Made by a program: the position numbers and the translations under genes. Shown here piece after piece: positions 1-37,076 of a stretch of 37,076 bases of DNA (positions are counted from its first letter, which is position 1; every line of letters starts with the position of its first letter). The DNA comes from Planctomycetia bacterium (GTDB lineage Bacteria > Planctomycetota > Phycisphaerae > Phycisphaerales > SM1A02), in assembly GCA_005790565.1 (NCBI GenBank), contig SXUJ01000174.1:1-37076 (forward strand), written 5' to 3'. The notes under the pieces were generated by a model, which worked only from the letters and a program-made list of their open reading frames with translations, had not been told where the DNA came from and searched no databases.

Positions 1-1
1 C

Positions 2-103
2 CCCGTCGAAGACCCGAAGTTCTATCAACAGTTTTTCGCGGCCTTCTCGAAGGCGATGTTCCTTGAGGCAGAGCAAGTGGATGTCGCAGCGCCGGGTGTG
101 TGA
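2..103 (+). CDS. C-terminal 33 residues of a gene entering from the left edge (PVEDPKFYQQFFAAFSKAMFLEAEQVDVAAPGV*); family unknown
   Basis: Open frame from position 2 to TGA at 101-103, protein-like composition. Confidence 0.4.
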   Translation, partial: PVEDPKFYQQFFAAFSKAMFLEAEQVDVAAPGV

Positions 104-150
104 GGGGTGTGGGGGCAGCGCTCGGGCGCTCGAGCTCATAGTCTGCCTGG

Positions 151-3100
151 ATGCCGGCGCATCGACGAATTCGAGTAAACGCTGCGGGACTCCCAGTCGA
201 TGGCCTCTACGACAGCGTCGTAGACGTGCGGCTTCACGAGTTGCTCGATCGTCTTCGCGGCAATGGAGTCGGAGTTGGAGTGCGCGACCTGCGACCTGGG
301 GACGGCCGACTCCTGGCGCGCGAAGTTGCCTCGGTTGTGATCAGTGCCATTGAAGAGCGCCTCAGTGGTTCACGGCAGGCGAGTGGGGAAGACATCGATG
401 TTGTGAACCAGCTTCTGCAGCTTCTTCGAATGACGCAAGATGAATCAGAGACAGCTCTCGACCGGATGCTCCCTCAGGTGCTCGAGAGCATCGGTCAGCT
501 GCCAAGCGCACATCCGCCAGAGTTGTCAGCACACGGTCTGCTCACTGGGCGCGAAGGCACTGACAACCTACTGTTCCAACTCAGACGCGAGCTCGCCTCG
601 TGCAACCGAGTTGACTGGCTTGTCTCGTTTATCAAGCTCGGTGGCGTCAAGATGCTTGAGTCGGACATCAAGGGGTTCCTTGGTCGCGGTGGCACAATGC
701 GCGTTGCCACAACTGCATACATGGGTGCGACTGATCCAGCGGCGATCGAGCTGCTCGCATCGATCTCGCGCGAGGCGGATCGACGACTCTCGATTCGGTT
801 TTCGCGCGAGGTCGAAGCGACTCGGCTGCATGCGAAGTCCTACATTCATCATCGCGAGAGCGGGTTCGGCAGCGCGTACATCGGATCCGCGAACCTATCG
901 CGCCCAGCGCTCACCGACGGACTCGAATGGGTCGTGCGGCTCTCGCAAGCCGCATCGCCAGGGCTCTGGACGAAGATCGAAGAGACATTCGAGCAGTGGT
1001 GGGGGGATAAAGAGTTTGAAGAGTATGGCCTTGATTCTGACCATCCAACTCACGCGCAGTTTCGAGAGCTCGTTGCGCGGGAGAAGGGAGCGGGCGCCGC
1101 CGCTCAGCAGGGCCAGCTCGATTCGCTGCCGATTTTTGATCTTCAGCCCAAGCCGTTTCAGCAAGCAATTCTCGAACGAATCGCAGTAGAGCGAGAAGCA
1201 CTTGGCCGCAAGAGACACCTGATCGTCGCTGCAACAGGAACAGGCAAGACCATGATTGCCGCATTCGACTATCGATCATTCGAAGCGTCGTTTCGTGTGC
1301 GGCATGGCCGCGCTCCCAGGATGCTCTATGTGGTTCATTCTGAGCGAATTCTTAGGCAAGCGCGTGCGATGTTCGCGCAAGTCATGCGCAATCTGAACTT
1401 CGGAGGACTCCTAGTTGGCGGCGAAGATGGACGGCCGTGCGATGCACTCTTCGCATCGATTCAATCATGGAACTCAAAGATCGGGACCAACTCGCTCGCG
1501 CCCGACTACTTCGATTATGTCATCGTCGACGAAGCCCACCACGGCGAAGCGAAGACGTGGAAGAAGCTGCTTGAGTGGATCACGCCAAAATCACTGCTCG
1601 GTTTGACGGCGACTCCCGAGCGCGCAGATGGCTCAGACATCACGCGCCATTTCGAGGACCGTACGACCGCAGAACTGCGGCTGCCAGACGCAATCGCGCG
1701 CCGATTGCTCGTGCCATTTCGATATTTCGGAGTGACCGATGAGATCGACCTTCGCGACGCTGCGCTCGTGACAGGTGGGCGGTACGTCATGGAGCGTGTC
1801 GAGCAGGCGTACATCGAGCGAGGCGACCCGTGGATCGAAGGAGTGCGTCGAGCGATCCATTCGTATGTTGCTGAGCCACTTCAGATGCGCGCAATCGGCT
1901 TCTGCGCAGGAGTCGCTCATGCGCGCATGCTCGCAGCAGTGTTTGAGCGTGCGCGGGAGAGCGCGGAAGCCGCCGGTCGTCGAGGAATGCGGGCGGCAGC
2001 ACTTGCGGGCGATGACTCGGTGGAGCGGCGCGACGAAGTCATCGGTCAATTGCGCCGAGGTGAACTGCAACTGCTCTTTGTCGCAGACTTGCTCAATGAG
2101 GGGGTCGACATTCCAGAGGTCGACACAGTGCTCTTCATGCGTCCGACGGACAGTCTTACGATCTTCTTGCAGCAACTTGGCCGCGGACTTCGACTCTGCG
2201 CGAAGACCAACAAAGAGTGTCTGACAGTGCTCGACTTCGTTGGTCAGTACCGGCGCGAGTTTCGATTTGCCGATCGACTGGACGCGTTGCTGACAGAGGC
2301 GGGGGTGTCGATCAAGACGCAGGTTGAGGATGGCTTCACGGCACTTCCGCCTGGCTGTTCGATCACGCTTGAGCCGATAGCGCGCAGGCGTGTGCTAGAA
2401 CACATTCAGGCGCAACTCGGTGGGAGGCGCGAGCAACTGATTGACTTGCTCCGTCAACTTCATGAGCGAATTGAGCGCACCCCGACGCAGTTGGAGTTTA
2501 TCGAAGCGACGGGCATCGATCCTCGGGAGATGTACTCGCATCGAAGAGATGCACGCTGGACCTACACAGGTCTCTTGCACAGCGCGGGTCTGGGGGCATC
2601 GCTCGCGAAGGTGGAGGCGCTGGAGCCATTCCCCGCCGGTCTTCGAGCAGTCGCGGCGCTCGACGATCGCAAACTCGCCGAGTTCGGCATCGAAATCCTC
2701 GACGCGCTGGACCGCGGCGAGTCACTCGCGACCGCGCTCATCGCAGATCGGCGGCTCGCGGTGTTGCTCGTGGGATTCGGCGACTCCGTGGCAAGAGAGG
2801 CGAATCTCAATCGGCCACCCTGCGCGCGAGACGTCATCAATGCGCTCGCTGCCAACGCTCCACTTCGGGCAGAGTTGCGCTCGCTGCTGCTTACAGTTGC
2901 TACGCGCGCACACACACTTTCAATCACACCATCGGTCCCGATTCCTGAGGGTGTGCCGCTGATGCTTCACCGCAGTTACACCACCGATCAAGTGTGCTCA
3001 GCCTTTGGCTGGGAGCCGGTCTGGCACTCAACCCAACAAGCAGGCGTGATGTGGATTCCAGAGCACAGCGCATATCTGATGCTGGTCACGCTTGACAAAG

Positions 3101-3420
3101 ATTCTGAGTCGTTCACCGAGCGCACCCGATACCGCGACTTCGCCATCACGCCGACCGAGTTTCACTGGCAGAGCCAATCAACAGCTCGGCCAAACACGGA
3201 TCTGGGAAGGCGGATTGTTGAGGCCAAGAATGGCGTCGGCACGATGTGGCTCTTCGTGCGTCACAGGAAGAAGGACGGTTCGCTCGGCACGCAGTCCTAC
3301 ACATTCATGGGGGCATTTCGTCCGACGAAGATCGAGGGGATGCACCCGATGAGTGTGACTGGCACACTCGCCAACGCGATGCCGCCCAAGCTCTTTGAAC
3401 TTGGTGCAAGGGCGAGGTAG
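151..3420 (+). CDS. PLD-family nuclease / DEAH-box SF2 helicase / DUF3427-like protein
   Basis: N-terminal GLYDSVVDVRLHELL; HKD-type motif LHAKSYIHH...AYIGSANLS; Walker A AATGTGKT; DEAH in VIVDEAHHGEAKTWKK; motif III LLGLTATPERADG; motif VI QQLGRGLRL. Confidence 0.9.
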   Translation: MPAHRRIRVNAAGLPVDGLYDSVVDVRLHELLDRLRGNGVGVGVRDLRPGDGRLLAREVASVVISAIEERLSGSRQASGEDIDVVNQLLQLLRMTQDESETALDRMLPQVLESIGQLPSAHPPELSAHGLLTGREGTDNLLFQLRRELASCNRVDWLVSFIKLGGVKMLESDIKGFLGRGGTMRVATTAYMGATDPAAIELLASISREADRRLSIRFSREVEATRLHAKSYIHHRESGFGSAYIGSANLSRPALTDGLEWVVRLSQAASPGLWTKIEETFEQWWGDKEFEEYGLDSDHPTHAQFRELVAREKGAGAAAQQGQLDSLPIFDLQPKPFQQAILERIAVEREALGRKRHLIVAATGTGKTMIAAFDYRSFEASFRVRHGRAPRMLYVVHSERILRQARAMFAQVMRNLNFGGLLVGGEDGRPCDALFASIQSWNSKIGTNSLAPDYFDYVIVDEAHHGEAKTWKKLLEWITPKSLLGLTATPERADGSDITRHFEDRTTAELRLPDAIARRLLVPFRYFGVTDEIDLRDAALVTGGRYVMERVEQAYIERGDPWIEGVRRAIHSYVAEPLQMRAIGFCAGVAHARMLAAVFERARESAEAAGRRGMRAAALAGDDSVERRDEVIGQLRRGELQLLFVADLLNEGVDIPEVDTVLFMRPTDSLTIFLQQLGRGLRLCAKTNKECLTVLDFVGQYRREFRFADRLDALLTEAGVSIKTQVEDGFTALPPGCSITLEPIARRRVLEHIQAQLGGRREQLIDLLRQLHERIERTPTQLEFIEATGIDPREMYSHRRDARWTYTGLLHSAGLGASLAKVEALEPFPAGLRAVAALDDRKLAEFGIEILDALDRGESLATALIADRRLAVLLVGFGDSVAREANLNRPPCARDVINALAANAPLRAELRSLLLTVATRAHTLSITPSVPIPEGVPLMLHRSYTTDQVCSAFGWEPVWHSTQQAGVMWIPEHSAYLMLVTLDKDSESFTERTRYRDFAITPTEFHWQSQSTARPNTDLGRRIVEAKNGVGTMWLFVRHRKKDGSLGTQSYTFMGAFRPTKIEGMHPMSVTGTLANAMPPKLFELGARAR

Positions 3421-3462
3421 AGGGTTCTTCGATCCCCGCGAGAAGAACTCCTCTGACAGTGT

Positions 3463-3897
3463 TCAACCCGCACTGATCGATTTTCGCAGTGCCTCGATTG
3501 TGGGTGCGCGCTCAGGTGCAACACCGGCCACCGCCCCTTGGAGGATGCCATCCGCCGTCATCGCTGCTGCACAGATGAGAGGGCTCTTCTCGTCGACGGC
3601 CACTGTGCGCGCGTTCTCAAGCGTCCGTACGAACTCGACCACGGCTCCGTACGCAGCTTGCCAGTCGACGGTCACGACATTGGCGATGTCACACCGCAGC
3701 AACTGCGCCCATGGTGTCGGATCGAGGATCGTGCAGAAACCATGTTGGAAGCGAACGACCCCCGCATCCGCCCACGCTGCAGCCGTGTCAGCGACGCAGC
3801 GGTAGGTGTAGCCAGTCGACTCAGCGACATCGCGGACGCAGAGACCGCGCGGATGATCAGCGCATGGCTCTACGCGAAGGGGGCGTAACCCGCGCAA
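3463..3897 (-). CDS. Small protein with possible winged-HTH segment (RDVAESTGYTYRCVADTAAAWADAGVVRF); possibly an N-terminally truncated regulator
   Basis: 144-aa ORF from a TTG start; HTH-like spacing; codon composition looks coding; no firm family. Confidence 0.35.
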   Translation of the reverse strand: MRGLRPLRVEPCADHPRGLCVRDVAESTGYTYRCVADTAAAWADAGVVRFQHGFCTILDPTPWAQLLRCDIANVVTVDWQAAYGAVVEFVRTLENARTVAVDEKSPLICAAAMTADGILQGAVAGVAPERAPTIEALRKSISAG

Positions 3898-3977
3898 GTG
3901 TTCGCGTGGGATGAGCGCGCAAAGTTCTCATTGACTCGCCGTCGACACTGAGCTATCGTCATCAACGCATCCAGAGT

Positions 3978-4131
3978 CTCGGGCGGCCTCCATAAAGCCC
4001 GAGCAGCAACCGAGCCTAGCGATCTTCGCAGGGGCCACGGTGCTGAGGCCAGCCCTGAAGAGGGCGATGCGGCGTGGCGGTGCGATTGTTTGGCACGGCC
4101 CACAGCAAATCAGTTCCCCGCGTGAGGGAAC
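3978..4131 (+). ncRNA. Candidate structured leader RNA with pseudoknot upstream of the MoxR/vWA/MetK-like operon
   Basis: CTCGGGC 3978-3984 pairs GCCCGAG 3997-4003 (7 bp); loop GGCCTC 3985-3990 is complementary to GAGGCC 4045-4050; GCGA/TCGC 4019-4022/4026-4029; GCCCT-GAAG-AGGGC 4052-4065; GTGG..GTGC/GCAC..CCAC 4074-4103; GTTCCC/GGGAAC 4113-4118/4126-4131. Confidence 0.5.
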
Positions 4132-4158
4132 GCACCCTTTTCAAGCTGGTTGCTTTCG

Positions 4159-4178
4159 ATGTCGTGGAGTCACGACAT
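4159..4178 (+). promoter_or_regulatory. Hairpin sequestering the ribosome-binding site and part of the start codon
   Basis: ATGTCGTG-GAGT-CACGACAT, perfect 8-bp stem with 4-nt loop; contains GGAG 4166-4169, 7 nt before ATG 4177. Confidence 0.6.
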
Positions 4179-5641
4179 GAAGACCCGTTCAACAACCACC
4201 GTCACCACCGCAACTGAACAGTCGCGCGGGTCTCCTGCGCCAGCTCGGCCTGATTGGCATGGAACAGATCGAGCCCATTGTGATCGCCGCGCTCGCTACT
4301 GGCGCGCCGATGCTGCTGATTGGTCCCCATGGCACAGCGAAGAGCTTGTTGCTCTGCCGTCTGTGTGAGGCACTCGGAATCACGTGGCGCCACTACAACG
4401 CGAGCCTTCTCAACTACGACGATCTCGTGGGGTACCCGCTTCCAGATGATCATGGGGGACTGCGATTCGTGCAGACTCCCGCCTCGATCTGGGATGCACA
4501 AGCTGTCTTCCTCGACGAGATCTCGAGGTGCCGTCCCGACATGCAGAATCGCCTCTTCTCGATCATTCACGAGAAGAAGGTGCAGGGGATGCCGATTGAA
4601 CGGTTGATCTACCGGTGGGCGGCGATGAATCCGCCGATCACGGCTGATGCCGATGGACAGGACGGCGACAACTACACAGGCAGCGAACCACTGGATGCCG
4701 CGCTCGCTGACCGATTCAGTTTCGTTGTGAGGGTGCCCCGTTGGCATTGGCTCAGTGAGTCGGACCGCGAAGCTGTCATCTCTGGTATCGACTCGCCGCT
4801 CTCGCGAGAGACCGCGGCCGCACTCGCCGAGCGTATTGAAACTGTGCGACGAGAAATCGATCTCGTCACTGCGGCGCTCGGCCCCGCAGTCACTCAGTAT
4901 GTGCGACTCATCGCAGAGCAGGCGGCACCCATGGAACTACCACTCAGCGGTCGCCGGGCAGCGATGCTCTACAGAAACATCATCGCCGTGCACGCGGCGC
5001 GGCTCGTCGATTCGCCATCGGCAGCTGCGAGCGACTCAGCCTGGATGGCGCTTGAAAACTCGATTCCGCACAGAGCAGAGGGGAAGGAGGTCCCGCGCGT
5101 TCGACTTCTCCTCGCACACAAGTCCGTGTGGGCGATGGCCTCCATGGAAAAGACGGACCCGCGGCGGCTTCTCATCTCTGAGCGTTGTCCGGTGCGGCGC
5201 GCGATCCGCGCGATGGGACTGGAAGGACTCTCAGGCACGGAGCTCTCTGCGTACATCGCCGATGGGCTCGCCGAAGCGCCCCCCGGCGCTCGGCACGCTC
5301 TCGCCGCGTTCGTCGTCAATTCTCCAGCTGCAGCGCGACTCAACGCGGCGGTCGCCGAGCAAGCGGCTGAACTCTCGGTCATGTCGTCAGTCGCGCAGAG
5401 TGTTTCAATCGCTGTTCTGGCGGGTGGTCAAGAGCACAGCGCGTGGCAAGAGATCGCCAAAGTTCTGGCCGCGCTTGCGCCGGACCATCACGAGACAATC
5501 GCGATCACGAATGTGCTCGCAGGGCTGTTCAATGAGAAGGTCATCAAGACTCCTGACGATGTCACGCGAGTACTCGAATCGTGGCGCGGTGTTCGGCGAC
5601 TATGCAAAGGCGCAGACACGCAACAGGGGTCATCCACATGA
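4177..5641 (+). CDS. MoxR-family AAA+ ATPase (uninterrupted ORF from ATG 4259; N-terminus probably begins at 4177 in a frame offset by one)
   Basis: Walker A LLIGPHGTAKSLL; Walker B/MoxR signature AVFLDEISRCRPDMQNRLFSIIHEKKVQG and AAMNPP; coding-like LLRQLGLIG lies in frame upstream of ATG 4259 with no ATG/GTG/TTG start in that frame. Confidence 0.85.
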
Positions 5642-6039
5642 TTGGCGCGCGACCGACAGTCACTGTTTCGCACAAGGGAACGAACGGGTGCGACATCATC
5701 GCGGTGTCGTTCTCGATCGCACACGACATCCGCCGCCTGTGCGATCGTTGCGGCGTGCGCTACCGAGGCGATGCGCACGGGATCAATCAACTTCGTCGCA
5801 TCGCGATTGAGTGCTCAGATGCGTTGATGACGCTCCCTGCAGTCGCCGCGGTTGTCCCTCGGGAAAGGGGCGAGTACAGACCTGGCTTCAGCGACGATCC
5901 GCGACTTGTCATCGCCGTGCTCAGTCGCTGCTCGAAGAGCGTGTTCATTCGTGGCAAGTCACCCCTCCTGAGCAGCGAGATTCTCAACCGCCCCCTGGCG
6001 ATCGTGCTGCCGCGCGAGCATTCGGAGCAATCAGTATGA
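5638..6039 (+). CDS. 133-aa protein of unknown family, component of the MoxR/vWA/MetK-like operon
   Basis: ATG 5638 overlaps TGA of the ATPase (ATGA); its stop overlaps ATG 6036 of the next gene. Confidence 0.75.
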   Translation: MIGARPTVTVSHKGTNGCDIIAVSFSIAHDIRRLCDRCGVRYRGDAHGINQLRRIAIECSDALMTLPAVAAVVPRERGEYRPGFSDDPRLVIAVLSRCSKSVFIRGKSPLLSSEILNRPLAIVLPREHSEQSV

Positions 6040-7406
6040 CAATCGCATGCGACTCACTCACCGACCGCATCTTTTCAACCCTTCCAGCAGGGCAGTACTG
6101 TTTGCCGGCGCTCATGCAGATCCTTGAGGTCGTCGAGAGCACGGCGGTTCCGAGTGCGGCAGTCGAATGCGCGTCGAGGCCGCGACTTTTCATCAACCCC
6201 CAGTTCGTCGCGAAGCATGCGCAGACACCGGAAAAGCTGCTCATGTTGGTGATGCATGAATTGCACCATGTGATGCTCGGTCACACCCGCCTCTATCAGC
6301 GCGTCAGCCAGGTCGACAATCTTGTCTTCGATGCGGTGATCAACGCGATGCTCTGTCGACTCATTCCCCAAGACGAGTACACCGCGCTGTTTCGAGACTT
6401 CTATAAATGGGGCCGATTTCCCGAGTGTTTCTTGCGCCCACCACCCAAATGGCACCCCTCGCACGGGAAGGTGACCCCACCGACGGCGCTCGCGAGCCGA
6501 AAGCACCAGCCCCTCTCGCAACTCTACTGCGCGCTGTATTCACCGACAGGCGCGACGTATCACGAGTTGCGTGAGGCGTTCACGAACTGCGGTGATGCAG
6601 CCCGCTTCGACCCACCGAAACTCTTGGGAGATCACACATCAGAGGGGAGTGGCTCATCGAGTGACGGAGAGCTTGATACCAGAACCCCCGCGCTCTTCGA
6701 TGAAATGCGGCGAATCACGAAGTCGTGGCCGACACCAGGGTTCGGGCGTGGTGGGCCAACCGCCCACGACCTCTTCGAGCGCGCTTGTCAGGTGCCCAGA
6801 AGCAACCGTCGCAGCCTCGAACTGATCTTGCGTCGAGTCGCAGCGTTCACTCAGTGTGCTGGTCGCACCGCGAAGGTCGACACAGTGGTCTCGCCACTCA
6901 CGACCCCAGTGCCGCACATAGATCGGCGAAGCGTGGTTCTCAAGGCGCTCGGAGGTCGCACGATTCTGTACCGCGCTGAGTGCCCGGTGAGGCGCGCGAC
7001 ACAGAAGCAACTGCGGGTTCATGTTTACCTGGATGTCTCAGGGAGCATCGGCAATCTCGTGGGACCGCTCTACGGCGCAGTGCTCGCTTGCCGCGAGATG
7101 GTGCATCCTACGATTCACCTCTTCTCAACGAAGGTCGCCGATGTCACGCTCGACGAACTCCGCCGTGGCGTCTGCAAGACAACGGGAGGAACATCGATCG
7201 AGTGCGTCGCGTCGCACATGGCGAAACACAGGGTGCGTCGTGCCGTGATCATCACCGATGGATTCGTTGGGGTGCCGACCGCCAACGCCGCGGCCGCGCT
7301 AAACGCTTGCACGGTGGGTGTTGCGATCCCTCCCGGAAACTCGAGTCGACGTGATCTCGGCGACTTCACCGATCACTGGATCAATCTCACGGAGATCACC
7401 ACATGA
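6036..7406 (+). CDS. DUF2201-like metallopeptidase with C-terminal vWA-like domain
   Basis: HExxH in VMHELHHVMLGH; MIDAS-like DVSGS (VYLDVSGSIGN), TTGGTS, IITDGF; ATGA overlaps with both neighbours. Confidence 0.85.
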   Translation: MTIACDSLTDRIFSTLPAGQYCLPALMQILEVVESTAVPSAAVECASRPRLFINPQFVAKHAQTPEKLLMLVMHELHHVMLGHTRLYQRVSQVDNLVFDAVINAMLCRLIPQDEYTALFRDFYKWGRFPECFLRPPPKWHPSHGKVTPPTALASRKHQPLSQLYCALYSPTGATYHELREAFTNCGDAARFDPPKLLGDHTSEGSGSSSDGELDTRTPALFDEMRRITKSWPTPGFGRGGPTAHDLFERACQVPRSNRRSLELILRRVAAFTQCAGRTAKVDTVVSPLTTPVPHIDRRSVVLKALGGRTILYRAECPVRRATQKQLRVHVYLDVSGSIGNLVGPLYGAVLACREMVHPTIHLFSTKVADVTLDELRRGVCKTTGGTSIECVASHMAKHRVRRAVIITDGFVGVPTANAAAALNACTVGVAIPPGNSSRRDLGDFTDHWINLTEITT

Positions 7407-8554
7407 CATCACACACAGCCACGCACACTGCCCGCACCGCTGAATTCGTTCTGCCAGGCCATCCCGACAAGCTGGCAGACGCGATCGCCGACGCAATCGT
7501 TCACGAGGCCAGGCGGCGCCAGAAGCGCGCGCTTGTCGGAGTCGAAGTGGCGCTCCACCGAAACGCGGTCTTCATCGACGGTCGCATTGGATGCCGCGGC
7601 GCGAAGGCGATCGATGTCGAGTCGATCGTGCGCGATGTCTACGCGTCGGCCGGATACGGGCCCCGATTCGCTCCGCGCCCGATGAATCTCACGGTGTCGA
7701 CCGACCTTCATGTGGGTCCACTACGTCGTGGCGAGGCTGCATACCGCGAAGTCTCTGATGACCAATCGATCGTCACCGGGTACGCATGCAGTCTGCCAGG
7801 AACTGAGGGAGTTCCACCCGAGCATGCCTTGGCGCGGCGGCTCGCCATCGCGCTCCATCACCTTCGGCGCGAGCAGAGTGCGCTCAAACTCGGCCCCGAC
7901 GGAAAGGTCATCGTCTTCGTCAACGAGTCGCTCGATGGGCGAGCGCTTCATCTCACGGATGTGTCCGTGTCGATTCAGCACGCAAAGAAGTGGGACGCAG
8001 TCTCAGCTCGCCGGGTGATTGCCGCGCGAATCCGCAGTGAAATCGAGGAGTTCGCGCTGGCGGTCCCAGGCTTCGACGCAACCGCCGACTTTGCGCTTTC
8101 GATCAATGCAGCTGGCGATTTCGTCGCCGCTGGTCCGCACGGGGACAACGGGCTTTCAGGCAAGAAACTCGTCGCAGATTTCTATGGACCGAGGGTTCCC
8201 ATCGGCGGCGGTGCGATGAGCGGCAAAGACTTCTGGAAAGCGGATCGTGCTGGTCCACTCATTGCGCGCAAGTTGGCGGTTGCCGCAGTCGAGCGGCTCG
8301 GATGTCGCGAGTGCCTCGTCACGCTTGGCATTCGTCCTGGTGACCGTGAATTCACGATCGTGCGCGTCGAAGCGGAGAGCCACCAGCCAGTCGATCACGC
8401 GCGGCTCAGCGGACTCGTCGATCTTCGCCTCGCGAGTATGCACGCGTGGCCCGATGAAGCGGGTGATCTTGTCGAGGTCGCGCGGTGGGGTCACTTCACG
8501 CTGCGGACTATGCTTTCGGCGCGCGCCTCGCAGCCAGAGGCGGTTTCGGGTTGA
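7403..8554 (+). CDS. Divergent S-adenosylmethionine synthetase (MetK-like)
   Basis: GHPDKLADAIADAIV; SDDQSIVTGYA in place of GAGDQG.MFGYA; GPHGDNGLSGKKLVADFYG; GGGAMSGKDFWKADRAG; about 383 aa. Confidence 0.88.
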   Translation: MTSHTATHTARTAEFVLPGHPDKLADAIADAIVHEARRRQKRALVGVEVALHRNAVFIDGRIGCRGAKAIDVESIVRDVYASAGYGPRFAPRPMNLTVSTDLHVGPLRRGEAAYREVSDDQSIVTGYACSLPGTEGVPPEHALARRLAIALHHLRREQSALKLGPDGKVIVFVNESLDGRALHLTDVSVSIQHAKKWDAVSARRVIAARIRSEIEEFALAVPGFDATADFALSINAAGDFVAAGPHGDNGLSGKKLVADFYGPRVPIGGGAMSGKDFWKADRAGPLIARKLAVAAVERLGCRECLVTLGIRPGDREFTIVRVEAESHQPVDHARLSGLVDLRLASMHAWPDEAGDLVEVARWGHFTLRTMLSARASQPEAVSG

Positions 8555-8576
8555 GTCACAACGAGGAGGAATCACG

Positions 8577-10379
8577 ATGATGAGACCGACAATCACTGCG
8601 ATGATGACCGCACTGCTCGCAGTCGCATCCGCGAGCCTCGTCAGTGCAGCGGTGGGACTTGGCCAGTTGCCACTCGACGCGCCGCCCGGTGCGAGCGGCG
8701 CACAAACAGCGTCAGCGCGTTGTTTGTCAGTCATCCCAGGGTTGGATCAACGACAACGCGAACTCGACTCGCACATCGTGACATACTCAGTTGTTTCCTA
8801 CGGCGCTCGCAGCGGTGAGATGGCGTCGTTTGAATTGCCACTCGACGCTGAAGCGCCCGATCGGGTCGATCTGATCAAGGTTGCAACCGTGTTCAAGTCG
8901 GGGCTCGCCTATCGCGTTCACGAGCAAACAATTTGGACTCGCCGAGGTCCTGAAGAGGCGAACGCCACGTCACTGTTTACAAGCGACGGCGCGCAGTTTC
9001 ACACCCGATTCGCCAAATCACAGGGAGGCCACTCCACGGTGATGTTTGACCTGAATGACTCGATGCACCGTGTAGGACCACAAATGGATGCCTATGGATG
9101 GCGTGTCCTTGGGCAAGTGGCGCCGCTGGACTTTCAGCAGTACATGAGGTGGGGAGCAGCGTCTGCAGATCTTCGAGTTGAGTCGAATGTCGGCGGGAAG
9201 TCCGGGGTCTCTCGCGCTTCGTGGCGATTCCTCCCAGACTTACCGCAAACTCGAGTCACAGCCACGATCGATGACCGCACGAGTGCTCTCAGCACAATCC
9301 AAATGGATGTGCACTCTGGTGACGCGACTCTACCTGGCGCGAAGGTGATGCTGAGAAAGAGTGTGTCGTTGTACGACTACACCCTTGGAGGCAAGGTTGT
9401 CTCGGGAGCGCGGGTGGTCGATCAACTCAACGGGGCGAGCGAAGAGTGGCCAGCCGCTTGGAGCGTTGCGATTGTGACACCGATCGCGATCGAGCGCGCT
9501 CCATGCACTCGAGAACGCATCTACATCACCCCGAACACCGATGACCTTGTTCAGGATGCTCGATTCGACATCGCGTACCGACCCGATGAGGCGCGCGTCA
9601 ATCTCGACGGGCTCGTTGTGCCACTCGCTCAGAATCCGATGGGTGATGTTGGATGGCAGCTCGATCAGTGGGTGTCGAATCTTCCTCCGCTCAAGAGCGC
9701 GGTACTCCCGCTGGACGCACGCTCCGACGAATCATCGGTGCCGTCCGAAGCAATCGTCTTCGACGCTGGCACAGTGCTTGTCGACGAGCAGCCTGCGCGC
9801 GCAGAGCATTCTTTCATGATCCACAATGACTCGACAGTGGCATGGCGGGTGAAAGATGTCGTGAAGTCTTGTGGGTGTTTGACTTGCGACATCAGCACGA
9901 GGTCAATCGCACCTGGCGCCGATGCGGTGCTGTCGATCGCGATGAGTGTGCCTGCTCCGGGTGAACGGCGCCAACATGTCGCCGTGGTCTTCGAAGATGG
10001 CACCATCATGAAGTTCGAGTTGCGCGCGCGCGGTCACAGCCAGGGAAGTCTGCGTGTTCTCACCGATGGATTCACTGAGCGCGACGGCCTGTGGCGTGCT
10101 GATCTCCGTGCGTACTGGGTGGAGTCTGATCCGGCGAGCGTGCAGATGCCCGTGGCGCCTCTTACGATCGGCGACTCGGGATCAGCGATCCTTGAGTTTT
10201 CAGGGTGGACGCTCATCGAGCCACCGAGCACCGATGGCCAGCGCCCTCGAAAGCTGTTTGGGCGTGGCGCGGTGACGCTGACTCAGCCACCCGCGAGTTC
10301 GGCGTGGATCGGAAAGTCGCTGTCGTTTGCAGCCGGTGCGTCGAGGTCGTGCTCGCTGCCGATCGTTGTTGCGGAGTGA
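8577..10379 (+). CDS. Secreted protein with DUF1573-like C-terminal domain
   Basis: GAGGAGGA RBS at 8563-8570; signal peptide MMRPTITAMMTALLAVASASLVSAA; FMIHNDSTVAWRVKDVVKSCGCLTCDISTRSIAPGADAVLSI. Confidence 0.75.
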   Translation: MMRPTITAMMTALLAVASASLVSAAVGLGQLPLDAPPGASGAQTASARCLSVIPGLDQRQRELDSHIVTYSVVSYGARSGEMASFELPLDAEAPDRVDLIKVATVFKSGLAYRVHEQTIWTRRGPEEANATSLFTSDGAQFHTRFAKSQGGHSTVMFDLNDSMHRVGPQMDAYGWRVLGQVAPLDFQQYMRWGAASADLRVESNVGGKSGVSRASWRFLPDLPQTRVTATIDDRTSALSTIQMDVHSGDATLPGAKVMLRKSVSLYDYTLGGKVVSGARVVDQLNGASEEWPAAWSVAIVTPIAIERAPCTRERIYITPNTDDLVQDARFDIAYRPDEARVNLDGLVVPLAQNPMGDVGWQLDQWVSNLPPLKSAVLPLDARSDESSVPSEAIVFDAGTVLVDEQPARAEHSFMIHNDSTVAWRVKDVVKSCGCLTCDISTRSIAPGADAVLSIAMSVPAPGERRQHVAVVFEDGTIMKFELRARGHSQGSLRVLTDGFTERDGLWRADLRAYWVESDPASVQMPVAPLTIGDSGSAILEFSGWTLIEPPSTDGQRPRKLFGRGAVTLTQPPASSAWIGKSLSFAAGASRSCSLPIVVAE

Positions 10380-10416
10380 GTCGCTAAGTGTCAGCGCTCC
10401 AAGTAGGATTCTGGAT

Positions 10417-10632
10417 ATGAGTGCTTACGCTTCAGCGAGTCTTGAGCAGATTCTTGTGGCGATTCGAGCCCAGATGCCCACACTGCGGGCAATGGGAGTC
10501 GTACGCGCTGGAGTCTTCGGATCGCGCGCGCGGGGGACTAGTCGGCCAGATTCTGACCTAGATCTGCTCGTGGAGTTTGAGCCGCGTCAAGAGCAGCGGC
10601 TGCGGGACATGCGTGAGGCGTGCCCATCCTGA
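10417..10632 (+). pseudogene. Truncated MntA-like nucleotidyltransferase antitoxin
   Basis: GVFGSRARGTSRPDSDLDLLVEFEP (GSxARG...SDxDL) then premature end at 71 aa. Confidence 0.65.
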
Positions 10633-10787
10633 CAAGGGAGCGCTTCCCGGCAATTCCGTGGAAGGCAGTAGCTGGCATGAAGGACATTGCCACCCATCAA
10701 TACCACAGCGTCATGCTAGATCTGGTGTGGGAGACGGCGACGGTTCGTGTCCCCGCACTGTTACTGGCGCTTCGCGACGAGCGGTAA
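10630..10787 (+). pseudogene. C-terminal remnant of a HepT-like (DUF86) HEPN toxin
   Basis: TRERFPAIPWKAVAGMKDIATHQYHSVMLDLVWETATVRVPALLLALRDER* matches the DUF86 C-terminal pattern (PxIPWxxIxGMRxxxxHxYxxVDxxxVWxTxxxxxPxL); no intact N-terminus. Confidence 0.6.
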
Positions 10788-10814
10788 AGCACGGAATGTC
10801 GCAGACTGCGGAGC

Positions 10815-10935
10815 TTTGACCCGGGGCCACTCGACTCCGGCGCCGCTCAGTGAAGAATCCGGGAAACCGCTCGCGCTGACCTTTCGATTCGATCTGCCAG
10901 CGACGCACGCGAGGTTTGCAATGTCGTTCACTTCA
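10815..10935 (-). pseudogene. Remnant of a DUF262/HNH-type protein, homologous to the C-terminal part of the 19064-20788 gene
   Basis: VNDIANLACVAGRSNRKVSA versus VNDIANLAFIAGKANRKISA; 48/53 nt identical between 10881-10933 and 19265-19317. Confidence 0.7.
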
Positions 10936-13842
10936 CGGCGCGCACGCTCCCCAGGCGCTGAGGAGTGTTCCCAAGTCGACACCGTTGACGATCCCGTCGC
11001 GGCTGCAGTCTGCGCGCGGCATCGTTCCACCGTTGGTGCCCCATACCGTCAGTAGTGCTGCGAGGTCGACGCCGTTGACAACGCCATCTTGAACTACATC
11101 CCCAAAGCAGTCGCACACCTCGCTGGTCGAGTCGGCGGTGTGCGGTCCAGAGATGTTGGGCACGGGAGTGTTTGAACAGACTTGCGTTCCAATGAGATGC
11201 AACTTCGGCCCGCCATTGTCGTTCACAACGCCGATGCCGCCGTAGAGTTTTTCTGCGGTGTTGCTCGTCACCGTGCAGTCGTCGAGCGTGAGAACCGCTG
11301 CAGAATCTCCATCGGGAACCCACGAGAGCCCACCCACAAGATTGTTGGATGCATTCGACAAGATGGCCACGCGCGTGAACTCGTGCGCCCCCAAGACCGC
11401 GTGGACTCCGCCGCCGCGGCTGTTGGAGTAATTGTCTGTGATCGAGCAGTCGATGACCGACATCGCGCCGCCATAGAGCTGCAATCCGCCTCCGTCGGCC
11501 TGCGCGGTGTTGGAGCGAATGACACACCGCTCAACGTTGCCAGTGCAACCGTACATGTACGCGCCGCCACCGAACCCGCCGTAGTTGAACTCGATCACGC
11601 AGTCGCGGATGCTCGCGGCAGAGTTGTAACCAAAGATGCCGCCGCCGACGAGGACAGCAGGATTTGGCGGGAATGATGTTCCGCTGATTCCGCCGCGAAC
11701 AGTCACGCTCTCTAGCGCGGCAGTCGCTGGCTCGCCGCCGGTGAAGCGGACGACGGAGCTCTGCGCGTCGCCTGCGCCACTGATGATCGTTAGCCCAGCG
11801 CCCGCACCACGGACTACGATGTCCTTCCCGTTGAATGAGATCGGCCCGCCGAAGGTCCCAGCGCCCACGAGAATCAAGTTTCCACTCTCGGCTGCTTGGA
11901 TCGCCGCCTGAATGGTGGCATACTGCGACGGGACATGAAGCGTCCCACAGTTCGAACTGAAGTCGTTTCCGCCGAGATCTGTCCACGCGCCCTGGAAGAG
12001 CGGCGTGGAGACCGAGCAGAAACTGCTGTTTCCCAGAGCGTATGTACCCGAATAGACGACTCCGAACAGCGCTCCGGACACATGGCAGTTCTGAAACGTG
12101 CACTCGTCAATGAGGGTCTGGCCGAAGCGCATTTCCATCACGCGACTGCCATAGAAGTTACGGAACGCGCAGCGTCGGACGGTCATGGGCGCCCAGCCGA
12201 AGAGCGCGGGCGAGTCGATTGATTCGAAGAGAGAGTCCTCAACGGTTACGTTTGAGTACGCGTTGTAGAGGAAGGTGCCTAAGCCCCCCGTGGAAGGCGA
12301 TCCAACCACGGTCGACCGGGTGAATCGCGTCGTCCCGCCACCTTCCTGCATGAGAACTCGGGCTTGCCCACTGTGACACTCTCTGAACGAGCACTCATCA
12401 ACGGTCGTGGATCCGCCAACGCACCGAATCGCCCCACCTCCTCCGTAGGTCGCAGCGGGGATGTGAGTCGCAGTGCAATCCACAAATTCGCAAGCGATGA
12501 TGGACACAGCGCCACCAGACACATGAACGCCACCACCATGGCCATTCTTGCACCCCTCGAACAGGCACGAGTCGATGACTGGTGAAGTGTTCGAAGTCTC
12601 TACTCCGCCACCGAGCGTTCCTCCCTTGGAGATCCTGAACCCGACGATGCGCGTGCTGGCTGTCTCGCCTGAGTTCGCAACGAATGATCGCGTCCCCTCC
12701 GGGGCGACGACACTCGCCCCTGCGGTAACAGCGCTACGAACGACGATCGCCTTTCCCCTCAAGTTGACGCTCTCTGGGTAGTTGCCAGCCGCCACCTCGA
12801 CCGTGTCGCCGTTCACTGCTGCATCGACGGCGGCCTGAATGGTGGCATACTGCGATGGAACATGGCGCGTCGAGGGCTGGTTGCTCAGCGCGAGCTCCCA
12901 AGTTTCAGGTATGTAGGCGCGCCCGGCCGCTGACGGACCCATGCCACCTGGCACGACGATCCTGTCTCGCACTCTGTCGTACGCGATGTTCATGTATCCG
13001 CGCGCGGGACCCTGAAGGGGACAGAGACTCCAATTCGTGCCGTTCCACACATAGGTTTGTGGATGCTCCACCTCGCCACAGCAGGTCGTGCCCCCATGAA
13101 GGATGAGTTGGCCTCGCTGGCTGTCAAAGGTCATGCCGAACACATAGCGCGCGGGTCCGGTCGTTCCGGCCGCCGTCCACGTTGATCCATTCCACTTCCA
13201 AGTGTCGTTTTTGTTGGTGAAGTAGTAACCACCATGGAGCACGGTTTCGTGACGCGCCTCGTCGTACGCCATTCGATGGGCGTAGCGCCGTCCGATGGGA
13301 CCGGTCGTCCAGCGCGTCCATGAGTTGGTCGTTGGATTCCACTCGAGCGTGTCTTCAAGCAGCGATCCGCCTGAGCCTTGGTAACCGCCGTGAATGACGA
13401 GCCGATTGCGGTCGCGGTCGAAGGACATCGCGAAGTCGCCACGACCAGAAGCATCGGTGGGTCCTGCGGACAGTTGCGACCACGAGACGCCATTCCAAGA
13501 CCAGAGATCCTTGCGCACGCCAGCGCTCGAGTATCCGCCGAAGAGCAGGCATCGCTGTCCGACGGGGTCGTAGACAAGGGCGCCGGCTCCACGGTCAGGT
13601 GGCCCGCCGGTTGCGGCAACGGTCCACGCGGCGCCGTTCCACACATAGGTTTTCTGGTCTCCGCCAGAAAAGAGCACGGTCTGCGAACGCGCTTCGTCGT
13701 AGCAGATTTCGTACGCGCCTGGTCCACTCCCCGCGCGAAGGCTCCACTCTTGTCCACATTGAGCGTTGGCGGCGGGGCTCACAACTCCCGATGAAACAAC
13801 TGAGGCGAGGGCTGCGATGACGATGTGGGCGCGAAGCATCAT
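10933..13842 (-). CDS. Large secreted surface protein: kelch-like N-terminal repeats, right-handed beta-helix repeats, C-terminal dockerin-like (GC-type) domain
   Basis: Signal peptide MMLRAHIVIAALASVVSSGVVSPAANAQ; WNGxxW/YDExRxxTVLHGG repeats; HVPSQYATIQAAVDAAVNGDTVEV twice; CFGDVVQDGVVNGVDLAALLTVWG...DGIVNGVDLGTLLSAWG. Confidence 0.85.
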   Translation of the reverse strand: MMLRAHIVIAALASVVSSGVVSPAANAQCGQEWSLRAGSGPGAYEICYDEARSQTVLFSGGDQKTYVWNGAAWTVAATGGPPDRGAGALVYDPVGQRCLLFGGYSSAGVRKDLWSWNGVSWSQLSAGPTDASGRGDFAMSFDRDRNRLVIHGGYQGSGGSLLEDTLEWNPTTNSWTRWTTGPIGRRYAHRMAYDEARHETVLHGGYYFTNKNDTWKWNGSTWTAAGTTGPARYVFGMTFDSQRGQLILHGGTTCCGEVEHPQTYVWNGTNWSLCPLQGPARGYMNIAYDRVRDRIVVPGGMGPSAAGRAYIPETWELALSNQPSTRHVPSQYATIQAAVDAAVNGDTVEVAAGNYPESVNLRGKAIVVRSAVTAGASVVAPEGTRSFVANSGETASTRIVGFRISKGGTLGGGVETSNTSPVIDSCLFEGCKNGHGGGVHVSGGAVSIIACEFVDCTATHIPAATYGGGGAIRCVGGSTTVDECSFRECHSGQARVLMQEGGGTTRFTRSTVVGSPSTGGLGTFLYNAYSNVTVEDSLFESIDSPALFGWAPMTVRRCAFRNFYGSRVMEMRFGQTLIDECTFQNCHVSGALFGVVYSGTYALGNSSFCSVSTPLFQGAWTDLGGNDFSSNCGTLHVPSQYATIQAAIQAAESGNLILVGAGTFGGPISFNGKDIVVRGAGAGLTIISGAGDAQSSVVRFTGGEPATAALESVTVRGGISGTSFPPNPAVLVGGGIFGYNSAASIRDCVIEFNYGGFGGGAYMYGCTGNVERCVIRSNTAQADGGGLQLYGGAMSVIDCSITDNYSNSRGGGVHAVLGAHEFTRVAILSNASNNLVGGLSWVPDGDSAAVLTLDDCTVTSNTAEKLYGGIGVVNDNGGPKLHLIGTQVCSNTPVPNISGPHTADSTSEVCDCFGDVVQDGVVNGVDLAALLTVWGTNGGTMPRADCSRDGIVNGVDLGTLLSAWGACAP

Positions 13843-14115
13843 GTTTGTTTCTCCATTTTTCAGACCTGTACTTGACCCAGAACACCCGGGAGGTGGCGAC
13901 TCCCGCGTCACCAGTGCCGATTCGCGGCAGCGGATGCGAGAACCTCTGACAAGCGCCACCGCCGTAAGCGAGGGGCAGAGTTTCTTGGCGCTCGATGAAA
14001 GGGAACGTTTCAACCCGTCCACTGCATCGCACCGCGTCGGGTTGGCAAGACCACGACCTGTCGGAATCACGCCGACAGTTACACCAACGGGGACAACATC
14101 GATGACCGAGAACTG

Positions 14116-15107
14116 GTGCTCGGTGGCCCAGTAAAACTCGTCGATCGTTTCCAGCTGGATCGCCTCGCCAAACGGACTCCCGCTGCGCTCTTTGATGAAC
14201 TGGACAAGTTTCCACGCTGGAAGCAGTTCCAGAAGGGATTCTTCGACACCTACGGGCGCGGTGGCGACAGCCTCATGGGCCGTTACTTCATCTACCGCAT
14301 TCACCCCTTCAACGTGGCTGAAGTGCTCCACCGAGGGCTTCCGGATCAGAAGCGCATCGTTTGTCCCCCCAACCGGATCAAGCCTGAAGTGTTCGCCGCG
14401 CTCTAGAACCACGGCGGATATCCCGAGCCGTTCCTCAAGCGCGACAATCGCTTCCCGCGGCGATGGCAGGCGATGCGCGTGGAACAACTGCTGCGCGAAG
14501 ATGCCGCGATCTCACCCAGATTCAGCACGTCGGCCAATTGGAACTGCTGGTGAAACTGCTCGCCAACCGATCCTCAGGTCAACTCATCTATCGCACCCTC
14601 GCTCGGGACATCCGAGTGGGTATCGACACCGTGAAGCGCTGGGTCGACGCGCTCAACAGCCTGCATCACGGGTTCCTGATCAAGCCGTGGTTCAAGAGTG
14701 TCGCCGAGAGCCTTCGCAAGGAACCGAAGTGGTTTCTTCGGGACTGGGCGGGGATAGAGGATCTCTGGCAGCGGGTCGAGACCTTCGTGGCGTGCCATCT
14801 CCTCAAGGCGGTCGATGGTTGGACCGACATGGGACTCGGGAAGTTTCACTTGGCGTACCTGCGAGATACGCGCCAGCGCGAAGTCGACTTTGTGGTGATT
14901 CGCGATGGAAAGCCATGGTTCTTGGTCGAGGTGAAGCAGTCTGATGCGGCCGTTGGAGGCGCTCTCGGTTACTACCAAGAGCAACTCAAGGCGCCCTTCG
15001 CCTTTCAGGTGGTCCTCGACGCCGAGTTTGTGGATGCAGACTGCTTTGCCCAGCCGCGCGGCCCGATGAGCGTTCCCGCCCGGACATTCCTCTCGCAATT
15101 GCTGTAG
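14116..15107 (+). pseudogene. Degraded AAA-family ATPase with DUF4143-like C-terminal domain
   Basis: Fragments LFDELDKFPRWKQFQKGFFDTYGRGGDSLMGRYFIYRIHPFNVAEVL / stop at 14404-14406 / NHGGYPEPFLKRDNRFPRRWQAMRVEQLLRED / frameshift near 14505 / DLTQIQHVGQLELLVKLLANR...LVEVKQSD; Walker A region absent. Confidence 0.75.
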
Positions 15108-15198
15108 GGGCATTCCCACCATCCCGTCCCCACTATCTCCCCCTTCTTGGGAAGGAACGGTGCGTGCGACGACTCGTTTCTTCCCCAGAACGAGGAGA

Positions 15199-15396
15199 TC
15201 AGTCGGTGGCGACACCCACCGACTCCGCAGCGACGAGCAGACTCAGCACCTCGTAGGCGAGACTTGGATCGTCTGGGCACGCCTCCGTGAGGGCACGATG
15301 CCACTCGTGACGAGGCCGCTCGTTGAACTTGATGAACAGCTCCACCACCCGCCGCCACCACTCGAGTCTCACGGGTGCTTGTTCAAGGCTTGGCAT
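15199..15396 (-). CDS. Short 65-aa protein resembling the N-terminal regulatory segment of planctomycete Ser/Thr kinases (truncated partner of the ECF sigma factor?)
   Basis: LTEACPDDPSLAYEVLSLLVAAESV; start overlaps the ECF sigma stop; no kinase domain follows. Confidence 0.5.
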   Translation of the reverse strand: MPSLEQAPVRLEWWRRVVELFIKFNERPRHEWHRALTEACPDDPSLAYEVLSLLVAAESVGVATD

Positions 15397-16027
15397 TGTT
15401 CTCTCCTTTGTGCTGATTACGCGGTTGGAGGCCCCGGGAAGTGAGTTCGCGGTGAAGCCAGGCACGGGCGAATGCCCAGTCTCCCTTCACGGTGCGCTCT
15501 GAAATGTCGAGGCATGCAGCGGTCTGCTCGACGGAGAGTCCCCCGACAAACCTGAGCCACGCAACCGCTGCAGCGCGAGGTGCGCGCGAATCGAGCTCGT
15601 CGAGTGCGGCGGTGACTGCGACCGAAACCTCTCCCTGCGCATCAGCTTCGATGCCAATCGCGGCAGCGTCGAGCGAGAGTTCGCTGGTTTCAAGCGCGAC
15701 TGCGTGATCACGGCGCTGTGATCGGTCGCGGCGCCTCGCAGCATCGACGACGATCTGCCCCATCATGCGGACGAGCGATCCGAACAGGTGCGCCCGGTTG
15801 TCGAATGCGGCGCCGCCGAGTTTCAAGTAGAGCTCATGCACGAGGACTGTTGTGTCGATTGGGCGGCGCGGCCCCTCGCGCGATAGCACGGTGCGTGCCA
15901 TCCGGTGCACTTCGTCGTACAACTCATGCCAGAGCGCGTGCAGCGCATTGTCTTGGCCGCCCTGATGGCGACGCAACAACTCTTCGATGATCTGCTGGCG
16001 TTGACCCGAATCCGCAAAGGTTGCCAC
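15383..16027 (-). CDS. ECF-type RNA polymerase sigma factor
   Basis: LRRHQGGQDNALHALWHELYDEVHRMARTVL; PIDTTVLVHELYLKL; LSVEQTAACLDISERTVKGDWAFARAWLHREL. Confidence 0.85.
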   Translation of the reverse strand: MATFADSGQRQQIIEELLRRHQGGQDNALHALWHELYDEVHRMARTVLSREGPRRPIDTTVLVHELYLKLGGAAFDNRAHLFGSLVRMMGQIVVDAARRRDRSQRRDHAVALETSELSLDAAAIGIEADAQGEVSVAVTAALDELDSRAPRAAAVAWLRFVGGLSVEQTAACLDISERTVKGDWAFARAWLHRELTSRGLQPRNQHKGENNAKP

Positions 16028-16151
16028 GGGAATCCTGCACTCTCCTGGAGACGCCGATCCAGCCTATCCCCCGGACAAGCGTCAGCGCGGCTGGTAAGGG
16101 GCAAAGTTCTCCGAGTATATTCGCGGCGCCGCGGGGCATCCGGATCAAACC

Positions 16152-19058
16152 ATGAAACTCCCACGACTATGTGCCGTGCATGAGTGCTTCGCGCTTCTCC
16201 TCGATGGAGAGGAGGACGCAGCCGCGGCGCGCCATCCACCTGACATCATCGAGGAAGCCCGGCGGATTCTCGACGCCGATCGGACGCTGGACGCCAACGA
16301 CACTCCCGCGCCGTGTGCACAGGACGAGCACACCAATCTTGTCGGCACGTCCATCGCAGGATTCGAGCTCGTTGGATTCCTCGGCGCGGGTGCCAACGGT
16401 CAGGTCTACCTTGCGCGCCAATCTCGCCCAGACAGGCTCGTCGCCTTCAAACTGCTCTGGCCCTGCACGCGTGTTGAAGCACGCGATGCTGAACGGGAGA
16501 TTGCAGCTCTCGCGTCGCTCGAACACCAGGGGATCGCACGCCTCTATCAGGCCGGTACATGGGAGTGCGGTGGATCGTTCCGCACATGGCTCGCGATGGA
16601 GCATGTCGATGGCGCGCGCCCGCTCGACGCTTCGTTGATGAAGTCGATGTCACTGCACGAGCGCGTCTCGCTGCTTGCCGACCTCGCCGATGCCATCGCA
16701 TACGCGCACGGGTGCGGGATCATCCACCGCGACTTGAAGCCAGCGAATGTGCTTGTGGATGCGCGCGGACGGGCGGTCGTGATTGACTTCGGGCTCGCAA
16801 GGCGCGAGACCACCGCCACAGGGCGCACACTCACGATGCTCGGTGAGCGCGTCGTTGGCACGCTTGGATACATGGCTCCTGAGTCCCTCGAGCAGGGACG
16901 CGCACTCGATGCACGCGCTGACATCTTCTCGCTCGGCGCCATTGCGTACGACCTGTTCGCTGGCGCGCCGATGCGACCACTTGATGGAGGAACGGTCGCG
17001 CAGGCGCTTGCGACGATCCAGTCGAGTGTGCCCAAGCGGCTCGGAGCGATCGACAGTCGATTGCGGGGCGACCTCGATCGAATTGTGGCCAAGGCAACCG
17101 AGAGCGATCCATCTCGGCGGTACGCGGGGGCGGCGCTGTTTGCGCATGACCTGAGGCAGCATCTCATTGGACTGCCTGTGCTGATCGAACAACAGCGCCT
17201 CCGAGAGCGTGTGACACGATCGGTGCGAAGGCACTGGAGACTGACGGTTGCGCTGACGACATGCACGCTCGTGTTGATTGCAACGACGCTGATTTCGCTT
17301 CGCTTCGCTCACGAGACAGCAGCGCAGGCGAGGCGCGCAGCCCTCGCTGCTGCAGCGAGCGCGATTGAGGCGAATGACCAGCTCGCGTTCGGTCAGGCAA
17401 TTGGGGCACTGGATGATGACGGCAGCAGCGAGGTGGCGCTGCTCAAGCGAGCGCGTGTGTGCCGCGGTGAACCCGTCGAGTCAGGGAACTGGTACGCGGT
17501 GGTGTCGAACTCGGACCGAACGTGGATCGCCGGGGTCGTGCAGCACACCGGTTCACCGCAACTCGTCCGGCTCGAGGGGCTCAAGTGCAAGTGGTCCACT
17601 GCGGTTGGCGAAGTGTCGGTCGGTGGCGTCGCCATCTCGCCCGATGGCCGATTTATCGCGGTTGCCGAGAATGATGGTTCGCTGCTGATTGTCGCTGGCA
17701 ATGACGGCCGCGTGCTGCACGAAGTCGCGCCGATCCCTGGCGAGGAGGGCGGCGATGTCGCCTGGCGCGACGCTACAACCGTGGTCCACGCCGTGCACTC
17801 AGCGCGCATTGTCGAAGCGATCACGGGTGAGGTTCAGCGTGTGAGCGGCGACATCGGCATCGGCGAGACCCGTTCCATCGCTCGGCCTCACATGGGCGGA
17901 TTCATCCTTGCGGCAGAGGCTGGTGCATGCGTGATTGACGACAACCTCGAGGTGACGCAGCAGCTGGAGACGCCGCCGTATCGCCAGTCCGCTGCGGCGA
18001 GCCTCGTTGACGGCAGTGTCGTGCTCGGCGGGTGGGATCGCACGGTGCGCCGCTATCGAAGCGGGTCGTCGACTCCGCTGTGGACTGGGCGCGCGCACCG
18101 TGACATCATCTGGAGCATCGGCGTTCTGTCAGATGGACGGATCTGCTCGACTGGCGCCGACGGCATGCTCGTCATCTGGGATGCCGACACGGGTGCGCCG
18201 ACGGTGATGCCCGTATCGGATGTCATGTCTTGGTCGGTCGTCGTGATGGATGATGCTGTGTTGGTGGGCGGCGTCCCTGGTTTGCGGCGGATCCCGTTGG
18301 AAGATCTTGAAGCGTGGGTTGGAACGCCGGGAATTTCGCCAACGACGGTGACAAGCGCGCAGTGGAGCGCAAGCGTCGACGCGGAGGGGCGGGTGGCTGT
18401 GAAGAGCGGGGGTGGAAGCGCGGGCGAGCATGATGTGTCGTGCGCGGCGCTCGCAGGGAGGCGGCTGCAGAAGCTTGCGAGCACAAACGATCCTCGGTGG
18501 CTCGTGGCGGTTGATTCTGCGGGTGAAGTCAATGCGTTTGACGCGCTGACGGGCGCGCTGCTGTGGAGAACTGGAGTCGTGTCACACGACGATGATCATG
18601 AGCCTGGCGGAATAGCCGCCATCGCGGTCGATGCTGCCCGCGGGCGCGTGGTGCTCGCGTCGCGGCACGACGGATGTGTTGTGTTGTCGCTGGCCGATGG
18701 TTCGGTGCAGTGGAAGCGGCAAGTCGATGAACAGAGTGCGTGTGTGGGGGTGTCGCCCGTGGATGGAACCATCATTACTGGCGGTCGGCACGGACTGCTG
18801 GTGCGGCTCGATCCGCGCGATGGGGCAGTGCGAGCATCCGCGAGACATCAGCGCACGCGCCCGATCAGAATCGTGTTCACAAAAGACGGCACGCGCGCAG
18901 TCGTCGCTGGGAGCGACGGATCGCTCAGGCTCGTTGACTCAACCACGCTCGAAGAGTCGTTGGCGCTGCGCGTGTCGAGCGCACCGCTCGACGCGCTGTG
19001 GATCGCCGACGACGGCGTGTGGACCGTCGACCGCGAAGGAGTGAAGAGGAGGAGGTAG
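16152..19058 (+). CDS. Serine/threonine protein kinase with C-terminal WD40/PQQ-like beta-propeller
   Basis: FLGAGANGQVYLAR; IIHRDLKPANVLVDARGRAVVIDFGLARR; TM segment LTVALTTCTLVLIATTLISL; repeats such as IAISPDGRFIAVAENDGSLLIV and GRICSTGADGMLVIWDADTG. Confidence 0.9.
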   Translation: MKLPRLCAVHECFALLLDGEEDAAAARHPPDIIEEARRILDADRTLDANDTPAPCAQDEHTNLVGTSIAGFELVGFLGAGANGQVYLARQSRPDRLVAFKLLWPCTRVEARDAEREIAALASLEHQGIARLYQAGTWECGGSFRTWLAMEHVDGARPLDASLMKSMSLHERVSLLADLADAIAYAHGCGIIHRDLKPANVLVDARGRAVVIDFGLARRETTATGRTLTMLGERVVGTLGYMAPESLEQGRALDARADIFSLGAIAYDLFAGAPMRPLDGGTVAQALATIQSSVPKRLGAIDSRLRGDLDRIVAKATESDPSRRYAGAALFAHDLRQHLIGLPVLIEQQRLRERVTRSVRRHWRLTVALTTCTLVLIATTLISLRFAHETAAQARRAALAAAASAIEANDQLAFGQAIGALDDDGSSEVALLKRARVCRGEPVESGNWYAVVSNSDRTWIAGVVQHTGSPQLVRLEGLKCKWSTAVGEVSVGGVAISPDGRFIAVAENDGSLLIVAGNDGRVLHEVAPIPGEEGGDVAWRDATTVVHAVHSARIVEAITGEVQRVSGDIGIGETRSIARPHMGGFILAAEAGACVIDDNLEVTQQLETPPYRQSAAASLVDGSVVLGGWDRTVRRYRSGSSTPLWTGRAHRDIIWSIGVLSDGRICSTGADGMLVIWDADTGAPTVMPVSDVMSWSVVVMDDAVLVGGVPGLRRIPLEDLEAWVGTPGISPTTVTSAQWSASVDAEGRVAVKSGGGSAGEHDVSCAALAGRRLQKLASTNDPRWLVAVDSAGEVNAFDALTGALLWRTGVVSHDDDHEPGGIAAIAVDAARGRVVLASRHDGCVVLSLADGSVQWKRQVDEQSACVGVSPVDGTIITGGRHGLLVRLDPRDGAVRASARHQRTRPIRIVFTKDGTRAVVAGSDGSLRLVDSTTLEESLALRVSSAPLDALWIADDGVWTVDREGVKRRR

Positions 19059-19063
19059 GGGGG

Positions 19064-20788
19064 TTAGACCGCGGGCATCGATTCCACGCTCAGGAACTCA
19101 TTGAGCCGAACTGCGATGAGGCGGCGCCTCTCAGTCAAGAAGTCCAGAAACTGCTCGCGCGACAAGAGAGCAAGATCGGTCGGAACACACTGCGCGCGAA
19201 AGATCTCGTCGCCGTGTCGCGCAAGCAGTTCGGGGATGTATCTGGATGGCTCGCGCGCGCTTATCTTTCGATTCGCTTTGCCAGCGATGAACGCGAGGTT
19301 GGCAATGTCGTTCACTTGCCGAGGCTTGTAGACCCCTTCGAGGTACGCCTTGGGGAAAATGTGGTGACACTGGAGCCGCTGTTGCTGGCCCGGATGATCG
19401 AGAGCGATTCCCACATTGCTGTGCCAGTCCTTCGCGCCAGCGGCTCGGAAGCCCAAGAACATCGTCTTGAAGTATGCGCTGCGCTTGTCGCGGCCTTCGA
19501 GGTCGCTCGGTCGTACTTCAAGCGTGCCAACTTGTCGCTGCAATCGCTCGAAGAGCTCATCCACATTCCCACCGTCGCGCAGCACCGCGAGATCCTCATC
19601 CAACAGTGTTTCAGACGATGACCGAGAGTACCGGCCCTTTGCGTTGGCCAAGAGCGCCCAGCGGCGCAGTGCCTCAGCCTCCTCTTGAGAAATCTGATAG
19701 TTCCTCTTGTGGCCGAAGTACGCGATGGCGAGCGCGAGATAGTTCGAAGAGAGCAGCGCTGGGCTGTCGATGTGCGCGTTACTCTTGAGAAAGCTGAGCG
19801 AATACTCCATCGCAGGGCGACATTCGCTCCAGCCGTGTTCGAGCATCGCGCTGCTCATGCCACGCACTCTTCGAAAGCGTGACTGCGCCGTCGCGATGAC
19901 CATCAGATTGCGAATGTGAAGGCTCAAGTCAAAGTCGAACCCTTGCGCCGCACAGGAGTCGTCAAACTTCTCAAAAATCGCGAGTGAGTTACGCCACTTT
20001 GCGGTGACCTGCGCCAGCGCGAGATCAGAGCCTCGAAGTTTCGCACCGAGCGAGTTGACTCGGACGAAGACTTCGGTGACCTCGTCGTAACTCATGGAAC
20101 TCGGAAGCACTTCCATTCCGAACAAGTAGTTTCGAATCCCGCGGAGTCGCTCGAGTCGTGTGGTGTAACGGTCGTAACGAGGATCGTTGAAATCGGCGAC
20201 CCCAGCCTTCTTCAGGAAGGGCCGATCGCTTCCCTCCTTGAACACATCGGACACCGATACCCAGTTGGGCAGTTGCGCGAGACTCTTCGTACCAACCACA
20301 AATGCCATCCTCTCAAATCGCCGCTGTAGTTCTTCTTCGTCCGAATCTGGCGCGCCGTTGTCGGAAAGTTCGTCTTCATCGATGGATTCGTCGCTGTCGT
20401 CGTCATCGACTTCAGTCACCACCTCGAGTTCGTCGGGATGGTCTAAGTTAAAGCTAATCTCGACTGGCTTCTTACGGCCGCGAACGGTGACTGGCTTGCC
20501 AGCGAGCACGGCAGCGAGCGATGTGATGCGCTGCTGCCCATCCAACAACAAGCGATGAGCGCGAAAAGCAGGCACAGCCTGTTCAACAGCGGCGGCGCGA
20601 AGTGCAACCTCCTCGTTGGTCTCCCAGACGAGAATGGTGCCTGCGGGATACCCGCGGTAAAGCGAATCCAACAAGTCGCGAACGCGGGTTCCAGGCCACA
20701 CATAGCGGCGCTGCATCTCGGGAAGCACTAGGTCACGCCGCAGATACTGCTGGATCAGTTCATCCACCCGAATGTCAGTTCTTGCCAT
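19064..20788 (-). CDS. DUF262 domain protein with C-terminal HNH/DUF1524-like region (GmrSD-like)
   Basis: MARTDIRVDELIQQYLRRDLVLPEMQRRYVWPGTRVRDLLDSLYRGYPAGTILVWE; LLLDGQQRITSLAAVL; LQCHHIFPKAYLEGVYKPRQVNDIANLAFIAGKANRKIS. Confidence 0.85.
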   Translation of the reverse strand: MARTDIRVDELIQQYLRRDLVLPEMQRRYVWPGTRVRDLLDSLYRGYPAGTILVWETNEEVALRAAAVEQAVPAFRAHRLLLDGQQRITSLAAVLAGKPVTVRGRKKPVEISFNLDHPDELEVVTEVDDDDSDESIDEDELSDNGAPDSDEEELQRRFERMAFVVGTKSLAQLPNWVSVSDVFKEGSDRPFLKKAGVADFNDPRYDRYTTRLERLRGIRNYLFGMEVLPSSMSYDEVTEVFVRVNSLGAKLRGSDLALAQVTAKWRNSLAIFEKFDDSCAAQGFDFDLSLHIRNLMVIATAQSRFRRVRGMSSAMLEHGWSECRPAMEYSLSFLKSNAHIDSPALLSSNYLALAIAYFGHKRNYQISQEEAEALRRWALLANAKGRYSRSSSETLLDEDLAVLRDGGNVDELFERLQRQVGTLEVRPSDLEGRDKRSAYFKTMFLGFRAAGAKDWHSNVGIALDHPGQQQRLQCHHIFPKAYLEGVYKPRQVNDIANLAFIAGKANRKISAREPSRYIPELLARHGDEIFRAQCVPTDLALLSREQFLDFLTERRRLIAVRLNEFLSVESMPAV

Positions 20789-22082
20789 GTGGTCTTCTGG
20801 AGTGTGACAGGGTACACGCAGCCGGATCGCAGAGCAGGGACGAAGTGGGGGGGGGTCGGTGTGGCAACTCTTGTGTCGCGCAAGGGCGCAAGCGGCCGAA
20901 GCAGAGCCCAACGATCATTGAGTGAAAGACCGCAAAGCGTAGATCGGAAAGTGTGACATTCGTCACCCCAATCACGACTGTTGCGGCAAACAGTGCGCTA
21001 GATAGGGCCGTAGTCAACCGGTCGGCGCGCTTTGTCAATAGAACAGAAATCACGGGGCCGACCAGCACAAGCAGGTACGCAGCGAGGCCCAACAGACCGT
21101 AGCGCCAAACTACCAGAAGGTACTCGCTATCAAAGTGAGCTCCCGTAGCCTCGAAGTGCTCTTGCCGTGGGGCGTTGCCAAACACTGGACTTCTCAGAGC
21201 TTCTTCTAACAACTCCCTCCACCGTCCCGCTCTTAACAGAAATGAATTGTGTTCGAAGATGTTCTCGCTGAACACCGACTCTACAAACGTTAGGGTGAGC
21301 CATCGGGAGAGGGACACGATCAGAAAGATGACAAGAAGCACAAGCAGGGAAGCGCCAATTGCTGCCTCTGCACTTCGCACACGAGAGGCGACTAGGAGCG
21401 ACAGCGCTGCCAGCATCGCGATCAATCCTGTTCTCGACTGAGCAAAAACGACGAGGACAAAACACAACCCTTCAAGAGCCGAATCTAGCGCACGCCGTCT
21501 ACCAGTCAGCCAAGCTGCTAGAAAGAGAAGGAGAAGGAGCGCCGCGTGGGCGTTTGGATTGGACGACAAGCCCGCAAATCGGTCGGACTCGCCTCGCTGA
21601 GCGAGTAGCGCCGCGGCCTCCACCGTCTGTGGTGTCGCATACGCCGCATAAAGGCCGCCAAAGGGGGAACTAGTCCACCAGCCAACGATCTGCCACGCGC
21701 ACACTGTCAAGTACACCGCACACAACCCAATGAACCAGCGCCCGAAGAGGCTCGCGAGCTTCTCTCGACTGCCTATCTCGAACCAGAGGATTGTCGAGCC
21801 GCCAGCGATGAGCACCGTCGAAATCTCGACGTAGTCCTGATAAACGTGGATTCTCTGGTTGGTCACAATCGATGCAAGGATGCACGCAACAAACAGTGCG
21901 AGCAACTTGAGATAGGTAGCCAGCCCGCTCGAACCCAACCGACGCGAAGTGAGCCAATCAAGCCGAACGGCCCCGTAAAATGCGAACAGTCCAAGAAGCA
22001 AAGCGCGAACATTTGTTTGCGCATGAAACGGCACAAACAATAGAAGTGCAACAACAGCAATGGCTGCTACTACCACTAGCAT
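20775..22082 (-). CDS. O-antigen polymerase/ligase-like multi-spanning membrane protein (Wzy-like)
   Basis: Multiple hydrophobic helices; LSSNPNAHAALLLLLFLAAWLTGRRRALDSALEG; FAQSRTGLIAMLAAL; genomic context. Confidence 0.75.
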   Translation of the reverse strand: MLVVVAAIAVVALLLFVPFHAQTNVRALLLGLFAFYGAVRLDWLTSRRLGSSGLATYLKLLALFVACILASIVTNQRIHVYQDYVEISTVLIAGGSTILWFEIGSREKLASLFGRWFIGLCAVYLTVCAWQIVGWWTSSPFGGLYAAYATPQTVEAAALLAQRGESDRFAGLSSNPNAHAALLLLLFLAAWLTGRRRALDSALEGLCFVLVVFAQSRTGLIAMLAALSLLVASRVRSAEAAIGASLLVLLVIFLIVSLSRWLTLTFVESVFSENIFEHNSFLLRAGRWRELLEEALRSPVFGNAPRQEHFEATGAHFDSEYLLVVWRYGLLGLAAYLLVLVGPVISVLLTKRADRLTTALSSALFAATVVIGVTNVTLSDLRFAVFHSMIVGLCFGRLRPCATQELPHRPPPTSSLLCDPAACTLSHSRRPHGKN

Positions 22083-23296
22083 GCCTCGACAACCGCCTCA
22101 TAGATTGACGTGAGACGTTTGGCGACGGAAGAGCCGCCGAATCTCAGTATCGCCTCGGTGGATATCAAAGAGGCGCTGTATTGCCCTAGGCTTTCTAACA
22201 CATGCTCCAATGCAATCGCCAAGTCCATCGGTGAGCCTACGGGCGTAAGTACGCCCGCCAGTGGAGACACGAAGTCCTCAGGCCCCCCGCATCTTGTGGA
22301 GACGACAGGCTTTCCCAGCACCATTGCCTCTGCCGCAGCTAGCCCGAAGGTTTCGTAGCGACTTGAGACTGCCAATACATCTACGTCCGACACCAAGTCA
22401 GGAATTCGATGAGGCGGCAAGTTCCCGAAGAAGACGACTTTCTCACGAACACCAAACTGTGCAGCGAGAGACTCTAGCGCCGACCGCTGCGGTCCATCCC
22501 CGACTAGCCAAAGCTCCAAATCAGAGTGTCTGCACACCAGGAAGGAAAACGCGCGGATTAGGTCTGCTTGGCTCTTGTTAGCGTCGAGCGATCCGATGTT
22601 GAGGATCCGACGAGTACTGTCCGAACTCCCTCGTGTGCGGCGTTGCGTACACATGAAGCGTGACGCAACTACGTTGGGAACAACGTGCACCAACGTTACG
22701 CCGAGCTTGAGTCTCAGCTCCGCTTTCAGCGATTGGCTAACGGCGATACACGCATCGGCCGCGCCAAGCGCGCGGCGAGCCAGAGACAACTCCCAATCAC
22801 TGAGGAGCCCCAAAGCGAATGCGCTGCTGTGCTCGGTAACGACAACGGGAATGCCGAACTTGCGCCCCAGATGGACAGCGATGGCGCCTCCATAAAGCGC
22901 GGAGTGAGCATGAAGCACATCCGGTCTACCAAAACGCGAACAGTATCGAGCGAACTGACTGCACGCCGCAGTCCTCCAAAGCAGGAACACGCCATAGGGG
23001 ACCTTGGGCAACGCAGCCCAGAAGTAGTCTCGAAGTACCACCAATCGGTCACGGTACTCTTGATCCAAAGTCTCCCATCTCAAGCACAAAGTTTTCAAAC
23101 TCCGCGGGTACTGGGCGATCACACCCACCCTGTGCCCATAGCAACTGAGCGCCTCAGCTTGATCTCTAAAGAACACTCCGGCTGAGTCTCGTTCATCTTT
23201 AGGGAACCACGACGGTACTACGAGAACGTGCACGCGGGGGCTACTTTGTAGTAGGAGTTGACACAGCGCGAACAGCAGCCCAAAGTGTGACACCAT
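22076..23296 (-). CDS. Glycosyltransferase, GT4-like (possible GTG start at 23233)
   Basis: VLVVPSWFPKDERDSAGVFFRDQAEAL; PDVLHAHSALYGG; NIGSLDANKSQADLIRAF; SSRYETFGLAAAEAMVLGKPVVSTRCGGPEDFV. Confidence 0.87.
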   Translation of the reverse strand: MVSHFGLLFALCQLLLQSSPRVHVLVVPSWFPKDERDSAGVFFRDQAEALSCYGHRVGVIAQYPRSLKTLCLRWETLDQEYRDRLVVLRDYFWAALPKVPYGVFLLWRTAACSQFARYCSRFGRPDVLHAHSALYGGAIAVHLGRKFGIPVVVTEHSSAFALGLLSDWELSLARRALGAADACIAVSQSLKAELRLKLGVTLVHVVPNVVASRFMCTQRRTRGSSDSTRRILNIGSLDANKSQADLIRAFSFLVCRHSDLELWLVGDGPQRSALESLAAQFGVREKVVFFGNLPPHRIPDLVSDVDVLAVSSRYETFGLAAAEAMVLGKPVVSTRCGGPEDFVSPLAGVLTPVGSPMDLAIALEHVLESLGQYSASLISTEAILRFGGSSVAKRLTSIYEAVVEAC

Positions 23297-24620
23297 CGGT
23301 CCAACTTAGAAGCACACACGCGCGCCAGTCGTTCCGCGACAATCGGCAGTAAAGGATCAGTTTGAGTGTCGTGTTCAAGGTCAACGCGAGCGTTGTACTC
23401 AACGCTGCGCCGAGCATTCCAAAGCGCGGAGTCAGCAATATGCTGGCGCAAATGTTCAGCATTAATGCCGCTGAGGATGTCGCGAGGTTCAACTCAGGCC
23501 TTCCGCGTGCGGCGATGTCGTTGGCCAACACTTGTGAGGATGAAGCAAGGACGAATCCTGGGAGCAGAACGAACAAAGGGGCCACAGCCCCTGTGTACCT
23601 CGGCCCAAACCCGAACGCAATCAGTGGCACCGACAGTGCCGCAACCAATAGCGCCGCACAGAAGGTAACGGAGAGAACCCAGCGTGCGACGATGGGTGTG
23701 AGCACACGCTGGTCCGCCTCAATTCTTGACAGCAGCGACAGCCGTGGGAACAGCACAGTTCCAACCGCTTGCGGAATGAGCCAAATGCGCTCTCCGATGA
23801 GCGCAGCGATGGCGTACACTCCTGAGACTTCCGGTCCTAGAAAGAGGTTCACTAGTACGAGGTCCGCGCGATAGTTGATGTATGAGACAACGCTGCCGAG
23901 GTGTGACTTCAATCCATACCTGAGCAATGCGCTGGATGCCTCGGCCGCATCAACTCGATCACACGGTGCTAGGAAGAGCGGCCGAAGCCAATTCAGCGAC
24001 CAAATGACGACCGCAACTTGCGTTGCTATCTGAGCGCATAGAACCAAGATGACGTTCGAGGGGCTGGTGAGAGCCACCGCGACCACCGCCAAACAATAGA
24101 TCGCCGACTGTCCGAGCAAGATCAAGTTGAACGACCGAAAGTCTTGAAGCCCCTGGAAGGTCGCCTGCAGTAGGAAAGAGGCCAAATTGACTGGGAACAA
24201 CATCAACGCCACAATGAGCACCCACGGTTCCACACCCCGAAACAAACTTCCGCTGTATCCGATCAGCAGCAACCCGACGATCATCCCGAACAGACTCATC
24301 CAAGCGACAAGTCGAATGTACACCTCGATCAGTTGTCGGAAGCCAATCCGCGACGAACTAAGGAAGTAGATGCCCGCAGGAGCGAGTCCGAGGTTAAGAA
24401 AAGTTGAGAGCGATGCGGGTAGCAGTAACGCCACGGCGAGCATGCCATTACCCGTTGGCCCGAGCCATCTCGCCGTAACCCCGGCAGTTGCAAGTCCTAG
24501 GAGTGCTGATAGGACCTGCCGGACAAAAGTTCCGGCAATCAGTTTCGAGATCGCTCGAAGCCCGGTCCTCGATTCGCAGATGGGGCGGGTGCCAATATCT
24601 TCCTCTCGCCCGCTTGTCAT
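23241..24620 (-). CDS. Oligosaccharide flippase-like membrane protein (Wzx/MATE-like)
   Basis: About 12 hydrophobic segments; GLATAGVTARWLGPTGNGMLAVALLLPA; GVYAIAALIGERIWLIPQAVGTVLFPRLS. Confidence 0.8.
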   Translation of the reverse strand: MTSGREEDIGTRPICESRTGLRAISKLIAGTFVRQVLSALLGLATAGVTARWLGPTGNGMLAVALLLPASLSTFLNLGLAPAGIYFLSSSRIGFRQLIEVYIRLVAWMSLFGMIVGLLLIGYSGSLFRGVEPWVLIVALMLFPVNLASFLLQATFQGLQDFRSFNLILLGQSAIYCLAVVAVALTSPSNVILVLCAQIATQVAVVIWSLNWLRPLFLAPCDRVDAAEASSALLRYGLKSHLGSVVSYINYRADLVLVNLFLGPEVSGVYAIAALIGERIWLIPQAVGTVLFPRLSLLSRIEADQRVLTPIVARWVLSVTFCAALLVAALSVPLIAFGFGPRYTGAVAPLFVLLPGFVLASSSQVLANDIAARGRPELNLATSSAALMLNICASILLTPRFGMLGAALSTTLALTLNTTLKLILYCRLSRNDWRACVLLSWTDGVTLWAAVRAVSTPTTK

Positions 24621-25585
24621 ATGGGCATGTATCCCGAGTCGATCGCTTCGGAATTCAGCTTTCTTGCAAGTAATCTCCGTAGATTTGCCGGCAGGTCGGT
24701 TCTGCCCTGCCCTATCGATGCAGCCGAGACGTCACCGAGCACCCGATGGTGGTGTTCCCTGAGTGTCACATCTCCCAGGAGACGCGCGGCGTCCAACCAC
24801 TGTTCCCGCGCAGGGATACCAAACGCACTCATGATGCGGGCGACTACTTGGTCTGGGCACCTGACCAAATCTTCGTACCGGACCTCGAGAGCAGCCGTGG
24901 CGCTCGCGCCGCGTCGAAACGCAACCCACGCCCGCTTCGAGAGTATCCACCGATCTGCGGCTTTCATGGGATCTGAGTAGATGCCGGACTTGATGTACGA
25001 CATCACAACGTCGTAAGGGTCACGCTGGATGAATACATATCTCGCAACCGGAAAGAGCAGGTCGATCAACCCAAGTCGAAGCGTATTCATGGGTGTCTTG
25101 TCTCCGACCCATTCAGTTTGCACCGCGCGCTGAACCGCCAGCCAACGGTATAGCTCAACAACGAGGGTTCCTGCTCGGCGACGGCGAAAGTCCCATTGCT
25201 TGGCCGCAATGGCAAAGTCACTGAAAGAAGCAACGCCGAACGTGACGAACTCTGGCTGGAACTCAAGTGCCCCAAGCGCTAGGTCGACCTGGGCGCTCCA
25301 ATTCATGTGTTTGTTGCGCAGGAGAGTCGCAGCGATTCCGGTGAGCGCATATGTTTCCGGTGGGATGAAAATTTGCGACCGTTCAATCAAGAGTCTACGC
25401 AACAACGTATTGCCCGATCTGCCAGCTCCAAGAATGAACAAGACCTTACCCTCGGGATGGCTTAACGACCCTGGCGTGTCACCACGTTTCAACTGCGCGG
25501 TCCACCCACCCACCGAGTAAGCGATGGCTTGAAGTGCCGGCCGTACCGTCAAGAAGTTGTCGAAACTATTTTTTATCGCACGCAA
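24617..25585 (-). CDS. Sulfotransferase family protein
   Basis: PAPS-loop-like VLFILGAGRSGNTLLRRLLIERSQIFIPPETYAL; WVGDKTPMN; YVFIQRDPYDVVMSYIKSGIY. Confidence 0.82.
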   Translation of the reverse strand: MRAIKNSFDNFLTVRPALQAIAYSVGGWTAQLKRGDTPGSLSHPEGKVLFILGAGRSGNTLLRRLLIERSQIFIPPETYALTGIAATLLRNKHMNWSAQVDLALGALEFQPEFVTFGVASFSDFAIAAKQWDFRRRRAGTLVVELYRWLAVQRAVQTEWVGDKTPMNTLRLGLIDLLFPVARYVFIQRDPYDVVMSYIKSGIYSDPMKAADRWILSKRAWVAFRRGASATAALEVRYEDLVRCPDQVVARIMSAFGIPAREQWLDAARLLGDVTLREHHHRVLGDVSAASIGQGRTDLPANLRRLLARKLNSEAIDSGYMPI

Positions 25586-26087
25586 GGTTTCTCACCAACT
25601 TTGCCGGAACACCTGCAACCAAACTGAAGGGCGGGAGGGATCGCGTAACAACCGATCCCGCAGCGATCACTGAGTCATGTCCAACTATGACTCCTGGAAG
25701 GAGTATCGAGCCGCTCCCAATCCAGACCCGATCCTGGATCTCAATGCCTGCGCGTTTTGATGTCCAACCGGTCGCTGGGTCGAATCTGAGCCCGTGATTC
25801 ACTGTCTCTAGCGACACATTCGGACCGATCGCGCAATCGCGGCCAATCACGACTAGAGCCCCGTCTGGGACTCCGCATCGAAATCCAGCGTTAATAAATG
25901 TCCCCTCGCCAATCGAGAGGTTCACAAGCGAACCGAATGGTCGTACGTCAAAGGGCGCCCAAATGGTTGCCCGTGATACACGACACCCTCCCACCCGGAG
26001 GGCCAGCCATCGATGGCGGTCAAAGAACTGGCACCGGGGAAGCCAGTTGGCGATGACCATCGCAAACAGTTCCCGAGTCAACCTCAT
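25566..26087 (-). CDS. Left-handed beta-helix acyltransferase (CatB/WcaF-like)
   Basis: Hexapeptide repeats VVIGRDCAIGPNVSLETVNHG..IEIQDRVWIGSGSILLPGVIVGHDSVIAAGSVVTRSLPPFSLVAGVPAKLVR; ORF extends to 26285 but the family-like part starts near MRLTRE. Confidence 0.8.
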   Translation of the reverse strand: MRLTRELFAMVIANWLPRCQFFDRHRWLALRVGGCRVSRATIWAPFDVRPFGSLVNLSIGEGTFINAGFRCGVPDGALVVIGRDCAIGPNVSLETVNHGLRFDPATGWTSKRAGIEIQDRVWIGSGSILLPGVIVGHDSVIAAGSVVTRSLPPFSLVAGVPAKLVRNLACDKK

Positions 26088-26372
26088 CTCGTGGAGAATA
26101 TCACACACCGCAAGTGTTCGTCTTGGTCGGCACGCGTTCGCAGCGCGAAAGTAAGTCAAAGTCCGTAGGTTGCAGACAATTCTTCTCAATCCTGCTTTCC
26201 TGAGTCTGACGGATGTCACGATTGGTCCCGGAACCGCTCCCAGGCACGGTTGCGTGCTTGAGCCCACACTCTGGCGGTGAGTCATTTGCGGTCTGCATTG
26301 ATTGGAACGTGCCGCTAGCGTTCCGACTAGCGATTTCTCTCAAGAATACTTGGCGACGCGCAGTCCGCGCGC

Positions 26373-28187
26373 TCAAGAGAGTTTAGGCATTGAATTGACA
26401 ACCTGAATGACCTCTTGAAACTCAAGCCCCACTGCGTCGAGGTACCACTTGATGTTCGGATAACGCGGCCGATTCTCATCCGCGACCAGCCGCAACGCCT
26501 CCTCTCGCGTCAGATCGCCCTCGCGGATCTGGTTGCTCCTAAACGTGTCGTGCTCGGAGAAGCCCGCGACCTTGTAATAGAGGTAGTTGTAGAACGCAGC
26601 AGTGCCATCGCCAATCCGCCAAGTGGTGCTCGTGTCCTGCGCCTTCTCCCAGTCGTATCTGGCCAATGTCTCGTCGACGATTCGCTCGTCCCACCGCCAG
26701 AAGTCGAAGATATGAAAATAGTCCTCCTTGGTGGTGAAGCTGCGGTGATACTCGCCGGAAACAGTGTCCCACAACGATCGGTTGAAGTAGCCGGGGCTCT
26801 GGAGCATGGCTCGTAGCCGGAGCCATTGGTAGCGGAGTTGCTTCATGACTCCATGCGTGTACACACGCTTCTCTTCGAAGTTCGGGGGCACTCCGAGGAA
26901 TCCCGCCTTGAAATGCGTCACCTCCAATGGGTTCACACCCCACAGGTTGAGTTTTACACCCGTCTGCTCCTTGATGTGCTCGACATACTTGAAGAAGTGC
27001 TTGTCGCCGGCCGTGAGAATACTAATCATGCCGAGGTGCGGCGACCGCAGCCATGCCTTCAGGTTCATTCGGATGTAGTCACGCTTCTTCGCGATGTCCT
27101 CCGCGACGATGATGTTCTCGACGCCAAGCTCACCACACATACGGCTGATGTTGCGCCGTCCTAAGTCCGTCACCATCCCCCAGTCGTAGGTGTACGTCAC
27201 TGGGCGCATCTTCAGTTCATCGACGATGAGGTGGAGGCCATAGCAACTGTCTCGGCCGCCAGAGAACGGCACGATGCATTCAGTGCCGCTGGTACGGCGG
27301 TAAGGTTCGACGAGGCGGCCTAGTTCTTCGAGGGGACGGGGAACATTCCGCGGACGGTAGTGCGCGCAGTAGTTGCAGACCCCGAGCTCGTCGAAAGAGA
27401 TGAACGGCATCGTGTGAGGCAGAATGCACTTCGCGCAGCGACGCAGTTCGTGCCGCGGCGCAACCAGCATCCGCTCCTCCGCTGAAGCGGACGAGCCGAT
27501 CGCGGGTATCAAATCGATGCGGCACTCGCGTACATCCGTGGCGGCGATCTCGCCGACAACCTTCGGGATCTTATGGACTTCACCCTCGCGTACCTGGCGA
27601 ATGTTTGCACATCCGCATTGGCGAAGGGAATGTTCCTCCGACGCAAAGAGGGTCGAGCCATTGCTCGACCCGATGTAAAGGCTGCCGTTATTGGAAAAGA
27701 GGCAGAGCATTCCAAGCCTCGGCAGTGCCAGCGCGCAGGCCACGACGCCGCGGCAGACCCCAAGGACTCGCGCGGAAATGCCGTGGATGTCTCCACCCTC
27801 GGACAGATGATGGGCCGCGATGGCGGCGATTACTTCCGAGTCTATCTGCTGCCTAGGTCTCTCGCCGATCACTTCCCAGATACTGGGGTGGTTCACAACA
27901 ATGCCATTGTGAAACACACAAATGTCGTCGCGCAGCACTGGCTGATTGTCGGAAAATCCGTTGGTGATCAGCCGGCTGTGTCCAATCACGGTGCAACTGC
28001 CCTTCCATGCTGTCACTCGGAGGAGCCGCATGATCGAGTAGTCGGCTCGGTGAATCTCGGCCGAGCCACTCTTCACGCAGAGTAGACCGCTCGAATCTCG
28101 CCCGCGCTGCTGCGCGTGCTTTGCCAGCCGTCGAACTAACGTTGGGGGCACCAAGGTTTGGGATAGGATTCCAAAGATTCCGCACAC
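26373..28187 (-). CDS. Fusion: class II glutamine amidotransferase plus N-acetyl sugar amidotransferase (PP-loop, WbpG-like)
   Basis: GTG start at 28185-28187 followed by catalytic Cys (CGIFGILSQ), RBS AGGAGGTATCAG; RRCAKCILPHTMPFISFDELGVCNYC; VPFSGGRDSCYGLHLIVDELKM; HFKAGFLGVPPNFEEKRVYTHGVMKQLRYQ. Confidence 0.85.
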   Translation of the reverse strand: MCGIFGILSQTLVPPTLVRRLAKHAQQRGRDSSGLLCVKSGSAEIHRADYSIMRLLRVTAWKGSCTVIGHSRLITNGFSDNQPVLRDDICVFHNGIVVNHPSIWEVIGERPRQQIDSEVIAAIAAHHLSEGGDIHGISARVLGVCRGVVACALALPRLGMLCLFSNNGSLYIGSSNGSTLFASEEHSLRQCGCANIRQVREGEVHKIPKVVGEIAATDVRECRIDLIPAIGSSASAEERMLVAPRHELRRCAKCILPHTMPFISFDELGVCNYCAHYRPRNVPRPLEELGRLVEPYRRTSGTECIVPFSGGRDSCYGLHLIVDELKMRPVTYTYDWGMVTDLGRRNISRMCGELGVENIIVAEDIAKKRDYIRMNLKAWLRSPHLGMISILTAGDKHFFKYVEHIKEQTGVKLNLWGVNPLEVTHFKAGFLGVPPNFEEKRVYTHGVMKQLRYQWLRLRAMLQSPGYFNRSLWDTVSGEYHRSFTTKEDYFHIFDFWRWDERIVDETLARYDWEKAQDTSTTWRIGDGTAAFYNYLYYKVAGFSEHDTFRSNQIREGDLTREEALRLVADENRPRYPNIKWYLDAVGLEFQEVIQVVNSMPKLS

Positions 28188-28197
28188 CTGATACCTC

Positions 28198-29397
28198 CTA
28201 CTGGCCCCTCGTGGAGCGTGAATGGTGTTCCATGAGTAGCCCAAGATAGACATCTTTCAGCCGCTCGCACTGCGCCTGCCAAGAGAGATCGCTCAGATCC
28301 GCGGGTGGTGGCGCGAGGCCCGCGCGCTCTATCCCGAGTACGGCAGACTTGATGCTGGTGACATCGTTCTCACAACAGATGCCAAGCCTGTATTGGTTCA
28401 CAACCCTTTCGATCTCAGGCAGCCTCGACGCGAGCACGGGAATACCCGCGAACGCGTACTCGAACAACTTGTTCGGGAGGCACAGGCGGTCGCTCAGCGA
28501 CACATCTTCGATGAGGCATAGACCACAGTCCGCCTCACGCACCAAGGGGACGACTTTGTCGTGCGACACTACTGGATGAAGGTGGATGTTCGGATACTCA
28601 TTGGCATGTCGAGAGACACCTACTTCGTCCTCGGTTCCCATGAAGACGATATGGGATCGAAACCCTCGCTCGCGGAATACCTCCAGTAACCCCTCGATCC
28701 CACGACCCCTCACCAAGTAGCCTAGGTAGATAAAGACTGGTGCGCCCGAGGGAATGCCGAAGCGCTCGTGAAAGTAGCCCAACCCGCTGGGTGGACGTGT
28801 ATGGCCCGCCACGGGACCGTCCGCCGCCGAAAGGAATGACGGTGAGTTGAGGACGAGCACCGAACGCTTGGATCCAAGATTCTCCGTGTACCAGGCCAAG
28901 ATCGACGGACTCACCGAAACGAGCGCGGCGATGTGCCGCCAGCACCACCGCTCGAGCAGAATCGTCCCGCGCGCGAGGCCCTTGGTTTGCCCCGACTTCT
29001 TGCTCTCCAACTCATGCGCGTCGTAGATGACAGCACACCCTGTGAAGAGCCGGGCCATTACCCCAATCGGTAGCACCAGCGTGTCGTGGCAGTGAACGAT
29101 CCGTGGCCGCGCGGCAATCGCCTTTGGAATCATCCGAAGCGCCAGCTCACAGAGATTCAGGAAGTAGCGAATCTGCCGTGGCATCCGCAACATGCGACGA
29201 GTCAAGAGGCGCAGTGAAATGATGTCGCTCGCGTGGGTACCCGCGCGTGCCGCTGCTAGGCCTTCATCGGATTCCACGCCGATCGCCTTGACAACTAGCT
29301 GGGGAAGTCCACGCAGTAACTCGAGTTGCCGGAGGATCCTCGCATCTGCGCGGATGTCCGTGTGCGTGAGATGGAGGATGTTCGATGGCTGGGGCAT
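28198..29397 (-). CDS. Glycosyltransferase, GT4-like
   Basis: MPQPSNILHLTHTDIRADARILRQLELL; VIYDAHELESKKSGQTKG; LPNKLFEYAFAGIPVLASRLPEIERVV. Confidence 0.82.
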   Translation of the reverse strand: MPQPSNILHLTHTDIRADARILRQLELLRGLPQLVVKAIGVESDEGLAAARAGTHASDIISLRLLTRRMLRMPRQIRYFLNLCELALRMIPKAIAARPRIVHCHDTLVLPIGVMARLFTGCAVIYDAHELESKKSGQTKGLARGTILLERWCWRHIAALVSVSPSILAWYTENLGSKRSVLVLNSPSFLSAADGPVAGHTRPPSGLGYFHERFGIPSGAPVFIYLGYLVRGRGIEGLLEVFRERGFRSHIVFMGTEDEVGVSRHANEYPNIHLHPVVSHDKVVPLVREADCGLCLIEDVSLSDRLCLPNKLFEYAFAGIPVLASRLPEIERVVNQYRLGICCENDVTSIKSAVLGIERAGLAPPPADLSDLSWQAQCERLKDVYLGLLMEHHSRSTRGQ

Positions 29398-29428
29398 AGG
29401 ACGACCGTTGGATCCACAACGACTCACT

Positions 29429-30721
29429 TCAGAGCCTGCCCACCGGCTCTCGGAGGCCATCGAGGATGGCCCGATACTCGGATGCAAGTAATCGATAACC
29501 CCGATTCGCTAGCACCCAAGCGCGGGCGCGATCACCGAGCATCGCGCGCTGATGGACCCCCAGACCTGCGAATCGTAGGAGCTCCACGCGTAACGATCCC
29601 ACGTCGTCCGCCGGCACGACGGTGCCACACTGCGCTTCATTGATCATCGTGAGGTGGCCCGTGAAGGACCCAACGATCGGCTTGCCCGCGAGCATGTAGT
29701 CCACGAGCTTGTTGAGCGATTGTCCGAACTTCCAAACCGACGAAGCCTGCGTCGCGAAGTAGAGCAGATCACATCCACGGAGAACTGCCGATACCTCACC
29801 ACGAGTTACCGCCTCATGAAAAGTCACATTCGGCAATCGGCCGAACCTGGACTGGAAGTCGCTCCGCAGATCGCCTTCCCCCATGAGCACAAAGTGAAGC
29901 CGGTGGTCGTCTGCGAGGTCTTCAGCGCATCGCAGAATGGTCTCTAGCGCGTTGGAGACCCCCATCGATCCAGCGTAGCCTACCACAAACGTCTCCTTCG
30001 AAATGTTGGCGAGCGATCGGACAGAGTCGATCTGCGACGGGCCCTTGATTGACCTCTCGTCGAATCCGATTGGTACGCAGTACACCGGAGGCGCGACCGC
30101 CACTACTGAACGCACATGCTCCCCCAGATTGGGCATTGTTCCAACGACGGCATTCGAAAATCGATATCCGAGCCATTCGATGCCTGCCAACAGCGAGATC
30201 AGAGGATTCCATCTACTGAAGCCGCCCTCTTCCACCAACGTGAGTGGCCAGATGTCGCGAACCTCAAAGACTAGTCTGCATCTGTAGCGGATTCGAAGCA
30301 ACAGTCCACTCACGATCGTTAGCAATGACAGGCTCGATGCGATTATCACGTCCGGCCTGGGGAGGTCACTCTTCGGCATCGCCAACAGCCGAAACTCAAA
30401 GTCAAGCCAACTGAGAAGACGACGGAAGGACCTCTGCTTTCGGTACTTCAGCGTACGAATTCGTATCACACGCATCTGGTCTTGGACCGAGGTGGTGCGA
30501 TAACGCCTGCGGTCCTTTCCCTGTCCCCCGAAGAAGTGGTGTCCAGAGTCCGACGTCAAGACCGTCACTGACATCCCGAGACGTTCCAGCTCGGCCATCA
30601 AGCAGTACCCGCGGCTTCCCGGATCCGACGCCGACGGTTCCGACAAGTACTTCGAGAGGTACCAGACACTCGTCTTTGACTTCAATTCGTCTGACGCCAT
30701 CATTTCAATCGAGTATGCCAA
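29429..30721 (-). CDS. Glycosyltransferase, GT4-like (WbuB-like)
   Basis: VWYLSKYLSEP...SRGYCLMAELERLGMSVTVLTSDSGH; VFEVRDIWPLTLVEEGGFSRWNPLI; VVGYAGSMGVSNALETIL; NKLVDYMLAGKPIVGS. Confidence 0.87.
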   Translation of the reverse strand: MAYSIEMMASDELKSKTSVWYLSKYLSEPSASDPGSRGYCLMAELERLGMSVTVLTSDSGHHFFGGQGKDRRRYRTTSVQDQMRVIRIRTLKYRKQRSFRRLLSWLDFEFRLLAMPKSDLPRPDVIIASSLSLLTIVSGLLLRIRYRCRLVFEVRDIWPLTLVEEGGFSRWNPLISLLAGIEWLGYRFSNAVVGTMPNLGEHVRSVVAVAPPVYCVPIGFDERSIKGPSQIDSVRSLANISKETFVVGYAGSMGVSNALETILRCAEDLADDHRLHFVLMGEGDLRSDFQSRFGRLPNVTFHEAVTRGEVSAVLRGCDLLYFATQASSVWKFGQSLNKLVDYMLAGKPIVGSFTGHLTMINEAQCGTVVPADDVGSLRVELLRFAGLGVHQRAMLGDRARAWVLANRGYRLLASEYRAILDGLREPVGRL

Positions 30722-30889
30722 AAAACGCCGCGTGGAACGGACCAGAACTGGTAACGCTTCAGTTTATCGCGGTGGCAGTGCGATCTATCGATCACGCCCC
30801 AGCTCCAATCTGAATCGAGAGACTACCATGGCTTCGCATCGGTTGCGAGAGCGTAGCGCGAGTAGCGAAAACTTGAGCGTTGACGCATC

Positions 30890-31414
30890 ATGCCCCTCCT
30901 CTTCCCCCAACTCCGCATCGGCCTCAACGGCGCGCCATTTGTGCTCTACAAGTTCAAGACGATGCGCGACGCGCGTCCCGGCGAAGACCCGCTCGCCACC
31001 GACGCTCTGCGCATCACACGCCTCGGCCGCTGCTTGCGCGCGACGAGTCTCGACGAACTTCCATCGCTGTGGAATGTGCTGCGCGGAGACATGGCACTCG
31101 TCGGACCGCGACCACTGCTGCCCGAGTACCTGCCGCTCTACACCCCCGAGCAAATGCGTCGGCACTCGGTCAAGCCAGGCATCACCGGCTGGGTGCAAGT
31201 CAACGGACGCAACGCGATCTCGTGGGAGGAGAAGTTTCGCCTCGATGTCTGGTATGTCGACAACCGCTCTTTGTGGCTTGATCTACGAATTCTCTGCATG
31301 ACCGTGTGGCAGGTGCTTGCCCGTCGCGGCGTCTCTGCAGCGGGCCACGCAACGATGCCGGCGTTCACTGGATCCGTCGCCGGTGCAGACCGCTCTAGAC
31401 TGCCCACTTCGTGA
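30890..31414 (+). CDS. Bacterial sugar transferase (PglC/WcaJ-type phosphoglycosyltransferase), N-terminally truncated
   Basis: LLFPQLRIGLNGAPFVLYKFKTMRDARPGEDPLATDALRITRLGRCLRATSLDELPSLWNVLRGDMALVGPRPLLPEYLPLYT; KPGITGWVQVNGRN; membrane hairpin missing, in-frame TGA at 30881. Confidence 0.8.
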   Translation: MPLLFPQLRIGLNGAPFVLYKFKTMRDARPGEDPLATDALRITRLGRCLRATSLDELPSLWNVLRGDMALVGPRPLLPEYLPLYTPEQMRRHSVKPGITGWVQVNGRNAISWEEKFRLDVWYVDNRSLWLDLRILCMTVWQVLARRGVSAAGHATMPAFTGSVAGADRSRLPTS

Positions 31415-32058
31415 GTGAACCACTCGTCATCGTCGGGGCAGGGGGGCACGGCCGAGAAACCGCATTCGCGTTCCTGCTCGGAGCGAACAGCGTGGACTTT
31501 CTTGGGTTCTTGGATGACCGCGCGTGCGGCACGACGGTCGAGGGATGGCCAATTCTCGGCCAAATCACAGACGCCGCAAAGCACACATCGGCGTGCTTCG
31601 TTGTCGCCGTCAATGATCCGCGCGCGCGTCGTTCGATCGTCGCTCGGCTCGGCGCGCTTGGCGTCGCGCGTTGGGGCAGCGTGATCCACCCCGAAGTTCG
31701 ACTGCACAACTCGGCGCAGTTGGGCGTCGGCTGCTCGGTACTGGGCGGTTGTCAGTTGACCACGAACATTCGCATTGGCGATCACTCCATCCTGAACCGC
31801 GGCGCACAGGTCAGCCACGACTGCGCAGTTGGTGATTTCTGCTCACTCAATCCCAGTGCTACTGTTGCCGGCAATGTGTCGATCGCTTCGGGCACCGAAC
31901 TTGGCAGCGGCTGCACGATTCGCCAGGGCATCACCATCGGCGCCGGCGCCACCATCGGCATGGGAGCCGTCGTCGTGAAAGATGTTCCCGACAACGCCGT
32001 CCTCATCGGTAATCCCGCACGCGTGTTACGATCGAATTCGCCGTGGCTGACGCAGTGA
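31411..32058 (+). CDS. PglD-like sugar acetyltransferase
   Basis: LVIVGAGGHGRETAFAFLLG; FLDD; hexapeptide repeats; VVKDVPDNAVLIGNPARVLR. Confidence 0.87.
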   Translation: MSEPLVIVGAGGHGRETAFAFLLGANSVDFLGFLDDRACGTTVEGWPILGQITDAAKHTSACFVVAVNDPRARRSIVARLGALGVARWGSVIHPEVRLHNSAQLGVGCSVLGGCQLTTNIRIGDHSILNRGAQVSHDCAVGDFCSLNPSATVAGNVSIASGTELGSGCTIRQGITIGAGATIGMGAVVVKDVPDNAVLIGNPARVLRSNSPWLTQ

Positions 32059-33296
32059 TTTTGCCCTCGTGGCCCATCTTTGAAACTGACGAACTCGCTG
32101 CTGTCGATGCCGTTCTCCGCTCTGGCCGCATCAACTACTGGACCGGCACCGCATGCCGCGACTTCGAAGCAGCGTGGTCGCGCTCCCACGCGCACGGCGA
32201 CGCGGGTCTGCACTCTCTCACGATGGCCAACGGATCACTCACGATGGACGCCGCACTACGCGCGCTGGGAATCGGCGATGGCGACGAGGTCATCGTCTCT
32301 CCACGCAGCTATGTCGCGAGCGCGATGTGCGTCGCGCTGACTGGCGCGACGCCAGTGTTCGCGGATGTCGATCCTGAGAGTGGCTGCATCACAGCTGCAA
32401 CCGCCGAGGCTGTGCGAAGTCCTCGAACGCGCGCGGTGATTCCCGTGCATATTGGTGGTTGGCCGTGTGACATGCCCTCGATTTGCGCGTGGGCTGATCG
32501 CCACAACATTCGCGTGATGGAAGATTGCGCGCAGTCGCATGGCGCGACGATTGACGGGCGCGCGGTCGGCACATTCGGCGAGGTCGCGAGCTGGAGCTTC
32601 TGCCAAGACAAGATCATGACAACAGGCGGCGAAGGAGGCATGCTCGCGATGCGCGATGAGTCGCTCGCGAAGCGCTGCTGGTCGTACGCGCAGCACGGCA
32701 AAGATTTCGACGAGGCGATGTCAGGCCACACGCCCGGGTCGAACGGTCACTTTCGTTGGCTCGTGCGTCATGAAGGCACCAACCTGCGCATGACCGAGAT
32801 GCAAGCGGCGATCGGACTCGTGCAACTCACGAAGTTGCCACAGTGGATCGCCGCACGACGACGCAACAGTCTCATCCTGCAGGAAGCGCTGCGCACGTTG
32901 CCGTGGTTGCGCGTGCCGCAGACGCCGCCTGGACACGCGCACTATCGCTGCGTTGCGTTCGTCGCCGCGGACTCGCGAGCCACCACTGCGAACGAGCGCG
33001 ACCATCTTCTCGCCGCCCTTCACGACGCCGGCATTCCTGCCGCGCACGGATCTTGCGGCGAGATATATCGAGAGCCGTACTTCGTAGGCGCGGGGTTCAC
33101 TCCTGCCGCGATGGGCCGAGGTCCGCTCGATGTCGACGGACGGCTTCTAGTCGCGCGTGCGCTCGGCGAGAGTTCGCTGACGTTTTTCGTGCACCACACC
33201 ATTGGCGAGTCGGCGATGCGCCAGTACGCGGATGCGGTCACAGTGTGTTTGACGCGCGCACGGCGCAGTGTCGTCGCGGTCGTCGCGACGTCGTGA
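32043..33296 (+). CDS. DegT/DnrJ/EryC1/StrS-family PLP aminotransferase
   Basis: GRINYWTG; HIGGWPCDMPSI; VMEDCAQSHGATIDGRAVGTFGEVASWSFCQDKIMTTGGEGGMLA (PLP lysine); LRMTEMQAAIGLVQL. Confidence 0.9.
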   Translation: MADAVILPSWPIFETDELAAVDAVLRSGRINYWTGTACRDFEAAWSRSHAHGDAGLHSLTMANGSLTMDAALRALGIGDGDEVIVSPRSYVASAMCVALTGATPVFADVDPESGCITAATAEAVRSPRTRAVIPVHIGGWPCDMPSICAWADRHNIRVMEDCAQSHGATIDGRAVGTFGEVASWSFCQDKIMTTGGEGGMLAMRDESLAKRCWSYAQHGKDFDEAMSGHTPGSNGHFRWLVRHEGTNLRMTEMQAAIGLVQLTKLPQWIAARRRNSLILQEALRTLPWLRVPQTPPGHAHYRCVAFVAADSRATTANERDHLLAALHDAGIPAAHGSCGEIYREPYFVGAGFTPAAMGRGPLDVDGRLLVARALGESSLTFFVHHTIGESAMRQYADAVTVCLTRARRSVVAVVATS

Positions 33297-33320
33297 GCGC
33301 ACGGCGCGCTGTTCGGTTTC

Positions 33321-33348
33321 GGGCAGATCGCGCTGCTGCAGCGTGTCG
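33321..33348 (+). repeat. Copy 1 of direct repeat GGGCAGATCGCGCTGCTGCAGCGTGTCG
   Basis: 27/28 nt identical to 35611-35638, same orientation; both followed by a G-rich run. Confidence 0.75.
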
Positions 33349-33389
33349 TTGTACCCGTAGCGGGGGGGGGGGTGAGGCACTCTTCATTC

Positions 33390-33590
33390 ATGGTTCGTGC
33401 AGAAGACCTCGTTGGTAGTGAATGGGCCGAGTGGTATCGACTGACCCCAAGGCAGCGCTGGCTGGAGAGCGAAAAACTGTGGATGACCTATCTGGCGCTC
33501 GGAGGCTCGCTTGATCCCGAGCCCGATACGCAAAGTCCTTTCTTCGATGCAAGAGCACCGCGTACGCGCGCTCGCGGACTTGCAAGCTGA
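33390..33590 (+). CDS. Small protein of unknown function, possible partner of the adjacent nucleotidyltransferase-like ORF
   Basis: MVRAEDLVGSEWAEWYRLTPRQRWLESEKLWMTYLALGGSLDPEPDTQSPFFD; overlaps next ORF. Confidence 0.45.
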   Translation: MVRAEDLVGSEWAEWYRLTPRQRWLESEKLWMTYLALGGSLDPEPDTQSPFFDARAPRTRARGLAS

Positions 33591-34191
33591 AACGATCGCG
33601 GTTCCATCGTGCGCATTGAAGTTTCTGCGCCGAGGGCACGCGGTTCACTTTCGCTGTCAACACCCAGAGGCGCGACGCATGCCCGTCGACATCATGTCCA
33701 AGATGCGTGGCGTGGATGGGTTTTCTGCTTTGTGGAAGCGCCGGACATCCATCGCATTTCCAAATGGGACTCGCTGCCACGCGCTGTCACTACCCGATCT
33801 GGTGCAAGCAAAGAAGACTCAGCGCGACAAGGACTGGCCAATGATTCGCAGACTTCTGAAAGTCCACTACTTCGAGAACAGCAAGCGTCCAACGCGGGCT
33901 CATGTTGAATTCTGGTTGCGCGAGTTGCGCACTCCACAATTGCTTGTTGAGGTGGCGAGTGAGCATCCCAGGGTGTGCGGACGGTTGCTGTCGAAGCGGC
34001 CGCTCCTGAACTTCGCGAGGACGGGGTCGCTTACAGAACTGCAGCGCGCGCTCCAGACAGAAGAAGCGACTGAGCGTGAGATTGACCAACGCTATTGGTT
34101 GCCGCTGCGCCAAGAGTTGGAGCGACTTCGCAGCGCGCATCGGGCAGTGCGGCATGGCGGGACGCTTGATCACGGTAAGCGCGACAGTTAG
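33511..34191 (+). pseudogene. Nucleotidyltransferase-like protein lacking its N-terminal GG/DxD region
   Basis: MPVDIMSKMRGVDGFSALWKRRTSI...LSLPDLVQAKKTQRDKDWPMIRRLL; no nucleotidyl-binding GG..A...R.T.D.D motif upstream in any frame. Confidence 0.45.
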
Positions 34192-34252
34192 ACTCTGCTC
34201 GTCGTATCTGTTGGTGAGTACGGGGCACGCATTTCTTTTCGGGAGCACAATC

Positions 34253-35488
34253 ATGTCGGAGAACAAGTTGTCGGCAACGATGGCAATCGTGTTGGTCGCG
34301 GCGCTCGCGCCTGCAAGTGGGTTGTTCGCGGCATCGCCGGCTGCCGGATCCGACGGTCCACCAAGTCCGACGGTCGCACTCGCGATCGGCTCGCCACCGC
34401 CGCGGTTCAATGTTTCAGCGATGCGAATTGAGAGTCGCGGGTGGAACATCAAACCCTGTTACGAGATCACTGAGGGTGGTCCCCATGTGATTGGCATGCT
34501 CGCGACTGCAGTTCCCGGCACAGTCAGAGGCGAAAACCTCTCGGCAATCTACTTCCTCCGTCCGGCCGAGGATTGCGATGAATGGTTGGCGATCGCATGG
34601 AACTCCGCAGAGCCTTGGACGGCGGTGCACGCGCTGAAGGCGAGGTTTGGGATCTCCGACCTTCAGGATCAATTGTGGGAAGTGCCATCAGCGCTGAATG
34701 GTTCCGTCCAAGCCGAGAAGCCGTATCACCAAGGCTTCGTGGCCAACGATCCGATTGGCACATTTGTCAATTCGTTCGACGAAGGCTCTCGCGAAGTGGT
34801 CATCCACTCGCTCAAGGAGAGCGGATATCCCGTCGCCGATCTCGCTTTCGAGCGCGCCGACTCAGCAATCAATCGAGGATGGCTTCTGAACGCGGCGCAG
34901 TTCTTTGACGGCACGATTGGACGAGAACTCAGAGGCGCCGCGCTGCAGACTGCGGTTGCGACTCAGTACCGGCCGCCAAATCTAGGTCTGGGATACGACC
35001 CCACATGCGTGTTGGTGGCCGTGTGCGCTGACCTGCTTGTCAATTGGTGCATGAGCTGCAACCACGAAGTCATCTATGGTGAGTGGCAACCCGAAGGGGA
35101 CGCGTGTGAGTGCAGGACCGATGGTCCCTGGTCAGCCGTGTGCGGACAGTTCACGGCTGACGCGAGTGGAACAGTTCAGACTTTTATCCCATTTCCTCCG
35201 CCGCTCGGCACGCTCATTGAGTTCCATGTTGGTGTGGGAGTCACGATTGGATTGTGCGTGTGTGTCTGGCAGCGGACTTGTATGGCGGCGTCCGTGCGAC
35301 CGGTCACCACGACCCATCACGATTGCACGCGATCGCTCACCTTGGAACACGGTCCACGCATGGCATTCGCAACCTACGGCTGGGTCACCGCATTTCCAGC
35401 CGAGCAGTGCCAGCACGCTGGACGACCCCCGCACATTCCCCCCGCGAGTCAGGAGTGTGGCTTGCGGACTCCAACCCCAGGATCGTGA
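34253..35488 (+). CDS. Secreted protein of unknown function
   Basis: Signal-peptide-like MSENKLSATMAIVLVAALAPASGLFAASPAA; Cys-rich C-terminal half. Confidence 0.6.
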   Translation: MSENKLSATMAIVLVAALAPASGLFAASPAAGSDGPPSPTVALAIGSPPPRFNVSAMRIESRGWNIKPCYEITEGGPHVIGMLATAVPGTVRGENLSAIYFLRPAEDCDEWLAIAWNSAEPWTAVHALKARFGISDLQDQLWEVPSALNGSVQAEKPYHQGFVANDPIGTFVNSFDEGSREVVIHSLKESGYPVADLAFERADSAINRGWLLNAAQFFDGTIGRELRGAALQTAVATQYRPPNLGLGYDPTCVLVAVCADLLVNWCMSCNHEVIYGEWQPEGDACECRTDGPWSAVCGQFTADASGTVQTFIPFPPPLGTLIEFHVGVGVTIGLCVCVWQRTCMAASVRPVTTTHHDCTRSLTLEHGPRMAFATYGWVTAFPAEQCQHAGRPPHIPPASQECGLRTPTPGS

Positions 35489-35610
35489 AGACACATGGCG
35501 TCGTTGCATGCGCGCGCGAGGTCGCAGTGGCTCGCGCTGCCAACTCCGTGAACTCTGCTTCCGGAACGAGGCGGCGAGATTCACTCGCCGTGTTTACTTC
35601 GGTCGGTTAC

Positions 35611-35638
35611 GGGCAGAACGCGCTGCTGCAGCGTGTCG
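35611..35638 (+). repeat. Copy 2 of direct repeat GGGCAGAACGCGCTGCTGCAGCGTGTCG
   Basis: See 33321-33348. Confidence 0.75.
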
Positions 35639-35696
35639 ATCTGCCAGTAAACGGGGGGGCGGCGGGGGGATTAGGCGGCGGCGTTACGCTCCCGTC

Positions 35697-37067
35697 GTGA
35701 TAGGCACCGCGCTCATTTGTGTCATTTCGTGCGTCACCTCGCCCGCCGACTGCCTGCTCGTCGTTGCTCCTGCGGCGTGGCGCGATGCGCTTGCCCCATT
35801 TGTCGCCGAGCGCGCGCAGCAACTCGGATATCCGGTCGAGTTTCTCGCGCTCGAGAGTGCGATTGACACCGCCGCCGACTCTGCCTCGCAGACTGGCCCC
35901 GCTGCTGCGCGGTTCGACGCGTGCGAACTGCTGAAGCGCGAACTCTTCTCGCGGTGGAAAGCGAACCGCCTCAGTGCTGTGCTGCTTGTCGGTGATGCCG
36001 ACACCCTTCCTGTCCGCTTCATGACGCTCGACCGCGGCACGACGGCCGCGTTCGACACGGCCTTCTATCCGAGCGACCTCTACTACGCCGACCTGGCGCA
36101 TCCCGATGGCTCGTTCGATGACTGGAACGCATCGCGTGATGGGATCCACGCGCAATACTTCGGTGAAGTGCACGGCGAGACGAACAAGTCGGACCGCATG
36201 AACTTCGATGGGATCTCGTACGACCCAGAAGTAGCCGTTGGACGGTGGCCAGTCTCATCGGCCGATGCCGCTGCGACCGTCGCGTCGAAGACCCTCGCGC
36301 ACCAGCGCGCGATTCGTGAGCGGGCGGCGGGCGCCGCGCGCGTCGACCTCTTCTTCTGCGGCGGATGGATCGACAACAAGGATCGCGCGAACGCGCTCGT
36401 CGCGGCACTTGCGTCGGTGCCGCAGTGGAGCGCGAAGTCGCACTCGTACTTCGACGCGAAGCGTCCGCCGACCCGCGAGGCGTTCGTAGACGCGCTCAAC
36501 GCGGCACCTGCCGCGATCTTTCACACGGGTCACGGTCAGCCGTGGGGATGGGAGGGATGTTTCGACTCGGCGACGCTCGCAGCGAACGAGCCGAGTGCTC
36601 GACCACCGCTCCTGTTTTCGATCGGTTGTTCGACGAGCGAGATTTGCACGCAGCCTCCATACCAGGCGTACACCGACACAGCAGGTGTCGCGCACAAGGG
36701 AACGAACGCAGGTGAGGTCTTCATCGACTTTCCTCCAGCGCCGGCGCCGATCCAGCGCGGCGATCACAACTCAACGAGCATCGCCGAGGAGGCAGTGCGG
36801 CAGGGGACCGGAGGCGCGATCGCGACGATCGGTTGCGTGACCGGAAGCCAGCCCTGCGCGCAGACGCTGCTCGATGGAGTTGTCGCGGCAATGGCGCGAA
36901 CGCCCGATGGCGCGATTGGCGCGTGGTGGCGCGAGGCGATCACACACTATGTGCGCGAGGAGCGACTCGAAGAGCTCACACCGACTGAGAGTTGGTATCC
37001 CGCAAGCGTCTACTTTCAGGGGATGAAGTTTGTCCTGCTCGGGGATCCAACGGTGCGGCTGCAGTGA
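35697..37067 (+). CDS. Peptidase C25 (gingipain)-like secreted protein
   Basis: AVLLVGDADTLPVRFM; FYPSDLYYADL; VAVGRWPVSSADAAATV; AAIFHTGHGQPWGWEGC; LLFSIGCSTSEICTQ; GTG start with short signal-like segment. Confidence 0.8.
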   Translation: MIGTALICVISCVTSPADCLLVVAPAAWRDALAPFVAERAQQLGYPVEFLALESAIDTAADSASQTGPAAARFDACELLKRELFSRWKANRLSAVLLVGDADTLPVRFMTLDRGTTAAFDTAFYPSDLYYADLAHPDGSFDDWNASRDGIHAQYFGEVHGETNKSDRMNFDGISYDPEVAVGRWPVSSADAAATVASKTLAHQRAIRERAAGAARVDLFFCGGWIDNKDRANALVAALASVPQWSAKSHSYFDAKRPPTREAFVDALNAAPAAIFHTGHGQPWGWEGCFDSATLAANEPSARPPLLFSIGCSTSEICTQPPYQAYTDTAGVAHKGTNAGEVFIDFPPAPAPIQRGDHNSTSIAEEAVRQGTGGAIATIGCVTGSQPCAQTLLDGVVAAMARTPDGAIGAWWREAITHYVREERLEELTPTESWYPASVYFQGMKFVLLGDPTVRLQ

Positions 37068-37076
37068 GGGGTGACA

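Follow-up and report, generated by a model that had tools for sequence, protein, structure and literature searches.

A recurrent bacterial operon joins a MoxR-vWA pair to a MetK paralogue downstream of SAM-type riboswitches

Introduction

Pairs of a MoxR-type AAA+ ATPase and a vWA protein, such as NorQ-NorD, CbbQ-CbbO, RavA-ViaA, and CoxD-CoxE, unite an AAA_5 ATPase and a MIDAS-bearing vWA protein in one operon, and NorQ/NorD and CbbQ/CbbO act as AAA+ activators or substrate-delivery machines for their clients. Here, we describe an operon that shares this core but differs from those pairs in three respects: an invariant HExxH domain is present in its vWA protein, its fixed members include a MetK paralogue and a small protein without a recognized family, and SAM-type riboswitches precede it. 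A MoxR-vWA core and a patchy distribution are also found in the vWA-MoxR-VMAP ternary conflict systems (PMC7159879), and the bpMoxR profile scored the ATPase studied here at 26.9 bits (cut-off, 27). However, no VMAP or effector domain was recognized in our operon, its small third component has no convincing Pfam family across 45 members, and a MetK-like component, here joined by a SAM-type riboswitch, is not mentioned in PMC7159879.

A preliminary description of this DNA knew of no described system with the exact gene set, and our search of open-licence PMC papers agrees: none brought together MoxR, SAM synthetase, and von Willebrand, none linked MoxR to a SAM riboswitch, and none linked a riboswitch with vWA and S-adenosylmethionine. 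In the papers searched, a MoxR-vWA machine joined to a MetK paralogue was found in no described system, and neither a SAM riboswitch controlling an AAA+ machine nor this operon as a riboswitch target was reported.

Results

We analyzed a window of 37,076 nt, the whole stretch of DNA studied (contig SXUJ01000174.1, positions 1 to 37,076, forward strand; assembly GCA_005790565.1). Four genes follow one another on the plus strand: a MoxR-type AAA+ ATPase (ORF 4259-5641; AAA_5, 47 bits), a small, fast-evolving third component (5602..6039; annotated ORF 5638-6039) with a homologue between the MoxR and vWA genes in 44 complete loci, a metallopeptidase fused to a vWA domain (ORF 6036-7406; DUF2201_N and a weak VWA_CoxE match), and a MetK-like adenosyltransferase with a remodelled methionine pocket (ORF 7403-8554; three S-AdoMet_synt domains). 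The four-gene operon proposed earlier is thus real, since the ORFs were verified and the architecture is repeated in a second copy and in dozens of other genomes. Its boundaries need revision. The operon had been started at 4177, but the ATG there is in a different frame from MoxR and begins a 63-amino-acid ORF instead; no stop interrupts the MoxR frame from 4181 onward, and its first in-frame ATG is at 4259. Since relatives conserve a hairpin that includes ATG 4177, this codon is probably the ancestral MoxR start, put out of frame in the present copy, probably by the gain or loss of one base or by an error in the assembly. Likewise, the three 4-bp ATGA overlaps described earlier are all present in the sequence (5638-5641, 6036-6039, and 7403-7406), but the first may not be a true junction, since gene 2 probably begins upstream of 5638, for example at ATG 5602: the residues directly before ATG 5638 (IHMIGARP) align with an LHNMxxRP motif of gene 2 that is conserved in other loci.

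The protein identities proposed for genes 1 and 3 hold. Walker B D/E and arginine positions are invariant in an alignment of 31 MoxR members. In gene 3, HExxH lies at ~6255-6269 and the MIDAS DxSxS at ~7032-7046; H74, E75, H78, H83, D333, S335, S337, and D408 are invariant in 36 members, with DUF2201_N detected in 33 and VWA_CoxE in 26 of them (E < 0.01). The best PDB fold match of the vWA protein was NorD (of NorQD). The small protein returned no PDB fold match (AlphaFold pLDDT of 87). Adenosylation of the Met in its LHNM motif was considered and dropped, since many members have Ile, Thr, or Ser at this position.

Whether the gene set recurs and is patchily distributed had been posed as a check; a scan of ~85,000 species genomes yielded 55 further loci with the same gene order, scattered across Planctomycetota, Chloroflexota, and Pseudomonadota (44 complete loci; nearly all others interrupted by contig ends). 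The genome studied carries a second copy on contig C13 that is 27 to 53% identical, and two divergent copies per genome occur in at least two genomes. Recurrence and this paralogous copy rule out chance adjacency. Distance correlations of 0.85 to 0.93 (29 loci) point to coinheritance, and no conserved fifth gene was found among the flanking genes of the loci. Nor is the MetK-like gene a pseudogene or the only metK: active-site residues are conserved, a canonical metK lies on contig C124, canonical MetK also accompanies the operon type in 7 of 8 other genomes tested, and the association crosses phyla. A cultured strain, Quisquiliibacterium transsilvanicum DSM 29781 (locus L060), is among the carriers and has a complete operon behind a SAM-I/IV leader of 66 bits.

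The "complete MetK-like enzyme" of the preliminary description is full length but is not an ordinary MetK. Its N, M, and C S-AdoMet_synt domains (PF00438, PF02772, and PF02773) all score above cut-off, but the TIGR01034 equivalog score is about half that required (156.5 versus 309.4 bits), and the MetK-like proteins form their own monophyletic clade (support, 1.0), tied to the operon. As in MetK, the catalytic His and the ATP, triphosphate, Mg, and K residues are retained: H15, D17, E43, D119, Q120, D239, K246, and K266 are invariant where covered, and K166 and D272 are also conserved. The methionine side of the pocket differs (roles of E55, Q98, K269, I102, and H14, E. coli numbering, are given in PMC3853416). 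Among the members covered, Glu56 is substituted (R in 49, L in 8, C in 2; R61 in the window protein, codon 7583-7585), Gln99 is deleted in 61/61, R245 is K in 59/59, and I303 is P in 55/55, whereas Ile103 is conserved as Leu and Lys270 is kept as Lys. As a control, 55 to 56 phage MetKs, obtained from a viral-contig scan for the MetK-like protein that returned only canonical phage MetKs, retain Glu56, Gln99, R245, and I303. By alignment, the family no longer has the contacts for the amino group (Glu56) and the carboxylate (Gln99) of methionine. The substrate is probably not free methionine, and the simple local SAM supply imagined earlier fits the rebuilt pocket poorly; a methionine-like substrate is possible, given the Leu at 103 and the Lys at 270. 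Archaeal methionine adenosyltransferases bind methionine with different residues, and by analogy the clade may hold free methionine through other contacts.

Upstream of the operon, at 3959..4081 on the plus strand, lies a leader RNA of the SAM riboswitch clan, a SAM-I-like variant with P1, P2, P3, P4, and a pseudoknot between the P2 loop and J3/4. Like SAM-I (RF00162), it has the AUC-AGAG, GCAACC, GGUGC, and GAU core and a covarying pseudoknot; in contrast to known SAM riboswitches, it scores below threshold (22.6 bits; gathering score, 44.4). Relatives carry RNAs 70 to 89% identical to it upstream of the operon. In their alignment, 7/7 P2 pairs show two-sided changes, and 92% of cells pair, compared to 31 to 37% when the alignment is slid. 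For leaders not covered by Rfam gathering-level matches, we used further models of our own and R1, which scores the window leader at 121 bits and has just two hits in the genome, each before one of these operons. A SAM-type riboswitch was found in every one of the 41 loci whose upstream DNA was long enough, the classes being the window-type variant, SAM-I/IV, SAM-I, and SAM-II; matches to the last three (RF01725, RF00162, and RF00521) reach Rfam gathering scores before the operon in other loci (RF01725 in 16 loci, at 44 to 70 bits). Within 416 kb of loci, no SAM element was found other than those before the operon. SAM therefore appears central to the operon, as first supposed, since such a riboswitch precedes it wherever this could be checked. 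In operon-less relatives, the window-type RNA mostly heads methionine-biosynthesis genes (in 8 of 12 cases examined, those for a Cys/Met PLP enzyme and aspartokinase/homoserine dehydrogenase).

Between the leader and MoxR, a predicted hairpin (AUGUCGUG-GAGU-CACGACAU; 4159..4178, plus strand) is conserved in six loci, with a compensatory change in the L029 version. A GGAG ribosome-binding sequence lies in or next to its loop and ATG 4177 lies in its 3' arm, making it a candidate expression platform. The operon is probably induced at low SAM, the off-at-high-SAM direction being assumed from the riboswitch class.

Discussion

With a probability of about one half, we read the operon as an accessory module that has spread horizontally and answers to cellular SAM; its AAA+/vWA machine would serve an adenosyltransferase that probably uses a substrate other than free methionine. 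Falling SAM would turn the operon on through the riboswitch. The MetK-like enzyme would then cleave triphosphate from ATP and pass the adenosyl moiety to a sulphur nucleophile that is not free methionine, such as a methionine derivative lacking a free alpha-amino group; the product would be SAM, made by a different route, or a compound resembling SAM. MoxR and the vWA-peptidase, whose physical tie to the MetK-like protein is suggested by gene order, would be dedicated to this enzyme, either as an AAA+ activator or as a machine that delivers its substrate, and the small protein would be an adaptor. A more specific version, which we put forward tentatively and consider somewhat doubtful, is that the enzyme makes, with AAA+/vWA assistance, a new adenosyl sulphonium compound other than SAM from a nonmethionine substrate; the leader RNA would sense that compound or SAM, perhaps serving as an alarm for SAM depletion, including by phages.

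Some phages destroy SAM with T3-type SAM hydrolases/lyases, and the operon could be a defence armed by SAM loss, in which phage destruction or drain of SAM releases the riboswitch, the AAA+/peptidase effector is switched on, and the MetK-like protein restores SAM or makes a signal. Patchy occurrence across phyla and paired divergent copies fit such a role. So do a type IV restriction helicase that adjoins the operon in the window and at L195 and lies nearby at L069, single DpdB/DpdC/DrmC-like neighbours at other loci, and SAM-type riboswitches before SNF2 helicases in two phyla, once next to a resolvase. Support for the earlier defence-island claim comes from this genomic context; the flanking genes are otherwise diverse, with no conserved defence neighbour among the loci, and PADLOC at 1e-5 matched none of the four proteins (the best was a 13-bit AAA match of MoxR, with none for the other three). 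The vWA gene was also absent from phage and plasmid collections by tblastn, which led us to reject mobile plasmid or phage cargo, and ordinary methionine genes lie under the same RNA class. We regard defence as possible but rather unlikely.

Two further explanations keep the MetK-like protein closer to SAM synthesis itself. It could be a methionine adenosyltransferase that has merely diverged and serves as a back-up when SAM is low, induced under that condition and with MoxR-vWA as its activase; riboswitch control, the intact ATP/triphosphate site, and the kept Lys270 and Leu at 103 agree with this, but the changes at Glu56, Gln99, and Ile303 in every member covered, at positions that phage MetKs preserve, and the canonical MetK of most carriers checked make it quite improbable. 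It could instead be a regulatory or hetero-oligomeric, prozyme-like partner of that nearly always present canonical MetK, with MoxR-vWA controlling assembly. The lost Glu55 and Gln98 are among the residues that, in E. coli MAT, come from the adjacent subunit (PMC3853416); however, Lys270, likewise starred there, is conserved with the full ATP site, which would be superfluous for a pure regulator, and we give this idea little credence.

If the SAM-governed reading is true, it would place adenosyl-transfer chemistry next to SAM synthesis, would give the poorly understood MoxR-vWA family a client, and would show that an accessory gene set can be under RNA that senses a shortage of SAM.

Recurrence and distribution of the operon

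The preliminary description proposed four genes coupled by ATGA overlaps, and the window, which is contig C161 in a planctomycete-like genome of 2.66 Mb, indeed contains four open reading frames with three ATGA junctions, encoding a MoxR AAA+ ATPase (4259-5641), a 133-aa orphan or small protein (5638-6039), a DUF2201-type metallopeptidase-vWA protein (6036-7406), and a MetK-like protein (7403-8554). A second complete copy is present on contig C13, its genes being 27 to 53% identical to their window counterparts; it has two ATGA junctions, while its third is an 8-bp overlap. The MetK-like gene is not the only metK of the genome, since a canonical metK lies apart from the operon on contig C124. 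In the window copy, MoxR and its conserved start, ATG 4177, lie in different frames (4177-4259), reflecting either a real indel or an assembly error.

A single search of GTDB contigs, with the MetK-like pair as query, gave 58 loci, from which we excluded L080 and L081 (canonical MetK) and L082 (a contig-end fragment without adjoining operon genes). The vWA gene was immediately 5' of the MetK-like gene in 55/55 retained loci, confirming that the gene set recurs elsewhere. All four genes were present in 44 loci; almost all of the other 11 are truncated by contig ends, and in L071 MoxR is lost and the vWA frame broken. L165 holds a more distant paralogous set. Carriers are labeled Planctomycetota, Chloroflexota, and Beta-, Gamma-, and Alphaproteobacteria. 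Mislabeling is possible for the many carriers that are metagenome bins, but L060 is an isolate, Quisquiliibacterium transsilvanicum.

In random genome samples, operon-type MetK scores (canonical MetKs reach less than half of such scores) were found in 10 of 151 genomes from the window's order and 5 of 300 from that of L060, one of them a fragment. Among sampled Chloroflexota (201) and Pseudomonadota (399), the seed genome alone was positive. The operon is therefore rare, and its distribution is patchy: a single genus in the sample of the window's order includes both a carrier (G399) and a noncarrier (G303). Phyla were intermixed with strong support in a tree from three concatenated operon genes, with planctomycete L076, for example, nesting within a proteobacterial clade, which suggests horizontal transfer, with the caveats of metagenome bins and paralogues. 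Distance matrices of the four proteins were correlated (0.85 to 0.93), as expected for a co-inherited unit; common ancestry adds to these correlations too. Contig CAMBOV010000007.1 carries two divergent copies (L026 and L046), which lie on opposite strands and are separated by ∼12 kb; both have a leader RNA of their own, and the two copies of the window genome come one from each broad branch represented by this pair. In several closely related planctomycete loci (L040, L042, L048), a catalase-peroxidase gene lies ∼350 bp 5' of the operon.

Conserved motifs and an altered methionine pocket

MoxR and vWA motifs, including HExxH and DxSxS, were invariant in 31 to 36 homologues, and the top PDB match of the vWA protein AlphaFold model (pLDDT 84) was NorD from the NorQD complex. 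In complete regions, the small protein always sits between MoxR and vWA; most versions carry an N-terminal LHNM-PP and a C-terminal VFxRDxxP motif. Its predicted fold is confident (pLDDT 87), with no convincing Pfam family and no match of the predicted shape in the PDB.

Compared with E. coli MetK, the MetK-like family keeps catalytic His15 and Asp17, Glu43, and Asp272, which are metal ligands, as well as Asp119, Lys166, Phe231, Asp239, Lys246, Lys266, and Lys270. Ile303, a methionine contact, is Pro in 55/55 proteins. Glu56 is replaced (Arg 49, Leu 8, Cys 2), loop residues around Gln99 are missing in 61/61, and Arg245 is Lys in 59/59. In the E. coli enzyme, the methionine amino group is held by Glu55 and Asp238 and the carboxylate by Gln98 and Lys269 (PMC3853416; our numbering is one higher). 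The 56 control MetKs from viral contigs retained Glu56, Gln99, Arg245, and Ile303 wherever covered; the pocket change is thus specific to the MetK-like clade, which is monophyletic (support 1.0) on a long branch.

SAM-type riboswitches precede the operon

The RNA 5' of the window operon (3959-4081) matches SAM-I weakly (22.6 bits) and is conserved in relatives. In a 13-leader alignment, two-sided changes occurred at 7/7 P2 pairs, the P2-loop/J3-4 pseudoknot covaried, and 92% of cells were paired, versus 31 to 37% with partners slid. The window genome has exactly two such leaders, one per operon, and an RF00162 search of it gave no match elsewhere. A conserved hairpin at ATG 4177 contains the start codon and ribosome-binding sequence, consistent with translational control.

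Elsewhere, Rfam gathering-level SAM-I/IV elements preceded the operon in 16 other loci (two copies in L056), SAM-I in L047 and L049, which also have SAM-I/IV, and SAM-II, barely above threshold, in L063 and L072. L047, L049, and L056 thus have tandem pairs (SAM-I/IV plus SAM-I, or two SAM-I/IV). Our own models added SAM-I/IV-type leaders in L057, L071, L076, L077, and L079 and, with a model built from two sequences, SAM-II-like leaders in L065, L083, and L165; the window-type leader occurs in 16 loci, the window included. Altogether, 41/41 loci with an operon start and upstream DNA have a SAM-type leader, L165 being positive as well, and a scan of 416 kb of whole loci found SAM elements only 5' of the operon. 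That different riboswitch classes are repeatedly associated with the operon argues that SAM level is its natural signal.

Within the window's order, 44/151 genomes contain window-type RNA. We inspected 12 operon-less cases, of which 8 precede a Cys/Met PLP enzyme gene followed by aspartokinase-homoserine dehydrogenase, tying this RNA class to methionine/SAM control; one precedes a SNF2 helicase, and three have no assigned downstream gene. A window-type leader precedes a SNF2 helicase gene in a planctomycete (G414; L180/L192), as does SAM-I/IV in a betaproteobacterium (L193; G497 contig 16), with resolvase-like and macro-domain-like genes nearby. In G431, also an operon carrier, SAM-I/IV precedes a different AAA_5 ATPase truncated by the contig end (L194, 4586-6079; contig 151).

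Possible functions

Patchy occurrence, paired copies, and some restriction-type neighbors are features that the operon would share with a defense system, which it may be; however, its core proteins match no known defense family in PADLOC. The PLD-helicase-DUF3427 gene (window 151-3420), which adjoins the operon, matches a type IV methyl-directed restriction enzyme in PADLOC (567 bits); one homologue (58% identical) likewise adjoins the operon in L195, and another (35%) lies downstream of it in L069. The window also encodes a nucleotidyltransferase fragment (10327-10632), a DUF4143 protein (14463-15107), and a GmrSD_N protein (19064-20911; PADLOC match HEC-05).

MoxR-vWA pairs as such are already known. 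In the literature searched, we found no account of all four genes as a set, of the MetK subfamily, or of its RNA control. Co-occurrence, motif conservation, the pocket change, and the leader RNA are established at the level of sequence comparison. We propose that the operon would be expressed at low SAM, that the adenosyl acceptor of the MetK-like enzyme would be something other than free methionine, and that MoxR-vWA may serve as an activator or delivery machine.
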